64,000 bases of DNA from Cribrihabitans marinus (lineage in GTDB: Bacteria; Pseudomonadota; Alphaproteobacteria; Rhodobacterales; Rhodobacteraceae): contig NZ_FNYD01000004.1 in NCBI RefSeq assembly GCF_900109035.1, positions 248,001 through 312,000 on the forward strand, in the 5' to 3' direction. Positions 1 through 64,000 of the stretch are shown in pieces (position 1 is the stretch's first letter; each line of letters starts with the position of its first letter). A program made the translations under genes and the position numbers. The notes beneath the pieces are model-generated. The model worked only from the letters and a program-made list of their open reading frames with translations, searched no databases and was not told the origin of the DNA.

Positions 1-509
1 ATGACCCCGAAAAGGCGCGCGCGCTACTGGCCGAGGCGGGATTTGCCGACGGGTTCGAAACCACACTGCACCTGCCGCCGCCCTCCTACGCGCGGCGTGG
101 CGGCGAGATCGTCGCGGCGCAGCTGGCCGAGGTCGGCATCACCGCCGAGATCACCAATGTGGAATGGGCGCAATGGCTGGAAACCGTGTTCCGCGGCAAG
201 GATTTCGGCCTGACCATCGTCAGCCATACCGAGCCGATGGATATCGGCATCTATGCCCGGCCCGATTACTACTTCCAGTATGACAATGCCGAGTTCCAGT
301 CGCTGATGGAGACGCTGAACGCCACCACCGACCCGGACAAGCGCACCGAGCTGCTGCAACAGGCCCAGACCACCATCGCCGAGGATTACGTCAACGGCTA
401 CCTGTTCCAGCTGGCCAACCTGAGCGTGGCCAAGGCCGAGGTGCAGGGCCTGTGGGCCAACGCCCCGACGGCCGCGGTGGACCTGGCCGCGATCAGCTGG
501 GCGGAATGA
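1..509 (+). CDS. ABC transporter substrate-binding protein, family 5 (C-terminal part)
   Basis: Only the last ~169 residues are in the window; the gene enters from the left edge, with codon phase starting at base 3 and the stop at 507-509. The fragment has the C-terminal lobe character of peptide/nickel-type periplasmic binding proteins: an 'AQLAEVGITAEI' helix, then 'WLETVFRGKDFGLTI', and a late 'ELLQQAQTTIAEDY' helix. It would capture ligand in the periplasm for the importer encoded just downstream. It is the first member seen of an operon with a ligand-gated channel gene, two permeases, an ATPase and an aldehyde dehydrogenase. Family assignment is fairly secure; the substrate cannot be told from this fragment. 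Confidence 0.8.
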   Translation, partial: DPEKARALLAEAGFADGFETTLHLPPPSYARRGGEIVAAQLAEVGITAEITNVEWAQWLETVFRGKDFGLTIVSHTEPMDIGIYARPDYYFQYDNAEFQSLMETLNATTDPDKRTELLQQAQTTIAEDYVNGYLFQLANLSVAKAEVQGLWANAPTAAVDLAAISWAE

Positions 510-560
510 CGTGATCCCGTCCAAGCCTTGCTGGGGCCGGTGCCGTTGCACCGGGGCGGC

Positions 561-1625
561 ATGATGCGGCTTGTCCGGTCGCTGGCGGCGCTGTCGCTGC
601 TGGTCCTGAGCCTGTGGACGGCCCCGACCCAGGCCCAGGAGCTCATGGGACTCGGCCTGGAGGCCGACATCCCCGAGGACGGGGCGCCCCTGGATGTCAG
701 CGTCGGCATCGAGATCAGCCAGATTTCGTTCGTCGATCAGAAATCCGAGAATTACGGTGCCGTCGTCACCATCCGCGCCAGCTGGACCGACCCGAAACTT
801 GCCTATGACCGCGACGAAGACTCGCGAAAGGCGCGGATCGTCAAGCCCGACGAGTTCCTGGACTATGCCAGCAAGCGGGACACCATCCCGCCGGGTTTCA
901 TCATCAGCAACCAGCAGTCGAATCGCTGGATCCATCACGCGGTCATCGCCATCACGCCCGATGGCGAGGCCAGCTATTTCGAAAGCTCCTCACTGACCCT
1001 CCAGGCCCCGCATTTCGACTTTCACAAATACCCGTTCGACACGCAGACCTTCTTTTTCGAAATCGTTTCGGTGTTTCCCAACGACGTCGTGACCTATTCC
1101 GGTGACGAGGCGTTCTCGGGTCTGGGCGACATGCTGGGCGAGGAGGAATGGGTGCTGAACAACCCGCGCCTGGAGGTGTCGACGACAACCGGCATCAGCG
1201 GCCAGGAAAGCGACCGGGTGACCCTGGTGTTCGAGGGCCATCGCCACACGCAGTATTACATGATCCGCATCTTCCTGCCGCTTCTGGTGCTGATCACGGT
1301 GTCCTGGGCCGCTTTCTTCTTCGACGATTACAAGAAACGCGCCGAGATCGCCGGCGCCAACCTGCTGGTCTTCGTGGCCTTCAACTGGGCGGTCTCCGCC
1401 GACCTGCCGCGGCTGGGCTACCTGACCTTCGTGGATTTCATCCTGCAATGGGTCTTTGTGGTCACCGGCGCGATCATCGTGTTCAACATGGTGCTGGCGC
1501 GCATGCAGCTGAAGGGTCAGGGCGAACTGGCCGAGACGCTGGACTATTACGTGATCCGGTGGGTCTATCCGCTGGGCTATGCCGCCATTGTCGGGTTCGC
1601 CGTGGTCCGCTACCTGCTGACCTGA
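561..1625 (+). CDS. GLIC-like pentameric ligand-gated ion channel
   Basis: Prokaryotic relative of the Cys-loop receptor channels. From the chosen start (354 aa) there is a signal peptide (residues 1-26, ending TQAQ) and an extracellular beta-sandwich of ~200 residues. The diagnostic loop 'FDFHKYPFDTQTF' keeps the xPFD core and lacks the two loop cysteines, as in bacterial members. Four membrane segments follow. M1 begins 'MIRIFLPLL'; M2 ends 'AFNWAVSADLP', very like the M2 of Gloeobacter GLIC; an acidic residue sits just before M2, as in cation-selective members. In-frame starts also exist at 528 and 564; 561 or 564 puts the signal peptide first. The gene lies 51 bases after the binding-protein gene and ~40 bases before the permease, so co-transcription is likely. 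Ligand unknown. Confidence 0.85.
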   Translation: MMRLVRSLAALSLLVLSLWTAPTQAQELMGLGLEADIPEDGAPLDVSVGIEISQISFVDQKSENYGAVVTIRASWTDPKLAYDRDEDSRKARIVKPDEFLDYASKRDTIPPGFIISNQQSNRWIHHAVIAITPDGEASYFESSSLTLQAPHFDFHKYPFDTQTFFFEIVSVFPNDVVTYSGDEAFSGLGDMLGEEEWVLNNPRLEVSTTTGISGQESDRVTLVFEGHRHTQYYMIRIFLPLLVLITVSWAAFFFDDYKKRAEIAGANLLVFVAFNWAVSADLPRLGYLTFVDFILQWVFVVTGAIIVFNMVLARMQLKGQGELAETLDYYVIRWVYPLGYAAIVGFAVVRYLLT

Positions 1626-1667
1626 TGGCTCTGGACCGCCGCCGCCGCCATCCGTAACGTGATCGCG

Positions 1668-2615
1668 ATGCTGAGATACGCGCTCAAACGTCTCCTGTCC
1701 CTGTGCCTGAGCCTGATCGTCGCGTCGGTGGTCATCTTCGCCGTGATCGAAGTGGCGCCGGGGGATCCGGCCGCGTTCATGCTGGGCGTCAACGCGCAGC
1801 CCGACACGCTGGCGGCGCTCCGGGCCGAGCTTGGCCTCGACGTTCCGAAGCTCCAACGCTACCTGGCATGGGTGGGCGGCATGCTGAGCGGGGATTTCGG
1901 CACCTCCTACACCTATCGCACGCCGGTGGCCCAGATGATCGCCGACCGCCTGTGGGTATCGCTGCCGCTGGCGCTCTATGCGCTGGCGCTGTCCACGGCC
2001 ATTGCCTTTCCCGCCGGGATCTATGCCGCCGCGCGACGCGGGCAGCCGGGCGACATGGCGGTGATGGGTGCCACGCAGCTGGGCGTCGCGGTGCCGAATT
2101 TCTGGTTCGCGATGATGCTTGTGCTGATCTTCGCCATCAACCTGCGCTGGTTCGGCGCGGGCGGCTTTCCGGGCTGGGACAAGGGCCTGTGGCCCGGCAT
2201 CCACGCCCTGACCCTGCCCGCCATCGCGCTGGCCCTGCCGCAGGCGGCGATCCTGGCGCGGGTGATGCGGTCGTCGCTGCTCGACATCCTGGGCGAGGAT
2301 TTCATGCGCACCGCCCGCGCCAAGGGCCTGACCCGGCGGCAGGCGCTGTGGCGGCACGGCCTGCGCAACGCGCTGATCCCCGTGCTGACCATCATCGGGC
2401 TGCAATTCTCGTTCCTGCTGGCGGGCTCGATCATTATCGAGCAGGTGTTCTTTCTGCCGGGCCTCGGCCGGCTGATCTTTCAGGCGATCTCGTCGCGGGA
2501 CCTGATCGTGGTGGAATCGGTGGTCATGCTGCTGGTCTTCGCGGTGATCTCGGTCAATTTCCTGGTCGACCTGGCCTATGCCGCCGTCGATCCGCGGTTG
2601 AGGGCGCGGACATGA
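1668..2615 (+). CDS. ABC transporter permease, DppB/NikB type
   Basis: Inner-membrane permease of the peptide/opine/nickel importer family, about 315 aa. The N-terminus 'MLRYALKRLLSL' is typical of DppB proteins. It is followed by a periplasmic 'EVAPGDPAAFMLG' segment, several membrane spans, and the coupling-loop signature 'MRTARAKGLTRRQALWRHGLRNALIP', which contacts the ATPase. An in-frame GTG at 1659 would add three residues; ATG at 1668 fits the family better, and neither has a convincing ribosome-binding site. The stop overlaps the next permease start in an ATGA, indicating translational coupling. Confidence 0.9.
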   Translation: MLRYALKRLLSLCLSLIVASVVIFAVIEVAPGDPAAFMLGVNAQPDTLAALRAELGLDVPKLQRYLAWVGGMLSGDFGTSYTYRTPVAQMIADRLWVSLPLALYALALSTAIAFPAGIYAAARRGQPGDMAVMGATQLGVAVPNFWFAMMLVLIFAINLRWFGAGGFPGWDKGLWPGIHALTLPAIALALPQAAILARVMRSSLLDILGEDFMRTARAKGLTRRQALWRHGLRNALIPVLTIIGLQFSFLLAGSIIIEQVFFLPGLGRLIFQAISSRDLIVVESVVMLLVFAVISVNFLVDLAYAAVDPRLRART

Positions 2616-3427
2616 GCCGCAACCTGATCCTGGGCGCGGCGCTGTCGTCGCTGGTGGTGCTGGCGGCACTGGTCTCGTTCCTCTGGACGCCGTTCGATCA
2701 CGCCGCGATGAACATCCCCGACAAGCTGCGCCCGCCCGGCGGCGCGAACCTGCTGGGCACCGACCATTTCGGCCGCGACATCGCCTCGATGATCATGGTC
2801 GGCGCGCGCACCTCGATCGCGGTGGCGCTGGTGGCGGTGGGCATCGGCATGACCCTGGGCGTGCCGCTGGGCCTGACCGCTGCAGCGCGCAAGGGGTCGT
2901 GGCTGGACGAGGTGATCATGCGCGGCAACGACCTGGTCTTTGCCTTTCCCAGCCTTGTCATCGCCATCCTGATCACCGCTGTCTTTGGCCCCGGCGCGGT
3001 GAACGCGATCATCGCCATCGGCATTTTCAACATCCCCGTTTTCGCCCGCATCACCCGTGGCGCGGCGCTGTCGCTGTGGGAACGCGAGTTCATCCTGGCC
3101 GCCCGCGTTGCCGGCAAGGGCGCGGCGCGCATCTCGGCCGAGCACATCCTGCCCAACGTGGCCAACCTGCTGATCGTGCAGGGCACCATCCAGTTCTCGC
3201 TGGGTATCCTCGCCGAGGCCGGGCTGTCCTATGTGGGCCTGGGCGCGCAGCCGCCCACGCCCAGCTGGGGCCGGATGCTGGCCGATGCGCAGACCATGGT
3301 CAGTTTCGCGCCCCACATGGCGTTGATTCCCGGCGTGGCGATCATCGTCACGGTGCTGGGGCTGAACCTGCTGGGCGACGGGCTGCGCGACTGGCTGGAC
3401 CCGCGCATAAGGGTGGCGCGCACATGA
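2612..3427 (+). CDS. ABC transporter permease, DppC/NikC type
   Basis: Second membrane subunit of the importer, 271 aa. Family landmarks are the N-terminal membrane span, the 'NLLGTDHFGRDIASMIMVGAR' region, the permease EAA-type loop 'AARVAGKGAARISAEHILPN', and the C-terminal 'SYVGLGAQPPTPSWGRML'. The start ATG overlaps the preceding permease stop by four bases (ATGA), and its own stop overlaps the ATPase gene in the same way. The three genes are therefore tightly coupled and their products probably assemble in fixed stoichiometry. Confidence 0.92.
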   Translation: MSRNLILGAALSSLVVLAALVSFLWTPFDHAAMNIPDKLRPPGGANLLGTDHFGRDIASMIMVGARTSIAVALVAVGIGMTLGVPLGLTAAARKGSWLDEVIMRGNDLVFAFPSLVIAILITAVFGPGAVNAIIAIGIFNIPVFARITRGAALSLWEREFILAARVAGKGAARISAEHILPNVANLLIVQGTIQFSLGILAEAGLSYVGLGAQPPTPSWGRMLADAQTMVSFAPHMALIPGVAIIVTVLGLNLLGDGLRDWLDPRIRVART

Positions 3428-5037
3428 GCCTGCTCGAGATATCGGGGCTGTCGCTGTCGATCCACGCCCAGCCGGTGCTGCACGGCATCGACCTGTCGAT
3501 CGCACCGGGTGAGATCGTGGCGGTCACCGGCGAAAGCGGATCGGGCAAGTCGATGACCGCGCTGGCGGTGATGCAGCTGCTGCCCGGCGGCGCGCGTTGC
3601 GACGGCGCGATCCGCCTGGACGGGACCGAGATCCTCAACCTGCCCGAATCGCGGCTCTGTGCCCTGCGCGGCGCCACGGTCGGCATGGTGTTCCAGGAGC
3701 CGATGACGGCGCTGAACCCGGTGCGCACCATCGGCGATCAGGTGATGGAGACGATCCTGATCCACAAGGCGATGTCACCCGAGGCCGCCGAGGCCCGCGC
3801 GCGCGAGGTTCTGGACCGTGTTGGCCTGCCGCCCGAGCGGTTTCCGTTGGCGCGCTATCCGCATGAGCTGAGCGGGGGGCAGAGGCAGCGGGTGGTGATC
3901 GCCATGGCCATCGCGCTGCGTCCCAAACTGCTGATCGCGGACGAGCCGACAACCGCGCTGGACGTGACCACCCAGGCGCAGATCCTCGACCTGCTCAAGG
4001 GGCTGGTGCAGGAGTTCGGCATGGGGCTGCTGATGATCACCCATGACCTTGCGGTGGTCGCCGGCATGGCCGACCGGATCGCGGTGATGCGCCACGGCGA
4101 AGTGGTCGAGACCGGCCCGACCCGGCACCTGCTGGCCGACATGCGGCATCCCTATACGCGGATGCTGTTCCAGGCGTCGGGCCATCGCGTCGACCTGCCC
4201 CCGACCCGCACCGAAGAGCCGCTGTTGCAGGTCGAGAACGTCAGCCGCGACTATCGCCTGCCGCGCCGCGCCCTTTTTGCGCGGCCCGGGTATCACCGCG
4301 CAGTGGACGGGGTCAGCTTTGCCCTCGACCGGGGCGAGCGCCTGGGGCTGGTGGGCGAGTCGGGATGCGGAAAATCGACCCTGACACGGGCGATTCTGGG
4401 TCTGGAAGAGGTGCAGTCGGGGCAGATCCGGCTGGACGGCGAACCGGTCTTTTCCGGCCATCGCCCCAATATGCGCATCCGGCGCAAGATGCAGGTCGTG
4501 TTCCAGGACCCCTATGGCAGCTTCAATCCGCGCCACCGGGTCGAACGGCTGATCACCGAGCCCTTCCACCTGCTGGAGGATCCGCCCGAGGGGCCCGAGC
4601 GGGCCGAGGCCATTGCCGAGGCGCTGGAGGCGGTCGGGCTGCGCGCGAAGGATGCCGCAAAGTATATCCACGAGTTCTCGGGAGGGCAGCGCCAACGCAT
4701 CGCCATCGCGCGGGCCCTCATCATCAAGCCCGAGCTGATCCTGTTCGACGAGGCGGTCTCGGCGCTGGATGTTTCGGTGCGCGCGCAGATCCTCGACCTG
4801 ATGGCCGAGCTGTGCCGCAGCCACAACCTGACCTATCTGTTCATCAGCCATGATCTGAGCGTGGTGCGCACGATCACCGACCGGGTGCTGGTGATGCAGG
4901 CCGGCCGGATCGTCGAACAGGGCGAAACCGAGCAGGTGTTCAGCGACCCCCGGCACCCCTATACCAAAAGCCTGATCGAGGCCGCGCCGGTGCTGCCCGA
5001 TCCCGAGGAAATCCGCAGGAGCCAAGGCCATGTCTGA
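3424..5037 (+). CDS. Fused ABC transporter ATPase (DppD-DppF type, two nucleotide-binding domains)
   Basis: Cytoplasmic energy-coupling subunit of 537 aa carrying both nucleotide-binding domains that are usually separate proteins. Domain 1 (about 1-255) has Walker A 'GESGSGKS', signature 'LSGGQRQR', Walker B '[12 protein letters not shown]' and H-loop 'ITHD'. Domain 2 (about 265-537) has Walker A 'GESGCGKS', signature 'FSGGQRQR', Walker B '[12 protein letters not shown]' and H-loop 'ISHD'. In domain 2 the usual DEP reads DEA; the catalytic glutamate is kept. Each domain ends with the oligopeptide-ATPase tail 'RHPYT'. The gene overlaps its upstream neighbour by 4 bases and the aldehyde dehydrogenase gene by 8. 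Confidence 0.93.
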
Positions 5038-6481
5038 CGCAATCTGGTTCGACCCCGCCCTCTGCCTGATCGGCGGCACCTGGCGCGCGGCCGCGAGCGG
5101 CGACACGCTGGGTCTGCTCAACCCCTCGGACGGGTCCGAACTGGCCCGCATCGCGCGCGGTTCGGCCGAGGATATCGACGCCGCCGTGGCCGCGGCCGAG
5201 GCCGCCCGCGCCAGTGACTGGGGAAAGATGACAGCGACCGAGCGCGGCCGCTGCCTGACCCGGCTGGGGCAACTGGTGTCGCAGCGCATAGACGAGCTGG
5301 CGCGGCTCGAGGCGCTGGATGTCGGCAAGCCGCTGGCGCAGGCCCGCGCCGATGCCGTGGCGCTGGCGCGCTACTGCGAGTTCTACGGCGGCGCGGCCGA
5401 CAAGGTGACGGGCCAAACCATCCCCTATCTCGACGGCTACACCGTCTATACCCTGCGCGAACCGCATGGGGTCACGGGCCATATCGTGCCGTGGAACTAT
5501 CCGATGCAGATCATCGGCCGTTCGGTCGGCGCGGCGCTGGCGATGGGCAATGCCTGCGTGCTGAAACCGGCCGAAGAGGCCTGCCTCACCGCGCTGGCCT
5601 TCGCGCATCTGGCCGAGGAGGCCGGCTTGCCGCCCGGCGCGCTGAACGTGGTGCCGGGACTGGGGGCCGAGGCCGGGGCGGCACTTTCGGCGCATCCGGG
5701 CATCCACCACGTCTCGTTCACCGGCTCGGTCGCTACCGGCGCGCTGGTGCAGCAGGCGGCGGGGCGCAACGTGGTGCCGGTGACGCTGGAGCTGGGCGGG
5801 AAATCGCCGCAGCTGGTCTTTGACGATGCCGACCTGGGGGCCGCCTTGCCGTTTCTGGTCGGCGCCGGCATCCAGAACGCCGGACAGACCTGCTCGGCCT
5901 CGTCGCGCATCCTGGTCCAGCGCGGCGTCTATGCCGAGATCCGCGAGCGCATGGCCGCCGCCTACGCGGAACTGACGGTCGGTCCGGCATTGGACGACCT
6001 GCGGGTGGGGCCGCTGATCTCGGACCGGCAGAAGGGCATCGTCACCGGTTTCCTGGAGCGTGGAACCGATCTCAACCTGGTTGCGCAGGGGCGGATCGTC
6101 GATCATGCGCCCGATACCGGGGCCTATGTTCCGCCGACGCTCTTTGCCGACGTGCCGCCCGATCATCCGCTGGCCCGCGACGAGATCTTTGGGCCGGTGC
6201 AGGTGCTGATCCCCTTCGATACCGAGGACGAGGCCGTGACCATCGCCAACGGCACCGATTACGGGCTGGTGGCCGGGATCTGGACCGCCGATGGCGGGCG
6301 CCAGATGCGGCTGGCGAAACGGCTGCGGGCGGGACAGGTGTTCATCAACAATTACGGCGCCGGCGGCGGCGTCGAACTGCCCTTCGGCGGGGTCGGCAAA
6401 TCCGGTCACGGCCGCGAGAAGGGATTCGAGGCGCTTTACGGGTTCTCGCAGCTCAAGACCGTGGCCGCCTGCCACGGCTGA
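5030..6481 (+). CDS. NAD(P)-dependent aldehyde dehydrogenase
   Basis: Oxidises an aldehyde to the carboxylic acid in the cytoplasm. The 483-aa protein is full length for the family. Visible landmarks are 'PWNYP' with Asn156, cofactor lysine 'VLKP' at 179, general-base glutamate in 'LELGGKSP' at 254, nucleophile in 'NAGQTCSASSR' at Cys288, and the C-terminal 'PFGGVGKSGHGREKG'. It resembles betaine- and gamma-aminobutyraldehyde-type enzymes, but the substrate cannot be fixed. Its start overlaps the ATPase gene by 8 bases. Together with the transporter this suggests that an imported compound is degraded through an aldehyde. Confidence 0.9.
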   Translation: MSDAIWFDPALCLIGGTWRAAASGDTLGLLNPSDGSELARIARGSAEDIDAAVAAAEAARASDWGKMTATERGRCLTRLGQLVSQRIDELARLEALDVGKPLAQARADAVALARYCEFYGGAADKVTGQTIPYLDGYTVYTLREPHGVTGHIVPWNYPMQIIGRSVGAALAMGNACVLKPAEEACLTALAFAHLAEEAGLPPGALNVVPGLGAEAGAALSAHPGIHHVSFTGSVATGALVQQAAGRNVVPVTLELGGKSPQLVFDDADLGAALPFLVGAGIQNAGQTCSASSRILVQRGVYAEIRERMAAAYAELTVGPALDDLRVGPLISDRQKGIVTGFLERGTDLNLVAQGRIVDHAPDTGAYVPPTLFADVPPDHPLARDEIFGPVQVLIPFDTEDEAVTIANGTDYGLVAGIWTADGGRQMRLAKRLRAGQVFINNYGAGGGVELPFGGVGKSGHGREKGFEALYGFSQLKTVAACHG

Positions 6482-6491
6482 GCCGCGCGGG

Positions 6492-7781
6492 TCAGACGAT
6501 GACCTCGATCGCCTGCTGCGCGCCGACGCCGAACACCCTCTTGTAGCGGGCAATCTCCTCGGGCGGACCCATCGCCTTTTCGGGATTGTCCGACAGCTTG
6601 ACCGTCGGCCGGCCATTGGCCGACACCGCCTTGCACACCAGCGAGAACGGCGCCAGCCCGTCGCCCGGCACCAGGCCGCGGAAATCGTTGGTCAGCAGGG
6701 TGCCCCAGCCGAACGAGACCTTGGCGCGATGGGCGAATTGCGCGTGCAGTTCGGCGATCTTCTCCACGTCCAGCCCGTCGGAGAAGATGATGCGCTTGTC
6801 CGCCGGATCCTCGCCGCGCGAGCGCCACCAGTCGATGGCGATCTCGGCCGCGGTCGCGGGATCTCCGCTGTCGATGCGGATGCCGGTCCATCCGGCCAGC
6901 CAGTCGGGCGCGTGGTCGAGAAACCCCCTGGTGCCGTAGGTGTCGGGCAGGATGATGCGCAGGTTGCCGTCATGCTCGTCATGCCAGTCGCTGAGAACGT
7001 CATAGGGCGCCTGCGCCAGCGCTTCGTCGCTTTCGGCCAGGGCGGAATAGACCATCGGCAGCTCATGCGCGTTGGTGCCGATCGCCTCGACCTCGCGGCG
7101 CATGGCGATCAGGCAATTCGAGGTGCCCGCGAAACTGCTGCCCAGCCCCTCGATCATCGCCTGCACGCACCAGTCCTGCCAGAGGAAGGAATGCCGCCGA
7201 CGGGTGCCGAAATCGGCGATGCCCAACCCTTCGATCTTGCGCAGCCGCTCGATCTTTTCCCACACGCGGGTCATCGCGCGGGCATAGAGCACCTGCAGTT
7301 CGAACCGGCGCATGTCGTGCAGCACCGCGCGCGAGCGCAGCTCCATCAGCACGGCCAGCGCCGGGATCTCCCACAGCATCACCTCGTGCCACTTGCCCTC
7401 GAAGGTCAGCTCGTACTGGTCGCCCCGGCGCTCCAGGTGATAGGCTGGCAGGCGCAGCCCCTCGAACCACTCCATGAAATCCGGGCGGAACATCTGCCGC
7501 TTGCCGTAGAAAGTGTTGCCGCGCAGCCAGGTGCTCTCGCCCCGGCTGAGGCGGAGCGAGCGGATATGGTCCAGCTGCTCGCGCAACTCTCCCTCGTCGA
7601 TCAGCCGGGCCAGCGGCACATGCCTGGATCGGTTTATGAGCGAGAACGTCACCTGGGTCTCGGGCTTGTTGCGGAACACCGACTGGCACATCAGCAGCTT
7701 GTAGAAATCGGTGTCGATCAGGGATCGGATGATCGGGTCGATCTTCCACTTGTGATTATAGACGCGTGTCGCGATATCCAC
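6492..7781 (-). CDS. pncB: Nicotinate phosphoribosyltransferase
   Basis: Converts nicotinate and PRPP to nicotinate mononucleotide in NAD salvage. At 429 aa it has the family length. Landmarks are 'LIDTDFYKLLMCQSVF' near the N-terminus, 'FGTRRRHSF' and 'GTSNCLIA' in the middle, and the phosphate-binding region 'IRIDSGDPA' followed by 'IIFSDGLD' and 'SFGWGTLLTND'. The start is a GTG at 7781. pncA lies 179 bases upstream on the same strand, so nicotinamide is probably deamidated and then phosphoribosylated by neighbouring gene products. The 3' end faces the aldehyde dehydrogenase gene 10 bases away. Confidence 0.95.
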   Translation of the reverse strand: MDIATRVYNHKWKIDPIIRSLIDTDFYKLLMCQSVFRNKPETQVTFSLINRSRHVPLARLIDEGELREQLDHIRSLRLSRGESTWLRGNTFYGKRQMFRPDFMEWFEGLRLPAYHLERRGDQYELTFEGKWHEVMLWEIPALAVLMELRSRAVLHDMRRFELQVLYARAMTRVWEKIERLRKIEGLGIADFGTRRRHSFLWQDWCVQAMIEGLGSSFAGTSNCLIAMRREVEAIGTNAHELPMVYSALAESDEALAQAPYDVLSDWHDEHDGNLRIILPDTYGTRGFLDHAPDWLAGWTGIRIDSGDPATAAEIAIDWWRSRGEDPADKRIIFSDGLDVEKIAELHAQFAHRAKVSFGWGTLLTNDFRGLVPGDGLAPFSLVCKAVSANGRPTVKLSDNPEKAMGPPEEIARYKRVFGVGAQQAIEVIV

Positions 7782-7960
7782 GGATCGGCCCTCGTCGATG
7801 TGAGTCGGTCATGGATACGGCAGCCGGCCCGGCAAGGCAATTATCGGCGGCCGGGTCGCGCGTGGACACCTGGCCCGCGATCTCCACCCACGATCCCGGG
7901 GCGGGAGGGGTTCAACCTGTCGGCCTTGCGCGCGGGCAGGTCAGGAACTCGCAACCGATT

Positions 7961-8551
7961 TCAGATCAAGGCCACGCCCGCGCCGCGCATCGCGCCCAGC
8001 GCCGCTGCCAGCGAGTTGTCCATGTCGATGGCGCGGCAGGCGTCCTGGCGCACGGCCACGTGAAACCCCAGCTCGGCGGCGTCCACCGCCGAGTAGTGCA
8101 CGCAGAAATCCGTGGCCAGCCCGGCCAGGGTCACGCGGTCGATCCCGCGATTGCGCAGATACCCCTCCAGCCCGGTCGGCGTGGTCCGGTCGTTCTCGAA
8201 AAACGCGGAATAGCTGTCGATGCCGGGGCGGAATCCCTTGCGCAGGATCAGGTCGGCATCTGCGCGCAGATCGGAGTGCAATTCCGCGCCCCGGCTACCC
8301 TGGACGCAATGGTCGGGCCAGAGGATCTGCTGGCCATAAGGCATCTCGACCGTCTCGAAAGGCGCCTTGCCCGTCTGCGACGACGCGAAGGAGGAGTGGC
8401 CCGCCGGATGCCAGTCCTGGGTCACCACCACCGCGTCGAATTCGCCCATCATGTCGTTGATCGCGGCGACCACCTCGTCGCCTCCGGGCACCGCCAGCGC
8501 ACCGCCGGGGCAAAAATCGTTCTGAACGTCGATCACCACGAGCGCGTGCAT
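7961..8551 (-). CDS. pncA: Nicotinamidase
   Basis: Hydrolyses nicotinamide to nicotinate, the step before PncB. The 196-aa isochorismatase-fold protein shows a full catalytic triad: Asp8 in 'VIDVQNDF', Lys105 in 'ILRKGF' and Cys150 in 'ATDFCVHYSA'. It also has the metal ligands expected of PncA: Asp46 and His48 in 'TQDWHP', and His81 in 'WPDHC'. Transcribed toward pncB on the same strand; the 179-base gap leaves open whether pncB also has its own promoter. Confidence 0.95.
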   Translation of the reverse strand: MHALVVIDVQNDFCPGGALAVPGGDEVVAAINDMMGEFDAVVVTQDWHPAGHSSFASSQTGKAPFETVEMPYGQQILWPDHCVQGSRGAELHSDLRADADLILRKGFRPGIDSYSAFFENDRTTPTGLEGYLRNRGIDRVTLAGLATDFCVHYSAVDAAELGFHVAVRQDACRAIDMDNSLAAALGAMRGAGVALI

Positions 8552-8678
8552 GCAAGGAACCTCGTCTTTTGCCGGGTCTGTCGGCCCCAGCTAAGCCGCA
8601 GGTTTTCGCTCGGGTCAACCGCCGCCTCTCGTCAAACTGCCGGAATCGGGGTAACCGGCTGTCAGGGGGGCTGCAAGG

Positions 8679-9569
8679 ATGCATGCCGACGACGTGAGAT
8701 TGACGACCGCGCTGGCGACCCGGCTGGTCGATACGCAGATGCCGCGTTTCGCGGGCCGCCCCGTGCGCCCGCTTTCGGCGCTGGGCACCGACAACTGGCT
8801 GTTCCGGCTGGGGCCGTCGCATGTGCTGCGCTTTCCGCGCAGGGCCTCGGCAGTGCGGCTGCTGGAACGCGAACTGGCCTGCCTGCCCCGCTTTCCGGGC
8901 CTGCCGCTGGCAATCCCACGCCCCGTGGCCACCGGCGACGCGGGCGAGGGATACCCCTGGCCCTGGGCCGTCTATGACTGGATCGAGGGCACCCAGGCGA
9001 CGCCCGCGTCGCTGCGCGACCCACAGGAGGTCGCCGGGGAACTGGCCGGATTCCTGCGCGCCTTCCAGGCGCTGCCGGGTCTCGACGGGCCGATCGCCGG
9101 AAGCACCAACCACCTGCGCGGGGTGCCGCTGGAGCGGCTCGATGACCGCGTGTGCGCGGCCATTTCCGGGCTGAGCGACCTCTATGACGCCGCCGACCTG
9201 CGCGACAGGTGGGACGCCGCGCGCGACAGCCCGCCCTGGGACAAGGCGCCGGTGTGGATCCACGGTGACCTGCAACCGGGCAACCTGCTGCTGCGCGACG
9301 GGCGGCTGGCGGCAGTCATCGATTTCGGACTGATGGCGCGCGGGGATCCCGCCGTCGACCTGATCCCGGCCTGGGCGCTGTTCGATGCAGCGGGCCGTGC
9401 CGCGTTTCTCGACGCGATGTCCCCGGATCCGGCGACAATCCGGCGCGGCCGGGGCTGGGCGCTCTATGCCGGGCTGGTGGCGCTGGACTACTACCGCCAC
9501 AGCCATGTGCCGCTGGCGCGGGCCAGCCGGCGGACCATCGAGCAGGTGCTTGGCGACACCGCCGGCTGA
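8679..9569 (+). CDS. APH-family phosphotransferase
   Basis: Kinase-like fold of the aminoglycoside/choline phosphotransferase type, 296 aa. The Brenner-type catalytic loop 'HGDLQPGNLL' and the metal-binding 'VIDFGLMARGDPAVD' are both intact, and 'AVYDWIEG' is the usual hinge region. Members of this family phosphorylate small hydroxylated molecules; sequence alone does not indicate the substrate, and a resistance role is not implied. It is divergent from pncA, with 127 bases between the start codons. Confidence 0.85.
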   Translation: MHADDVRLTTALATRLVDTQMPRFAGRPVRPLSALGTDNWLFRLGPSHVLRFPRRASAVRLLERELACLPRFPGLPLAIPRPVATGDAGEGYPWPWAVYDWIEGTQATPASLRDPQEVAGELAGFLRAFQALPGLDGPIAGSTNHLRGVPLERLDDRVCAAISGLSDLYDAADLRDRWDAARDSPPWDKAPVWIHGDLQPGNLLLRDGRLAAVIDFGLMARGDPAVDLIPAWALFDAAGRAAFLDAMSPDPATIRRGRGWALYAGLVALDYYRHSHVPLARASRRTIEQVLGDTAG

Positions 9570-9607
9570 CGCTTGCGCGGCGCGCGCGGCGGGTCTATCT
9601 GAGCGCC

Positions 9608-10513
9608 ATGTACACGATTGCCGCGCTCTACCACTTCACCCGGTTCGAGGATCCCGCCGCGCTGAAACCCGCGCTCGAGGATCTGTGCCGGGCGCATTCG
9701 GTCAAGGGCACGCTTCTGCTGGCCCGCGAGGGGCTGAACGGCACGATCGCCGGGCCGCGCGCGGGCATCGACGCGGTGCTGGCGCATCTGCGCGGCCTGC
9801 CCGGCTGCGATGGGCTGGAATGGAAGGAAGCGACATCCCACAGCCCGCCCTTTGGCAAGATGAAGGTCCGCCTGAAGAAAGAGATCGTCACCATGGGTCA
9901 GCCCGACGTGGACCCCCGCGCCCGCGTCGGCCATTATGTCGAACCCGAGGACTGGAACGACCTGATCCGCAGCCCGGATGTGGCGGTGATCGACACGCGC
10001 AACGATTATGAGGTCGCCATCGGCACGTTCGAGGGCGCGATAGACCCTGATACGGCCAGTTTCCGCGATTTCCCTGCCTGGTGGGAGGCCAACAAGGAGC
10101 GGTTCCACAACAAGCGGATCGCCATGTTCTGCACCGGCGGAATCCGCTGCGAAAAGTCCACCAACTACCTGCTGGGGCAGGGCATCGACGAGGTATATCA
10201 CCTCAAGGGCGGCATCCTGCGCTATCTCGAGGAGGTGCCCGAGGATCAAAGCGCCTGGAATGGAGAGTGTTTCGTCTTCGACAACCGGGTCTCGGTCGGC
10301 CACGGGCTGGCCGAGGGCCCGCACGAGCTGTGCCACGGCTGCCGCCGGCCGATCCTGCCCGACGACAAGCTGCGCCCGGAATATGAACAGGGCGTGTCCT
10401 GCCATCAGTGCATCGACGAGACCTCCGAGGCCGACAAGGCACGGTTCCGCGAGCGCCAGAAGCAGATCGCCCTGGCCCGCGCCCGCGGCGAGGCGCATCT
10501 GGGCGGGACCTGA
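9608..10513 (+). CDS. trhO: tRNA uridine(34) 5-hydroxylase, rhodanese-related
   Basis: Oxygen-dependent hydroxylase that makes 5-hydroxyuridine at the wobble position of certain tRNAs (YceA/TrhO family). The 301-aa protein has the N-terminal acylphosphatase-like domain with 'LLAREGLNGTIAG' and a rhodanese domain with 'VIDTRNDYE' and the active loop 'FCTGGIRCEKS' (catalytic Cys175, Cys181). A C-terminal four-cysteine cluster (242, 245, 265, 268) probably binds zinc. Assignment is strong because the rhodanese loop and its surroundings are characteristic. Confidence 0.93.
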   Translation: MYTIAALYHFTRFEDPAALKPALEDLCRAHSVKGTLLLAREGLNGTIAGPRAGIDAVLAHLRGLPGCDGLEWKEATSHSPPFGKMKVRLKKEIVTMGQPDVDPRARVGHYVEPEDWNDLIRSPDVAVIDTRNDYEVAIGTFEGAIDPDTASFRDFPAWWEANKERFHNKRIAMFCTGGIRCEKSTNYLLGQGIDEVYHLKGGILRYLEEVPEDQSAWNGECFVFDNRVSVGHGLAEGPHELCHGCRRPILPDDKLRPEYEQGVSCHQCIDETSEADKARFRERQKQIALARARGEAHLGGT

Positions 10514-10584
10514 GGAAATGCCGAAAACGGTTGCATCCCGGCCGATCTGCCGAACAGATTGAGGCGACGGACAGGGGGCGGCAG

Positions 10585-11082
10585 ATGACGACCGGAATGC
10601 GCGAAGACTGGACATCGACGGTGCTGGCCGCCTCGGGCCTGGTGTCGGTCAGCGTCCTGGCCTTCTACCTGCTGTCGAACCTGGGCGCCGACACGGCCGG
10701 CAACACCTTCGGAACCGTGGCCATGTTCGGGCTCTGCCTTTGGCTGGTGGTGCAGCTCTGGGTCTACATGACCCGGATCCAGACCCCGCGCCGGCAGCTG
10801 TTCCTGATGGGGATCTCCTTCATCCAGGTGGTGCCGTTCCTGTTCGCGGCAGTCTACGGCGCCTTCGGCTATGCCGATATCTGCGTCGTCGGGGCAAAGA
10901 ACCCTTCGGATCTGCTCTATTTCTCCTATGTCACCTTCACCACGGTCGGCTTCGGCGACCTGCACCCGGTGGGCGTCTGCCGGATCCTCGCGGTGGCCGA
11001 GGCGGTGACCGGATACATCCTTCTTGGCCTCTTCGTGGCCGCCGCGGTCGCCATGTACGGCAACAGCCACAAAGCCGGATGA
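10585..11082 (+). CDS. Small potassium channel protein (ion channel family 2)
   Basis: Inner-membrane protein of 165 aa with about four hydrophobic segments and a re-entrant pore before the last one. The pore carries a K+-selectivity filter 'TTVGFGDLHP'. No cytoplasmic RCK/TrkA-N domain is present, so gating is not obvious. The start ATG at 10585 has a purine-rich sequence (aggggg) just upstream; longer in-frame starts back to 10408 run into trhO and are unlikely. It follows trhO by 71 bases and precedes the aminotransferase gene by 33. No functional link to those neighbours is clear. Confidence 0.85.
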   Translation: MTTGMREDWTSTVLAASGLVSVSVLAFYLLSNLGADTAGNTFGTVAMFGLCLWLVVQLWVYMTRIQTPRRQLFLMGISFIQVVPFLFAAVYGAFGYADICVVGAKNPSDLLYFSYVTFTTVGFGDLHPVGVCRILAVAEAVTGYILLGLFVAAAVAMYGNSHKAG

Positions 11083-11115
11083 CCCGACCCGATTTCCCGA
11101 ACCGATGGAGACCCC

Positions 11116-12366
11116 ATGACCGCGATCACGCCGGACCTTCTGACCGAAATCCGCAGCCGCTTTGCCCAGATCGACCATTGCCCGCAGCAGGGTCCGCGCA
11201 TCTTCTTCGAGAATGCCGGCGGCGCGCTGACGCTGAAATCAGTGGTCGAGACCTCGGGGCGGTATGCGGCGATCCCCGACAACCAGGGGCGCGACAACCC
11301 CGGCAGCAAGGAGCTGGTCCGCACCATCGACCGGGCAAAGGCGGACATGCGCGTGCTGATGAACGCGCCCGATGGGCAGTTCTTCGTCGGCGAGAGCGGC
11401 ACCGAGCTTTTGTTCCGGCTGATCATGAACGCCTGCCTGGGCAGCGGCGCGGGCGTCGTTCTCGGCTCGACGCTGGAGCATCCCGCGACCCGCTCGGCCT
11501 GTGGACGCTGGGCCCGCATCGCCGGGCAGCGGCACGTGCTGGTTGCCCATGACCACGCGACCGGCACGGTCGGGACCGAGGCCTATGCCGCTGCGGTCAC
11601 GCCCGACACCAGGGTCGCGACGATCATCCACACTTCGCCCGTCACCGGGATGGGCGTCGATGTCGCCGCAATTGCTGCCGCGATCCGCGCTGTGGCGCCC
11701 AAGTGCTACATCATCGTCGACGGCATCCAGCACGCCGCGCATGGGCGCATCGACATCGACTCCTACGATGTCGACGGCTATGTGATCTCGCCCTACAAGA
11801 TGTTCTCGCGTCACGGCTACGGCCTGGCCTGGATCTCGGACCGACTGACGAAATTGCCGCATGACGCGCTTCTGGACGGACCCGCGGATAATTGGGAACT
11901 GGGCACCCGCGACACCGGGGCCTATGCGACCCTTTCGGATCTGGCCGAGTACCTGGACTGGCTGGGCGGCCAGATCAGCGATGCCACCGAGCGGCGCGAA
12001 CGGATCGTCGCCGCGGGCACGGCGATCCATGCGCAGGAGAAGACGCTGACCGATGCGATGATCCACGGCACCGGCAACCTGGCGGGGCTGGACGCCATGC
12101 CGCGGGTGCACATCATCGGCGGTTCCGACAACCCCGCGCGCGAGGGGCTGGTCTCGCTCTGGGTCGAGGGGATCGACGCGGCCGAGGTCGTGGCCCGTCT
12201 GAACGCGGCGCGCATCCGCACCCATCTGCGCAAGCCCGACCACTACTCCGGCAACATTCTGGACCCTTTGGGCCTGGACGGCTGCGTGCGCGTGTCGATG
12301 TGCCACTACAACAGCCTGCACGAGGTCGCCCAGTTCCTCGCCGCGATGAACGAGATCGCCAACTGA
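11116..12366 (+). CDS. Class V aminotransferase / cysteine-desulfurase-like PLP enzyme
   Basis: PLP-dependent fold-type I enzyme of 416 aa. It has the cofactor Asp202 in 'IIVDGIQHAAHG' and the Schiff-base lysine at 228 in 'VISPYKMFSRHG'. The early 'FFENAGGALT' and 'STLEHPATRS' segments are usual in class V proteins. Substrate specificity cannot be deduced; annotations such as selenocysteine lyase or cysteine desulfurase would be guesses. A dimethylglycine-dehydrogenase-like flavoprotein follows 110 bases downstream on the same strand, and the pair may act in one amine or amino-acid catabolic route. Confidence 0.82.
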   Translation: MTAITPDLLTEIRSRFAQIDHCPQQGPRIFFENAGGALTLKSVVETSGRYAAIPDNQGRDNPGSKELVRTIDRAKADMRVLMNAPDGQFFVGESGTELLFRLIMNACLGSGAGVVLGSTLEHPATRSACGRWARIAGQRHVLVAHDHATGTVGTEAYAAAVTPDTRVATIIHTSPVTGMGVDVAAIAAAIRAVAPKCYIIVDGIQHAAHGRIDIDSYDVDGYVISPYKMFSRHGYGLAWISDRLTKLPHDALLDGPADNWELGTRDTGAYATLSDLAEYLDWLGGQISDATERRERIVAAGTAIHAQEKTLTDAMIHGTGNLAGLDAMPRVHIIGGSDNPAREGLVSLWVEGIDAAEVVARLNAARIRTHLRKPDHYSGNILDPLGLDGCVRVSMCHYNSLHEVAQFLAAMNEIAN

Positions 12367-12476
12367 TCCTTCGCCGGCGCACAACGAAATAATGCGCAAC
12401 GGCGACGAAAAATTTGTGGGTGCGCGGCCTGTCCCTGCGTTAGCCTGCGCCTCGCAGCGAAAGGAGACCCCCGCCC

Positions 12477-14894
12477 ATGAAAACCCACGCGCAGGTCGTC
12501 GTCATCGGGGGCGGCCTTGTCGGCTGCTCGATCCTCTACCACCTGGCCAAGCTGGGCTGGACCGATGTGGTGCTGCTGGAGCGTGACGAGCTGACCAGCG
12601 GATCCACCTGGCACGCGGCGGCCAATATCCACGGGCTGCACGACAACAACAACGTCACCCGGATCCAGCATTACACCATGAACCTTTATAAGGAGCTGGA
12701 GCTGGAGACCGGACAGGGCTGCGGCGTGTTCCAGCCCGGATCGCTCTACCTGGCCCGGACCGAGGATCGCGAGCACCAGCTGCGCCTGCAGGAGGCCAAG
12801 GCGCGGTTCTACGGGCTGAACTTCTACGAGGTCAGCCGCGAACAGGCGATGGAGCTGCACCCGCTGGCGCAGTTCGACGATATCCGCTGCATCATGTACG
12901 AACCCGAAGGCGGCAACGTGGACCCGTCGGGCGTGACCATGGCCTATGCCGCCGGCGCCCGGGCCATGGGGGCCGAGATTCAGCGGTTTTGCCCCGTAAC
13001 AGGGACTGAATCTCAGCCCGACGGCAGCTGGATCGTGCGCACGCCCAAGGGTGACATCTGCACGCAATGGGTGGTCAATGCCGGCGGCTTGTGGGGCCGC
13101 GAGGTGGCGGCGATGGCGGGGATCACCCTGCCGCTGCAACCGACCGAGCACCAGTATTTCGTCACCGAAACGATCCCCGAGGTTGCCGCGATGGGCCGCC
13201 GCCTGCCCTCGATCGCCGACCGCGACGGCGAATACTACTTCCGGCAGGAGGGCAACGGTTTCCTCATCGGCGCCTATGAGCGCGACGTCCGGTTCTGGGC
13301 CGAGGACGGCACGCCGCTGGATTTCGCCCATGACCTGTTTCCCGACGACCTGGACCGGATCATGGAGAACGTGATCCGCGCGACCGAGCGCGTGCCCGCC
13401 GCCGCCGCAGCCGGGGTCAAGCGGGTCATCAACGGGCCGATGATCTGGTCGCCCGACGCCAACGCGATCTGGGGTCCGGTGCCCGAGCTGCGCAACTATT
13501 TCTGCTGCACCGGCATCATACCCGGCTTCTCGCAATCCGGCGGTCTGGGCCTGTTGGCGGCGCAATGGATCATCGAGGGCGAGCCGCAATACGACATGTT
13601 CGCCTGGGATCTGGCGCGGTTCGGCGACTGGGCCGGCAAGGCCTTCACCAAGGCGCGGGTGCAGGACCAGTATGCCCACCGCTTCGCCATCCATTTCCCC
13701 AACGAGGAACGCAGCGCCGGCCGGCCCGCGCGGGTCCGCCCCGCCTACGAGATGCAGAAAGAGATGGGCTGCGTTCACGGCCTGAACTGCGGCTGGGAGC
13801 ATCCGCTTTGGTTCGCCGACACACCCGGCGTGAAGGACACCAACAGCTTCACCCGCCAGAACTGGTGGGAGCCGGTGGGCCGCGAGGTGCGTATGCTGCG
13901 GGAGAACGTCGGCGTGATCGACATCTCGAACTTCGCCAATTACGTCATCAAGGGGCCGGGTGCGCATGACTGGCTCGACCGGCTGGTCGCCAACCGGGTT
14001 CCCACGCAAGTTGGCCGCTCCTGCCTCACGCCGCTGATCTCCGTGCGCGGCGGGGTGGCGGGCGATTTCACCATCACCATGGTCGATCGTGACGAATACA
14101 TGATGGTGGGTTCCGGCATGGCCGAACGCTATCACCAGCGGTTCTTCAACATGGTGCCGCTGCCCGAAGGCACGACGCTGGAGGTGGCCACTGATCGCAT
14201 CGCCGGATTCAACATCGCGGGACCAAAGGCGCGCGAAGTATTGCAGCGGCTGACCAATGCCGACTTGTCGAACGAGGCCTTCCGCTTCATGCGCTCGGCG
14301 CAGATCGAGGTGGCCGGCGTGGCCTGTCTCGCCATCCGCGTCAGCTTCTCCGGCGACCTGGGGTGGGAGCTGCATTGCGCCGAATCCGACCAGATCAGGC
14401 TCTACACCGCGCTTTTGGACACAGCGCGAGAGGCTGGCGGCGGGCCGGTGGGCGGCCGCGCGCTGGGCAGCCTGCGGATCGAGAAGGGCTATGGCTCCTG
14501 GGGCCGCGAATACAGCCAGGAATACTGGCCGCAGGAGGTCGGGCTGGATCGGCTGATCAAGCTGGACAAGGATTTCCTGCACAAGGACGCGTATCTGAAG
14601 ATCAAGGACAACGCCCCGCGCGAGATCCTGTCGGTCTTCGAGATCGAGGCTGACCACAACGCCGATGCCAGCGGCGGAGAGCCGGTCTTTACCCCGGATG
14701 GCAGATCCGTCGGCCGCGTCACCTCGGGCGCTTACGGCTATTCGGTCGGCAAATCGCTGGCGCTGGGCTATGCCGATCCCAAGGTGGCCGGGCCGGGCGA
14801 CGCGGTCGAGGTCTATGTGCTGGGCAAACCGCACAAGGCGCGGATCCTGCCGCAGGCCCCCTTCGACCCGGAGGGCAAGCGGCTGCGCGGCTGA
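12477..14894 (+). CDS. Dimethylglycine/sarcosine dehydrogenase-type flavoprotein with GcvT domain
   Basis: Oxidative demethylase of 805 aa with two parts. The N-terminal FAD-dependent oxidoreductase (about 1-420) has the dinucleotide motif 'VIGGGLVGCS' and 'GSTWHAAANIHG', whose His46 is at the position that binds FAD covalently in dimethylglycine dehydrogenase. The folate-binding GcvT-like part (about 430-805) would transfer the released one-carbon unit to tetrahydrofolate. A good ribosome-binding site (aaaggag) precedes the start. Likely substrates are dimethylglycine, sarcosine or a similar N-methyl compound; the choline genes ~16 kb away make glycine-betaine breakdown plausible but do not prove it. 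Confidence 0.87.
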   Translation: MKTHAQVVVIGGGLVGCSILYHLAKLGWTDVVLLERDELTSGSTWHAAANIHGLHDNNNVTRIQHYTMNLYKELELETGQGCGVFQPGSLYLARTEDREHQLRLQEAKARFYGLNFYEVSREQAMELHPLAQFDDIRCIMYEPEGGNVDPSGVTMAYAAGARAMGAEIQRFCPVTGTESQPDGSWIVRTPKGDICTQWVVNAGGLWGREVAAMAGITLPLQPTEHQYFVTETIPEVAAMGRRLPSIADRDGEYYFRQEGNGFLIGAYERDVRFWAEDGTPLDFAHDLFPDDLDRIMENVIRATERVPAAAAAGVKRVINGPMIWSPDANAIWGPVPELRNYFCCTGIIPGFSQSGGLGLLAAQWIIEGEPQYDMFAWDLARFGDWAGKAFTKARVQDQYAHRFAIHFPNEERSAGRPARVRPAYEMQKEMGCVHGLNCGWEHPLWFADTPGVKDTNSFTRQNWWEPVGREVRMLRENVGVIDISNFANYVIKGPGAHDWLDRLVANRVPTQVGRSCLTPLISVRGGVAGDFTITMVDRDEYMMVGSGMAERYHQRFFNMVPLPEGTTLEVATDRIAGFNIAGPKAREVLQRLTNADLSNEAFRFMRSAQIEVAGVACLAIRVSFSGDLGWELHCAESDQIRLYTALLDTAREAGGGPVGGRALGSLRIEKGYGSWGREYSQEYWPQEVGLDRLIKLDKDFLHKDAYLKIKDNAPREILSVFEIEADHNADASGGEPVFTPDGRSVGRVTSGAYGYSVGKSLALGYADPKVAGPGDAVEVYVLGKPHKARILPQAPFDPEGKRLRG

Positions 14895-14911
14895 TCGCCT
14901 CCAGCATTCCC

Positions 14912-14932
14912 GTCCCGGGCTTGACCCGGGAC
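14912..14932. repeat. Perfect inverted repeat (GTCCCGGG / CCCGGGAC)
   Basis: An 8-bp perfect stem with a 5-base loop (cttga), 17 bases after the flavoprotein stop codon. A degenerate half-copy in the opposite sense lies at about 14940-14951. Palindromes with a 'ccggg-cttga-cccgg' core are often dispersed between genes in alphaproteobacteria. No T-run follows, so it is not a standard terminator. Confidence 0.55.
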
Positions 14933-14993
14933 CTCGACCGTCAAGCCGGGCAAGGGCTCCCGGACCGGGCCACCGGCGCGACCTGCTGCGACC

Positions 14994-15881
14994 TCACCGG
15001 TCCATCTCCGCCGCCTGCCCCTGCAGCCAATCCTTGAACAGCCGCACCGCCGCCCCCGGCATCCGGTCCTTGAACCGCACGCAATAGAGCCAGGGGCAGT
15101 CCATCTCGGCCGCGAACGGTTCGATGACGAGGCCGCGCGCCGTGAACGGGCCGATCAGCGACCGCGGAACGGCAGCACAGCCCAGCCCCTGCGCGGCCCA
15201 TTCGATGGCCAGCGCCGTCACGTCGGTCTGCAGCCCGCCCGGCATCGCCAGACGCGGCAGGCCGAAATGCCGCGCGACCCGATCCCAGTAATCCAGCCGC
15301 CCGAGAATGCGGATCAGGTCCGCCTCGGGCAATTGCGCCGGATCGCTCAGGGCGGCACCGCGCACGCGGAAATCCGGCGCGCAGATCACCGCCAGCCGGT
15401 CGGCCCACAGCCGGGTCGCGTCGGCGGGCAACTCGTCTTCGTGGCAGACGGTGATCGAGACATCGGCGACATCGGCCTCCACATCGGACCAGACGGTGCC
15501 GTGCACCGTCAGCTGGATCTCGGGATGGGCCGCGTGAAACCCGCGCACTGCCCCGGCCAACCAATGCGCGGCCAGGCTGGTGGGGCAGGACACCACCACC
15601 TCGCGCTTGCGCGGCTGGGTCAGGATCGCCTCGGTCGCGGTGTCGATCTGTTGCAGCGCCTGACGTACGCTGGGCAGATAGGCCTCGCCCAGTTCAGTGA
15701 GCGCCAGCGACCGCGGCAGCCGGACGAAAAGCGGCCGGCCGATGAACTCTTCCAGCGAGCGGACATGGTTGCTGACCGCCGATTGCGTCAGGCTCAGTTC
15801 GTCGGCGGCGGCGGTAAAGCTCGACAGGCGCGCCGCGGCCTCGAAGGAGCGCAGGAATGGAAGATGCGGCAAGTGTTTCAT
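14994..15881 (-). CDS. LysR-family transcriptional regulator, GcvA-like
   Basis: DNA-binding regulator of 295 aa from the chosen start. The N-terminal winged helix has 'FEAAARLSSFTAAADELSLT' and the recognition helix 'QSAVSNHVRSLEEFIG'; the rest is a periplasmic-binding-like effector domain. 'LPFLRSFEAAARL' is typical of the GcvA/AmpR branch. The ATG at 15881 is preceded by 'agggtggg'; an in-frame start at 15932 would add 17 unconserved-looking residues and invade the neighbouring promoter. It is divergent from the MmgE/PrpD gene with 104 bases between, the classical LysR arrangement, so that gene is its probable target. Confidence 0.88.
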   Translation of the reverse strand: MKHLPHLPFLRSFEAAARLSSFTAAADELSLTQSAVSNHVRSLEEFIGRPLFVRLPRSLALTELGEAYLPSVRQALQQIDTATEAILTQPRKREVVVSCPTSLAAHWLAGAVRGFHAAHPEIQLTVHGTVWSDVEADVADVSITVCHEDELPADATRLWADRLAVICAPDFRVRGAALSDPAQLPEADLIRILGRLDYWDRVARHFGLPRLAMPGGLQTDVTALAIEWAAQGLGCAAVPRSLIGPFTARGLVIEPFAAEMDCPWLYCVRFKDRMPGAAVRLFKDWLQGQAAEMDR

Positions 15882-15985
15882 GGCGCCCACCCTAATACCG
15901 GCATCCCGCGCAAAAGACCCCGATGACGACATGCCATGTCGGGAAAGGACATGCGCCCGGTTTTTGCCTGTCCGAGCCTGACAGG

Positions 15986-17362
15986 ATGGACACCGGCAGC
16001 CGACAGACCCCGTTCGGGCGCCTCGCCGCCTTCACGCTCGACACCGCGCCCGAGGCGATCCCCGCGCGAACACGCGAATTCGCGGCGCTGATGATGCTCG
16101 ACACGCTGGGCGTCACCATCGCCGCCGCGCCGATGCAGGCCGGGGTCATCGCCCGCGAGACGGCGACGCTGCTGTTTGCCAGCGCTGAGAAGGCGACTCA
16201 GGCCCGGATGCTGTTCGACGGGCGCGCGGTCGGCCTGGCCGGGGCGGCCTATGCCGCCGCGACGCAGACCGACAACCTGGACGCCCATGACGGCTATAAC
16301 CCGACCAAGGGGCATATCGGCGTGGTGGCTGTTCCCGCGCTGGCCGCACTGGCCGAGCATGCGCCGGGTCTGAGCGGCCAGCAGGCGCTGGCGGCCCTGG
16401 TGATCTGCTACGAGGTCGCGGGCCGGGCCGGCATGGCGCTGCACGGCACGGTCAGCGACTATCACACCTCCGGGGCGTGGAACGCGCTGGGCGTGGCCGC
16501 GATGGCCGCCCGCCTGCGCGGACACAGCCCGGAGCAGCTGCGGCAGGCGCTGGGCATCGCCGAATATCACGGCCCGCGCAGCCAGATGATGCGCGAGATC
16601 GCCAATCCGACCATGCTGCATGACGGCTCGGGCTGGGGCGCGCTGACCGGCCTGTCGGCGGCCATCCTGGCGGAACGCGGCTTCACCGGCGCCCCGGCGA
16701 TCACCGTCGAGGGTGATGCGGTCGCGGCCTATTGGCAGGATCTCGGCCGGTTCTGGCAGATGGACCACCAATATGTGAAACCCTACCCGATCTGCCGCTG
16801 GGCCCATGCCGCGATCGACGCGGTGCGCCAGGTGATGGCCGAACACGACCTGCCGCCCGAGCGGATCCGCGCCGTGCGGATCGCAAGCTTTCACCAGGCC
16901 GTCTGCCTGTTTCCCGGGCTTCCGGACACCACCTCGCAGGCGCAGTATTCGCTGCCATTCGCGGTTGCAGTGCAGATCGTGCACGGGCGGATCGGGGTCG
17001 AGCACATCTCGGGCGACGGTCTGCGCGACGCCCGCGTGGCCGAGATGATCCGGCGCATCACCGTGTCCGAATCGCCCCGCCACAACTGGCGTTTTCCCGA
17101 GGGGCGCTGGGCCGATGTGGTGATCGAGACCACCGATGGCCAAGAGCTGGCCTCGGGCGATGTCCATGCGCGCGGCGGACCCGAGGCTCCGATGGAGCGT
17201 GACGAGGTGATCGGCAAATACATTGATTTCGCGGCGCCGGTTCTAGGCGCCACGCGCGCCGGCGCCATCCGCGATGCCACCCTGAGGCTGGTGCAGCCCG
17301 GCAGCCGCTTTGAAGACCTGGCCGAGCTCATCTATGCGCCGTCGGCCCCGGCCAGCGGATAG
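15986..17362 (+). CDS. MmgE/PrpD family protein
   Basis: All-helical N-terminal domain plus C-terminal lid of the 2-methylcitrate dehydratase/aconitate decarboxylase superfamily, 458 aa from the chosen start. Landmarks are 'LMMLDTLGVTIAAAP', 'NLDAHDGYNPTKGHIG' with the conserved Asp/His region, and 'QYVKPYPICRWAHAAIDA'. Members include dehydratases and isomerases; the exact reaction is unknown. An in-frame start at 15923 is possible, but 15986 lies closer to the family start. Its 3' end overlaps thpR (opposite strand) by 31 bases. Probable target of the divergent LysR regulator. Confidence 0.85.
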   Translation: MDTGSRQTPFGRLAAFTLDTAPEAIPARTREFAALMMLDTLGVTIAAAPMQAGVIARETATLLFASAEKATQARMLFDGRAVGLAGAAYAAATQTDNLDAHDGYNPTKGHIGVVAVPALAALAEHAPGLSGQQALAALVICYEVAGRAGMALHGTVSDYHTSGAWNALGVAAMAARLRGHSPEQLRQALGIAEYHGPRSQMMREIANPTMLHDGSGWGALTGLSAAILAERGFTGAPAITVEGDAVAAYWQDLGRFWQMDHQYVKPYPICRWAHAAIDAVRQVMAEHDLPPERIRAVRIASFHQAVCLFPGLPDTTSQAQYSLPFAVAVQIVHGRIGVEHISGDGLRDARVAEMIRRITVSESPRHNWRFPEGRWADVVIETTDGQELASGDVHARGGPEAPMERDEVIGKYIDFAAPVLGATRAGAIRDATLRLVQPGSRFEDLAELIYAPSAPASG

Positions 17363-17877
17363 GCCGCCAGCGCATCGTGGCGCGCCCCGTCCCGGCGCAA
17401 CACCGACCGGTAGAGCACAAGCTCGGCCACCGGACCCGCATCGAGACGAAACCCGGACTCGGCCGCCAGGATCTGCGGCACGTCACCCGCGTCCCAGGGT
17501 TGCAGCCGTGCCAGGGTCACATGCGGGCGGAATCGCCGGCGCGGCAACTTCAGGCCGGCCCGCCGCACCGCGCGCTGCACTTCCGAATGCAGGGCGTCCA
17601 GGGCCGCGTCCCGCACGACCGCGGCCCCGATCACGCGCGGCGCCGCCCCACCCAGCGCGACCAGCCCCTCCAGGCGCAGTGCGCAGGCCGGCAGGTCCGC
17701 AAGCTCCAGCTCGTCGTTCAGCGCCGACAGGTCCGCTTCGCTGCGGTCGTCCAGAAACGCCAGCGTGACATGCAGGTTGTCGACAGGCACCGCCCGCCCA
17801 ACCGGAATCGACGCTTGCAACGCACCCAGCCGGGCGCGCGCGTCTTCGGAGAGTGGCAGGGCAAGAAAACTGCGCAT
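17332..17877 (-). CDS. thpR: RNA 2',3'-cyclic phosphodiesterase
   Basis: 2H phosphoesterase of 181 aa with both catalytic HxTx motifs: 'NLHVTLAFL' (His36) and 'RPHVTLARL' (His119). Proteins of this family open 2',3'-cyclic phosphates and can ligate tRNA halves in vitro. The start at 17877 ('MRSFLALPLS') is typical; an in-frame start 48 bases upstream adds a non-conserved extension. The C-terminal end overlaps the convergent MmgE/PrpD gene by 31 bases. Confidence 0.9.
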   Translation of the reverse strand: MRSFLALPLSEDARARLGALQASIPVGRAVPVDNLHVTLAFLDDRSEADLSALNDELELADLPACALRLEGLVALGGAAPRVIGAAVVRDAALDALHSEVQRAVRRAGLKLPRRRFRPHVTLARLQPWDAGDVPQILAAESGFRLDAGPVAELVLYRSVLRRDGARHDALAAYPLAGADGA

Positions 17878-17929
17878 GTTCCATCCCGGACCTGGGATCA
17901 TCCATCTTGGCCGGCGCCGATGCACGGCG

Positions 17930-18006
17930 TGGCGACCCCGGCAGGATTCGAACCTGCAACCTGCCCCTTAGGAGGGGGCTGCTCTATCCAGTTGAGCCAC
18001 GGGGCC
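17930..18006 (-). tRNA. tRNA-Arg (anticodon CCT)
   Basis: Read on the minus strand, the sequence folds as a cloverleaf: 7-bp acceptor stem (GGCCCCG with CGGGGTC, one G-T wobble), a D arm with 'ctcaactggatagag', a 7-base anticodon loop CTCCTAA giving anticodon CCT (decodes AGG), and a T arm 'gcaggttcgaatcctgc'. The discriminator is G and a CCA end is encoded. Length is 77 bases including CCA. Confidence 0.95.
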
Positions 18007-18119
18007 GTTCGCGGCCGTGTCTAGCCGGAATTCTTCGGGTTGTCATGGGGGTTTGCTGGCGCTTGCGCCGGTTCGTTGCTTCACTGTAGCATCCGACCAA
18101 ACCACCTGCAGGAAATCCC

Positions 18120-19145
18120 TTGGCATCAGATACAAAACGCCCGCTCACCCTCCGCGATGTTTCCGAGGCGTCCGGGGTTTCGGAAATGACCGTGAGCCGT
18201 GTTCTGCGCAATCGCGGCGACGTTTCCGAAGCCACCCGCGCCCGCGTCCTGGAGGCGGCAAAGGAGCTGGGATACGTACCCAACAAGATCGCGGGCGCCC
18301 TGGCCTCCAGCCGGGTGAACCTGGTTGCGGTGATCATCCCGTCGCTGTCCAACATGGTCTTTCCCGAGGTCCTGACCGGGATCAACCAGGTGCTCGAGAA
18401 CACTGATCTTCAGCCGGTGGTCGGCGTCACCGACTATCTGCCGGAGAAAGAGGAAAAAGTGCTCTACGAGATGCTGTCCTGGCGTCCCTCGGGCGTCATC
18501 ATCGCCGGGCTGGAGCATTCCGATGCCAGCCGCGCCATGCTGCAGGCCGCGGGCATTCCCGTGGTCGAGATCATGGACACCGACGGCAAGCCGGTCGATG
18601 CGATGGTGGGGATCTCGCATCGCCGGGCGGGGCGCGAGATGGCGCAGGCGATCCTCAAGGCGGGCTATGGCCGGATCGGCTTCATGGGCACCAAGATGCC
18701 GCTGGACCACCGGGCGCGGAAGCGGTTCGAGGGGTTCACCGAGGTTCTGGCCAAGAACGGGATCGAGATCGAAGACCGGGATTTCTACTCCGGCGGCTCG
18801 GCGCTGGCCAAGGGGCGCGAGATGACGCAGGCCATGCTGGAACGCTCGCCGGATCTGGATTTTCTCTACTATTCCAACGATATGATCGGTGCCGGAGGGC
18901 TGCTCTACCTGCTGGAACAGGGCGTGGACATTCCCGGCCAGATCGGGCTGGCCGGGTTCAACGATGTCGAACTGCTGCAAGGATTGCCGCGCCGGCTGGC
19001 GACGATGGATGCCTGCCGGCTGGAGATCGGGCGCACCGCCGCCGAGATCATCGCGACCCGCCTGGAAGACCCGGAGACCGGGATCGAGACGCAGGTGACG
19101 CTGGCCCCCAAGATCAGCTATGGCGACACGCTGAAGCGGCGCTGA
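18120..19145 (+). CDS. LacI-family transcriptional regulator
   Basis: Regulator of 341 aa: N-terminal helix-turn-helix 'LRDVSEASGVSEMTVSRVLR' with hinge 'LGYVPNKIAGALAS', then a sugar-binding-like effector domain ending 'APKISYGDTLKRR'. Start is TTG at 18120 behind 'gcaggaaatccc'. The sequence is of the GntR/gluconate-regulator type, but no sugar genes adjoin it; the next gene is a DNA repair protein 4 bases downstream. Its targets are probably elsewhere. It differs clearly from the other LacI protein in the window at 28720. Confidence 0.88.
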   Translation: MASDTKRPLTLRDVSEASGVSEMTVSRVLRNRGDVSEATRARVLEAAKELGYVPNKIAGALASSRVNLVAVIIPSLSNMVFPEVLTGINQVLENTDLQPVVGVTDYLPEKEEKVLYEMLSWRPSGVIIAGLEHSDASRAMLQAAGIPVVEIMDTDGKPVDAMVGISHRRAGREMAQAILKAGYGRIGFMGTKMPLDHRARKRFEGFTEVLAKNGIEIEDRDFYSGGSALAKGREMTQAMLERSPDLDFLYYSNDMIGAGGLLYLLEQGVDIPGQIGLAGFNDVELLQGLPRRLATMDACRLEIGRTAAEIIATRLEDPETGIETQVTLAPKISYGDTLKRR

Positions 19146-19149
19146 CCCG

Positions 19150-20364
19150 GTGGCCGTGCAACGTCTGGACAATGCGGCGGCCCGGGCCCTGTTCCTGGAC
19201 CGGCACGCCCTGGCCGAACAACCCGCCGGGCCGGCCAAGGGGGACGCCCTGCTGGAGTTGATTCACCGGCTCGGCTTCGTCCAACTCGACAGCATCAACA
19301 CCGTCGCGCGCGCGCATGACATGATCCTGTTCTCGCGTCGCCCGACCTATCGCGCGCGCAACCTCAAAAGGCTCTACGAAGTCGATCGGACCTTGTTCGA
19401 GCATTGGACCCATGATGCCGCGGTGATCCCGATGGCATTCTACCCGCAGTGGCACCTGCGCTTTCGCCGCGATGCCGACCTGCTCAAGGCGCGGTGGAAG
19501 AACTGGCGCCGCGACGGGTTCGAAGAGCGGTTCGAGGCGGTCCTGCGTCGCATCCGCGACCACGGCCCGGTCAGCTCGTCCGATGTGGGCAGCGACGAGC
19601 GGAAAGGCTCGGGCGGCTGGTGGGACTGGCATCCGTCCAAGACCGCGCTGGAATATCTGTGGCGCTCCGGTGCATTGACCGTTGTCGGGCGCGAGGGGTT
19701 TCGAAAGGTCTATGACCTGACCGAGCGGGTGATCGAGGCGGATCTCTGTCCCGGTGCACTGCCCTGCGACGAGGGGGCGACGGTGGACTGGCTGTGCAAT
19801 GCCGCACTGGACCGGCTGGGCTTTGCGACATCGGGCGAGATTGCGGCCTTCTGGGACACCGTGCGCCCGGACGAGGCCAAGCCCTGGTGTGAGCGCGCGC
19901 TGGCGCGGGGTGAGGTCGAACGCATCGCCGTGACCTGTGCCGACGGGTCGGACCGGCCGTGCCTTGCCCGGTTCGATGCCGTCGAAGCGGCCGACCGCGC
20001 GCGCCCCGCACCGGGCCGGATACGCGTGCTGAGCCCCTTCGATCCGGCGCTGCGGGACCGGGCGCGGGCCGAGCGGCTGTTCGGGTTTCACTACCGGATC
20101 GAGGTCTTCGTGCCCGAGGCGAAACGCAAATACGGCTATTACGTCTTTCCGCTGATGGAGCGCGACCGCCTGATCGGGCGGATCGACATGAAGGCCCGGC
20201 GCGACGCGGGCGTTCTGCAGGTGCGCGCGTTGTGGCCCGAACGCGGTATCAGGTGGTCGCCCGCACGCACGCGCCGGCTCGAGGCGGAACTGGACCGGGT
20301 GCGCCGCTTTGCCGGGTTGGACGATGTCGGGTTCGATGCGGGCTGGCTGCGCGACGCGCTTTAG
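19150..20364 (+). CDS. YcaQ/AlkX-type DNA glycosylase (winged-helix protein)
   Basis: Member of the HTH_42/AlkZ superfamily of DNA glycosylases that unhook alkylated or crosslinked bases, 404 aa. The catalytic region reads 'GFVQLDSINTVARAHDMILFSR': a Q-x-D motif (Gln45, Asp47), which marks the YcaQ/AlkX branch rather than the Q-x-Q of AlkZ. The C-terminal winged-helix part has 'KYGYYVFPLMERDRLIGRID'. Starts 4 bases after the LacI gene stop. Repair function is inferred from the family. Confidence 0.85.
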   Translation: MAVQRLDNAAARALFLDRHALAEQPAGPAKGDALLELIHRLGFVQLDSINTVARAHDMILFSRRPTYRARNLKRLYEVDRTLFEHWTHDAAVIPMAFYPQWHLRFRRDADLLKARWKNWRRDGFEERFEAVLRRIRDHGPVSSSDVGSDERKGSGGWWDWHPSKTALEYLWRSGALTVVGREGFRKVYDLTERVIEADLCPGALPCDEGATVDWLCNAALDRLGFATSGEIAAFWDTVRPDEAKPWCERALARGEVERIAVTCADGSDRPCLARFDAVEAADRARPAPGRIRVLSPFDPALRDRARAERLFGFHYRIEVFVPEAKRKYGYYVFPLMERDRLIGRIDMKARRDAGVLQVRALWPERGIRWSPARTRRLEAELDRVRRFAGLDDVGFDAGWLRDAL

Positions 20365-20537
20365 CCGTTGTCGCGCTTGCGGGACAGGACGAGGTCGGGC
20401 AGCACCAGGGTCTCGATCAACGCCTCGCACAGACCGACGCAATCGGTGCAGCCCACGCAGGGGCCCTGCAGCCCATAGATCTCGGTCGCCAGCGCGTCGG
20501 CGTTCCGGGTGTCGGTTTTTCCACGGTCGATCTGCAT
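20361..20537 (-). CDS. Small four-cysteine protein, possible Fe-S or zinc binder
   Basis: Short gene of 58 codons from the ATG at 20537; in-frame starts at 20570 (ATG) and 20609 (TTG) are also possible. Near the middle is a cluster C-x2-C-x2-C-x3-C ('CVGCTDCVGLC'), the spacing of a ferredoxin-type 4Fe-4S ligand set but with Glu instead of the usual Pro after the last Cys. The remainder is hydrophilic with a hydrophobic helix 'ALIETLVLPDLVL'. Its 3' end overlaps the glycosylase gene by 4 bases in convergent orientation. I do not recognise the family; metal binding is inferred from spacing only. Confidence 0.6.
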   Translation of the reverse strand: MQIDRGKTDTRNADALATEIYGLQGPCVGCTDCVGLCEALIETLVLPDLVLSRKRDNG

Positions 20538-20636
20538 TTTCTTTCGGTCCGAGCCCCTCTCTGAAATCATAAAATCCGTCAGCGAACCGAGTCGGTCAAT
20601 GCCCTGCAAGTCACGTTTTGTTACCTGACCGCCGGA

Positions 20637-21335
20637 TCAGGCGGGTTCGCCCAGCATCAATTCGACCGGATCGAGCCCGTCCACCACGCCCCGCAAGCGG
20701 TCGCCGGGCCGGACCGGGCCGACACCTGCCGGCGTTCCGGTCAGGATCAGGTCGCCGGGGCGCAGGTGGTAGAATCCGGACAAATGGGCCAGGATCTCGT
20801 CGATTGTCCAAACCAGCTCGGACAGGGTCGCCGCCTGGCGCTCCTCTCCGTTCACGCTCAGGCGAATTGCAGTGTCGCCGCGCGGCTGCCAGTCGGCGGC
20901 GGGTGTCAGCGGGCCGAACACCGCGCCATTCTCGACATCCTTGCCCAGATCCCAGGGCCGCTGCTTCTTGCGCTCGCGGATCTGCAGGTCGCGCCGGGTC
21001 ATATCGAGCGCGCAGCCATATCCGAAAACGGCCCTGCCGGCCTCGGCCCTATCCGCTTGAAACAATTGGCGCCCCACGGCCACGGCAAGCTCCATCTCGT
21101 GGTGGTAATCCTCGGTGCCGGGAGGATAGGACGCCACGGTTCCGCTCAGCACCGCGTTGGCCGCCGATTTGGTGAAATAGAACGGCGCCTCACGGTCGAC
21201 CTCGACGCCCATCTCGGCGGCATGCGCGGCATAGTTCCGGCCCACGCAGAAGATCCGGCCGATCGGATAGGTGGCAGTCTCGCCACGGACGGGGATACCC
21301 GGGATGTCGGGCAGCGGGAACAGCGGTCGGGCCAT
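20637..21335 (-). CDS. Fumarylacetoacetate hydrolase family protein
   Basis: Metal-dependent hydrolase/decarboxylase fold of 232 aa. Landmarks are 'IFCVGRNYAAHAAEMG', the metal-ligand region 'DYHHEMELAVAVGR', 'GYGCALDMTRRDLQ', and 'LILTGTPAGVGPVRPGD'. Close relatives act as fumarylpyruvate or acylpyruvate hydrolases in aromatic-compound breakdown; the exact substrate is open. The start ATG at 21335 has a strong ribosome-binding site (ccggaggatccac), which rules out the longer in-frame start at 21401. Confidence 0.9.
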   Translation of the reverse strand: MARPLFPLPDIPGIPVRGETATYPIGRIFCVGRNYAAHAAEMGVEVDREAPFYFTKSAANAVLSGTVASYPPGTEDYHHEMELAVAVGRQLFQADRAEAGRAVFGYGCALDMTRRDLQIRERKKQRPWDLGKDVENGAVFGPLTPAADWQPRGDTAIRLSVNGEERQAATLSELVWTIDEILAHLSGFYHLRPGDLILTGTPAGVGPVRPGDRLRGVVDGLDPVELMLGEPA

Positions 21336-21556
21336 GTGGATCCTCCGGTATCTCGGTGTGGCGACTGTGGGTCGTGTCGTGGCTCGGAGCAAGCCCGCCA
21401 AGCTGCATCGTCAAAGGCACGGCACCGAATCACCTGGCAACCACCTGACGGCTCATTCACGCGATCAGGCCCATTCCGGCGGAAATCTGCCGCTTTCGAA
21501 CAACAACCTAGGATTGTATCGGCATAAATCCGCGCAATTTCCAAGGAGTAACCTCG

Positions 21557-21754
21557 ATGCAAAGGTTATTCCTTGCACTCTGCTTTCCGATCGCTCTTTG
21601 TGGGATCAGACGATTGCTCGGGCTGTCGCATGCCGGTTCGACCGGTGACGGTAGTCAGAGTAAAATCCTTCGGGGCGTTGTTTGCGGGACTATCCCCCAG
21701 ATACCCGCGGACGTTCATACGGGGCTTATTTTTCGGCCCCGTCTCGCGCCCTGA
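21557..21754 (+). CDS. Possible small protein (65 aa), unrecognised
   Basis: Short reading frame with a well-placed ribosome-binding site (aaggag, 8 bases before ATG). The first 15 residues ('MQRLFLALCFPIALC') are hydrophobic like a short signal or lipoprotein leader, but the rest has no recognisable motif and its codon use is unlike the neighbours. A strong terminator follows 69 bases after the stop. A second overlapping frame (21573-21953) runs through the terminator. The gene may be genuine, frameshifted, or only the leader part of a non-coding RNA. Confidence 0.3.
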   Translation: MQRLFLALCFPIALCGIRRLLGLSHAGSTGDGSQSKILRGVVCGTIPQIPADVHTGLIFRPRLAP

Positions 21755-21822
21755 GGCTGCGGTGCTTCGGATCCGTCCGTCGTACCGCTTGCCAGGCACA
21801 GCAGCTACACCCGGCCTGGTCG

Positions 21823-21864
21823 CCCGCCGGAGAGAACCCCCCTCCTCTCCGGCGGGACTTTTTT
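21823..21864 (+). terminator. Strong Rho-independent terminator
   Basis: A 12-bp perfect stem (21823-21834 with 21845-21856), a 10-base loop, then 'ac' and six T. Orientation is plus strand only: no T-run lies on the minus side, so it does not serve aglK, which ends at 21950. Confidence 0.85.
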
Positions 21865-21949
21865 GTCCCTGGATACCGGCAGCGCATGAAAAAAGCGGAG
21901 CGCCGATGACGCGCCGCCCAGGTCTCCGTACCCGATTATTCCCGTCCGC

Positions 21950-23041
21950 CTAGTTCGCCCGGCGCATCGAGTGCCCGTCGTGGAACAAATGCACCTTGTC
22001 CGGATCCGCCGTCAGTTTCACGGTTTCGCCGCGCAGCCCCTTCTGGATGCCCGGCAGCTTTGCGATCATGCCCGGTTCCGCGCCATCGGCATCGAAATAG
22101 AGCAGCGTCACCTCGCCCAGCGCCTCGGTGATGTCCACCTTCCCCGAGAAGATGTGCTGCCCCTCGGTCGGTGCGAAATCCTCGGGGCGGACGCCGATAT
22201 TGACCGTCTTGCCCTTGTCGCCCTCGGTGGTCGGAATCGCCGACACCGCAACCCCGCCATCGGCCAGCTCGACGGTTGTCGTCTCGCCCGTGCCGGTGAT
22301 CTTGCCGGGCAGCAGGTTCATCGACGGCGAGCCGATGAACTGGGCCACGAATTCGTTTTCCGGGCGCTCATAGAGCTCGAGCGGGCTGCCGACCTGCGCG
22401 ATGCCCTTGTTGGCCAGCACCACGATCCGGCTGGCCAGGGTCATCGCCTCGACCTGGTCATGCGTCACGTAGATCATGGTGCGGTCCGGCATCGCCTCCT
22501 TGAGACGCGCGATCTCGATCCGGGTAGCGACCCGAAGGGCGGCGTCCAGGTTCGAGAGCGGCTCGTCGAACAGATAGACCTTGGGATCGCGCACGATCGA
22601 CCGACCGATCGCCACCCGCTGCCTCTGGCCGCCCGACAGCGCCTTGGGCAGCCGGTCCAGATACGGGTCGAGCTGCAGCACCTTGGCCGCCTTGTCCACG
22701 GCCTCGTCGATCTCGGCCTGCGATTTCTTGGCCAGTCTCAGGGCAAAGGACATGTTCTCGCGCACCGTCATGTGCGGGTAGAGCGCATAGGACTGGAACA
22801 CCATCGCGATCCCGCGCTGGGCGGGCGGCACGTCGTTCATGACCTGCCCGTCGATCTGCAGCTCGCCGCCGGTGATCTGTTCCAGACCCGCGATCATCCG
22901 CAGCAGGGTGGACTTGCCGCAGCCCGAAGGGCCAACGAAGACGATCAGTTCGCCGGTGTCGATATCGAGGTTGATATCCTTCAGCACGCTCACCGAACCG
23001 CCATAGGTCTTGTCGACGCCTGTCAGCTTGAGATTGGCCAT
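21950..23041 (-). CDS. aglK: Alpha-glucoside ABC transporter ATPase (MalK/UgpC type)
   Basis: Cytoplasmic ATPase of 363 aa energising sugar uptake. It has Walker A 'GPSGCGKST', signature 'LSGGQRQR', Walker B 'VYLFDEPLSNLDAALR' and H-loop 'VTHDQVEAM', followed by the C-terminal OB-fold (TOBE) domain from about residue 240 with 'NIGVRPEDF'. Start at 23041 is supported by 'aagggacaggg' directly upstream. Last gene of the minus-strand run aglE-F-G-A-K, 13 bases after the glucosidase gene, hence the symbol; MalK-type ATPases can serve several sugar importers. Confidence 0.9.
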   Translation of the reverse strand: MANLKLTGVDKTYGGSVSVLKDINLDIDTGELIVFVGPSGCGKSTLLRMIAGLEQITGGELQIDGQVMNDVPPAQRGIAMVFQSYALYPHMTVRENMSFALRLAKKSQAEIDEAVDKAAKVLQLDPYLDRLPKALSGGQRQRVAIGRSIVRDPKVYLFDEPLSNLDAALRVATRIEIARLKEAMPDRTMIYVTHDQVEAMTLASRIVVLANKGIAQVGSPLELYERPENEFVAQFIGSPSMNLLPGKITGTGETTTVELADGGVAVSAIPTTEGDKGKTVNIGVRPEDFAPTEGQHIFSGKVDITEALGEVTLLYFDADGAEPGMIAKLPGIQKGLRGETVKLTADPDKVHLFHDGHSMRRAN

Positions 23042-23054
23042 CCCTGTCCCTTTC

Positions 23055-24716
23055 CTAATGTTCGATTTGAACGGCAAGCGCCGGTTGCCACGGGCCCAGA
23101 TGCAGCTTGCCGTCCGGCGCCGGCGCCGCGCTGCCCAGCTCCAGCCCGACCTGGTGCCACTCGCCCTGGGGCATATCCATCACCGCGGGCTCGCCGCTCA
23201 GGTTCACCGCGCAGAACAGCGTCTCGCGGCCGTGCCGGCGGACGAAATGCACGATGCTGCCCTCGTTTTCCAACCGGTCGTGGCTTCCCTTGGTCAGCGA
23301 CGCATGGGTATGCCGGAAGGCAATCGCCTTGCGATAGTGATGCAGCAGCGCGCCGGGATCGCGCTCCTGCGCGGCCACCGAGCGTTGCAGGTGATCGTGG
23401 CTGACCGGCAACCACGGAGAGCCCGCGCTGAAGCCGCCATTCTGGTTCGACGGCTCCCAGGGCATCGGTGTGCGACAGCCGTCGCGGCCCTTGTATTCCG
23501 GCCAGAACTCCTTGCCATAGGGGTCCTGCAGATCCTCGAAGGCGACATCCGCCTCGGGCAGGCCCAGCTCTTCGCCCTGATAGAGGCAGACCGAGCCGCG
23601 CAGGCACATTTGAAGCGTGCACAGCGCCCGCAGGGCGGCCGGGTTCAGATCCCACCGGGTCGCGTGGCGCGCAACATCATGGTTCGAGAAGGCCCAGCAG
23701 GCCCAACCATCCGCCGCCGCCTCGTCGGTGCGGCGCAGCACCTCGATCACCCGCGCCGCGGTCGGTTTGGTCTTGGACAGGAACTCGAAGCTATAGCACA
23801 TCTGCACCTTGTCGTTGCCCGATGTGTATTCGCCCATGATCTCCAGCCCGCGCTGGGCGTCGCCCACCTCGCCCACGGCCGCGGCCGCCGGGTATTCCTC
23901 GAGCACCGCGCGGAACCGGCGCAGGAAGTCCAGGTTCTCGGGGCGGTTCTTGGAATAGATGTGCTCCTGGTGGTTATAGGGGTTCACGCTGGGCGCGATG
24001 GAATCGTCGCGCCGCTCAGGCTCCAGCGCGGGATTGTCGCGCAGCTGGTCGTCGTGGAAATAGAAGTTGATCGTGTCCAGCCGGAAGCCGTCGACGCCCC
24101 GGTCCAGCCAGAACCGCGCGACGTTCAACAACGCGTCCTGAACCTGCGGGTTGTGAAAGTTCAGGTCGGGTTGCGAGGTCAGGAAGTTGTGCAGGTAATA
24201 CTGCTCGCGCCGGGAATCCCAGTGCCAGGCCGACCCGCCGAAGATCGACAGCCAGTTGTTGGGCGGCGTGCCATCGGGCTTGGGGTCGGCCCAGACATAC
24301 CAGTCCGCCTTGGGATTATCCCGCGACGCGCGGCTTTCGATGAACCAGGGGTGCTGGTCCGAGGTATGCGACAGCACCAGGTCGATCATCACCCGCAACC
24401 CGTGCGAATGGGCGGCACTGACCAGCGAATCGAAATCCGCCAGGCTGCCGAACATCGGATCGACGTCGCAATAGTCGCTCACGTCATAGCCGAAATCCTT
24501 CATCGGCGAAGTGAAGAAAGGCGACACCCAGATCGCATCCACGCCGAGCGAGGCGATATGCGGCAGACGGTTGGCGATCCCCAGCAGATCGCCGATTCCG
24601 TCCCCGTTATTGTCCTGGAAGCTGCGCGGATAGATCTGGTAGATCACCGCGCCGCGCCACCAGTCCTTGTCCGGCGTAAGTTGTGCGGGCATGTCGAATT
24701 CCGCCTTGATGTTCAT
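23055..24716 (-). CDS. aglA: Alpha-glucosidase, glycoside hydrolase family 13
   Basis: Cytoplasmic alpha-1,4-glucosidase of 553 aa; no signal peptide is seen, fitting uptake of intact disaccharide. GH13 regions are all present: 'GVDAIWVSPFF', 'DLVLSHTSDQHPWF', nucleophile Asp214 in 'DGFRLDTINF', acid/base Glu283 in 'AVGEVGD', and transition-state stabiliser Asp347 in 'FSNHDVAR'. It lies between the permease and ATPase genes with spacings of 9 and 13 bases, so imported maltose, sucrose or trehalose-like glucosides are probably cleaved by this enzyme. Confidence 0.93.
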   Translation of the reverse strand: MNIKAEFDMPAQLTPDKDWWRGAVIYQIYPRSFQDNNGDGIGDLLGIANRLPHIASLGVDAIWVSPFFTSPMKDFGYDVSDYCDVDPMFGSLADFDSLVSAAHSHGLRVMIDLVLSHTSDQHPWFIESRASRDNPKADWYVWADPKPDGTPPNNWLSIFGGSAWHWDSRREQYYLHNFLTSQPDLNFHNPQVQDALLNVARFWLDRGVDGFRLDTINFYFHDDQLRDNPALEPERRDDSIAPSVNPYNHQEHIYSKNRPENLDFLRRFRAVLEEYPAAAAVGEVGDAQRGLEIMGEYTSGNDKVQMCYSFEFLSKTKPTAARVIEVLRRTDEAAADGWACWAFSNHDVARHATRWDLNPAALRALCTLQMCLRGSVCLYQGEELGLPEADVAFEDLQDPYGKEFWPEYKGRDGCRTPMPWEPSNQNGGFSAGSPWLPVSHDHLQRSVAAQERDPGALLHHYRKAIAFRHTHASLTKGSHDRLENEGSIVHFVRRHGRETLFCAVNLSGEPAVMDMPQGEWHQVGLELGSAAPAPDGKLHLGPWQPALAVQIEH

Positions 24717-24725
24717 TGTCAGTCC

Positions 24726-25886
24726 CTATTTCACCGACCCGGCCAGCAGGCCGCGGACCAGGTATTTCTGCATTGCGAAGAAGACCGCGAGCGGCACCGC
24801 GATCGACACGAAGGCCGCGGTGGCGAGGATTTCCCAATTGCCGCCGCGGGTGCCCAAAAGCTCCACGATCTGCGCCGTCATCACGGTTGTCTGCCCGGTG
24901 GCGTCGATCAGGAACACCTTGGCGACCAGCAGGTCGTTCCAGGTCCACAGGAACTGGAAGATCGCGAAGGAGGCCAGCGCCGGAAAGCTGAGCGGCAGGA
25001 TGATCTTGGTGAAGATCTGGAATTCGGTCGCCCCGTCCACCCGCGCGTTCTCGATGATGTCGCGCGGCAGGCCGACCATGTAGTTGCGCAAGAGGTAGAC
25101 CGCCAATGGCAGGCCGAACCCCGTATGCGCCAGCCAGACGCCCAGATATCCCTTGCCGATGCCGATCCCCAGATGCAGACGCAGCAGCGGGATCAGCGCC
25201 AGTTGCAGCGGCACCACCAGCAGGCCGACAACGCAGGCGATCAGCAGGGCCCGGCCCGGGAAGTCCATCCAGGCCAGCGCATAGGCCGCAAAGGCCGCCA
25301 CGACGATCGGGATGATCGTCGCCGGGATGGTCACCGTCAGCGTGTTGAAGAACGCCTTGGCCATGCTGTCCGTGGCGTCGCCCGACAGCAGCACCTGCCG
25401 ATAGTTCTCCAGCGTGAAGTCCGGCGGCGCGGTGATCGAGACGAACACCCGCTGGCCGCGGCCCGAGATCTGATCGTCGTCGCCGCGCCACTCGTAGCCG
25501 CCATCGGCCATGAGCGTGAGGCTTTCGCCCTCACCCAGGTCGGCGGTCTCGCCGGGCTCATAAGCGGCCACGTCCCGCGACGAGGTACCCCAGGCGCGGA
25601 TGTCGGTCTGGGTGCCGTGATCGCTGTCGTCAAAGATGTTGCCCGACACTACGAACCCGTCGCCATCGGCCACCCGGTTGTCCTCGGGATCGGCGGCGCG
25701 CAGTACCACATTCTGCTCGGTCGGAAAGATCGACGCCCACCAGCCCGAGCTGGAAATCTGGTCCGCCGTGCGGAAGGACGACACGAACAGTCCCACGGTC
25801 GGGAACAGCCAGAGCGCCACCAGCAGGGCCACCGAGATATGCACGGCCCATGTCAGGCTGGATTTGGTTCCTGCGATATTGTCCAT
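24726..25886 (-). CDS. aglG: Alpha-glucoside ABC transporter permease (MalG type)
   Basis: Inner-membrane subunit, 386 aa. An N-terminal membrane span is followed by a large periplasmic insertion (about 40-165) and then the five-helix permease core with the coupling loop 'DIIENARVDGATEFQIFTKIILPLSFPAL'. The periplasmic insertion is typical of AglG and accounts for its length over ordinary MalG proteins. It is 9 bases from aglA and 14 bases after aglF. Confidence 0.92.
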   Translation of the reverse strand: MDNIAGTKSSLTWAVHISVALLVALWLFPTVGLFVSSFRTADQISSSGWWASIFPTEQNVVLRAADPEDNRVADGDGFVVSGNIFDDSDHGTQTDIRAWGTSSRDVAAYEPGETADLGEGESLTLMADGGYEWRGDDDQISGRGQRVFVSITAPPDFTLENYRQVLLSGDATDSMAKAFFNTLTVTIPATIIPIVVAAFAAYALAWMDFPGRALLIACVVGLLVVPLQLALIPLLRLHLGIGIGKGYLGVWLAHTGFGLPLAVYLLRNYMVGLPRDIIENARVDGATEFQIFTKIILPLSFPALASFAIFQFLWTWNDLLVAKVFLIDATGQTTVMTAQIVELLGTRGGNWEILATAAFVSIAVPLAVFFAMQKYLVRGLLAGSVK

Positions 25887-25900
25887 CTCTCAGCCCTCGC

Positions 25901-27136
25901 TCAGCGCATTTCCTTGCGCGCGTTGTAGACGTTCCAGATCAGGATCGGTGAGACCAGGACCATGATGACGATGGCGCTGGCCGAGCCGACGCCCCAGTCG
26001 TTGGTGCGGAACAGCTTGTCATACATGTAGTTGGCCAGAACCTGCGTCTCCCACTGGCCGTTGGTCATGGCGAACACGATGTCGAAGATCTTGAGGACGA
26101 CCAGGGTAATCGTCGTCCAGACCACCACGATCGTGCCCATGATCTGCGGCAACTTGATCTTGAAGAAGATCTGCAGCGGGTTGGCGCCGTCGACGATCGC
26201 GGCCTCGATGGTCTCTTCGGGGATGCCGCGCAGCGCCGCCGACAGGATCACCATGGCAAAGCCGGTCTGGATCCAGATCAGCACCACCATCAGGAAGAAG
26301 TTGTTCCAGAACGGGATGGTCAGCCATTGCTGCGGCACACCGTATGGCAGGCTCGCGAACAGGGTCTCGACCACCGAGATCAGCGACAGCACCACCAGAT
26401 AGACCGAGGCCGCCGCGACCAGCACCCGCAGCGGAACGAAGCCCGCACCGCCGCCTTTTTCCCTGGAGTTCATGATCGGCTGCACGAAGATCCAGCCGAC
26501 ATAGGCGACAATTCCGGCAAAGCAGAGCAGGATCAGGATCGGCAGCAGCTTGAGGAACAGGAAACTGCCCGCGCCGCCCTCGAACTGCAGCCAGATCGCG
26601 TTCAGCACGCCGATCTGCGCCTGGTCCTCGGGGCGGGTGTCGTAGATCAGCTTGAAGATCACCGAAGCGCCGACGAACGAGATCGCCATCGGCATGAAGA
26701 TCAGCGACTTGGCCAGACTGCCCCATTTGATCCGGTCGGTCAGCTGCGCGGCCAGCAGGCCGAACGCGGTCGAGGCCGCCGGCACCACGATCAGCCACAG
26801 CATGTTGTTGCGCATGGCCTCCCAGAACTTGGGCTCGCTGAACATCTGTGAGTAATTGGCCAGCCCGACAAAGGCGCCGTCCTGGGTCCGGTCGGTCAGC
26901 GACAGGCGCAGGGTCTCGACCACAGGGTAGGCCAGGTAGAGCCCCAGCGCGAACAGCGCCGGAAACAGGAACAGCCAGGGGCGGACGATGTTGGCGCGGT
27001 TGATGTTGCGCCCCGCATTCGGCCCCCTGGCCGGGAACAGCACCCGGTCGAGCAGCTGGTTCGAGAGGTAGAAATACCCGATGCAGCCGCCGACACCGAT
27101 GATGATCGTCAATAAACCCTGAATCGCAGGATGCAT
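25901..27136 (-). CDS. aglF: Alpha-glucoside ABC transporter permease (MalF type)
   Basis: Inner-membrane subunit, 411 aa, with two extra N-terminal membrane segments before the permease core. The coupling loop reads 'EETIEAAIVDGANPLQIFFKIKLPQI'. 'NIVRPWLFLFPALFALGLYLAYPV' is typical of MalF-like proteins. It follows aglE after an 89-base gap that contains an 11-bp stem-loop, a common arrangement that lets the binding protein be made in excess of the membrane subunits. Confidence 0.92.
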   Translation of the reverse strand: MHPAIQGLLTIIIGVGGCIGYFYLSNQLLDRVLFPARGPNAGRNINRANIVRPWLFLFPALFALGLYLAYPVVETLRLSLTDRTQDGAFVGLANYSQMFSEPKFWEAMRNNMLWLIVVPAASTAFGLLAAQLTDRIKWGSLAKSLIFMPMAISFVGASVIFKLIYDTRPEDQAQIGVLNAIWLQFEGGAGSFLFLKLLPILILLCFAGIVAYVGWIFVQPIMNSREKGGGAGFVPLRVLVAAASVYLVVLSLISVVETLFASLPYGVPQQWLTIPFWNNFFLMVVLIWIQTGFAMVILSAALRGIPEETIEAAIVDGANPLQIFFKIKLPQIMGTIVVVWTTITLVVLKIFDIVFAMTNGQWETQVLANYMYDKLFRTNDWGVGSASAIVIMVLVSPILIWNVYNARKEMR

Positions 27137-27183
27137 GGCGCCCTCCCTGGAACTGGCTGGTATTGGTCAGAAACGTCAGTAAA

Positions 27184-27213
27184 CGGGATGGCCCATGAGG
27201 ACGGGCCATCCCG
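27184..27213 (-). terminator. Stem-loop between aglE and aglF (attenuator or mRNA stabiliser)
   Basis: Perfect 11-bp inverted repeat with an 8-base loop, 12 bases after the aglE stop codon. On the minus strand it is followed by only three T, so termination would be partial. Likely role (inference): protects or ends part of the aglE transcript so that binding protein exceeds permease. Confidence 0.6.
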
Positions 27214-27225
27214 GTCGGGCTGCGC

Positions 27226-28494
27226 CTACTTCAGCGCCTCCCAGGAGGATTGGATTTCGGACGCGACCTCTTCGGCAGGCTTGCCGCCGGCATAGTCCAC
27301 CATGCCGGTCCAGAAGCTGCCCGCGCCGACACCGCCGGGCATCAGGTCGGACCCGTCGAAACGGAAGGTCGTCGCACTGAGCAGGATGTCGTTCATCTTG
27401 CGCAGGGTCGGATCCGAGAACTTCTCGGGGTCCACGCCCGTATGCGGGGTCAGGAAGCCCGAGAGACCCATCCAGATCTCATGCGCCTCGGGCGTCTGCA
27501 GATAGGCGATCAGGTCGTGCGCCGCCTCGTTCTCGTTGGTGATGGCCCACAGCGTGCCAGCACCCAGAACCGGGGTGCCCAGGTCCTTTTCCTCGTAGGC
27601 AGGGAAGTAGAAGAAATCGACATCCTCGCCCACGACCATGCCTTCGGGGAAGAAGGCCGGGATGAAGCTGGCCTGCCGGTGCATGTAGCATTGCGGCGGG
27701 GCATCGAAGAGACCCTTGGGGCTGTCGCGGAAATCGGTGGTCGCCACCGCGCCGGCGCCGCCGGCCACATAGTCGTCGTTGCGCGCGAACTCGCCGAACT
27801 CCTCGATGGCGCCGACGACACGCTCGTCGTCGAACGGGATCTCGTTGGCGACCCATTGGTCATAGACCTCGGGCGGCTGTGTCCGCAGAAGCATGTCCTC
27901 GACCCAGTCGGTCGCCGGCCAGCCGGTCGCGCCGCCCGAACCCAGGCCGATGCACCACGGGGTCTCGCCATCCGCGACGATCTGGTCGGTCAGGGCCTTG
28001 AGCTCTTCCATCGTCTCGGGGATCTCATAGCCGGCGTCCTCGAAATTCTCGGGCAGGTACCAGACCAGCGACTTCACATCGACCTTGTAGAAGAAGCCAT
28101 AGAGATCCTCGGACCCGTCCGGACCCTCGTAGGTTCCCAGATCGACCCAGGACTGGCCGGCGGCATAGTTGTCGCGGATCCAGTCGCCGGTGCCGTCCTT
28201 GAGCGGTGTCAGGAAACCTTCGCTGGCCATGTCCGATGCCAGGCCCGGCTGCGGGAACACGGCGACGTTCGGGGCCGATCCGGCCTCGGCGTCGATACGG
28301 ATCTGCTGTTCGAAACTGTCGGAGCCGACATAGGCCACGTCATGGCCGCTCTTCTCGGCGAAATCGGCCAGAACGGTCTCGACATTCGCCTGGTCCGGAC
28401 CCAGCCAGGGCCCGAAGACGGTCAGGCTTTCGGCCTGAGCCATCCCGGTGGACAGCGCCAGAACCCCGGCGCCTGCAAGAAACTGTTTCCTCAT
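27226..28494 (-). CDS. aglE: Alpha-glucoside-binding periplasmic protein
   Basis: Extracytoplasmic solute-binding protein of 422 aa. The signal peptide 'MRKQFLAGAGVLALSTGMAQA' is followed by a mature start 'ESLTVFGPWLG'. Later landmarks are 'GWPATDWVEDMLLR', 'CYMHRQASFIPAFFPEG' and 'LGAGTLWAITNENEA', as in AglE-type sugar-binding proteins. Start at 28494 is set by a strong ribosome-binding site (gggaggaag); a longer frame to 28650 would swallow the promoter and operator. First gene of the agl operon. Confidence 0.92.
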   Translation of the reverse strand: MRKQFLAGAGVLALSTGMAQAESLTVFGPWLGPDQANVETVLADFAEKSGHDVAYVGSDSFEQQIRIDAEAGSAPNVAVFPQPGLASDMASEGFLTPLKDGTGDWIRDNYAAGQSWVDLGTYEGPDGSEDLYGFFYKVDVKSLVWYLPENFEDAGYEIPETMEELKALTDQIVADGETPWCIGLGSGGATGWPATDWVEDMLLRTQPPEVYDQWVANEIPFDDERVVGAIEEFGEFARNDDYVAGGAGAVATTDFRDSPKGLFDAPPQCYMHRQASFIPAFFPEGMVVGEDVDFFYFPAYEEKDLGTPVLGAGTLWAITNENEAAHDLIAYLQTPEAHEIWMGLSGFLTPHTGVDPEKFSDPTLRKMNDILLSATTFRFDGSDLMPGGVGAGSFWTGMVDYAGGKPAEEVASEIQSSWEALK

Positions 28495-28547
28495 AATCTT
28501 CCTCCCATCAGCACAGATGTGCGGATTGTCCTCCTGAGTCGCGCTTT

Positions 28548-28561
28548 TCAAAGCGCTTTGA
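28548..28561. promoter_or_regulatory. LacI-type operator (perfect 14-bp palindrome)
   Basis: TCAAAGCGCTTTGA, the classical LacI/GalR-family centre with a CpG dyad. It begins about 8 bases downstream of the predicted -10 box of the aglE promoter, over the expected transcription start, so a bound repressor would block initiation. Presumed ligand-responsive binding site for the regulator at 28720. Confidence 0.8.
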
Positions 28562-28569
28562 GTGACAGC

Positions 28570-28598
28570 GTTAGAGCAACCTTGACCCGACCTGTCAA
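28570..28598 (-). promoter_or_regulatory. Predicted sigma-70 promoter of the agl operon
   Basis: On the minus strand: -35 TTGACA (28598-28593), 17-base spacer, -10 TCTAAC (28575-28570). The -35 box is a perfect consensus and the spacer ideal. Transcription toward aglE would start near 28563, inside the LacI-type palindrome. Confidence 0.7.
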
Positions 28599-28701
28599 CA
28601 CAAAGCTCAAAAATCACGCTAGGATGAATACTATAGGATCGCGCCATCATAATCCATTGACCATCGACGGAATCTGCCCTCTGATGCTGTCATCCGAAAT
28701 C

Positions 28702-28713
28702 CAAACCGCTTTG
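28702..28713. promoter_or_regulatory. Second, imperfect LacI-type operator
   Basis: CAAACCGCTTTG, matching the palindrome at 28548 except at the centre. It lies 6 bases before the aglR start codon and about 150 bases from the first site; it could mediate autoregulation or looping. Its position argues for translation starting at 28720 rather than at the upstream ATG at 28684. Confidence 0.55.
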
Positions 28714-28719
28714 ACACCG

Positions 28720-29751
28720 ATGAACCTCAAGACGCTGGCCGAAAAACTGAACCTGTCGCAAACCACGGTCAGCCGCGCCCTGAACGGCTATCCCGAGGTC
28801 AGCGAGGCCACCCGCCAGCGCGTCGAAGAGGCCGCGCGGCGGTTCAACTACCACCCCAACAGCCGCGCCAAGGGGCTGGCCACGGGCCGCGCGAGGGTGA
28901 TCGGCCACGTCATCCCCTCTTCGACCCAGCACGAGATGGTCAACCCGATCTTCGGGGATTTTGTCGCCGGCGCGTCCGAGGCCTGCGCGCAGGCGGGCTA
29001 TGACATGATCTTTTCCCGGGTCGCGGACGGCGACGAAGCGCAGGCCTACCGCGCGCTGATCTCGCGCGGGTCGGTGGACGGCATCATCCTGCAGGGCCCG
29101 CGGGTGAACGAGACGCGGATCCCGATCCTGAACGAGATCGGTATCCCTTTCATCGTGCATGGCCGCGCCAGCGGCATCTCGCAGCCCTATGGCTGGGTCG
29201 ACGTGAACAACAAGCGGTCATTCCAGCGCGCCACCCGTTTCCTCACCGACCTGGGGCATCGGCGGATCGCCCTGATCAACGGGCTGGAGACGATGGATTT
29301 CGCCCATCGCCGCCGCGACGGCTATCTCAGCGCCCTGCGCGAGGCCGGCATCGACCCCGACCCGGCGCTGATGCGCAGCGCCGAGATGACCGAGATCTAC
29401 GGGCATCGCGAAACCCGCGACATGCTGCGCATGGACGATCCCCCGACCGCGATCCTGGCGGCCTCGATGATCTCGGCCATCGGCGTGCGCCGCGCCATCG
29501 AAGAGGCCGGGCTGGTCATGGGGCGCGACGTCTCGGTCATCACCCATGACGACGATCTGTCCTACCTCAGGAACGGCGGAGACGTGCCGATCTTTACCGC
29601 CACGCGATCATCCGTGCGCCGGGCCGGCGGCATCCTGGCCGAGATGCTGATAGACCGCATCGAGAACCCCGCACCCGAACCGAACCGGCTCATGCTCGAG
29701 GCCGAACTGGTGGTCGGGCGCTCCACCGGGCCAGCCAAGACAGGACACTGA
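28720..29751 (+). CDS. aglR: LacI-family regulator of the alpha-glucoside operon
   Basis: Repressor-type protein of 343 aa: helix-turn-helix 'LKTLAEKLNLSQTTVSRALNG' and hinge 'RRFNYHPNSRAKGLATG', then an effector domain with 'GSVDGIILQGPR' and 'HRRIALINGLETMDF'. The start at 28720 puts the helix-turn-helix at the very N-terminus. Divergent from aglE with two LacI-type palindromes between them, and immediately followed (1 base) by the beta-glucosidase gene. Repression of agl genes relieved by an imported glucoside is inferred from family and layout. Confidence 0.9.
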   Translation: MNLKTLAEKLNLSQTTVSRALNGYPEVSEATRQRVEEAARRFNYHPNSRAKGLATGRARVIGHVIPSSTQHEMVNPIFGDFVAGASEACAQAGYDMIFSRVADGDEAQAYRALISRGSVDGIILQGPRVNETRIPILNEIGIPFIVHGRASGISQPYGWVDVNNKRSFQRATRFLTDLGHRRIALINGLETMDFAHRRRDGYLSALREAGIDPDPALMRSAEMTEIYGHRETRDMLRMDDPPTAILAASMISAIGVRRAIEEAGLVMGRDVSVITHDDDLSYLRNGGDVPIFTATRSSVRRAGGILAEMLIDRIENPAPEPNRLMLEAELVVGRSTGPAKTGH

Positions 29752-29752
29752 C

Positions 29753-31075
29753 ATGCAGCACAGCAGACAGGACTTTCCCGACGGATTTCTGTTCGGGACC
29801 GCCACTTCCGCCTATCAGATCGAGGGGCACGTCTTCGGCGGCGCCGGCCAGACCCACTGGGACAGTTTCGCGGCCACGCCCGGCAACGTGGTGCGGGCCG
29901 AAAACGGGGATCGCGCCTGCGACCACTACCACCGCTACGAGCAGGATCTGAACCTGGTCGCCGATGCCGGGTTCGACGCCTACCGGTTTTCCACCAGTTG
30001 GGCGCGGGTCATGCCGGACGGGCGCAGGGTCAATCCCGAGGGCCTGGATTTCTATGACCGGCTGACCGACGCGATGCTGGCCCGCGGGATCAAGCCCTGC
30101 GCCACGCTCTATCACTGGGAGCTGCCGCAGCCGCTGGCCGATATCGGCGGCTGGCGCAACCGCGACATCGCCGACCGCTTCGCCGATTTCACCAGCGCGA
30201 TCATGGGCCGGATCGGCGACCGCATGTTCAGCGTCGCGCCGATCAACGAGCCCTGGTGCGTCGGCTGGCTGAGCCATTTCCTGGGCCATCACGCGCCGGG
30301 GCTGCGCGACATCCGCGCCACCGCGCGGGCGATGCACCACGTCCTGCTGGCGCATGGCCGCGCCATCCAGGCCATGCGCGCGCTGGGCATGGGCAATTTG
30401 GGCGCGGTGTTCAACATGGAATGGGCCGACCCGGCCGACGACACCGACGCCGCGCGCGCCGCGGCCGACCTCTATGACGGCTATTACAACCGGTTCTTCA
30501 TGAGCGGGGTGTTCAAGCACAGCTATCCCGACACTGTTCTGGCCGGGTTAGAGCCGCATCTGCCCGAGAACTGGCAGGACGATTTTGCCACCATCGGCAC
30601 CCCGGTCGACTGGTGCGGCCTGAACTACTACACCCGCAAACTGATCCGCCCCAGCGAGGGCCCCTGGCCGCATCACGAGGAGGCCGAAGGGCCGCTGCCC
30701 AAGACCCAGATGGGCTGGGAGATCTTTCCCGAGGGGATCCATCGCTTTCTCACCCGCACCGCGCGGGAATACACCGGGGACCTGCCGCTCTACGTGACCG
30801 AGAACGGCATGGCCAATCCCGATGAAATCGTCGACGGCGCGGTGCCGGACCAGGCGCGCATCGACTATATCGACGCGCATCTGGAACAGGCGAGGCGGGC
30901 GATCGACGAGGGCGTGCCGCTGCAGGGCTATTTCATCTGGTCGCTGCTCGACAATTACGAATGGGCGCTGGGCTATGAAAAGCGGTTCGGCCTGGTGCAT
31001 GTGGATTTCGACACGCTGGAGCGCACGCCGAAAGCGTCCTATCACGCGCTGGCCCGCGCCCTGCGGCGCGGCTGA
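29753..31075 (+). CDS. Beta-glucosidase, glycoside hydrolase family 1
   Basis: Cytoplasmic retaining beta-glycosidase of 440 aa, full length for GH1. The N-terminal signature is 'FLFGTATSAYQIEG', acid/base Glu166 is in 'PINEPW', and nucleophile Glu350 is in 'YVTENGM'; the C-terminal 'GYFIWSLLDNYEWALGYEKRFGLV' is characteristic. It starts 1 base after the aglR stop, so it is co-transcribed with the regulator. A beta-specific enzyme beside an alpha-glucoside importer suggests the locus handles mixed gluco-oligosaccharides. Confidence 0.94.
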   Translation: MQHSRQDFPDGFLFGTATSAYQIEGHVFGGAGQTHWDSFAATPGNVVRAENGDRACDHYHRYEQDLNLVADAGFDAYRFSTSWARVMPDGRRVNPEGLDFYDRLTDAMLARGIKPCATLYHWELPQPLADIGGWRNRDIADRFADFTSAIMGRIGDRMFSVAPINEPWCVGWLSHFLGHHAPGLRDIRATARAMHHVLLAHGRAIQAMRALGMGNLGAVFNMEWADPADDTDAARAAADLYDGYYNRFFMSGVFKHSYPDTVLAGLEPHLPENWQDDFATIGTPVDWCGLNYYTRKLIRPSEGPWPHHEEAEGPLPKTQMGWEIFPEGIHRFLTRTAREYTGDLPLYVTENGMANPDEIVDGAVPDQARIDYIDAHLEQARRAIDEGVPLQGYFIWSLLDNYEWALGYEKRFGLVHVDFDTLERTPKASYHALARALRRG

Positions 31076-31081
31076 GCGGGC

Positions 31082-32107
31082 TCAGGCGCGCGGATCCAGC
31101 AGCTTGGTCAGAACGCCGTCGCGGGTGATCTGGCCGATCTGCGCGCCGTCCTCGACCACGCCGACCGGCTTGCCGGTTTCCTGCACGATGCCCATCACCT
31201 CGCGGATATCGGTGTCCGGGCCGCAGGTGATCGCCGCCTCGGTGTCCGAGGGCTGCATCACGTCGCGCGCGCACAGCACGCCCAGCGGGTTCATATGCGC
31301 CACGAAATCCGCCACGTAGTCGTTGGCCGGGTCCGAGAAGATCTCCTTGGGCGTGCCGCATTGCACGATCCGGCCACCCTCCATGATGGCGATGCGGTCG
31401 CCCAGCTTGAAGGCCTCGTCCAGGTCGTGGCTGACGAAGATGATGGTGCGTTTCAGGTCGCGCTGCAGCTCGATCAACTCGTCCTGCAACCGCGTCCGGA
31501 TCAGTGGATCCAGCGCCGAGAACGGCTCGTCCATCAGCAGGATCGGCGCATCGGTGGCAAAGGCGCGGGCCAGCCCCACGCGCTGCTGCATGCCGCCCGA
31601 CAGCTCGCCCACCTTGCGCTCGGCCCAGTCCGACAGACCCACCAGCGCCAGCTGCCGGTCCACCCGCTTGGCCCGTTCGTCGGCACCCACGCCGCCCAGC
31701 TCCAGGCCCAGCCCGACATTCTCGCGCACGCTGCGCCAGGGCAGCAGGCCGAATTGCTGGAACACCATCGCGATCCGCTCCAGCCGCATGTGGCGCAGGG
31801 TGGCGGCATCGGCGCCGGTGATGTCCACCATCCGATCGCCGTCATTGACCCGCACCGACCCGCGCACCACCGGGTTCAACCCGTTGACCGCCCGCAACAG
31901 GGTCGATTTTCCCGACCCCGACAGGCCCATCAGCACCAGGATCTCGCCCTCTTCCACGGTCAGCGAGCAATCATGCACGCCCAGCACCTGGCCGGTCGCC
32001 TTCTGGACCTCGCCACGGCTCTGCCCCTGATCCATCAGCGGCAAAGCGCTTGCGGGCTGCTTGCCGAACACGATGGACACCTTGTCGAACTCGACTGCCA
32101 CGGTCAT
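31082..32107 (-). CDS. choV: Choline ABC transporter ATPase
   Basis: Glycine-betaine/proline-type ATPase, 341 aa. The N-terminal insertion 'FGKQPASALPLMDQGQSR' before the first strand is typical of ChoV. Walker A is 'GLSGSGKST', signature 'LSGGMQQRVGLARA', Walker B 'ILLMDEPFSALDPLIR', H-loop 'VSHDLDEA'. Residues ~280-341 form a short CBS-like regulatory tail. Overlaps choW by 4 bases. Imports choline together with ChoW and ChoX. Confidence 0.92.
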   Translation of the reverse strand: MTVAVEFDKVSIVFGKQPASALPLMDQGQSRGEVQKATGQVLGVHDCSLTVEEGEILVLMGLSGSGKSTLLRAVNGLNPVVRGSVRVNDGDRMVDITGADAATLRHMRLERIAMVFQQFGLLPWRSVRENVGLGLELGGVGADERAKRVDRQLALVGLSDWAERKVGELSGGMQQRVGLARAFATDAPILLMDEPFSALDPLIRTRLQDELIELQRDLKRTIIFVSHDLDEAFKLGDRIAIMEGGRIVQCGTPKEIFSDPANDYVADFVAHMNPLGVLCARDVMQPSDTEAAITCGPDTDIREVMGIVQETGKPVGVVEDGAQIGQITRDGVLTKLLDPRA

Positions 32108-32940
32108 TTGCGTTCCACCCTCAGAATACGGTCCAGCATGATGGCCACCACGACGATGATGAAGCCGCTTTCAAACCCCAGCGACGTGTTCACCTGGTTG
32201 AGCGCGCGGACCACCGGAACGCCCAGCCCGTCGGCCCCGACCAGCGCCGCGATCACCACCATCGACAGCGACAGCATGATCGTCTGGTTTAGTCCAGCCA
32301 TGATCTGCGGAAAGGCATAGGGCAGTTCGACTTTCCACAACCTCTGGCTGGAGGTGGCGCCAAACGCCTCGGCCGCCTCGAGCAGCGCGGTGGGTGTCGA
32401 GGACACCCCCAGATGCGTAAGCCGGATCGGCGCCGGCAGAACGAAGATCACCGTGGCGATCAGGCCCGGCACCATGCCGATGCCGAAGAACACGATGGCC
32501 GGGATCAGGTAGACGAAGGTCGGCAGGGTCTGCATCAGGTCCAGCACCGGCCGCATTGTTCGGTAAAGCGCCGGGCGATGCGCCGCGGCGATGCCGATAG
32601 GCGTACCGATGGCCATGCAGACCACACAGGCCGACAGCACCAGCGTCAGGCTTTCGGTGGTCTCTTCCCAGTAATCCTGGTTGAGGATGAAAAGGAACCC
32701 AAGCGCGACGAAGAGGCAGGTCCGCCAACTGCGCTGCAGCACCCAGGTCAGCGCTACGAACACTGCGACCACGATCAGCGGATGCGGGGTCTGCATGACC
32801 CACAGGATCGCGTCGATCAGTGCTTCCAGTGCCACCGCCAGCCCGTCGAAGAACCAGGCGCCATTGTCCTGCGCCCAGTCGAAAAGCGCGCCGGCGGTGT
32901 CGCCCACCGGAATCTTGTGTTCTGTCATCCAGTCAAGCAT
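32104..32940 (-). CDS. choW: Choline ABC transporter permease
   Basis: Inner-membrane subunit of 278 aa of the ProW/OpuAB type, with about six membrane spans and the coupling loop '[26 protein letters not shown]'. The N-terminal '[21 protein letters not shown]' is characteristic of ChoW. Start at 32940 is supported by 'gaaggaagcg'; a longer frame to 33075 has no such support. A 247-base gap with a GC-rich stem-loop separates it from choX. Confidence 0.92.
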
Positions 32941-33156
32941 GAACGCTTCCTTCGCTTTGGCTTGGCACGTGTGCGGAAAACGGGCGCGTGTGGGGGCGGC
33001 GGCGGCGAGACGGGTCGCAGAGACCGTCATGCCAGAGTTCGTGTTCCACACCAACCCCATGACCCGCGGGCGCATCCTGCGCTGGAGGCTGGATGTGATT
33101 AATGCCGCCGCGATGCTGGTGTCCCCGGAACAGGGTCGAATGGCTCATGTCACGGC

Positions 33157-33180
33157 GGGGCGGACCCGAAGGCCCGCCCC
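33157..33180 (-). repeat. GC-rich stem-loop between choX and choW
   Basis: A 7-bp inverted repeat (GGGGCGG / CCGCCCC) with a 10-base loop, 8 bases after the choX stop. There is no T-run on either side. It probably stabilises or attenuates the choX message, like the element between aglE and aglF. The rest of the choX-choW gap shows nothing else. Confidence 0.45.
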
Positions 33181-33187
33181 TTGTGCC

Positions 33188-34111
33188 TTATTCCAGCGCG
33201 GCCTTGACCGCCGCGGCCGCATCGCCGCCATCCTTGGTGGTCACGCCGTCCAGCCAGGCCATGTAGGCATCCGGGTTGGCCTTGAGCCATTCCGTTGCCG
33301 CATCGGCCGGATCCTCGCCATCGTCCAGGATCGCGCCCATGATCTCGTTCTCCATCTCCAGCGAGAACTTGAGGTTGTTCAGCAGCGCGCCGACGTTGGG
33401 ACATTCATCAACATAGCCTGCCCGGGTGTTGGTATAGACCGTGGCCCCACCCAGGTCGGGGCCGAAGAACTCGTCGCCGCCGGTCAGATAGGTCATGTCG
33501 TAATTGGCGTTCATCGGGTGCGGCTCCCAGCCCAGGAAGATCACCGGCTCGTCCTTGCGGGTGGCCCGCGCGACCTGCGCCAGCATCCCCTGTTCCGAGC
33601 TTTCCGCGACCTCGAAATCCTCCAGGCCGAAGGCGTTGCCGTCGATCATCGACTGGATCAGCCGGTTGCCGTCATTGCCCGGCTCGATGCCATAGATCTT
33701 GCCCTCCAGCGCGTCCTTGTGCGCGGCGATGTCTGCGAAATCGCCGATGCCAAGCGCCGCGCCCGGCGCGTTGGTCGCCAGCGTGTATTTCGCGCCCTCC
33801 AGGTTCTCGCGCACGGTGTCCACCGTGCCGGCCTCGCGGTAGGCGGCGATGTCGCCCTCCATCGTGGGCATCCAGTTGCCCAGGAAGATATCCACGTCGC
33901 CCTCGGCCATCGAGGTATAGGTCACCGGCACCGACAGGACCTTGATGTCCGTCTCATAGCCCAGCGCCTCGAGCACGACAGTCGTCGCGGCAGTGGTCGC
34001 GGTGATGTCGGTCCAGCCGACATCCGAAAAGGTCACGGTGCCGCATTCGGCAGAGGCGGTGCCGGCCAGCGCGGTCAGCGCCAGCGCGGAAAGGGCGGTT
34101 TTCATGGTCAT
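33188..34111 (-). CDS. choX: Choline-binding periplasmic protein
   Basis: Solute-binding protein of 307 aa with a signal peptide ending 'AGTASA' and mature start '[15 protein letters not shown]'. '[15 protein letters not shown]' and '[22 protein letters not shown]' match the aromatic-box region of ChoX-type quaternary-amine binders. The start at 34111 is preceded by 'cggggagctgac'. First gene of the choXWV operon, divergent from betA. Confidence 0.92.
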
Positions 34112-34130
34112 TGTCAGCTCCCCGTTTTCT

Positions 34131-34148
34131 TGATTGACGAGTCAATTA
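34131..34148. promoter_or_regulatory. BetI-like operator in the choX-betA intergenic region
   Basis: Inverted repeat with arms ATTGAC and GTCAAT around 'ga' (outer bases partly matching), 20 bases upstream of choX and 150 upstream of betA. The layout TTGATTGAC-N2-GTCAAT resembles, as I recall it, the E. coli BetI site. It could let one choline-responsive repressor control both directions. No betI gene is in the window. Confidence 0.55.
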
Positions 34149-34297
34149 AAATCCAACAAGCTTCACATTGCAACTCATTTGAGCTGCTGGGTCGAAGCTC
34201 GCGCCACGAGCCTATTGGCGGTTGCCTGCCGGTCAAGCCACCATTTGGCACCGTGCAAGGCGATCCGGGGCCATGGCCAGGAACGAAACAGGCGGAT

Positions 34298-35956
34298 ATG
34301 GAAGCGGATTTTGTCATCGTCGGGGCCGGGTCGGCCGGGTGTGCAATGGCCTATCGGCTGTCCGAGGCCGGGGCCTCGGTGCTGGTCATCGAACATGGCG
34401 GCAGCGATGCCGGCCCGTTCATCCAGATGCCCGCGGCGCTCAGCTATCCGATGAACATGTCGATGTATGACTGGGGCTTTCAGACCGAGCCCGAGCCGCA
34501 TCTGGGCGGCCGGCGCCTGGTCACGCCGCGCGGCAAGGTGATCGGCGGGTCGTCCTCGATCAACGGCATGGTCTATGTGCGCGGTCACGCGCGCGATTTC
34601 GACCATTGGGCGGAAAGCGGCGCGGCGGGCTGGGGCTATGCGGATGTGCTGCCCTATTACAAGCGCATGGAATCATGGCACGATGGCGGGCATGGCGGCG
34701 ACCCCGCCTGGCGCGGCACCGACGGTCCGATGTATGTGACCCGCGGGCCGCGCAGAAACCCGCTCTACCAGGCCTTTGTCGATGCCGGACGGCAGGCCGG
34801 CTATGAGGTCACCGACGACTACAACGGCGAAAAGCAGGAAGGGTTCGGACCGTTCGAGCAGACCGTCTGGAAGGGCCGGCGCTGGTCCGCGGCCAACGCC
34901 TATCTGCGCCCCGCGCTGAAGCGGCCCAATTGCGAGTTGGTGCGCGCGCTGGCCCGAAAGATCGTGATCGAGGATGGCCGAGCCACCGGTGTCGAGGTCG
35001 AACGCGGCGGACAGGTCGAGGTGATCCGCGCCCGGCGCGAGGTGGTTCTGGCCGCCTCGTCGATCAACTCGCCCAAGCTCCTGATGCTGTCGGGAATCGG
35101 TCCGGCGGCGCATCTGGCCGAACACGGGCTGGAGGTGATCGCCGACCGTCCAGGCGTGGGCCAGAACCTGCAGGACCACCTGGAGATCTATTTCCAGATG
35201 GCCAGCAAGCAGCCGATCACGCTCTACCGCTATTGGAACCTGTTCTGGAAAGGCGTGATCGGCGCGCAATGGCTGTTCACCAAGACCGGGCTGGGCGCAT
35301 CCAACAATTTCGAGAGCTGCGCCTTCATCCGCTCACGTGCCGGCGTGGAATATCCCGACATCCAGTATCACTTCCTGCCGATGGCGGTGCGCTATGACGG
35401 CAAGGCCGCCGCCGAGGGGCACGGATTCCAGGCCCATACCGGCCCGATGCGCTCGCCCTCGCGCGGCGAGATCACGCTGAAGAGCGCCGATCCCAAGGCC
35501 GCACCGCGCATCTTCTTCAACTACATGTCGACCGAGCAGGACTGGGTCGATTTTCGCACCTGCCTGCGGCTGACCCGCGAGATCTTCGCGCAGGAGGCCT
35601 TTGCGCCTTATGTCAAACACGAAATCCTGCCGGGGGCCGACCGGACCACAGATGACGAGCTGGACGGTTTTGTCCGCGAGCATGCCGAAAGCGCCTATCA
35701 CCCCTGCGGGACCTGCCGGATGGGGGCGGCGGACGATCCCGGCGCGGTCGTCGACCCCCACGCCCGGGTGATCGGGGTCGATCGGCTGCGCGTGGCCGAC
35801 AGCTCGATCTTTCCACGCATCACCAACGGCAACCTGAACGCGCCGTCGATCCTGGTCGGCGAAAAGGTCAGCGATCACCTGCTGGGGCGCGATGCCCTGC
35901 CGCCCGCGAACGACCGGCCGTGGATGCATCCCGACTGGAAGAGCAGCCAGCGCTAG
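34298..35956 (+). CDS. betA: Choline dehydrogenase
   Basis: GMC-family FAD oxidoreductase of 552 aa, the usual BetA length, converting choline to betaine aldehyde at the membrane. FAD motif '[18 protein letters not shown]', GMC signature regions '[22 protein letters not shown]' and '[16 protein letters not shown]', catalytic histidine in '[12 protein letters not shown]', and '[12 protein letters not shown]' near the end. Divergent from the choline importer, which supplies its substrate. betB, betC and betI are not here. Confidence 0.93.
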
Positions 35957-38613
35957 AGCTGGTTTCCGGCCCCGAGCCGGTGGGCGATGGCCTGCAGGAT
36001 GATGGAGTTGGTGTTGACGTCGGAATAGTTCTCGACCGGCAGGCCGGTCTCGACGAAGACGCCGGTGGAAAATCCCAGACCCTCGATCCGCGCGCGGTCG
36101 CGGACGTGTTTCATCAGCAACTCGGAGTAGGGATGCGGATGCACCGCATGCCACAGATAGGCGGCCTTGGAACTGACCAGCGCGATCTTGCGCTGGAAGG
36201 TCTCGGTTGAATACCGGGGATCGTCGGACACCGTCTCGACGCCCCAGCGCCGCGCCTCCGATCCGATGTCCAGCCCCTGATAGGTGAACCACGGGCTCTG
36301 GTTCACCGGGATTTCGGATACGCAGACCAGATCCCCGGTCCGGGCATAGGATTGCGCCTGCTCGGTGAACAGCACATCGGCCAGATACCGTGTCTCGGGC
36401 GACCAACCCAGCTCGATCGCCTCGAGCAGCAAGGGCTCGGCCCCGAGGAGACCGATCTCATCCGCGGCATAGAGAAGCCGCATCCTCTGGTCCGCCTGCG
36501 ACGACGACGCCGGATCATAGCGATAGGGCGAACGCACGGGCTTGTCGATCCGCTCGAAGGCCCGGGTCATGTAGTGGGTGCAGTGCGACAGGTAGAACGG
36601 CGCCGCGCGGCCGCGTTCCACATTGTGATAGATCCCGTCCGAGATCGTGGCGGCGATGTCCCATTCCTCGACCTTGGCATCGATGATAGGCAGCAACTCC
36701 GGCTCCTGCCGTAGCCGCGTCAGGGCCGAGAAAAGCCGGCCATTGTCGCAGGCGTTGAATTCCCGCGTCAGCACGCGCCCGCTCTTGGCCGAGATCTCGC
36801 TGGCCGGCAGGCGCATGCCGTTGATCTCGCTCACCGGAAGCAGGCCGAGCACCTGTTCCGCCCGGGCCAGGAATTCCGCTCGCGGCAGAAGCGCGAGATT
36901 TCCGGCCGATTGCAGCCCCAGAAGGTAGGAGCCGATATCCCACATGGTGATCTTGTCATAGACGAAGTCGCGACCGGGCCGGTCGAACACGGTGGCCGGA
37001 ACCAGGCCCGTGCGCTCGTGCCGCCGGCTTTCCAGATAGGTCAACGCCAGTTCCGCGTCCTTCATCAGCAGCCGGTCCTCACGCCCGGTCTTGCCGGCTG
37101 GCACAAGCGGCGCGGCCAGGTCCCGCAGGTTCTGTTCGCGCCGGAACTTGTCGAACACCGGGTCGATGGGCGTATGCGTCGCCAGATAGGCCGCGCGGTC
37201 CACGAACTCGGTGCCCGCGCCCTCGACCAGATCGCCCAGCGCCGCCGCCAGGCGCACCCGCTCGCCGCCCGAGGCCAGCAGATCCGGTGCGATGCGGATC
37301 ACCGCATCCTGGTAGCGGGACAACATCCCGTCCAGCCGCGCGATATCCGTGGCCGTGCGCAGATCCACGACCCGCCCCATGCGCAGATGCCCATCGGCGT
37401 CGATGCCCTGCGTCTGGCCCGGCTGTTGCAGCGCCGCCCCGACCCATTCCGTCGCGCGCCGCGCGCCCCCCTCGTCCCGCGGCCAGCACAGGGGCGTCGG
37501 TGCGGTGTCATCCTGCGCCGCGTCCAGCCCGTCGCCCGGCAGGCGGAAGGTCGGGCAATTCACGGGCTGGAACGGCCTTTCCGGGGCCGGGGCCGCAATG
37601 GCCCCCGAAGAAAGCCCGCGGATGCCGACATCCGCCAGGCGCCGGGCGAAATCCTCCAGCGCAGATGCCGGCGGGTCCGGTTGTGAGGGGTCCAGAACCA
37701 GGTGGATCTTCCGGCGATACCCCGGCAGGCTTTGGAGGTGAAAATCCGATGGCAGGGCCAGGTTGATTCGACCATTCGCGACCGCGCCAAAAACCCGCTC
37801 CACAATCGCGGATCCCAGGACATTCGCCTCGGATTCCGACAGATTGTCGATGTTTCTGAGGGCAATCTTGAGAGTCCCCGGGTTGGACTGGTCCGCCAGA
37901 AATTCTACTGCTGATTGCAGCCGCGCGTCAGATTCCGAGATCATCCAGGTCGCCCCGCCGGCCACGCGCAGGATCTCGCGGTCGGAGTATTCATAGAGCG
38001 GCCGGATGTTTCCGGGCGGCAGAATGAGCAGGTTTCGCAGGCCGGCGGCGCGGAATCCGCGCGGCCGTTCGATCCTGTCAGGCCAGTCGTCCGTGGCGGT
38101 GACAACGCGGTCGATCGCACCAATATCGCCGTCGCCATCGGCAAAGGCTTCGAGTATCCGGGCACGGATTTCCATCGCCGTACGCCCCTGGAAATAGGGC
38201 TTCATCTTGCTAATTCCCTGCATGTGCAAGGCAATCTCACCAAGCCCCGAATAGTTCAGCGCCAGGCGCGAAAAAAACCGTCGCAACGCGGCCGTGCGCA
38301 GCGGGTCGGTTCCCCGCCACCACGCGATGTCGAAAGAGAAGGTGAACGCGATCCCGGCTTGCGCCAGCGGCGTCACCAAAGCGCGCAGAACCGGCTCGGG
38401 CACGGCGGGCGAGACGTCGGAGAACACCAGGAACACATTCGTCGATCCGACCTCGGCCCGCAGCGGGACCGCGCGCAAGGACGTGGCGGCCAGCCCGGCG
38501 GCACCGGCCTGCAAGATCTGTCGCCTGTTCAGTCCACTCTGCAAGTCCAACAACCTTTGCGATAGTTGCACCGGATCTCCGGCGCCGCGCTTGCGCGCAT
38601 TTCCCTTGGACAC
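35953..38613 (-). CDS. Tat-exported DUF3131 protein, putative polysaccharide-acting enzyme
   Basis: Large protein of 886 aa. A twin-arginine signal '[21 protein letters not shown]' (Arg30, Arg31) predicts Tat export. Residues ~50-330 look like a deacetylase or glycosidase-barrel relative ('[11 protein letters not shown]', '[10 protein letters not shown]'). From ~480 onward is a DUF3131 domain ('[21 protein letters not shown]', '[15 protein letters not shown]'), an alpha/alpha-barrel related to glucoamylase-like proteins. Start is GTG at 38613; a second GTG at 38571 has a better ribosome-binding site (ggag) and keeps the whole signal. Divergent (77 bases) from the polysaccharide synthase, so joint function in exopolysaccharide metabolism is likely. 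Confidence 0.75.
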
Positions 38614-38690
38614 CCCCGAACTATAGAGCTTTAATCAAACGGCGCGCGGTCATCATTACTTGATCGTGCCTGGTCCGGGGGGGCTACGTT

Positions 38691-41600
38691 TTGCGTTTTG
38701 GTGGGTTCAAGCCCTCCGTCGGGCCGATCCGTCGGCAGGGCGGCGGCATCAATCAGGTTTTTGGCGCGGGTTCGCCTGTTCGGGGCAAGGTCCTCGTGGC
38801 GCTTGCCTCGTCCTTCTTCATCCTTCTCGGCCTGTGGGTTGCGGGCCTGACGCTCAGCGTTCTGATGGAACAGGGACCGCAAGGGCAGAACCTTGTGGCC
38901 CGGAATGCTCACACCCCGGGAACGCAGCCGCTGTTCGATTTCGAAACCGACGGCGCAGTGGATCTGGCGGTGGTCGAGCCGCATTCCCATGATCACGCTG
39001 CCGCCGCGCCGCAGGGCTGCACCAAGGGCGTCACGCCCGGTCGCGCCGGGTTCCAAAATGTCTTCGCCACAGTTCCGGTGCAACTGGAATGGATGGAAAC
39101 CTCGCTTGCGCAGGCGTGCGACGCGGTCGATGTGGTGATGCCCGAGTGGTACCACCTGGACGACGCTGGGCTCAGGACGCTGGCCAACACCGCTCCTGCC
39201 GCGGACAACGGCGTGACCCTGGACGGGCTTGGCACCGGATACCAGGCGATGCCGGTGGTGCGGGTGCCGGGCGATGCGCCTGATGCGCTGGTACATCTGA
39301 CCGAGCCCGATTCGCGGGCGCGGCTGGTGCGCGAACTGGCGCGCGTCACGACCTTTCCCGATCATGCCGGCGTATGCGTCGACCTGTCGGCCCTGCCCGT
39401 TGGACAGCTGGGCAGCATGGGCACCTTCGTTTCGGAGTTCGCGCGCGCGGTGTCGGACACCGGCCGGGACAGCTGCATCGCGCTTGGCGCCGACGCTCTG
39501 GACGGCGGCGCCAGCGGCTTGCTGGACATCACCGACAGGGTTCTCGTCAAGGCGTTCCGGCACAGGCTGGACAGCGGGACGCCGACCCCGGTCTCTGGTC
39601 GGGACTGGTACCGCGACACGCTCGCTGCCGCAACCACAGCCATCTCGCCCGAACGCCTGGTCCTGATGCTGGGCGCGGGTGGCCGCGCCTGGGAAAGCGG
39701 CCGGTCGGGCAGCGTTGCCATCGATTATGCCACTGCGATGGAGGGGCTTGCGGGCAACCGCGGTCGCAGCAAATTCGCAACCGCGTCGGAAAACACGCTG
39801 ATCACCTATCTGGATTCGACAGGCAGGCGGCATCAGATCTGGCTTGCCGGAGCCGCGACGACCTACAACCAGATGCTCGACGCGCGGAGCGCCGGGGTGC
39901 GCAATATCGGGATCTGGGGCCTCGGCCGCGAGGATCCCAGCCTGTGGCCGCTTCTGACCGAAGCCACGCTCGACGCCGAGACCGCGCTGCCTCTTCTGGA
40001 ACAGGTCGATCTGTCCGGTCACGTCCGCTATTCGGGCGAAGGCCCGTTCCTGGATTTCACTGAAAGCGGCGCTGCCGGACGCCGGACGGTTCGCATCGAT
40101 GCGCAGACCGGCCGCGTCGCCGACCTGCGCTATGCCGCTCTGCCGCGCCCCTACTCGGTGCGGCGCTGGGGCCGGCCGGACGAAAAGGTCGTGGCGCTGA
40201 CCTTCGACGATGGCCCGGACACGGCGGCGACCGGGCCGATCCTGGACATTCTGGCCGAGGCCGGTGTCACGGCGTCCTTTTTCCCGGTCGGAACGCAGAT
40301 GCTGGTCGAACGGGACATGGTTCGCCGGGTCATCAACGAGGGCCATCTGGTCGGTTCGCACAGCTTCTCTCACAGCCAGATGGATCAGGTCAGCGACCGG
40401 CGCATCCGGACCGAGCTGAACCTGCAGGCGCGGATCTTGGCCAGCGTGGCCGGGCACACGCCGGTCATGTTCCGGGCACCCTTCGTGCGCGGGCGCGGGC
40501 CGATTGCCGGGACGATCGCGCAGAAGATGCACATGGTCGACCAGATAGGCTATCTGACCCTCGGCAGCGAGATCGTGCCCCCCGACTGGGAGATCGAGAG
40601 CGCCGACCAGATCACCGAATTCATCATCCGCTCGGTGCTGGACGGCGATGGCAACGTCATCCTTTTGCATGACGGCGGCGGCGACCGCAGCGCCACTGTC
40701 GAAGCCCTGCCCGCCGTCATCAGCGGACTGCGCGCCGAAGGCTACCGCTTCGTCAACCTCGACGAGTTGGCCGGACTGGGCCGCGCTGACCTGATGCCGG
40801 TGGAGTTCGGGTCGCGCAAGGTCTTCGAACGCTACGCGATCGCCGCCCTGGGCGGCGGTTTGAGCGTTCTGAAAGTCGCGTTCTGGGTGGTGATCGGGCT
40901 GGGCCTGTTCCGGGCGCTTGTCATGTTGACGCTGGCCCTGCGGCGCGGCCGCGACAGCACGGTCCTTCCCCTGCATCGGCCCAGTGTCACCGTGCTCGTG
41001 CCGGCTTATAACGAGGAAAAGGTCATCGTCCGCACCGTGCGGTCGATCCTCGCCTCGCGCTATCGGAACCTGTCGGTGATGGTCGTCGACGACGGATCCA
41101 CCGACGACACCAAGGGCGTGGTGCAGCGCGAATTCGCCAACGATCCGCGCGTGACCCTGCTGTCCCAGCGAAACCAGGGTAAGTGGAAAGCCGCCAACAC
41201 GGCCTTCGGCAGCGTGACCAGCGAGATCGTTGTGGCCATCGACGCCGACACGCTGGTCGATCCCGAGGCGATCGGCCGGCTGGTTCCGCATTTCGCCGAT
41301 CCCGATGTCGGCGCCGTGGCCGGCAATGTCATGGTCTGCAACCCGGGCAACCTGCTGACCCGGCTGCAATCGGTCGAATACATCACCGCCCAGAACATCG
41401 ACCGCCGCGCCTTCGAGACCCGCAACGCGATGATGGTCGTCCCCGGGGCGATCGGCGCCTGGCGCGTTGACGCCGTGCATGATGCCGGGCTCTATTCGGC
41501 GGAAACCATGACCGAAGATGCCGACCTCACCGTCTCGATCCTGCGCTGCGGCTACCAGGTCCGCTTCGAGGAGCGGGCCTATACCTTTACCGAAGCGCCC

Positions 41601-42149
41601 GAGACCGTTCGCGCCTTCCTCGCGCAGCGCCTGCGCTGGTCGCTGGGCATGATGCAGACCGCCTGGAAACACCGCCGCGCGCTGCGCGAGCAGGGCGCGC
41701 TGGGCCGCTGGACCTTTCCCGATCTGCTGATCTTCGGCGTGCTGATCCCGGTCTTTGCGCCGGTCGTGGACCTGGTCATCCTGCTCGCACTGGCCGGCAT
41801 AGCCGTCGACCTGGTGCAGGGCACACCGATTCTGGACGGGCCTGTGTCGGGGATGGTTCTGGCCGGGTGCCTGGTTCTGCCGGTTATCGAGACGATCGTA
41901 ACCGTAACGGCGTTCGTGCTGGAACCGAGGGCAAGCAGGAGACTGTTGCTGGTCCTGCCCATGCAGCGCATCTTTTTCCGCCCGCTGCTGACACTCACCG
42001 TCTACCGCGCCCTGTGGCGCGCGCTGACCGGCCGGCTGGCCAGCTGGAGCAAGCTGCGGCGCACGGCCTCGGTGAATCTGGCGGAACTTGTCAAACAACA
42101 ACCGGCCTATGCGCTTACGTCGGAAACGTCCGGCAGCCGCTCTCGGTGA
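38691..42149 (+). CDS. Trifunctional polysaccharide synthase: GH18-like + polysaccharide deacetylase + GT2
   Basis: Membrane protein of 1152 aa. A membrane span (~33-58) leads to a periplasmic GH18-like domain (~85-470), then a NodB-type deacetylase (~498-695: 'TFDDGPD' with Asp506/Asp507, His557 and His561 in 'SHSFSH', 'RAPF'), a second membrane span (~725-750), a cytoplasmic GT2 glycosyltransferase (~762-1000: Asp800-Asp801, 'DAD' 851-853, 'TEDAD' 941-945, 'QRLRW' 979-983) and C-terminal membrane helices. It thus joins PgaB- and PgaC-like activities: polymerising an amino sugar, probably N-acetylglucosamine, and deacetylating it outside. The GH18-like part lacks the catalytic Glu. Start is TTG at 38691 after a G-rich stretch. 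Confidence 0.85.
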   Translation: MRFGGFKPSVGPIRRQGGGINQVFGAGSPVRGKVLVALASSFFILLGLWVAGLTLSVLMEQGPQGQNLVARNAHTPGTQPLFDFETDGAVDLAVVEPHSHDHAAAAPQGCTKGVTPGRAGFQNVFATVPVQLEWMETSLAQACDAVDVVMPEWYHLDDAGLRTLANTAPAADNGVTLDGLGTGYQAMPVVRVPGDAPDALVHLTEPDSRARLVRELARVTTFPDHAGVCVDLSALPVGQLGSMGTFVSEFARAVSDTGRDSCIALGADALDGGASGLLDITDRVLVKAFRHRLDSGTPTPVSGRDWYRDTLAAATTAISPERLVLMLGAGGRAWESGRSGSVAIDYATAMEGLAGNRGRSKFATASENTLITYLDSTGRRHQIWLAGAATTYNQMLDARSAGVRNIGIWGLGREDPSLWPLLTEATLDAETALPLLEQVDLSGHVRYSGEGPFLDFTESGAAGRRTVRIDAQTGRVADLRYAALPRPYSVRRWGRPDEKVVALTFDDGPDTAATGPILDILAEAGVTASFFPVGTQMLVERDMVRRVINEGHLVGSHSFSHSQMDQVSDRRIRTELNLQARILASVAGHTPVMFRAPFVRGRGPIAGTIAQKMHMVDQIGYLTLGSEIVPPDWEIESADQITEFIIRSVLDGDGNVILLHDGGGDRSATVEALPAVISGLRAEGYRFVNLDELAGLGRADLMPVEFGSRKVFERYAIAALGGGLSVLKVAFWVVIGLGLFRALVMLTLALRRGRDSTVLPLHRPSVTVLVPAYNEEKVIVRTVRSILASRYRNLSVMVVDDGSTDDTKGVVQREFANDPRVTLLSQRNQGKWKAANTAFGSVTSEIVVAIDADTLVDPEAIGRLVPHFADPDVGAVAGNVMVCNPGNLLTRLQSVEYITAQNIDRRAFETRNAMMVVPGAIGAWRVDAVHDAGLYSAETMTEDADLTVSILRCGYQVRFEERAYTFTEAPETVRAFLAQRLRWSLGMMQTAWKHRRALREQGALGRWTFPDLLIFGVLIPVFAPVVDLVILLALAGIAVDLVQGTPILDGPVSGMVLAGCLVLPVIETIVTVTAFVLEPRASRRLLLVLPMQRIFFRPLLTLTVYRALWRALTGRLASWSKLRRTASVNLAELVKQQPAYALTSETSGSRSR

Positions 42150-42723
42150 TCGGCCCGCGGGCAACCGGATAGTTCGGCTGGGGGTTCATGATGATCTTCT
42201 GCACGCCGGTGAAGGAATAGGCGCATTGCGTCGCGCGCGTCTCGCCGGCCCGCCGCCCGTCGATATAGACATCCAGCCACGGAAGCCCCCTGTGCCCGCT
42301 GTGACACGGGCCATCCTGCGGACGCAGACCATCGCCGCACACATCCTCGACGATCACGTATTTCCGCAGCTTGGTCAGGTAGAACCGGGTGCCCGCCGGG
42401 TAGTCCAGCGTCTGGCGCCCGCCCGAGATGACATGGCCCACGGCAATGGTGATCGGGTCGGTGTAGGTTCCGGTGCCGCCGGCAGAGCGGCGCAACACCG
42501 GGCGCGCGATGGCGGCGGATCCGCGGGGGGTATTGTCCCAGAAACTGTATCCGGTGATATAGGCCGGGAAGCTGCGCTCGCGCGGGGCCGCACGGACGGC
42601 GCTCACCGATTCAAGCTCGGAGTTCGGCAGGTTCGCCCGGCTTGCGGTGGGATTGCCGGTGGAACACGCACTCAGTACGGCGGCCAGTCCAAGGGTCAGC
42701 GTCAGCCTGGTAATTCTGTTCAT
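42115..42723 (-). CDS. Lipoprotein, possible double-psi beta-barrel domain
   Basis: Protein of 202 aa with a lipoprotein signal ('LAAVLSAC', lipid on Cys20). The mature part contains 'YSFWDNTPRGSAAIARPV', 'AVGHVISGGRQTLDYPAGTRFYL' and 'KYVIVEDVCGDG', reminiscent of double-psi beta-barrel or 3D-type domains found in cell-wall and expansin-like proteins, with a conserved-looking Asp. The gene is convergent with the polysaccharide synthase and overlaps its last 35 bases. It may act on cell wall or exopolysaccharide; function not established. Confidence 0.65.
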   Translation of the reverse strand: MNRITRLTLTLGLAAVLSACSTGNPTASRANLPNSELESVSAVRAAPRERSFPAYITGYSFWDNTPRGSAAIARPVLRRSAGGTGTYTDPITIAVGHVISGGRQTLDYPAGTRFYLTKLRKYVIVEDVCGDGLRPQDGPCHSGHRGLPWLDVYIDGRRAGETRATQCAYSFTGVQKIIMNPQPNYPVARGPITESGCRTFPT

Positions 42724-43013
42724 GTCCCACCTTCGCGCAGCTATCGTTCCACCTTCCTTAACTTACGCAACATTAGGTCATCGGTAGGGCGAGGAAAGCG
42801 CATAAAATGGGCATAAACATGCTGGAAACCGGGCGTGATCAGCAAATGATCGCCGGGATTCAGGTCGATCGCCACCGCTTGCCGCCGCCAAGGACCAAGA
42901 GGATCTTGCACAAGACCCCCTTCCAAAAGCCGCGAATTCGCCCTACATATTCGAACCAGAGAATGTTTCGGCGCGCCACCCGCACCCGAGACGCAAGCAA
43001 CAGGAGACGCAGC

Positions 43014-43445
43014 ATGGAAACCGAATTCACTCCTTTCGCCTCGCTGGCCGGCGGCGCGCTGATCGGCGTCGCGGCGGTGCTGCTGATGCTCTCGCTGGGT
43101 CGCATCCTCGGGGCGACCGGGATACTTGCCGGCCTTTTGACCCCGGCGAACCCGCGCGAGTTTGCCTGGCGCGCGGCGATGATCCTGGGCATGATCTCGG
43201 GACCGCTGGCTGTTCTGGCGCTGACCGGTTCGATGCCGGAAATCGAGGTCCCGGTCTCGACCCCGATGCTGGCGCTGGGCGGGCTGATCGTCGGTGTCGG
43301 TGTCACCTTCGGATCCGGTTGCACCTCGGGGCACGGGGTCTGTGGCATGGCTCGTCTGTCGCCCCGGTCGATCGCCGCGACGGCGACCTTCATGGCGGCG
43401 ACCTTCGCCACCGTCTATGTCATCCGCCACGTGATCGGAGCCTGA
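43014..43445 (+). CDS. YeeE/YedE-family sulfur transporter, half 1
   Basis: Membrane protein of 143 aa with four hydrophobic segments and the family motif 'GSGCTSGHGVCGMARLS', whose cysteine is used to pass thiosulfate or another sulfur species in characterised TsuA/YeeE. Ordinary YeeE is about twice as long; the second half is the next gene. Start at 43014 has a ribosome-binding site (caggagac); longer frames to 42807 are not supported. First gene of a three-gene sulfur operon. Confidence 0.88.
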   Translation: METEFTPFASLAGGALIGVAAVLLMLSLGRILGATGILAGLLTPANPREFAWRAAMILGMISGPLAVLALTGSMPEIEVPVSTPMLALGGLIVGVGVTFGSGCTSGHGVCGMARLSPRSIAATATFMAATFATVYVIRHVIGA

Positions 43446-43448
43446 CCC

Positions 43449-43889
43449 ATGCGCCTTCTCGTCACCTATGCGATCGGCCTGATCTTCGGCATCGGCATCT
43501 CGGTCTCGGGCATGATAAATCCGGCCAAGGTCCTGAATTTCTTTGACATCGCGGGATCCTGGGATCCGTCGCTGGCCTTTGTGATGGGTGGCGCGCTGGC
43601 CGTCACCTTCCTGGGCTACCGCCTGGTCCTGTCCCGCTCCGCACCGGTCATGGGACCGGAATTCCAGTTGCCGACGAAACGCGACCTGGACCCGAAACTG
43701 ATCGGCGGATCGGCTCTGTTCGGGGTGGGCTGGGGCATTGCCGGCTTCTGCCCCGGCGGCGCCCTGCCGGCGCTGGGAACCGGCCGGTTCGAGGTCGCGA
43801 TCTTTGTCGCGGCCCTGATTGCGGGTATCCTGCTGGCCCGCGCGATCCAATCCACCATGCGGCGCCGCAACACCGACGCGCCCGCATGA
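43449..43889 (+). CDS. YeeE/YedE-family sulfur transporter, half 2
   Basis: Membrane protein of 146 aa starting 3 bases after half 1. It carries the second pore signature 'GFCPGGALPALGTG' plus 'GISVSGMINPAKVLNFFDI'. Together the two halves would rebuild one complete YeeE-like channel. Known relatives in sulfide-detoxification operons sit beside a persulfide dioxygenase, as here. Confidence 0.88.
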   Translation: MRLLVTYAIGLIFGIGISVSGMINPAKVLNFFDIAGSWDPSLAFVMGGALAVTFLGYRLVLSRSAPVMGPEFQLPTKRDLDPKLIGGSALFGVGWGIAGFCPGGALPALGTGRFEVAIFVAALIAGILLARAIQSTMRRRNTDAPA

Positions 43890-43912
43890 CCCCGCATCAC
43901 GAGGATTTCGAC

Positions 43913-44797
43913 ATGGCCCAATACCCCGTGAACATGGACCTCCGGCCCAAGGTCGATGCGTTCTTCGACGAGGCGACCAACACGATCAGCTATATCGTGC
44001 AGGACCCGACATCGGACGCCTGCGCCATCGTCGACAGCGTGATGGACATCGACTATGCCGCCGGTCGCATCACCCATGACCATGCCGACAGGCTGATCGA
44101 CACGATCCGGCAGCGCGGCCTGACGCTGGAATGGATCATCGAGACCCATGTCCATGCCGACCACCTGTCCGCCGCGCCCTATATCCAGGACAAGCTGGGC
44201 GGCAAGGTCGGCATCGGGGCGAATATCCAGCTGGTGCAGGACACCTTCGGCAAGATCTTCAACGAAGGCACCGAGTTCCAGCGCGACGGCAGCCAGTTCG
44301 ACGCCCTGTTCCAGGATGGCGATACCTACACCGTGGGCCACATGCAGGGTTTTGCCATGTTCACGCCGGGGCATACGCCCGCCTGCATGGTGCATGTGAT
44401 GGGCGATGCGGCCTTTGTGGGCGACACGCTCTTCATGCCCGATGGCGGCTCGGCCCGCGCCGATTTTCCCGGCGGCGATGCCGGCACGCTCTACGACTCG
44501 ATCCAGAAGGTGCTGTCCCTGCCCGACGCCATGCGCCTGTTCATGTGCCACGATTACGGCCCCAACGGCCGCGACATCCAGTGGGAGACGACCGTGGCCG
44601 AGGAAAAGGCCAACAACATCCATGTCGGCGGCGGCAAGACGCGCGAGGAGTTCATCAAGTTCCGCACCGAGCGGGACGCGCAGCTGGCCATGCCGCGGCT
44701 GATCATCCCGTCGCTTCAGGTGAACATGCGCGCCGGAGAGATCCCGACCGACCAAGATGGCAATCCGCAGCTCAAGGTGCCGGTCAACAAGCTCTGA
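43913..44797 (+). CDS. MBL-fold hydrolase, persulfide dioxygenase-like
   Basis: Metallo-beta-lactamase-fold protein of 294 aa with iron/zinc ligands 'THVHADHLSAA', 'FTPGHTPAC', 'GDTLF' and 'CHDYGP', closest in style to ETHE1/Blh-type persulfide dioxygenases, which oxidise glutathione persulfide. The ATG at 43913 has a well-placed 'gagga'; an alternative ATG at 43886 overlaps the previous stop as ATGA. Placement right behind two YeeE/YedE halves supports a role in sulfide or sulfane-sulfur detoxification. The usual BigR-type regulator gene is not adjacent. Confidence 0.87.
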   Translation: MAQYPVNMDLRPKVDAFFDEATNTISYIVQDPTSDACAIVDSVMDIDYAAGRITHDHADRLIDTIRQRGLTLEWIIETHVHADHLSAAPYIQDKLGGKVGIGANIQLVQDTFGKIFNEGTEFQRDGSQFDALFQDGDTYTVGHMQGFAMFTPGHTPACMVHVMGDAAFVGDTLFMPDGGSARADFPGGDAGTLYDSIQKVLSLPDAMRLFMCHDYGPNGRDIQWETTVAEEKANNIHVGGGKTREEFIKFRTERDAQLAMPRLIIPSLQVNMRAGEIPTDQDGNPQLKVPVNKL

Positions 44798-44842
44798 TAT
44801 CCGGCCGCATCAGGCCGGCATGCGACCCCGGGGACATCGCCC

Positions 44843-46237
44843 TCAGAGCAGATCCATGCCCAGATCCTGAAGCTGTTGCAGCAACGGGCTTGCGGCGTCG
44901 AGCAGGCTGTCCAGATCCGCCGCCAGAAACGCGTCACGGGACATCTGGTCGGCCCGGATACCGGTCAGTGTCAGGCTGCTGTTGTTGCCGGGCAACCCGA
45001 ACACCAGATCACCGCCGGCCTGTGAGACCAAAATGTCCGATGGCGCCGAGCTTTTGAACACAAGCTGGTCGCATTCGGGATCGAAGCCTACGATCTGGCG
45101 ATGGGCGCCCCAGCTCCAGTCCAGCTCCACCTGCTCGGCCTGCGGCCCGAAGGGCTCGCAGGAGGTTGCCGCGCCCAACAGCACCGGCATGTCCCCGCGC
45201 TGGGCCAGGTCGGCCAGTTCCGCGCGGACGCTGTCGTCGCGCGCATGCACGTTGCCGGGATCCAGCTGCGCCGCGGTCACGCCGCTCAGCAGCAGGCTTT
45301 GCTGGTTCGACGGAACGGCCAGAAGCAGGCCCTGTGGCGTGTCGGCGATGTCGATCTGCTCGGCCGAAAACCAGTCGATGAACAGCGTGTCCCGCGCGGG
45401 GTCGAAATCGTCGATGACCTTGTGGGTGCCCCACGCCCAGACAACCGCCACATCCGCCGAGGCCACGGTGATTCCGTCACCATCGAACATCCCCGGGGGC
45501 AGCGTCTGCGGGCCAAGCCCCTCGTCCCCGGTCAGGCGATCCTGGAAATAGGCGATCGAGTCGGCCACCGTGGGCGTGTCGAACCCGGCATATTGTTCGA
45601 CATACTGCAGAAGCGTTGTACCATACTCGTCCTGCGCCACCGCCCCGTTCAGCAACAGATCGGCCACCGCCGTTGCACCCCCCAGATGCGCCGCTGCCAG
45701 AAGGCCCGACTGGGTCAGCTGAACCGTGACCGGCGCGCCGTCTTGATGATAGGTCGCCGTGGTGCCCAGGAAGTCCTCGATCGCCCGGCCATGCTCGGCC
45801 AGGCCGTCCGAGATCAGCCCGAGGTTCAGGCCGAACGCCTCGCGGATCGCCACCTCCTGCGCGTCGGCGGTCAGGAAAGCATCCAGCGAGTCGATCCCGT
45901 TCTTGCCGGTCCAACTGCCGGTCCAGGTGTTGACCGGCGCGCCGCTGCCATAGAACACGTCGGCGTCGTAATATCCCAGGTCGATCAGCAACGCCTCGCC
46001 GAACTGGTAGCCGACGAAACCCAGGGAGTTCTTCGAGCGATAGGACATCTCCTCCCACTCGGTATCGGTCAGCTGGCCCCAGCTTTCGTAGCCGGGGAAG
46101 AACTCCGCCACGCTTCCGCCGGCCCAGTCGTCCAGTTCGCTTTCGAGGATGATCCCCTTGTCGTAGCGCGGACGATCCCAGCCCGACTCGTAGCCGAGCA
46201 ACGATTGCAGAAATTGTCCGAACGTGCTGCTTGGCAT
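44843..46237 (-). CDS. Unrecognised protein with internal duplication, possibly secreted
   Basis: Acidic protein of 464 aa without a signal peptide. The N-terminal ~130 residues are rich in aromatics and Asp/Glu ('SELDDWAGGSVAEFFPGYESW', 'GFVGYQFGEALLIDLGYY'). Two related repeats of about 70 residues follow near 275-345 and 385-455; each has 'W-x-W-G-x-H', a 'GFDP/DFDP-x-x-D' turn, and a 'VPSNQQSLLLSGVTAAQL' or 'LPGNNSSLTLTGIRADQM' end. Asp-rich turns of this kind occur in calcium-binding secreted proteins of alphaproteobacteria; lack of a signal peptide would fit type I secretion. Function unknown. Confidence 0.7.
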   Translation of the reverse strand: MPSSTFGQFLQSLLGYESGWDRPRYDKGIILESELDDWAGGSVAEFFPGYESWGQLTDTEWEEMSYRSKNSLGFVGYQFGEALLIDLGYYDADVFYGSGAPVNTWTGSWTGKNGIDSLDAFLTADAQEVAIREAFGLNLGLISDGLAEHGRAIEDFLGTTATYHQDGAPVTVQLTQSGLLAAAHLGGATAVADLLLNGAVAQDEYGTTLLQYVEQYAGFDTPTVADSIAYFQDRLTGDEGLGPQTLPPGMFDGDGITVASADVAVVWAWGTHKVIDDFDPARDTLFIDWFSAEQIDIADTPQGLLLAVPSNQQSLLLSGVTAAQLDPGNVHARDDSVRAELADLAQRGDMPVLLGAATSCEPFGPQAEQVELDWSWGAHRQIVGFDPECDQLVFKSSAPSDILVSQAGGDLVFGLPGNNSSLTLTGIRADQMSRDAFLAADLDSLLDAASPLLQQLQDLGMDLL

Positions 46238-46474
46238 TGGTTTTCGCCCGCGTCCAGCTTGGGCGAGATCCGCCCGGTTGCATTACCCTGGGAACAGAAC
46301 GCACGGGAATCCTGCTCTGGGCATGGCGGAAATTGATCGGAATTGTGGCATTTCCGGTGTTTTCTAACGGATCGTGGCGGCTGGTCGCCTTCTGCCGTTC
46401 CCGGCACGGCCAGAGTTGAGTTTGCCGCGCAAAGCGCCTATCTCGGGCCAGAAAACCCACAAAGGACACGGCGC

Positions 46475-47089
46475 GTGGCGAACCACCTCTACAAGAACGA
46501 TCTTCCCGACGGGCTGAACCTGGGCCCGATCGTCGCGATCGATTGCGAAACCATGGGACTGAACCCGCACCGGGACCGGCTCTGCGTGGTGCAGATGTCG
46601 GGCGGCGATGGCGACAGCCATATCGTGCAGGTCGAGAAGGGACAGGATCGCGCGCCCAACCTGGCCGCGATGCTGGAGGATCCGCAGGTGCTGAAACTCT
46701 TCCACTTCGGGCGCTTCGACATCGCCGCGCTCTATCACGCTTTCGGCGCGCTGGCCGCGCCGGTCTACTGCACCAAGATCGCCAGCCGGCTGGTGCGCAC
46801 CTATACCGACCGGCACGGGCTCAAGAACCTGTGTTCCGAGCTTCTGGGCATCGACATCTCGAAACAGCAGCAGATGAGCGACTGGGGCGCCGAAACCCTG
46901 AGCGAGGCGCAGCTGGACTACGCCGCTTCGGACGTGCTCTACCTGCACCGCCTGCGCGACGAGCTGGATCACCGGTTGGAGCGCGAGGGCCGCGTCGACA
47001 TGGCACGGTCCTGTTTCGAGTTCCTGCCGATGCGCGCACGGCTGGATCTGGCCGGCTGGCCCGAAATCGACATCTTTGCACACTCATGA
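46475..47089 (+). CDS. RNase D-like 3'-5' exonuclease
   Basis: DEDDy exonuclease of 204 aa: motif I 'AIDCETMGL', motif II 'HFGRFDIAAL', motif III 'LDYAASDVLYL' with the catalytic Tyr. It is much shorter than classical RNase D and lacks the HRDC domains, as is common for the small alphaproteobacterial version. Start is GTG at 46475 with 'aaaggac' upstream. Its stop overlaps the kdsD start (ATGA). Confidence 0.9.
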   Translation: MANHLYKNDLPDGLNLGPIVAIDCETMGLNPHRDRLCVVQMSGGDGDSHIVQVEKGQDRAPNLAAMLEDPQVLKLFHFGRFDIAALYHAFGALAAPVYCTKIASRLVRTYTDRHGLKNLCSELLGIDISKQQQMSDWGAETLSEAQLDYAASDVLYLHRLRDELDHRLEREGRVDMARSCFEFLPMRARLDLAGWPEIDIFAHS

Positions 47090-48054
47090 CCGAGACCGAG
47101 GCATTCCTGGCCACCGCAAGGCAAGTGGTCGCCGACGAGGCAAGGGCGCTGGAGGTGCTGGCCGGTGCGCTGGATGACCGCTTTGCCGACGCCGCGCGGC
47201 TGATCCACGGCGCCACCGGCCGTGTCATCGTCAGCGGCATCGGCAAGTCCGGCCATATCGGCCACAAGATCGCCGCAACCCTCGCCTCGACCGGAACGCC
47301 GGCCTATTTCGTGCATCCCGCCGAGGCCAGCCACGGCGATCTGGGCATGGTCTCGGGCAACGACGTGGTGCTGGCGATCTCGAATTCGGGCGAAGCGCCC
47401 GAACTGGTCAACCTGCTGGCCTTCACCCGCCGCTTTGGAATTCCCCTGATCGGGCTGTCCAGCAATCCCGACAGCACACTGATGACGCAATCCGACGTGC
47501 AGCTGCTGATCCCGTCGATGGGCGAGGCCTGCGGCTTTGGCATCGTGCCGACGATCTCGACCACCCTGACACTGGCGATGGGCGATGCGCTGGCCGTGGC
47601 CCTGATGAAGTATCGCGATTTCCGGCCCGAGGATTTCCGTGCCTTCCACCCCGGCGGCAAGCTGGGATCGCGGCTCAGCCGGGTGCGCGACCTGATGCAT
47701 GCGGGCGATGAGTTGCCGATGGTCGGGACCGGCACCGGCATGGGCGAAACCCTGCTCGAGATGAGCCGCAAGGGCTTTGGCGTGGTCGGCGTCACCGAAA
47801 GCGACGGAAGCCTTGCGGGGATCATCACGGATGGCGACCTGCGCCGCCACATGGCCGGGCTGCTCGACCAGACCGCCGGCGACGTGATGACCCGCACCCC
47901 GACGACGATCGCCCCCGACGCGATGGCCGAAGAGGCCGTTGCGGTCATGGACAACCGCAAGATCACCTGCCTGTTCGTGATCGATCCCGAGGCCCCGGGC
48001 AAGGCGGCAGGTATCCTCACGATCCACGACTGCCTGCGCGCCGGGCTGGGCTGA
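47086..48054 (+). CDS. kdsD: Arabinose-5-phosphate isomerase (KpsF/GutQ family)
   Basis: Makes D-arabinose 5-phosphate, the precursor of Kdo for lipopolysaccharide. The 322-aa protein has a SIS domain (~35-170: 'VIVSGIGKSGHIGHKIAATLASTG', 'HPAEASHGDLGM', 'SNSGEAPELVNLL') and two CBS domains (~205-320). The motif 'FHPGGKLGSRL' joins the two parts. Position between rnd and lptC-A-B supports the LPS role. Starts in the ATGA overlap with the upstream nuclease gene. Confidence 0.93.
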   Translation: MTETEAFLATARQVVADEARALEVLAGALDDRFADAARLIHGATGRVIVSGIGKSGHIGHKIAATLASTGTPAYFVHPAEASHGDLGMVSGNDVVLAISNSGEAPELVNLLAFTRRFGIPLIGLSSNPDSTLMTQSDVQLLIPSMGEACGFGIVPTISTTLTLAMGDALAVALMKYRDFRPEDFRAFHPGGKLGSRLSRVRDLMHAGDELPMVGTGTGMGETLLEMSRKGFGVVGVTESDGSLAGIITDGDLRRHMAGLLDQTAGDVMTRTPTTIAPDAMAEEAVAVMDNRKITCLFVIDPEAPGKAAGILTIHDCLRAGLG

Positions 48055-48066
48055 GGGGCCGGAGCG

Positions 48067-48666
48067 GTGGATTCCCATTCCCGCATCGTCCAGTATCTCA
48101 AGGTGCTGTTACCGCTGACGGCGCTTGCACTCCTGTCCACCGTGTTCCTGCTGTCGCGCAGCATCACCCCCGAAAGCACGATCCCCTTCACTGATCAGGA
48201 CATGGCCGACCGGCTGCGCGACCAGCAGGTGACGGCGCCGTTCTATTCCGGCGTGACCTCGCGCGGCGAGGAAATCGTCGTGGCCGCCGATATCGCCCGA
48301 CCCGGCCGCGAGGGCGGGCCCGCACTGGCCGAGACGCTGCAGGCACGCATCACCCTGGAGGGCGGCCGGCGGATCACGATGAAATCCGATCACGGCGAGG
48401 TGGCGCTGGATGCCGATGTGGCCACGTTCATGGGAAACGTGGTGATCCGCACCTCGGATGGCCTGACCGTCACCACCGACACGCTCGAGGCGGCGTTGAC
48501 CGGCGTCTCGGGCAGCACGCCCGGCAGGGTGGAGGCCGAGGGGCCGATCGGGCAACTTACCGCCGGAGCGATGGAATTCGGCCCGGAAAACGCCGAGGGA
48601 CCGATCCATATCCGTTTCACCAATGGCGTGAAACTGATATACGAGCCTGAAACGGTTGAAAGATAG
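48067..48666 (+). CDS. lptC: LPS export system protein LptC
   Basis: Bitopic inner-membrane protein of 199 aa: one N-terminal membrane span ('LKVLLPLTALALLSTVFLLS') and a periplasmic beta-jellyroll ('FYSGVTSRGEEIVVAADIARP', 'SDHGEVALDADVATFMGNV'). It hands LPS from LptBFG to LptA. Start is GTG at 48067. Sequence conservation in LptC is low; the assignment leans on its location directly before lptA and lptB. Confidence 0.9.
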   Translation: MDSHSRIVQYLKVLLPLTALALLSTVFLLSRSITPESTIPFTDQDMADRLRDQQVTAPFYSGVTSRGEEIVVAADIARPGREGGPALAETLQARITLEGGRRITMKSDHGEVALDADVATFMGNVVIRTSDGLTVTTDTLEAALTGVSGSTPGRVEAEGPIGQLTAGAMEFGPENAEGPIHIRFTNGVKLIYEPETVER

Positions 48667-48671
48667 TCCCC

Positions 48672-49166
48672 GTGTTTCCGATACGCAGTTTGCTGATTTC
48701 CTGTCTCATGTGTTTCGCTCCGGTCGTTCTGGCCGCCCAGGAGGCCAATGTCGCCTTCGGCACGATCAAGGCCGATCCCGGCCTGCCGGTCGAGGTCACG
48801 GCCGAGACACTGGACGTGAACCAGGAGGACGGGACCGCCCTCTTTCGCGGCGACGTGCGCGTGGGTCAGGGCGAGATGCGATTGAACGCCCGGCAGGTCC
48901 TGGTCATCTACAACAGCGACAACTCCGGCATCGAACGGCTTGAGGCCACCGGCGACGTGCTTCTGGTCAGCGGCCCGGACGCCGCCCAGGCCGAGCGCGC
49001 CGACTACACCATCGGCAGCGGGGTCATCGTGATGACCGGCGACGTGCTGCTGACCCAGGGCGCGAATGCACTGACCTCGAACAAGATGACCGTGAACCTG
49101 CAGACCGGCACCGCGCAGATGGTGGGCCGGGTCAAGACCATCCTCATACCTGACGGAGACGACTGA
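48672..49166 (+). CDS. lptA: LPS export periplasmic bridge protein LptA
   Basis: Periplasmic jellyroll protein of 164 aa with a signal peptide ending 'VVLAAQ'. OstA-type repeats are seen in 'VEVTAETLDVNQEDGTALFRGDV', 'EMRLNARQVLVIYN' and 'DVLLTQGANALTSNKMTVNLQTG'. It forms the bridge carrying LPS across the periplasm. Start is GTG at 48672, 5 bases after lptC; the stop overlaps the lptB start by one base. Confidence 0.92.
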   Translation: MFPIRSLLISCLMCFAPVVLAAQEANVAFGTIKADPGLPVEVTAETLDVNQEDGTALFRGDVRVGQGEMRLNARQVLVIYNSDNSGIERLEATGDVLLVSGPDAAQAERADYTIGSGVIVMTGDVLLTQGANALTSNKMTVNLQTGTAQMVGRVKTILIPDGDD

Positions 49167-49924
49167 TGGATGGCCCGGACCTTACGGTGACCCAGGGCTC
49201 CTCGGGCCTGCGGATCGAACGGCTGCGCAAGTCCTATCGCAAGCGCACGGTGATCCGCGACGTGTCGATGACGCTGGACCGGTCTGAGGTCGTGGCGTTG
49301 CTGGGGCCGAACGGCTCGGGCAAGACGACGACCTTCTACGCCGTCGCCGGGCTGGTCTTTCCCGAGGCGGGGCGGGTCACCATCGACGGCCAGAACGCCA
49401 CCGCCCTGCCGATGTATCGCCGGGCACGGATGGGCATCGGCTACCTGCCGCAGGAAATGTCGATCTTCCGCGGGCTCAGCGTCGAGGACAACATCTCGGC
49501 GGTGCTGGACGTGACGGTCAAGCATGTCCACCAGCGCCGCGAACGGCTCGAGGAGCTGCTGTCGGACTTCTCGATCGAGCACCTGCGGCGCGCGCCGGCG
49601 CTGGCCCTGTCGGGCGGTGAGCGACGGCGTGTCGAAATCGCCCGCTGCCTGGCCGCCGAGCCGAAATACCTGCTGCTGGACGAACCCTTCGCCGGGGTCG
49701 ATCCGATCAGCGTGGGCGACATCCGCCACCTGGTGGGCGACCTCAGGAAACGCGGGATAGGCGTGCTGATCACCGACCACAACGTGCGCGAGACGCTGGA
49801 GATCGTCGACCGCGCCTATATCCTGCACGACGGCCAGGTCCTGATGTCCGGGTCGCCGGCGGAAGTGGTCGAGAACGAGAATGTGCGGCGCGTTTATCTG
49901 GGCGACAATTTCCGCATTTCATGA
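49166..49924 (+). CDS. lptB: LPS export ABC transporter ATPase LptB
   Basis: Cytoplasmic ATPase of 252 aa driving LPS extraction. Walker A 'GPNGSGKTT', Q-loop region 'GIGYLPQEMSIFRGLSVEDNI', signature 'LSGGERRRVEIARCLA', Walker B 'YLLLDEPFAGVDP' and H-loop 'ITDHNVRETL' all fit LptB. Unlike many proteobacteria, the next gene is hpf, not rpoN. Confidence 0.95.
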   Translation: MDGPDLTVTQGSSGLRIERLRKSYRKRTVIRDVSMTLDRSEVVALLGPNGSGKTTTFYAVAGLVFPEAGRVTIDGQNATALPMYRRARMGIGYLPQEMSIFRGLSVEDNISAVLDVTVKHVHQRRERLEELLSDFSIEHLRRAPALALSGGERRRVEIARCLAAEPKYLLLDEPFAGVDPISVGDIRHLVGDLRKRGIGVLITDHNVRETLEIVDRAYILHDGQVLMSGSPAEVVENENVRRVYLGDNFRIS

Positions 49925-50179
49925 CCGCGCGGCCCGCGCCGGAGCGCCGCCGCGCCGGCCTGAAAACCGGCATCGCCCTGCCGCTTTTGATTGACTCTCC
50001 CCGCGTCTCTTGCCTCAATTGGAGCATGGCAAAACAGTGTGTCCATGCTGGCCCCGACAGACCCCTTTTCGAAAGGCGCGTTGCCGGACAAACACCTGTC
50101 GTGCCAGTTCCCGTCACCCGATAACAACAGGCGCGCCGTTGCCGGCGCCAAACCGGGTGAGCATTGCGAAGGAGATCAC

Positions 50180-50743
50180 ATGCGTTACCAAATCAGCGGA
50201 AAACAGATCGACATCGGTGAGGCCCTGCAGACCCACGTGCAGACCGAGCTGGGCGAGACGGTCGCAAAATACGCCCAGCGCCCGACCGACGCCAACGTCG
50301 TCTTTTCCCGTTCGGCGCATGAATATGTGTGCGAGGCCACGGTGCATCTGTCCACCGGGCTGACCGCTCAGGCCAAGGCGCATGCGACCGAGATCTATGC
50401 CGCGTTCGAGGCCTGCGTCGAGAAGATGGACAAGCAGCTGCGGCGCTACAAGCGCCGCCTCAAGGACCACCACAAGGACCGCAGCGAGCCGGTTGAACTC
50501 CTCGGAGCGTCCTCTTATATCCTCGCCTCTGACGAATCGGATGCGGAACCCGAGCCGGACTCGCTGCAACCCATGATCGTGGCCGAGATGGAGACACAGA
50601 TCCCCTCGCTGTCGGTCGGGGAAGCAGTGATGCAGATGGAGCTGGCCGGAGCGCCGGTGCTGGTGTTCCGCAACGAGGGCAAGAACGGGTTGAATGTCGT
50701 GTACCGCCGCGAGGACGGGAATATCGGCTGGATCGACCCGTAA
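50180..50743 (+). CDS. hpf: Ribosome hibernation promoting factor, long form
   Basis: Ribosome-binding protein of 187 aa that pairs 70S ribosomes in stationary phase. The N-terminal S30AE domain (~1-100: 'YQISGKQIDIGEALQTHVQTEL', 'AFEACVEKMDKQLRRYKRRLKDH') and the C-terminal dimerisation domain (~130-187: 'PVLVFRNEGKNGLNVVYRREDGNIGWID') identify the long form. The ATG at 50180 follows a strong ribosome-binding site (gaaggagatcac). The 255 bases between lptB and hpf hold no gene. Confidence 0.94.
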   Translation: MRYQISGKQIDIGEALQTHVQTELGETVAKYAQRPTDANVVFSRSAHEYVCEATVHLSTGLTAQAKAHATEIYAAFEACVEKMDKQLRRYKRRLKDHHKDRSEPVELLGASSYILASDESDAEPEPDSLQPMIVAEMETQIPSLSVGEAVMQMELAGAPVLVFRNEGKNGLNVVYRREDGNIGWIDP

Positions 50744-50807
50744 GGCAGGAACAGAACCAGGTGTGCGCCGATCCCACGGCGCACCCGCCGCGCGGAGCAA
50801 GCCATTC

Positions 50808-51272
50808 ATGCTGCTTTCCAGCATCCTCAAGCCTGAGGCCGTCCGTGTATTGTCGGCCGCGTCCAGCAAGAAGCGCCTGTTCCAGGAAATCGGCGATGTC
50901 GGCTTCTCGGCGCTGGGGCTGAAGCCGCAGGCCACGGTCGAGGCGCTCTTGGACCGCGAGAGCCTGGGGCCGACGGGTGTGGGGCATGGCGTGGCGCTGC
51001 CGCACGCCCGGCTGTCGACGGTTCAGGATGTATCGGGCGTGTTCGTCCTGCTGGAAAAGCCCATCGACTATGGCGCGGTGGACCGTCAGCCGGTGGATAT
51101 CGCCTTTGCGCTCTTCGCCCCCGAAGATGCCGGCGTCGAGCATCTCAAGGCCCTGGCGCTGGTGTCGCGCACGCTGCGCGACCAGGCCCTGTGCAACAAG
51201 CTGCGGTCGAATCTCGATCCGGTCAAACTCTACACGATCCTGACCGAACCTCAGGCCGTTCAGGTCACCTGA
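50808..51272 (+). CDS. ptsN: Nitrogen-PTS regulatory protein EIIA-Ntr
   Basis: Cytoplasmic phosphocarrier of 154 aa of the PTSNtr. The phospho-accepting histidine lies in 'GVALPHARL', preceded by 'LLDRESLGPTGVG'. In related bacteria it signals nitrogen and potassium status through protein contacts. Start at 50808 follows 'gcggag'. Terminal gene of the lpt-hpf-ptsN group, ended by the hairpin at 51297. Confidence 0.93.
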   Translation: MLLSSILKPEAVRVLSAASSKKRLFQEIGDVGFSALGLKPQATVEALLDRESLGPTGVGHGVALPHARLSTVQDVSGVFVLLEKPIDYGAVDRQPVDIAFALFAPEDAGVEHLKALALVSRTLRDQALCNKLRSNLDPVKLYTILTEPQAVQVT

Positions 51273-51296
51273 CGGATCTGACGTGTCGACATAATA

Positions 51297-51322
51297 CAAA
51301 GGCCCCGATCCCGGGGCCTTTG
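51297..51322. terminator. Bidirectional intrinsic terminator between ptsN and the CAP lipoprotein gene
   Basis: Stem of 11 bp (caaaggccccg with its complement) and a 4-base loop, 24 bases after the ptsN stop and 25 bases after the end of the facing gene. A-run and T-run flank the GC core, so it can act in both directions. Confidence 0.75.
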
Positions 51323-51347
51323 TCATCTCTGCGCCTGGGTTCCGGGC

Positions 51348-51848
51348 TCAGCCGCCCATTTCCAGCGCCCACCAGATCTTGCCGCCGCGCTCCTGATGCC
51401 AGGAAAAGCCCAGGTCGCGGGCCGTGGGGTCCAGGATGATCGATCGCGTACCGGGCTCGTCCATCCAGGCCGCAAGCGTTTCCAACTCGGTCTCATAGGT
51501 TTCCGCGATCGCCTCACCCAAAAACGTGCCTGGGTACCCGGCCCGGGCCGCACGGTCGAGCGGAGAGGATCCGTCGGACCCGAAATGCCAGGGCCGGTTC
51601 TGCGCGGCCATGTCCTTGGCGTGAGTGGCCGCGGCGGCGTTCAGCTGCGCGTTCAGCTGCACCTGCTGCAGGTTCGAAGCCGACCGCAGCGCGTTCACCG
51701 AATCAAGCATCCGGAATTGCACCTTGTCCGAATTGCCACGGATCCGGTAAATCTTCTGCCCCGGATCACCGGTTCCGACATCGTTCGGAGGGGTGCAGGC
51801 TGCGAGGGCCAGGACGCTCGCGATCAGCAGGACAAGACTACGCAACAT
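51348..51848 (-). CDS. CAP-domain lipoprotein (SCP/PR-1 superfamily)
   Basis: Secreted lipoprotein of 166 aa: signal with lipobox 'LALAAC' (Cys18), then a CAP fold with 'MLDSVNALRSASNLQQVQLNAQ', 'AAATHAKDMAAQNRPWHFGSDG' (conserved His) and 'GEAIAETYETELETLAAWMDEPG'. Bacterial CAP proteins are poorly understood; some bind lipids or act in the envelope. The gene ends toward ptsN and shares its terminator. Confidence 0.85.
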   Translation of the reverse strand: MLRSLVLLIASVLALAACTPPNDVGTGDPGQKIYRIRGNSDKVQFRMLDSVNALRSASNLQQVQLNAQLNAAAATHAKDMAAQNRPWHFGSDGSSPLDRAARAGYPGTFLGEAIAETYETELETLAAWMDEPGTRSIILDPTARDLGFSWHQERGGKIWWALEMGG

Positions 51849-52015
51849 CGTTCAATCCATTCGTGATTTCCAAAGCGACATACCCCGACAGGCACGACGG
51901 CGCAAATGCCGCAAGTCCACAATCGGCCAAGTTCTTCCTGTTTGATTTGCGAGTGCGGCTTTCCGGCCATAAAACGACGCCGGGTCAGGACACGACTGGA
52001 TGATGGCGGGTGACA

Positions 52016-52345
52016 TGGTGAAACGGACGGGATCCGCCTGAACCCGACGCGCATTTCTGATGGGCGCTGCGGCAACGATCGATGCGCCGGCACTGGCGCA
52101 GGGGATCAGCAAAGACCCGCCGCGACCGCACCAGCGTCACCCGCAAGGTTGAAGGCCCCTGTTGGGCACTGACCCCGACGACGAAGCGGCCCAACCCGTA
52201 ACGGCCCGATGTCGTCCCGCCGGACCCGGACAACCCGCTTGGAACCCACGCGCCCTACCTGGGGTGGACGTTTTGCCGCATCCACGGCACCCGCGACAGG
52301 CGCAAGATCTTCGAACGGCCGCATCGGGCTTTTTCAATGAACAAA
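52016..52345 (+). pseudogene. Decayed L,D-transpeptidase (YkuD/ErfK type)
   Basis: The stretch 51849-52536 lacks an intact gene, but parts of one are readable. Near 52040-52110 one frame gives a Tat leader 'TRRAFLMGAAATIDAPALAQG'. From 52202 another frame gives 'RPDVVPPDPDNPLGTHAPYLG' followed by 'FCRIHGTRD' (His-Gly-Thr at 52283-52291), matching the pre-catalytic region of exported L,D-transpeptidases. The two parts are in different frames, stop codons interrupt both (TGA before the leader, TAA before the second piece), and the catalytic Ser-x-Gly-Cys region is missing. Flanks 51849-52015 and 52346-52536 show nothing I can name. Confidence 0.6.
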
Positions 52346-52536
52346 TTGCCGAGCTTTTCGCCATGACCGGGAAGGGCGCCCAAGTGTTGCTAATTTGACG
52401 ACATTGGCGATTTCTAAGTGGCTTCGGTGCCAACAAGCGTTTGCAATCAAACACGCTTGCTGCTTAGAAAAATGCACGAGGAAAGTCTTGGGTGCGCGGT
52501 CCCATCTGGGGATTCGTGCAAATTCTGGAGGATACT

Positions 52537-52719
52537 ATGAAGAAACTCGTTCTCGCCGCCGCGCTGACTGCTGCTGCATCGACCGCCTATGCGGGCAACC
52601 TGGAAGAGCCGATCGTCGAGGCGCCCGTCGTCGTCGAAGAAACCCGCGGTTCGTCCAGCGGCATCCTGCTGCCCCTGATCCTGCTGGTTATCGCAGGCGC
52701 GGCAATCGCAGCCGGCTAA
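52537..52719 (+). CDS. Small secreted or membrane-anchored protein, 60 aa
   Basis: Short gene with an excellent ribosome-binding site (ctggaggatact) and its own strong terminator. The protein has a signal peptide ('MKKLVLAAALTAAASTAYAG'), an acidic linker with Glu/Val/Pro repeats ('EEPIVEAPVVVEE') and a C-terminal hydrophobic helix ('GILLPLILLVIAGAAIAAG'), leaving only about 20 mature hydrophilic residues. Such mini-proteins occur in roseobacter-type genomes, but I know of no assigned function. A longer frame from 52492 is not supported. Confidence 0.75.
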   Translation: MKKLVLAAALTAAASTAYAGNLEEPIVEAPVVVEETRGSSSGILLPLILLVIAGAAIAAG

Positions 52720-52741
52720 GGCCAGGCGCGAAGAAAACCGG

Positions 52742-52772
52742 AAAGGCGGTGGAGCGATCCACCGCCTTTTTT
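52742..52772 (+). terminator. Strong Rho-independent terminator
   Basis: A 12-bp perfect stem with loop 'gcga' ending in six T, 22 bases after the 60-aa gene. The stem begins with A, so it can also help end hemH transcription on the minus strand, whose stop is 26 bases away. Confidence 0.88.
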
Positions 52773-52797
52773 CTTTGGCCTTCACTGGTGCCGGGCG

Positions 52798-53859
52798 TCA
52801 GTCCAGCCAGCCGCCCAGGTTGGCATCCACCACGTCCGCCAGCGCAGCGATATGGGCGTCGTCATCGTTCAGGCACGGGATATAGGTGAAGTCCTCGCCG
52901 CCCGCCTCTTCGAAGCTTTCGCGGATCTCCTCGTTGATCTCTTCCAGCGTTTCGATGCAATCGGCCGAAAACGCCGGTGCGATGACCGCGATCCGCTTGC
53001 GGCCCTGCCGCGCCAGATCGGCAACGTGGTCCACCGTGTAGGGTTTCAGCCATTCCTCCGGACCGAATCGGGACTGGAAGGTCGAGACGATCCGGTCGTC
53101 CTCCCATCCCAGCCGCTCCTTGAGCAGGCGCGTGGTCTTGACGCATTGGCAGTGATACGGATCGCCCTGCCGGAGATAGCGCTCGGGCATGCCGTGATAG
53201 GAACACACCAGGACGTCCGGCGCCGTGTCCATCCCGGCATAGGCGGTCTCGACCGACCGGGCCAGCGCGTCGACATAGGCGGGGTGATCGAAATAGGCCG
53301 GAACCGTGCGGCTCGCCGGCTGCCAGGTCTCCTCCATCAGCGCGCGAAAGAACTGGTCGTTGGCCGTCGCCGTGGTCGCCCCGGCATAGTGCGGATACAG
53401 CGGAAAGAACAGCAGCCGCTCGCATCCGGCCGCCACCATCTCGCGCACCTTCGAGCGGGTCGAGGGATTGCCGTAGCGCATGCAGAAATCCACCATCACC
53501 CGGTCGCCGTGCCGCGCCCGCAGAACCTCGGCCATCTTGGCGGTCTGGTCCCTGGTGATCGTCATCAGCGGGCTTTCGCCCTTGTCCTCGTTCCAGATCG
53601 ACTTGTAGGCCGCGCCGGAACTGAATGGCCGCTTGGTCAGAATGATTGCCTGCAGGATCGGCTGCCATTTCCAGGCCGGATAGTCGATCACGCGCTGGTC
53701 TGACAGAAACTCGTTCAGATAGCGCCGCATCGGCCAGTAACTGTAGTGGTCCGGCGTGCCCAGATTGGCCAGGAGCACCCCCACCTTGCCAATCCGCACC
53801 TTGGGGTGGTCGGCGGGCGCATGGGTCGGGCGAATGGCGGGCGAAGTGGCATCGAGCAT
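52798..53859 (-). CDS. hemH: Ferrochelatase
   Basis: Inserts ferrous iron into protoporphyrin IX, the last step of heme synthesis. The 353-aa protein shows 'GVLLANLGTPDHYSYWPMRRYLNEFLSD', 'PLYPHYAGATTATANDQF', the active-site 'CSYHGMPERYLRQGDPYHCQC' and 'FQSRFGPEEWLKPYT', all typical. The cysteine pair after 'DPYH' is as in alphaproteobacterial enzymes. Start at 53859 ('MLDATSP') fits; an in-frame ATG-type start at 53922 would add 21 residues and reach the neighbouring gene. Confidence 0.95.
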   Translation of the reverse strand: MLDATSPAIRPTHAPADHPKVRIGKVGVLLANLGTPDHYSYWPMRRYLNEFLSDQRVIDYPAWKWQPILQAIILTKRPFSSGAAYKSIWNEDKGESPLMTITRDQTAKMAEVLRARHGDRVMVDFCMRYGNPSTRSKVREMVAAGCERLLFFPLYPHYAGATTATANDQFFRALMEETWQPASRTVPAYFDHPAYVDALARSVETAYAGMDTAPDVLVCSYHGMPERYLRQGDPYHCQCVKTTRLLKERLGWEDDRIVSTFQSRFGPEEWLKPYTVDHVADLARQGRKRIAVIAPAFSADCIETLEEINEEIRESFEEAGGEDFTYIPCLNDDDAHIAALADVVDANLGGWLD

Positions 53860-53918
53860 GTCGGGCGTCCTGGCTTTCTTCTGCGGTTCTGCCTGAGATA
53901 ACGGGTTCCGGCCTCTGG

Positions 53919-54749
53919 TCAATCGCGCAGTTTCGTCTCGTCGGTGCCCAGCGCCTGCGCCAGCGAGGCCTTGGCCGAGCCCGGGCGCAGCGGCTTGGGC
54001 TGGCTGTCATCCGGCGCCCAGCCGGTCAGGCAGATCAGGTCGAACGTGGCGGGCAGCCGTCCGTCATCATCGGCGAAATGGTCGGCATAGAGCGTCGCGG
54101 CACGGGCAAAGACCGCCCGCCGGGTCGGACGGCGCAGCCGCGCCATCAGCGCGTTGGTCTCACCCATGTCGCGCAGATCGTGCATCAGGTGCACAAGATC
54201 GCGATAGGCCGCGCTGAGCGGCACGCTGTCGGCCACCGGCAGCGCCAGCCCGGCGCGCTGCAGCAGCGCGCCCAGGTCGCGGATCTCGGCCATCGGCGCG
54301 ATCCGGGGGCTGAGGCCGCCCGCCACCTCGGTCTCGGCCTGCCCCAGCACGGCGCGCAATTCGCGCAAGGTGTCCCCCCCCAGGCACACCGCCAGCAGCA
54401 GCCCATCAGGGCGCAGGGCGCGGCGGCACTGGATCAGCTGCCCCACGGGATCGTTGGCCCAGTGCAGCGCCATGGCGTGGATCACCAGGTCATGCGCGCC
54501 CGGCTCCAGCGCCAGCACATCGTCATCCGGGGCGATCCTTGCCTGCGGAAAGGCCGGCGACCAGATCGCGGGAAACGGCGTCACGATGGCGGGGGCCGTA
54601 AACCCCCTGTTAACCAACTCCAGCCGATCCTCGACCTCGGACAGCGCCGCCCGGTGCAGGAACAACGCCTCGGGACGCACGCGGCCGCGCCGCGCCTGCA
54701 ACGCGGCGCGGTCGACCAGGACGGGTGCGTCGGGTCCGGGGATCTTCAT
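53919..54749 (-). CDS. Methyltransferase-like protein (NDUFAF5/BioC-like), degenerate SAM motif
   Basis: Class I methyltransferase fold of 276 aa. The usual glycine-rich motif I (D-x-G-x-G-x-G) is not visible after 'RLELVNRGFTAPAIVTPFPA'; later elements 'HDLVIHAMALHWANDPVGQLIQCRRALRPDGLLLAVCLGGDTLRELR' region (residues ~85-130) are well kept. This pattern resembles the NDUFAF5 family, which assists respiratory complex I assembly and is reported to hydroxylate an arginine. Divergent from comF (17 bases) and upstream of hemH on the same strand. Confidence 0.7.
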   Translation of the reverse strand: MKIPGPDAPVLVDRAALQARRGRVRPEALFLHRAALSEVEDRLELVNRGFTAPAIVTPFPAIWSPAFPQARIAPDDDVLALEPGAHDLVIHAMALHWANDPVGQLIQCRRALRPDGLLLAVCLGGDTLRELRAVLGQAETEVAGGLSPRIAPMAEIRDLGALLQRAGLALPVADSVPLSAAYRDLVHLMHDLRDMGETNALMARLRRPTRRAVFARAATLYADHFADDDGRLPATFDLICLTGWAPDDSQPKPLRPGSAKASLAQALGTDETKLRD

Positions 54750-54766
54750 GAGGCGCGGGATAACGC

Positions 54767-55516
54767 ATGTGGCACAGGATTCAAACCGCGATCGAGATGG
54801 TCTACCCGCCCCGCTGCCTGGGCTGCGGCGACCTTGTGACCTCGGATTTCGGCCTCTGCGGGCCGTGCTGGCGCGACACGCCGTTCATCGACGGCACCGT
54901 CTGCGAGGCCTGCGGCACGCCGCTGCCGGGCCATGCCGACGGCCACCGGATCGAATGTGACGCCTGCATGGATGCGGATCGGCCCTGGGACAACGGGCGT
55001 GCGGCGCTGCTCTATGCGGGACGGGCGCGGCGGCTGGTGCTGGCTTTGAAACATGGCGACCGGGCCGAGCTGGCCCGGCCCGCCGCGCTCTGGCTGGCGC
55101 GGGCCGCGCGGCCGCTGCTGCGCGACGACATGCTGATCGCGCCGGTTCCGCTGCACTGGACGCGCCTGACGCGGCGGCGCTACAACCAGTCCGCGCTGCT
55201 GGCGCAGGCCCTGTCGCGCGAGACCGGGCTGGCCTGCTGTCCCGACCTGCTGATCCGCACACGGCGTACGCCCATGCTGGACGGGCGCGGCACCGCCGAA
55301 CGCAGCGCGATTCTGGCCGACGCCATCCGCCCGCACCCCAAACGCCGTCACCGGCTGGCCGGGCGCGAGATTCTGCTGGTCGATGACGTGATGACCTCGG
55401 GGGCCACGCTGACCGCCTGCACCTGCGCGTGCCATGAGGCCGGCGCAACCCGGGTATCCGTCCTGGTGCTGGCACGCGTTGCAAAGGATGCCCAAATGAC
55501 CCTAGATTGTCGCTGA
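54767..55516 (+). CDS. comF: ComF family phosphoribosyltransferase-like protein
   Basis: Protein of 249 aa with an N-terminal zinc ribbon ('PPRCLGCGDLV', 'LCGPCW', 'CEACGTPL', 'CDACM') and a type I PRTase domain with the PRPP loop 'ILLVDDVMTSGATLTAC'. 'ALKHGDRAELARPAALWL' and 'HWTRLTRRRYNQSALLA' are characteristic. In naturally competent bacteria ComF takes part in DNA uptake; in others its role is unclear. Followed 15 bases later by the glutaredoxin gene. Confidence 0.9.
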   Translation: MWHRIQTAIEMVYPPRCLGCGDLVTSDFGLCGPCWRDTPFIDGTVCEACGTPLPGHADGHRIECDACMDADRPWDNGRAALLYAGRARRLVLALKHGDRAELARPAALWLARAARPLLRDDMLIAPVPLHWTRLTRRRYNQSALLAQALSRETGLACCPDLLIRTRRTPMLDGRGTAERSAILADAIRPHPKRRHRLAGREILLVDDVMTSGATLTACTCACHEAGATRVSVLVLARVAKDAQMTLDCR

Positions 55517-55531
55517 TCCAGGGGATGGACC

Positions 55532-55789
55532 ATGAAACCGGTTGAACTTTACACATCGCCGCTCTGCGGCTTCTGCCACGCCGCCAAGCGGCTGCTGACC
55601 CAGAAAGGCGTCAGCTTCACCGAGATCGACGTGCTGACGAATCCCGGCCGCAAGGCCGAGATGATCGACCGCGCGGGCGGCCGCCGCACCGTTCCGCAGA
55701 TCTTCATCGGCGAGACCCATGTGGGCGGTTGCGACGATCTCTACGAACTGGACCGCGCCGGCAAGCTCGACCCGCTGCTGGCCGCGTGA
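55532..55789 (+). CDS. grxC: Glutaredoxin (Grx3 type)
   Basis: Dithiol glutaredoxin of 85 aa. The active site is C-G-F-C (Cys12, Cys15) in place of the C-P-Y-C of the E. coli protein; glutathione-binding elements 'TVPQIFIGETHVGGCDDL' (cis-Pro and GGCDD) are intact. Reduces protein disulfides and glutathione mixed disulfides. The stop overlaps the start of the next gene by one base (TGATG). Confidence 0.93.
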   Translation: MKPVELYTSPLCGFCHAAKRLLTQKGVSFTEIDVLTNPGRKAEMIDRAGGRRTVPQIFIGETHVGGCDDLYELDRAGKLDPLLAA

Positions 55790-56619
55790 TGCGCACCGCG
55801 CTGATCCAGTTCACCTCGTCCGACGACCCGGCGGACAATCTCGACCGGATCCGCACCGCGATCGCGCGGGCCGCGTCCGATGGCGCGGGGTTCGTCCTGA
55901 CCCCCGAGGTCACCAACTGCCTGAGCACCAGCACCACGCATCAGCGCACCGTCCTGCGGCCCGAGGCCGAGGATGCGATGCTCGGGGCCCTGCGGGAGCA
56001 GGCGCGCAACCTGGGCCTGTGGCTGCTGATCGGCTCGCTGGCGCTCAGGACCGAAGACGCGGATGGCCGGTTCGCCAACCGGTCGGTTCTGATCGGTCCC
56101 GATGGCGACATTGCCGCCCGCTACGACAAGATCCACATGTTCGACGTGCAGGTCTCGGAGACCGAGACCTACCGGGAATCGGCCAATTTCCGGCCGGGGT
56201 CGCAGGCGGTTCTGGCCGACACCCCGTTCGGGCGGATTGGCATGACCGTCTGCTATGACCTCCGCTTCCCGTATCTCTATTCCGCGCTGGCGCAGGCCGG
56301 GGCGACCATCCTGACCGTTCCGGCGGCGTTTTCGCCAGTCACCGGCGCCGCGCATTGGCAGCCCTTGCTGCGCGCCCGCGCCATCGAGACCGGATGCTAT
56401 GTCCTGGCCCCGGCGCAGACCGGCACCCATCCGTGCTCGCGCGGACGGCAGCGCAGCACATACGGCCATTCCCTGGCGGTGTCGCCCTGGGGCGAGGTGC
56501 TGATCGACGGCGGTGAGGGGCCGGGCATTCACTTTCTCGATCTGGATGCTAAAGCTGTTGCCGAGGCCCGCAGACGGGTCCCGTCCCTGACCCATTCCCG
56601 TCCCTTGGACGGCCCCTGA
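55789..56619 (+). CDS. Carbon-nitrogen hydrolase, Nit family
   Basis: Nitrilase-superfamily amidase of 276 aa with the complete Glu-Lys-Cys triad: Glu40 in 'LTPEVTN', Lys114 in 'YDKIHMFD', Cys155 in 'VCYDLRFP'. The style is that of Nit1/Nit2-type enzymes, which repair deaminated glutathione or omega-amides; pairing with a glutaredoxin gene is consistent with a glutathione-related role (inference). Start chosen at 55789, which overlaps the grxC stop. Confidence 0.9.
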   Translation: MRTALIQFTSSDDPADNLDRIRTAIARAASDGAGFVLTPEVTNCLSTSTTHQRTVLRPEAEDAMLGALREQARNLGLWLLIGSLALRTEDADGRFANRSVLIGPDGDIAARYDKIHMFDVQVSETETYRESANFRPGSQAVLADTPFGRIGMTVCYDLRFPYLYSALAQAGATILTVPAAFSPVTGAAHWQPLLRARAIETGCYVLAPAQTGTHPCSRGRQRSTYGHSLAVSPWGEVLIDGGEGPGIHFLDLDAKAVAEARRRVPSLTHSRPLDGP

Positions 56620-56632
56620 TCCGCATGGCGCG

Positions 56633-57070
56633 ATGTCCGATGAAACCAATGCCCTTGCCGTCTCGCTGTTCAGTGAGATCCTGACCGCCGACCAGCTGTT
56701 GCGGAACCGCCTGGGGCGGGTGATGCCCAAGGGCATGGAAATCTCGCATTTCTCGGTGCTCAACCACCTGGCCTTCATCGCCGCCGAACGCACGCCGGCT
56801 CAGCTGGCCAGCACCTTCCACGTCACGCGCGGTGCCATGACCAACACGCTGGCCAAGCTGGAATGGGCCGGATACGTCCATATCCGCCCGGATTGGGACG
56901 ATGCCCGCCGCAAGATGGTGGCCATCAGCCCCGCGGGACGCCGCGCGCGGGACCAGGCGATTTCCTCGATCACGCCGCTGATCAACCAGGTCGTCGGCGA
57001 TATCGGCCCGGATCGGGTGCGCGCCACCCTGCCGGTGCTGCGCGACCTGCGCCGCAAGCTGGAGGACTGA
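56633..57070 (+). CDS. MarR-family transcriptional regulator
   Basis: Winged-helix regulator of 145 aa: 'ISHFSVLNHLAFIAAERTPAQLAS', recognition helix 'HVTRGAMTNTLAKLEWAGYV' and wing 'RPDWDDARRKMVAISPAG'. It follows the hydrolase gene by 13 bases, so it is probably co-transcribed with comF-grxC-nit or the latter part of that group. No ligand cue visible. Confidence 0.88.
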   Translation: MSDETNALAVSLFSEILTADQLLRNRLGRVMPKGMEISHFSVLNHLAFIAAERTPAQLASTFHVTRGAMTNTLAKLEWAGYVHIRPDWDDARRKMVAISPAGRRARDQAISSITPLINQVVGDIGPDRVRATLPVLRDLRRKLED

Positions 57071-57077
57071 GCCGGGC

Positions 57078-57827
57078 TCAGCCCGCCGGTTTCACGCTGG
57101 CCGTTACGTAGTTGACGCTCAGGTCGCGCGCCGACAGCGACCAGCCCCAGGTGATCGGGTTGAACACGAATCCCTTGCGGTCCACCGGCTCCAGCCCGGC
57201 CCGGCGCAGCAGGTCGTAAAGCTCGTCGGGCGTGATGAACTTGGACCATTCATGCGTGCCGCGCGGCAGCCAGCGCATCACCACCTCGGCGCCGACAATG
57301 GCCATGGCCCAGGATTTCGGATTGCGGTTGATCGTCGAGCAGACCTGCAGGCCGCCCGGCTTCAGCAATTGCCGCGTTGCGGTCAGATAGGCCAGCGGAT
57401 CGGCCACATGCTCGACCACCTCCATGTTCAGCACCACGTCGAACTGCTCTCCGGCCTCGGCCAGGGCCTCGGCGGTGGTGTGGCGATAGTCGATCTTCAG
57501 CCCCGATTGCTCGGCATGGATCCGCGCGACCGGGATGTTGCGTTCGGCGGCATCGGCGCCCACGACCTCGGCGCCCAGCCGCGCCATCGGCTCGCTGAGC
57601 AACCCGCCGCCGCAGCCGATATCCAGCAGCCGCAGCCCCGCAAACGGCGCCGGGCCGGCGGTGTCGCGGTCGAATTCCGCGGCGATCTGCGCGGTGATGT
57701 AATCCAGCCGGCACGGGTTGAGCATGTGCAGCGGCTTGAACTTGCCATCGGGATCCCACCACTCGGCGGCCATCGCCTCGAACTTGGCGATCTCGGTGGG
57801 ATCGACCGTTGTTTGCGGCGCTTGCAT
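57078..57827 (-). CDS. ubiG: Ubiquinone biosynthesis O-methyltransferase
   Basis: Performs the two O-methylations in ubiquinone synthesis. The 249-aa protein has '[23 protein letters not shown]', SAM motif I '[20 protein letters not shown]', '[11 protein letters not shown]' and '[19 protein letters not shown]', all diagnostic of UbiG. Convergent with the MarR gene (7 bases) and divergent from pip (48 bases). Confidence 0.95.
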
Positions 57828-57875
57828 TCCTGTCTCCGTATGCTCTTTTACTCTGGCGGACTATATAGGGCGGTA

Positions 57876-58856
57876 ATGGACAAGTATCCCGACCAAAAGC
57901 GCGCAGTGCAGTATCTATACCCGCCGGTCGACCCTTTCGATCAGCGCATGGTCGACGTCGGAAACGGGCACCGCATCTATGTCGAGCAATGCGGCAATCC
58001 CGATGGCCTGCCGGTCGTGGTCCTGCATGGCGGGCCCGGCGGCGGCTGCAGCCCGGCGATGCGGCGCTATTTCGATCCCGAGAACTACCGGGTGATTCTG
58101 TTCGATCAGCGCGGCTGCGGCAGGTCGCGCCCGCATGCCTCGGTGGCTCACAACACGACCTGGCACCTGGTCGCCGACATCGAATCGATCCGCCGGCTGC
58201 TGGACATCGACGCCTGGCTGGTCTTCGGCGGCAGCTGGGGCGCGACGCTGGCGCTGATCTATGCGCAGTCGCATCCCGACCGGGTGCGGCAACTTGTCCT
58301 GCGCGGGGTCTTCCTGATGACCCGGTCCGAACTGGACTGGTTCTATGGCGGCGGCGCCGGCCGGTTCTGGCCCGAACCCTGGGCCAGGTTCGTGGCGCCC
58401 ATCCCCGAGGTCGAGCGCCACGACCTGATCGCGGCCTACAACCGTCGCCTGTTCTCGGGCGACCTGGCCGAGGAGACCCGCTTCGGCAAGCTCTGGGCGG
58501 CGTGGGAGAACGCGCTGGCCTCGATCCATTCCGACGGCACCACGGGCGAATCGCCCGGCGATTACGCCCGCGCCTTCGCCCGGCTCGAAAACCACTATTT
58601 CACCAATGGCGGGTTCCTGGAATTCGATGGCCAGATCCTCGCCAACATGGCCCGGATATCGCATCTTCCCGGACGCATCGTACAGGGCCGCTATGACATG
58701 ATTTGCCCGCCGGCCTCGGCCTGGAAGCTGGCCGAGCTGTGGCCCGGGGCCGAGCTGCGGATGGTGCGCAATGCCGGTCATGCGCTGTCGGAACCCGGCA
58801 TCAGCGCCGAGCTGGTGCGGATCATGGACCGTATCGCGGAACAGGAGGCGGCATGA
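57876..58856 (+). CDS. pip: Proline iminopeptidase
   Basis: Alpha/beta-hydrolase of 326 aa removing N-terminal proline from peptides. Oxyanion region 'VVLHGGPGGGCSPAMRRYFDP', 'FDQRGCGRSRPH', nucleophile elbow 'GGSWGATLAL', Asp in 'GRYDMICPP' and His in 'AGHALSEP' complete the S33 peptidase triad. Its stop overlaps the next gene start in an ATGA. A peptide-degrading enzyme paired with a binding-protein-like product may point to peptide use. Confidence 0.94.
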   Translation: MDKYPDQKRAVQYLYPPVDPFDQRMVDVGNGHRIYVEQCGNPDGLPVVVLHGGPGGGCSPAMRRYFDPENYRVILFDQRGCGRSRPHASVAHNTTWHLVADIESIRRLLDIDAWLVFGGSWGATLALIYAQSHPDRVRQLVLRGVFLMTRSELDWFYGGGAGRFWPEPWARFVAPIPEVERHDLIAAYNRRLFSGDLAEETRFGKLWAAWENALASIHSDGTTGESPGDYARAFARLENHYFTNGGFLEFDGQILANMARISHLPGRIVQGRYDMICPPASAWKLAELWPGAELRMVRNAGHALSEPGISAELVRIMDRIAEQEAA

Positions 58857-59671
58857 GCAGGCTGGACCGCCGCGCGCTGTTTGCATCGGGTGCCGCCGCC
58901 GCGCTGCTGGCGGCGACCGGACTGACCGCGCAGACCCCGCGCCCCGGCGGCACGCTGCGCCTGGCAGTGCCGCGCGACGGCAGCCTGGACCGCGTGGCCC
59001 GCGGCGCGGTCTTCGACACGCTGACCGAGATCGCCCCCGACGGCACCCTGCGCGGCGAGCTGGCGACCGGCTGGCGGTCCGAGACCGGCGCCCGGGTCTG
59101 GCATTTCGACCTGCGCGGCGACGCCGTGTTTCACGATGGCACCCCCCTGCGCGTCGAGGATGCCGCCGCGGCGCTCGCCGATCTGGGCCGGGCCGAGGCC
59201 ACCGGCCGGAAGGCCCTGCGGCTTGAGCTGGCGGAACCGGATCCGGATCTGCCGCTGCGGCTGGCGGAGGGCCGCTTTGCCGTTCCGCGGGCGGGCGAGA
59301 CCGTCACGCCGCTGGAGCACGCCAACGGCACCGGCTGCTACCGCGTGGAACGGGCCCGCGACGACCACCATTTCCGCGCCCGCAAGGTGGCCGGCCACTA
59401 CCGGCAGGGCCAGGCGGGCTGGATCGACACGCTGGAGATCATCGTGATCCCCGATGCCGCCGTGCGCGCCGAGGCGCTGCGCGACGGGTTCGTGGACGTG
59501 GCCGCCCTGCCCGACCCGGACGGCCTGGGTGAGCGCGGGCGCTTCCGCTATCACCCGTCCGAGGCGGCGATGGACCTGGCCATAGCACCCGCCGTCGGGC
59601 TTCCGCGCCGGATCGGCGCCACCGCACCGCTGGATGACGGGCGGATCGCGGAACGGTGGTGGATGGTCTGA
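58853..59671 (+). CDS. Short Tat-exported substrate-binding protein-like protein (family 5)
   Basis: Protein of 272 aa with a twin-arginine-type leader ('LDRRALFASGAAAALLA') and the opening of peptide/nickel-binding proteins: 'RPGGTLRLAVPRDGSLDRV', 'FDTLTEIAPDGTLRGELATGWRSE', 'WHFDLRGDAVFHDGTPLRVEDA'. Typical family-5 binders are about 500 aa; here only the N-terminal half and a short tail remain, and no permease or ATPase adjoins. It is coupled to pip by an ATGA overlap, so it is probably expressed. Could be a stable shortened homologue or a decaying gene. Confidence 0.75.
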   Translation: MSRLDRRALFASGAAAALLAATGLTAQTPRPGGTLRLAVPRDGSLDRVARGAVFDTLTEIAPDGTLRGELATGWRSETGARVWHFDLRGDAVFHDGTPLRVEDAAAALADLGRAEATGRKALRLELAEPDPDLPLRLAEGRFAVPRAGETVTPLEHANGTGCYRVERARDDHHFRARKVAGHYRQGQAGWIDTLEIIVIPDAAVRAEALRDGFVDVAALPDPDGLGERGRFRYHPSEAAMDLAIAPAVGLPRRIGATAPLDDGRIAERWWMV

Positions 59672-59812
59672 AATCGCGCTGCGCGCGATGCCTTCGGCGA
59701 GGATATTTGCAGCAAGAGGAAGCCGGGGGTTGCAGACTCGTTCCGGCCCGCGTATATCCCCCTCAACAGCGGCGCGTCGGGTTCTGGTCCGAAGGCTCCA
59801 CCGGGAATTTCG

Positions 59813-59835
59813 ACGGGCCGCGCGCCCGTTTTTTT
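59813..59835 (+). terminator. Intrinsic terminator/attenuator directly before rimP
   Basis: Stem of 6 GC-rich base pairs (acgggc / gcccgt), a 5-base loop and seven T, ending 13 bases before the rimP ATG. It ends the pip operon, but no promoter fits between it and rimP, so rimP transcription probably reads through it. Confidence 0.7.
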
Positions 59836-59848
59836 GTGTTTGGACCCT

Positions 59849-60439
59849 ATGACGAACGACCTGATAGCAAAGGCCGCGATCGACCGCCGACTGGCCGAGA
59901 TCATCTCTCCGGTGATCGAGGACATGGGCTATGAGCTGGTGCGCATCCGGCTGATGAGCGGCAAGCAGACCACGCTGCAGATCATGGCCGACAAGCCCGA
60001 TGGCGGCATCGAGGTGGACGATTGCGCCGAGATCTCGAATGCGGTGAGCGCAACGCTGGATGTCGAGGACCCGATCCTGGATGCCTATACGCTAGAAGTG
60101 TCCAGCCCCGGCATCGACCGGCCCCTGACCCGGATCAAGGATTTCGACGCGTTCGAGGGCTACGAGGCCAAGCTGGAAACCGACGAGTTGATCGACGGGC
60201 GCCGCCGATTCAAGGGCGAGTTGGCGGGCGTCGAGGGCAGCGAGGTCCTGATCAACATTCCCCAGGACGGCGACACGGTAACCATCGGCCTGCAATTCGA
60301 CTGGCTGACCGATGCCAAGCTCGTGCTGACCGACGACCTGATCAAGGAAATGCTGCGCCAGCGCAAGGCGGCCGGGGCGCTCAACGAAGACGAATTCGAC
60401 GAGATCGTGACCGAAGGGTCCGAAGAGGAGACAAAGTAA
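59849..60439 (+). CDS. rimP: Ribosome maturation factor RimP
   Basis: Assists 30S subunit assembly. The 196-aa protein has '[29 protein letters not shown]', '[20 protein letters not shown]' and '[20 protein letters not shown]', then the SH3-like C-terminal domain. ATG at 59849 is preferred to an upstream TTG at 59834 that lies in the terminator T-run; no ribosome-binding site is visible for either. First gene of the nusA operon; stop overlaps nusA by one base. Confidence 0.93.
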
Positions 60440-62064
60440 TGGCAATCACGTCCGCGAACCAGCTGGAGCTCTTGCAAACCGCCGAGGCGGTGGCCCGCGA
60501 AAAGATGATCGACCCGGGGCTGGTGGTCGAGGCGATGGAGGAGAGCCTCGCCCGCGCCGCCAAGAGCCGCTACGGCTCGGAAATGGACATCCGGGTGGCG
60601 ATCGACCGCAAGACCGGCCGCGCGACCTTTACCCGCGTGCGCACCGTGGTCGAGGACGAGGAGCTTGAGAACTACCAGGCGGAAATGACCGTCGAGCAGG
60701 CCAGGCAATACCTGGAAGATCCCAAGGTCGGTGACACTTTCGTCGAAGAGGTGCCCCCGGTTGAAATGGGCCGCATCGCGGCACAAAGCGCCAAGCAGGT
60801 GATCCTGCAGAAGGTGCGCGAGGCCGAGCGCGACCGCCAGTTCGAGGAATTCAAGGACCGCGCCGGCACCATCATCAACGGCATGGTCAAGCGCGAGGAA
60901 TACGGCAACGTCATCGTCGATGTGGGCACCGGCGAGGCGATCCTGCGCCGCAACGAGAAGATCGGCCGCGAGAGCTATCGCCCCAACGACCGCATCCGCT
61001 GCTACATCAAGGACGTGCGCCGCGAACCGCGCGGGCCGCAGATCTTCCTCAGCCGCACCGCGCCCGAGTTCATGGCCGAGCTGTTCAAGATGGAAGTGCC
61101 GGAAATCTATGACGGCATCATCGACATCAAGGCGGTGGCCCGCGACCCCGGCAGCCGCGCCAAGATCGCGGTGATCTCCTATGACAACTCCATCGACCCG
61201 GTGGGTGCCTGCGTCGGTATGCGCGGCAGCCGGGTTCAAGCGGTGGTCAACGAGCTGCAGGGCGAGAAGATCGACATCATCCCCTGGAACGAGGATCAGC
61301 CGACCTTCCTGGTGAACGCGCTGCAGCCCGCCGAGGTCTCGAAGGTCGTGCTGGACGAAGAGGCCGGCAAGATCGAGGTGGTGGTGCCCGAAGAGCAGCT
61401 GAGCCTGGCCATCGGCCGCCGCGGCCAGAACGTGCGCCTGGCCAGCCAGCTGACCGGCCTGGACATCGACATCATGACCGAGGAGGAGGAATCCGCCCGC
61501 CGTCAGAAGGAATTCGAGATCCGCACCCAGCTGTTCATGGAAACCCTGGACCTGGACGAGTTCTTTGCCCAGTTGCTGGTCTCGGAGGGCTTCACCAATC
61601 TCGAAGAGGTGGCCTATGTCGAGCAGGACGAGCTGCTGGTGATCGACGGCGTCGACGAGGGCACCGCGGAGGAGCTGCAGGCCCGTGCCCGCGACTTCCT
61701 CGAGGCGCAGGCCAAGGCGGCGCTCGAGAATGCCCGCGCGCTGGGCGCCGAGGACAGCCTTATTGAATTCGAGGGCCTGACCCCCCAGATGGTTGAGGCA
61801 TTGGCGAAGGACGATGTGAAGACACTCGAGGATTTCGCCACCTGCGCCGACTGGGAACTGGCCGGCGGCTGGACGACGGTCGATGGCCAGCGGGTCAAGG
61901 ATGACGGTATCCTGGAACCCTTCGACCTGTCGCTGGAGGAAGCCCAGGACATGGTCATGACCGCACGCATCAACCTGGGTTGGGTCGACCCCGCCGATCT
62001 GGTGTCCGAAGAGGAAGAGAGCGACGCCGAGGGCGAGGAAACCGAAGCCGAGGCCGAGGCCTGA
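60439..62064 (+). CDS. nusA: Transcription termination/antitermination factor NusA
   Basis: RNA polymerase-associated factor of 541 aa with the N-terminal polymerase-binding domain (~1-125), S1 domain (~135-200: '[22 protein letters not shown]'), two KH domains ('[27 protein letters not shown]', '[18 protein letters not shown]') and C-terminal helix-hairpin repeats (~350-510). It ends in an acidic Glu/Ala tail. Translation is coupled to rimP by a TAATG overlap. Confidence 0.97.
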
Positions 62065-62080
62065 TCCGGAGGGGCGCGAG

Positions 62081-62707
62081 GTGAGCCGCGGCGGAGCAGT
62101 CAAGGACCGGCCCGACGGTCCCGAGCGCAAGTGCATCGCCACCGGCGAGCTGCGCCCGAAACACGGGCTGATCCGCTTCGTCGCCGGTCCCGACGCGCAG
62201 ATCGTCCCCGATGTGGCCGGCAAGCTGCCCGGCCGGGGCGTTTATGTCGCCGCCGATGCAAAGGCGATCGACACCGCCGCGCGCAAGAAGCTGTTCGCGC
62301 GTGGGCTGAAGATGCCGGTGACGGTGCCCGAGGATCTGGGCGAGGAGGTCGAACGGCAGCTGGCACGCCGCGTGGTCGAGCTGATCAGCCTGGCCCGCAA
62401 GTCGGGCGACGCGGTGGCCGGATACGAGAAGGTAAAGGCCTGGCTCGACAAGGAAGAGGCCCGGGTCCTGATCCAGGCCGAAGACGGCTCGGCACGGGGC
62501 AAGTCGAAGCTGAGCACACCGCATCGCGGCAGCTATATCGGCTGGCTCACGGCGGATGAATTGGGCATGGCGTTTGGACGCCAAACAGTGATACATGCGG
62601 CGCTGGCCTCTGGTGGACTCGCCAAACGTGTTGTAGAGGAAGCGCAACGCTTGCGCGGATTGCGCGAAACGACGGATGACGGCGGCAAGGGCCGCTCGGA
62701 AGGATAA
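62081..62707 (+). CDS. YlxR-L7Ae fusion RNA-binding protein
   Basis: Protein of 208 aa uniting a YlxR (DUF448) domain ('[20 protein letters not shown]', '[12 protein letters not shown]') with an L7Ae/L30e-like RNA-binding domain (~95-190: '[23 protein letters not shown]'). In many bacteria these are two neighbouring genes between nusA and infB; in alphaproteobacteria they are commonly fused. Start is GTG at 62081 behind 'ggaggggcgagg'. Confidence 0.92.
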
Positions 62708-62715
62708 GTAGCTTT

Positions 62716-64000
62716 ATGAGCGATAGTGACGGCAAGAAGACATTGGGTCTGCGTGGCTCCCGACCGGGGAACGTGAAACAGAGTTTCAGCCACGGACGGA
62801 CCAAGAATGTCGTTGTGGAAACCAAGCGCAAACGCGTCGTGGTTCCCAAGCCGGGCGCCTCGAAACCCGCCGCCGGCGGCGGCTCGGCGCCCGCTGGCAA
62901 CCCGTCGCGTCGCCCGGCCGGGATCTCGGATGCCGAGATGGACCGCCGCATGAAGGCGCTTCAGGCCGCCAAGGCCCGCGAGGCCGAGGAGGCGCAGCAG
63001 CGCGAAGCCGAGGAAAAGGCCCGCGCCGAAGAGCGTGAACGCCGCCGCGCCGAGGCCGAGGCCAAGGAACGCGAGCAGCGCGAGGCCGAGGAAAAGGCCC
63101 GCCAAAAGGCGGAGCAGGAAGAACAGCGCCGGGCCGAGGCCGAGGCGGCCGAAAAGCGTGCCGAAGCCGAGGCCGTGGCTGCCAAGGAAGGGCCCAAGCC
63201 CGACCGGGCCGCGCCCAAGTCCGGCCCGCCGCCCGCGGCCGCGCGCAAGCCCGAACGGGAACGCGACGACCGTCAGTCGCGCGGCAAGGGCCGCGACGAC
63301 AACCGCCGCTCCGGCAAGCTGACCCTGAACCAGGCGCTGCGCGGCGGCGAAGGCGGCCGCCAGCGGTCGATGGCCGCGATGAAGCGCAAGCAGGAGCGCG
63401 CCCGCCAGAAGGCGATGGGCGGCCCGATCGAGCGCGAAAAGGTGATCCGCGACGTGCAGCTGCCCGAGGCCATCGTGGTCTCGGAACTGGCCAACCGGAT
63501 GGCCGAGCGCGTGGCCGACGTGGTCAAGTCGCTGATGAACATGGGCATGATGGTTACGCAGAACCAGACCATCGACGCCGACACCGCCGAGCTCATCATC
63601 GAGGAATTCGGCCACAAGGTCGTGCGGGTCTCGGATTCCGATGTCGAAGACGTCATCGCCGATATCGACGACGACGAGGGCAACCTCAAGCCGCGCCCGC
63701 CGGTCATCACCATCATGGGCCACGTGGACCACGGCAAGACCTCGCTGCTGGACGCGATCCGCGACGCCAAGGTGGTCGCGGGCGAGGCCGGTGGCATCAC
63801 CCAGCATATCGGCGCCTATCAGGTGAAGACCGACAGCGGCGCGGTGCTGACCTTCCTCGACACGCCCGGCCACGCGGCGTTCACGTCGATGCGGTCGCGC
63901 GGGGCGCAGGTCACCGATATCGTGGTGCTGGTGGTGGCCGCCGATGACGCGGTCATGCCGCAGACCATCGAGGCCATCAACCACGCCAAGGCGGCGCAAG
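62716..64000 (+). CDS. infB: Translation initiation factor IF-2 (5' part)
   Basis: GTPase that brings initiator tRNA to the ribosome. The first 428 codons are in the window; the gene runs off the right edge. Visible are the N-terminal '[18 protein letters not shown]', a long charged Glu/Ala/Arg coiled-coil stretch (~75-165), the IF2_N domain and the start of the G domain with P-loop 'GHVDHGKTS', switch I '[10 protein letters not shown]' and 'DTPGHAAF'. The open frame extends past 64000 without a stop. Confidence 0.97.

Follow-up and report, generated by a model that had tools for sequence, protein, structure and literature searches.

The locus and its genes

The locus lies within the window (the whole 64,000-nucleotide stretch of DNA that was analysed), and the open reading frames of a synthase, a DUF3131 protein and a lipoprotein were confirmed at the positions given in an earlier note on this DNA (Table 1). 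The synthase comes to 1152 aa when counted from a TTG, its start codon being uncertain, and the DUF3131 protein is counted from a GTG. The gap between these two genes presumably holds the promoters for the pair; neither gene begins with ATG as called, and either start could shift. As the earlier note held, the lipoprotein gene is convergent to the synthase, and it overlaps the synthase 3' end by 35 bp.

Table 1. Features of the three-gene locus, with positions in the window
Feature	Position	Strand	Basis
DUF3131 protein with Tat-type export, 886 aa; alpha/beta region at the N-terminus, middle decayed deacetylase-like region, C-terminal predicted (alpha/alpha)6 barrel (about residues 505-886)	35953-38613	-	Domain search, alignments, predicted fold
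Intergenic gap, 77 bp, between divergent synthase and DUF3131 starts	38614-38690	.	Coordinates
Three-domain synthase; TM (about 41-59), GH18-like without catalytic Glu (about 130-440), CE4 (495-693), TM (about 732-750), GT2 (764-985), two C-terminal TMs	38691-42149	+	Pfam, phmmer, motifs, hydropathy
Lipoprotein, 202 aa, lipobox LSAC	42115-42723	-	Motifs, weak double-psi-beta-barrel likeness

The three-domain synthase

Pfam placed a CE4 deacetylase domain (PF01522) at residues 495-598 of the synthase (E 1.6e-25) and a GT2 domain (PF13641) at residues 764-985 (E 8e-32). Hydropathy peaks at about residues 41-59, 732-750, 1017-1035 and 1059-1077 suggest that the GH18-like and CE4 domains lie outside and the GT2 inside, in agreement with the previous proposal of an extracellular deacetylase and a cytoplasmic GT2 in one chain. 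CE4 enzymes carry the motifs TFDDGP, HxxxH, RxPY/F and HD, and processive GT2 enzymes carry DD, DxD, ED and QxxRW. The CE4 motifs are intact in the window synthase and in 47 of the 49 aligned fusions, the exceptions (L076 and L085) being two fusions of the DUF3131-linked cassette whose CE4 is dead by motif, and the GT2 motifs are intact in all 49; these counts exclude L007, which is cut by a contig end, and L010, whose frame is split in two. The GT2 scored best against PgaC_IcaA (179 bits, with 115 for NodC and 64 for CelA). Since this is far under the 422-bit cut-off of the PgaC_IcaA equivalog TIGR03937, the score does not establish PNAG as the product.

The earlier note described the synthase as having three domains, which stands, and left the third of them unassigned; it proved to be a GH18-like domain that has lost its catalytic Glu. 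Residues 146-423 were recognised by phmmer alone, through a match to a 'probable chitinase' (5jh8, E 6e-9), and the window synthase had no Pfam match to PF00704 (GH18) at E 0.1. GH18 enzymes have a catalytic motif of the DxxDxDxE type, ending in the catalytic Glu, and at this place the window synthase reads GVCVDLS. The Glu was absent in every cassette fusion inspected (25 of 25 loci and 3 of 3 on plasmids, 28 in all), whereas it was present in 27 of 28 fusions from other Proteobacteria that have the same three domains and no adjoining DUF3131 gene (L086-L089, L128-L147, L155-L158). The latter comprise 24 loci and four sampled later from the phylum, which were chosen after the pattern had been noticed and all four of which retain the Glu. 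In the sole exception, L089, a free GH18 lies one gene away, and its DGIDIDWE motif is intact. In three sister fusions that were scanned, the GH18 domain scored 41-53 bits against PF00704 (cut-off 29.6), placing it in the chitinase family. The contrast between Glu loss and DUF3131 linkage forms a single split on the tree and thus amounts to nearly one evolutionary event. The fused domain of the cassette is no longer a chitinase and probably has a chain-holding role only.

The DUF3131 protein

The divergent partner matched PF11329 (DUF3131) at residues 519-879 (E 8e-55, 186.8 bits, cut-off 20.3) and carries the twin-arginine motif NRRQIL, both of which bear out the Tat-exported DUF3131 protein that had been proposed. 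The RR pair is kept in 27 of 30 aligned homologues, and the remaining three have a gap at that place. A structure prediction, which the earlier note had suggested, gave an (alpha/alpha)6 barrel nearest to GH189 (8wy1, Z 33.3) and GH144 (5gzh, Z 28.0), with 338 residues aligned in each case; Z was 22-33 for the SGL-group entries compared. The domain is thus predicted to have the fold of beta-1,2-glucan enzymes. In profile-profile comparison, built on 14 of 26 long and 7 of 17 short DUF3131 rows, the DUF3131 profile matched nine cyclic-glucan-synthase domains at 93-97% probability. No solved relative was found by phmmer up to E 5, and a profile search returned only 8wy1, at E 0.3. The predicted fold points to beta-1,2-glucan enzymes and not to GlcNAc enzymes, which speaks against a GlcNAc polymer.

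The site that aligns with the general acid of the clan is A, S, T or N in all 36 cassette rows (26 distinct sequences, as some genes are repeated), but Glu in 38 of 38 canonical DUF3131 rows that cover it (40 rows in total). By motif and fold this site would be the equivalent of TiCGS E1356, and E767 would align with the GH189 nucleophile position E1442. The published spacing E1356/E1400/E1442/H1536 was matched exactly in five of nine extracted cyclic-glucan-synthase rows, the other four failing some of the four search patterns. An hhalign comparison of the sub-region with the catalytic residues alone was not significant (E 0.14-0.42), and so the residue mapping onto the SGL enzymes is one that we infer. 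All 36 cassette rows retain D623, E726, E767 and D865, and all retain D559 except L037 and L082 (two rows of one gene), which have E there. Canonical DUF3131 has T, S or A at the D865 position. Because the general-acid-aligned site is not Glu, the cassette DUF3131 protein may be catalytically dead. A plain SGL-type hydrolase was also considered, and is weakened by the loss of this Glu.

A NodB-like nature of the N-terminal part of the protein was considered, but hhalign against CE4 and GH18 sets was not significant. A homologue from Mesorhizobium (27% identity, E 2e-60), which adjoins an unfused GT2, still has DD and HxxxH in a DUF2334/CE4-like domain; this deacetylase-like match, in a single sequence, is 25.9 bits, just below the Pfam cut-off of 26. 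The middle region of the DUF3131 protein, and that part only, aligns with the Mesorhizobium domain, and none of the 29 aligned cassette proteins has the DD and HxxxH motifs.

The lipoprotein

No Pfam domain above cut-off was found in the lipoprotein. Its lipobox bears out the lipoprotein assignment of the earlier note; a lipobox is not universal among the homologues (e.g. L009), and the conserved motifs are D-C-G-D-G and W-L-D. A predicted model (pLDDT only 66) resembled the double-psi-beta-barrel proteins MltA, expansin and GH45 at Z 4-5.1, while likenesses to beta-glucosidase and histone deacetylase were rejected as chance. The gene lies beside the synthase in 12 of 15 named loci and was missing from 4 of 11 survey genomes with the fusion (up to 18 candidates per genome scored). 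Of the seven copies in the survey, one (G070) is interrupted by an in-frame stop.

Co-occurrence and distribution

Among 149 genomes of the family, one per genus, 12 full-length fusions were found in 11 genomes, the best few candidates per genome being scored; a GT2-only frame of 582 aa (G013) was excluded. A long DUF3131 gene was the neighbour at all 12 loci, and none was found away from a fusion among the best few candidates in each genome. Between the searches the best 4, the best 2 or up to 18 candidates per genome were scored, so that misses are possible. The two genes are divergent at five of the loci and run in the same direction, synthase first, at seven; the linkage has therefore outlived rearrangement. 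In L075, L079, L081, L082 and L083 they overlap by 4 bp. DUF3131 also adjoins the synthase in all 14 named loci covering that side (15 were taken, the contig end of L007 falling within the synthase), and the pair occurs on roseobacter plasmids as well (13 records with a DUF3131 match, five of which were inspected). In the order of G288, 62 genomes matched, and wide flanks were taken for 20, plus G288 and G152. The adjacency of DUF3131 and synthase is far beyond chance, and part of the family has conserved the three-gene set. This neighbourhood survey, proposed in the earlier note, found co-occurrence at every fusion locus and supports its view of a single functional set.

Discussion

Domains, motifs, conservation, linkage and predicted fold make it fairly probable that the cassette is a synthase-dependent exopolysaccharide system with the DUF3131 protein as its periplasmic processing partner. 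The system is probably PgaB/MatB-like and the polymer GlcNAc-based. In the model that we draw, in which the polymer, the activities, the order of steps and the export route are conjectural, the GT2 would polymerise the chain, probably from GlcNAc, and thread it across the inner membrane. Judging from its intact motifs, the fused CE4 would deacetylate the chain in the periplasm, and the GH18-like domain would probably just hold it. The Tat-exported DUF3131 protein would then process the chain in the periplasm, as a counterpart of PgaB (deacetylase and glycosidase) by role and not by descent, its barrel combining the fold of the beta-1,2-glucan enzymes with a rearranged active site in which E767 and D865 are the candidate residues. 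Its deacetylase-like region appears to have decayed, as if the fused CE4 had rendered it redundant. The lipoprotein, perhaps a double-psi barrel, would bind or trim the glycan at the envelope.

It is possible, and we put it forward tentatively, that the DUF3131 protein has taken over chain cutting from the fused GH18 domain, its active site having been rewired and its glycosidase activity retained. The loss of the GH18 Glu wherever DUF3131 is linked, its retention in nearly all fusions lacking this neighbour, the intact free GH18 near the one exception and the invariant acids of the barrel all favour such a takeover, but the contrast rests on one tree split and the general-acid-aligned site never carries an acid in the cassette rows. 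The latter loss, together with that in the GH18-like domain, would also be consistent with both glycosidase-like modules being pseudo-enzymes that bind the chain or guide it toward export; we consider this a little less probable than the takeover, and against it stand several invariant acids and the newly fixed D865, which are unusual for a purely binding module.

It is improbable that the product is a glucan, perhaps beta-1,2 or mixed, rather than a GlcNAc polymer. The predicted barrel fold would suit one, as would the setting of canonical DUF3131 pairs, whose neighbours are a GT2 and an OpgC-like acyltransferase and which may be compared with a Klebsiella block where cellulose synthase and OpgC accompany three DUF3131 proteins (PMC12974863). 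Yet a synthase with a CE4 fused to it implies that the polymer is acetylated, PgaC is the best match of the GT2, the scanned sister fusions carry a chitinase-family GH18, and an N-acetylglucosaminidase-type gene lies near 4 of 24 sister loci (identified by Pfam in one, the four being grouped by similarity).

The earlier statement that known systems use separate proteins for these steps was too strong. In Streptomyces, PNAG production depends on MatB, a single polypeptide whose CE4 is extracellular and whose GT2 is intracellular (PMC5972031). The window synthase, with its topology judged by hydropathy, has this same make-up, and for both PgaC is the nearest characterised GT2. MatB differs in having two functional domains, with no GH18-like domain reported, and its partner MatA has no known domain and works in a Gram-positive host with no outer membrane (PMC5972031). 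With PgaABCD and IcaADBC the cassette shares a PgaC-like GT2, a deacetylase, a glycosidase-fold domain and the logic of synthesis, deacetylation and trimming (PMC5933820). However, PgaB is a CE4 and GH153 protein, whereas the CE4 found here sits inside the synthase, fused to the GT2 and not to a glycosidase, and the partner barrel is SGL-like, not GH153.

The SGL group (GH144, GH162 and GH192-194, which form clan GH-S, and GH189) shares the predicted (alpha/alpha)6 fold, but its general-acid Glu is conserved in canonical DUF3131 and not in the cassette. The canonical operons (GT2, OpgC-like acyltransferase and at least two DUF3131 genes) have in common with the cassette a DUF3131 gene beside a cellulose-synthase-like GT2, the labels 'BcsA-like' and 'OpgC-like' being our own reading; they differ in their short proteins (frames of 392-657 aa, two broken pieces aside) and in that no fused deacetylase was seen. 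Among open-licence PMC papers, searched by titles and abstract starts with long lists covered in part, none was about a GH18-CE4-GT2 fusion, and the three in which DUF3131 is named ascribe no function to it in the parts covered.

What is new here is the predicted fold of DUF3131, the pattern of GH18 Glu loss and the decayed deacetylase-like middle region. The fold of a domain of unknown function is thereby predicted, and a probable role and candidate residues are named for it. The cassette, conserved and partly plasmid-borne in a family with many surface-living members, is also a natural example of domain swapping among synthase-dependent systems. With some hesitation we suggest that this may be an undescribed synthase-dependent exopolysaccharide system of Rhodobacteraceae and roseobacter plasmids, lacking a PgaA-type porin, in which processing has shifted from a fused chitinase domain to a free Tat-exported barrel and the catalytic acid has been relocated, the general-acid Glu being lost and D865 gained. 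If this relocation is true, DUF3131 proteins form a new glycosidase family, kin of the beta-1,2-glucan enzymes.

For export across the outer membrane, the absence of an adjoining PgaA-like porin, remarked on earlier, extends to the whole of the strain's own genome, in which the single match to TIGR03939 reached 22 bits against a cut-off of 367, a search that a divergent porin would escape. When gene families were counted over 31 neighbourhoods, none besides the three cassette genes occurred in more than 12 of them. Two Poly_export (Wza-type) proteins are encoded elsewhere in the genome.

Conservation and linkage of the three genes

The positions proposed in the earlier note for the synthase, DUF3131 and lipoprotein genes were confirmed in the window (see table), and its reading of the three as a real set is borne out by their conservation elsewhere. 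Nearly all of the named loci retrieved with the synthase as query were from Rhodobacteraceae; the DUF3131 gene adjoined the synthase in 14 of 15, each time divergently (14/14), while the contig of the fifteenth (L007) ends inside the synthase and the DUF3131 side is absent from the record. The lipoprotein gene was present in 12 of these 15 loci. In a family survey taking one genome per genus, the full-length fusion was found in 11/149 genomes (12 loci), and each of the 12 adjoins a DUF3131 gene whose open frame spans at least 826 aa; the other equally long DUF3131-matching frames (1593-2974 aa) gave partial matches only and were of cyclic-glucan-synthase size. The two genes were divergent in five survey loci and ran in the same direction, synthase first, in seven, and in five of the 12 they overlapped by 4 bp. 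The pair is also plasmid-borne in Sulfitobacter and Limimaricola, where the copies are annotated "glycosyltransferase" and "DUF3131 domain-containing protein".

The most widespread neighbour family besides the cassette genes reached 12 of 31 loci, and we take it, from reading, to include ABC-transporter ATPases; the remaining families reached six loci or fewer. Judged by eye from their translations, the window genes flanking the cassette are presumably mostly of transport, choline-oxidation and sulfur type, and no polysaccharide cluster was seen among them.

Positions of the cassette genes and of related features
Feature	Position	Strand	Arrangement or basis
Window, part of a 4.18-Mb genome	G000:C12:248001-312000
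Synthase (GH18-like, CE4, GT2)	window 38691-42149	+
DUF3131 protein	window 35953-38613	-	Divergent from synthase; Tat-type twin-arginine leader
Small lipoprotein	window 42115-42723	-	Convergent to synthase; lipobox
Presumed sulfur-metabolism-like set	window 42807-44797		Two YeeE/YedE-like membrane frames, then a metallo-beta-lactamase-fold frame
Synthase, other locus	L010:9329-12847		Frame broken into two pieces
Stand-alone lipoprotein paralogues	L091:7762-8316; L092:7124-7657; L093:6882-7418; L094:7181-7873
Mesorhizobium plasmid locus	L161:1-4106		Tat-type protein and unfused GT2

Sequence conservation is highest in the lipoprotein, whose identity to the window copy is 50-52%, whereas the synthase reaches 38-40% and the DUF3131 protein 29-33%. 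The lipoprotein occurred in 7/149 family genomes, all seven fusion-bearing; in six it adjoins the cassette and in G121 it lies one gene off. It was not found in 4 of the 11 fusion-bearing survey genomes. Its gene is placed on the downstream side of either the synthase or the DUF3131 gene, or else upstream of the synthase. The structural model was weak (pLDDT 66), and its best matches, at Z 4-5 only, include many double-psi-barrel proteins (MltA, expansins, GH45). Stand-alone paralogues, including one encoded in the genome that the window comes from, share a D-x-C-G-D-G motif with the cassette lipoprotein.

The synthase and its GH18-like domain

The earlier note contrasted the single-chain synthase with the separate proteins of PgaABCD. 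This overstated its novelty, because a CE4-GT2 fusion (MatB) is already known and is functional in Streptomyces. The cassette synthase differs in carrying a GH18-like domain besides, and no description of this extra domain, or of its decay alongside a DUF3131 partner, was found in the literature searched.

Both CE4 and GT2 are present in the window synthase with intact motifs, and residues 146-423 matched a chitinase structure (5jh8; phmmer, E 6e-9). Hydropathy places GT2 on the cytoplasmic side of the inner membrane and the GH18-like and CE4 domains on its outer side. Among the fusions, GT2 motifs were intact in 49/49 and CE4 motifs in 47/49, the two exceptions (L076 and L085) forming a single branch of the fusion tree. 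In both of these cassette fusions the CE4 catalytic residues are missing as well, and G126 has one such copy and one intact.

In the window the GH18-like domain reads GVCVDLS and the catalytic Glu is lost, as it is in 25/25 cassette fusions and 3/3 plasmid fusions, whereas 23 of 24 fusions from outside the family retain the V/I-D-F/L-E motif. Of these 24, only L089 lacks the Glu; a separate GH18 protein bearing DGIDIDWE is encoded one gene off. The Pfam GH18 cut-off was passed by the three sister fusions scanned, and not by the window synthase. At 20 of the 24 non-family loci no DUF3131 hit was found among the called genes, and the genomes holding the remaining four gave no PF11329 match beyond a partial one in a 2991-aa frame of G152. 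Four further non-family fusions, taken from a phylum search made after this pattern was seen, all retained the Glu and had no DUF3131 hit among their called neighbours. Since one branch of the tree separates the two groups, the contrast may represent a single event.

In genus g155, of the same order as genome G288, the GH18-CE4-GT2 fusion was matched in 60/69 genomes, some partially. The L128-L147 fusions, which are without DUF3131, often lie beside large membrane proteins that we take to be GT39-like.

The DUF3131 protein

In the literature searched, three papers name DUF3131, and the passages concerned assign it no function. The AlphaFold2 model of the window protein (mean pLDDT 78.9; residues 511-880 mostly >85) matched a beta-1,2-glucanase (8xuj; Foldseek, E 4.6e-9), and in VIA comparisons it aligned with 8wy1 (GH189; Z 33.3, rmsd 2.8) and 5gzh (GH144; Z 28.0, rmsd 3.2), each over 338 residues. 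The next matches, sugar 2-epimerases and glucoamylases of the same general fold, reached Z 18-22. Profile comparison agrees with the match to beta-1,2-glucan enzymes (hhalign, 93-97% probability), and the Pfam DUF3131 model itself matches frames of cyclic-glucan-synthase size.

In two reports, the general acid of this clan is a Glu (TiCGS E1356) and the GH189 nucleophile is E1442 (PMC10834661, PMC12102758). Canonical DUF3131 has Glu, mostly in GYE[QE]Y, at the general-acid-matching site in all 38 rows covering it; cassette DUF3131 has A, S, T or N there (36/36 rows), retains E767, which aligns with E1442, and has a new D865. We infer that these residues map onto the clan's catalytic sites. An SGL-like fold with an altered active site in DUF3131 was not found described in the literature searched.

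For most of its length the long DUF3131 protein could be aligned with a Tat-type protein from a Mesorhizobium plasmid (27% identity, E 2e-60). Besides DUF3131, the plasmid protein has a deacetylase-like middle domain (DUF2334, E 8e-6, 25.9 bits, slightly below the cut-off of 26; CE4, E 0.001), and there is a 4-bp overlap between its gene and that of an unfused GT2. Because the deacetylase motifs, apparently intact in this protein, are absent from 29/29 aligned cassette DUF3131 proteins, the live deacetylase seems to be carried on either the partner or the synthase, the partner case being known from one sequence.

A different DUF3131 operon occurs in other Rhodobacteraceae (L063-L073, L163). 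It encodes a cellulose-synthase-like GT2, an acyltransferase resembling OpgC and a pair of short DUF3131 proteins in which the clan Glu is retained; STAS/anti-sigma genes are often present as well. This operon resembles a Klebsiella block named in PMC12974863.

Proposed working and export

We propose that the chain would be made and exported by GT2 and then deacetylated at the membrane by CE4, after which the DUF3131 protein may process or guide it in the periplasm and the lipoprotein may act at the envelope. A GlcNAc-based polymer is favoured because of the PgaC-like GT2, the CE4 domain, the chitinase-family ancestor domain and the analogy with MatB. No PgaA over the cut-off was found in the window's own genome, which encodes two Poly_export proteins away from the cassette. 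Among non-family fusions L086-L089, a Poly_export protein adjoins the synthase in two of four (L087, L089), which hints that a Wza-type export route may serve.
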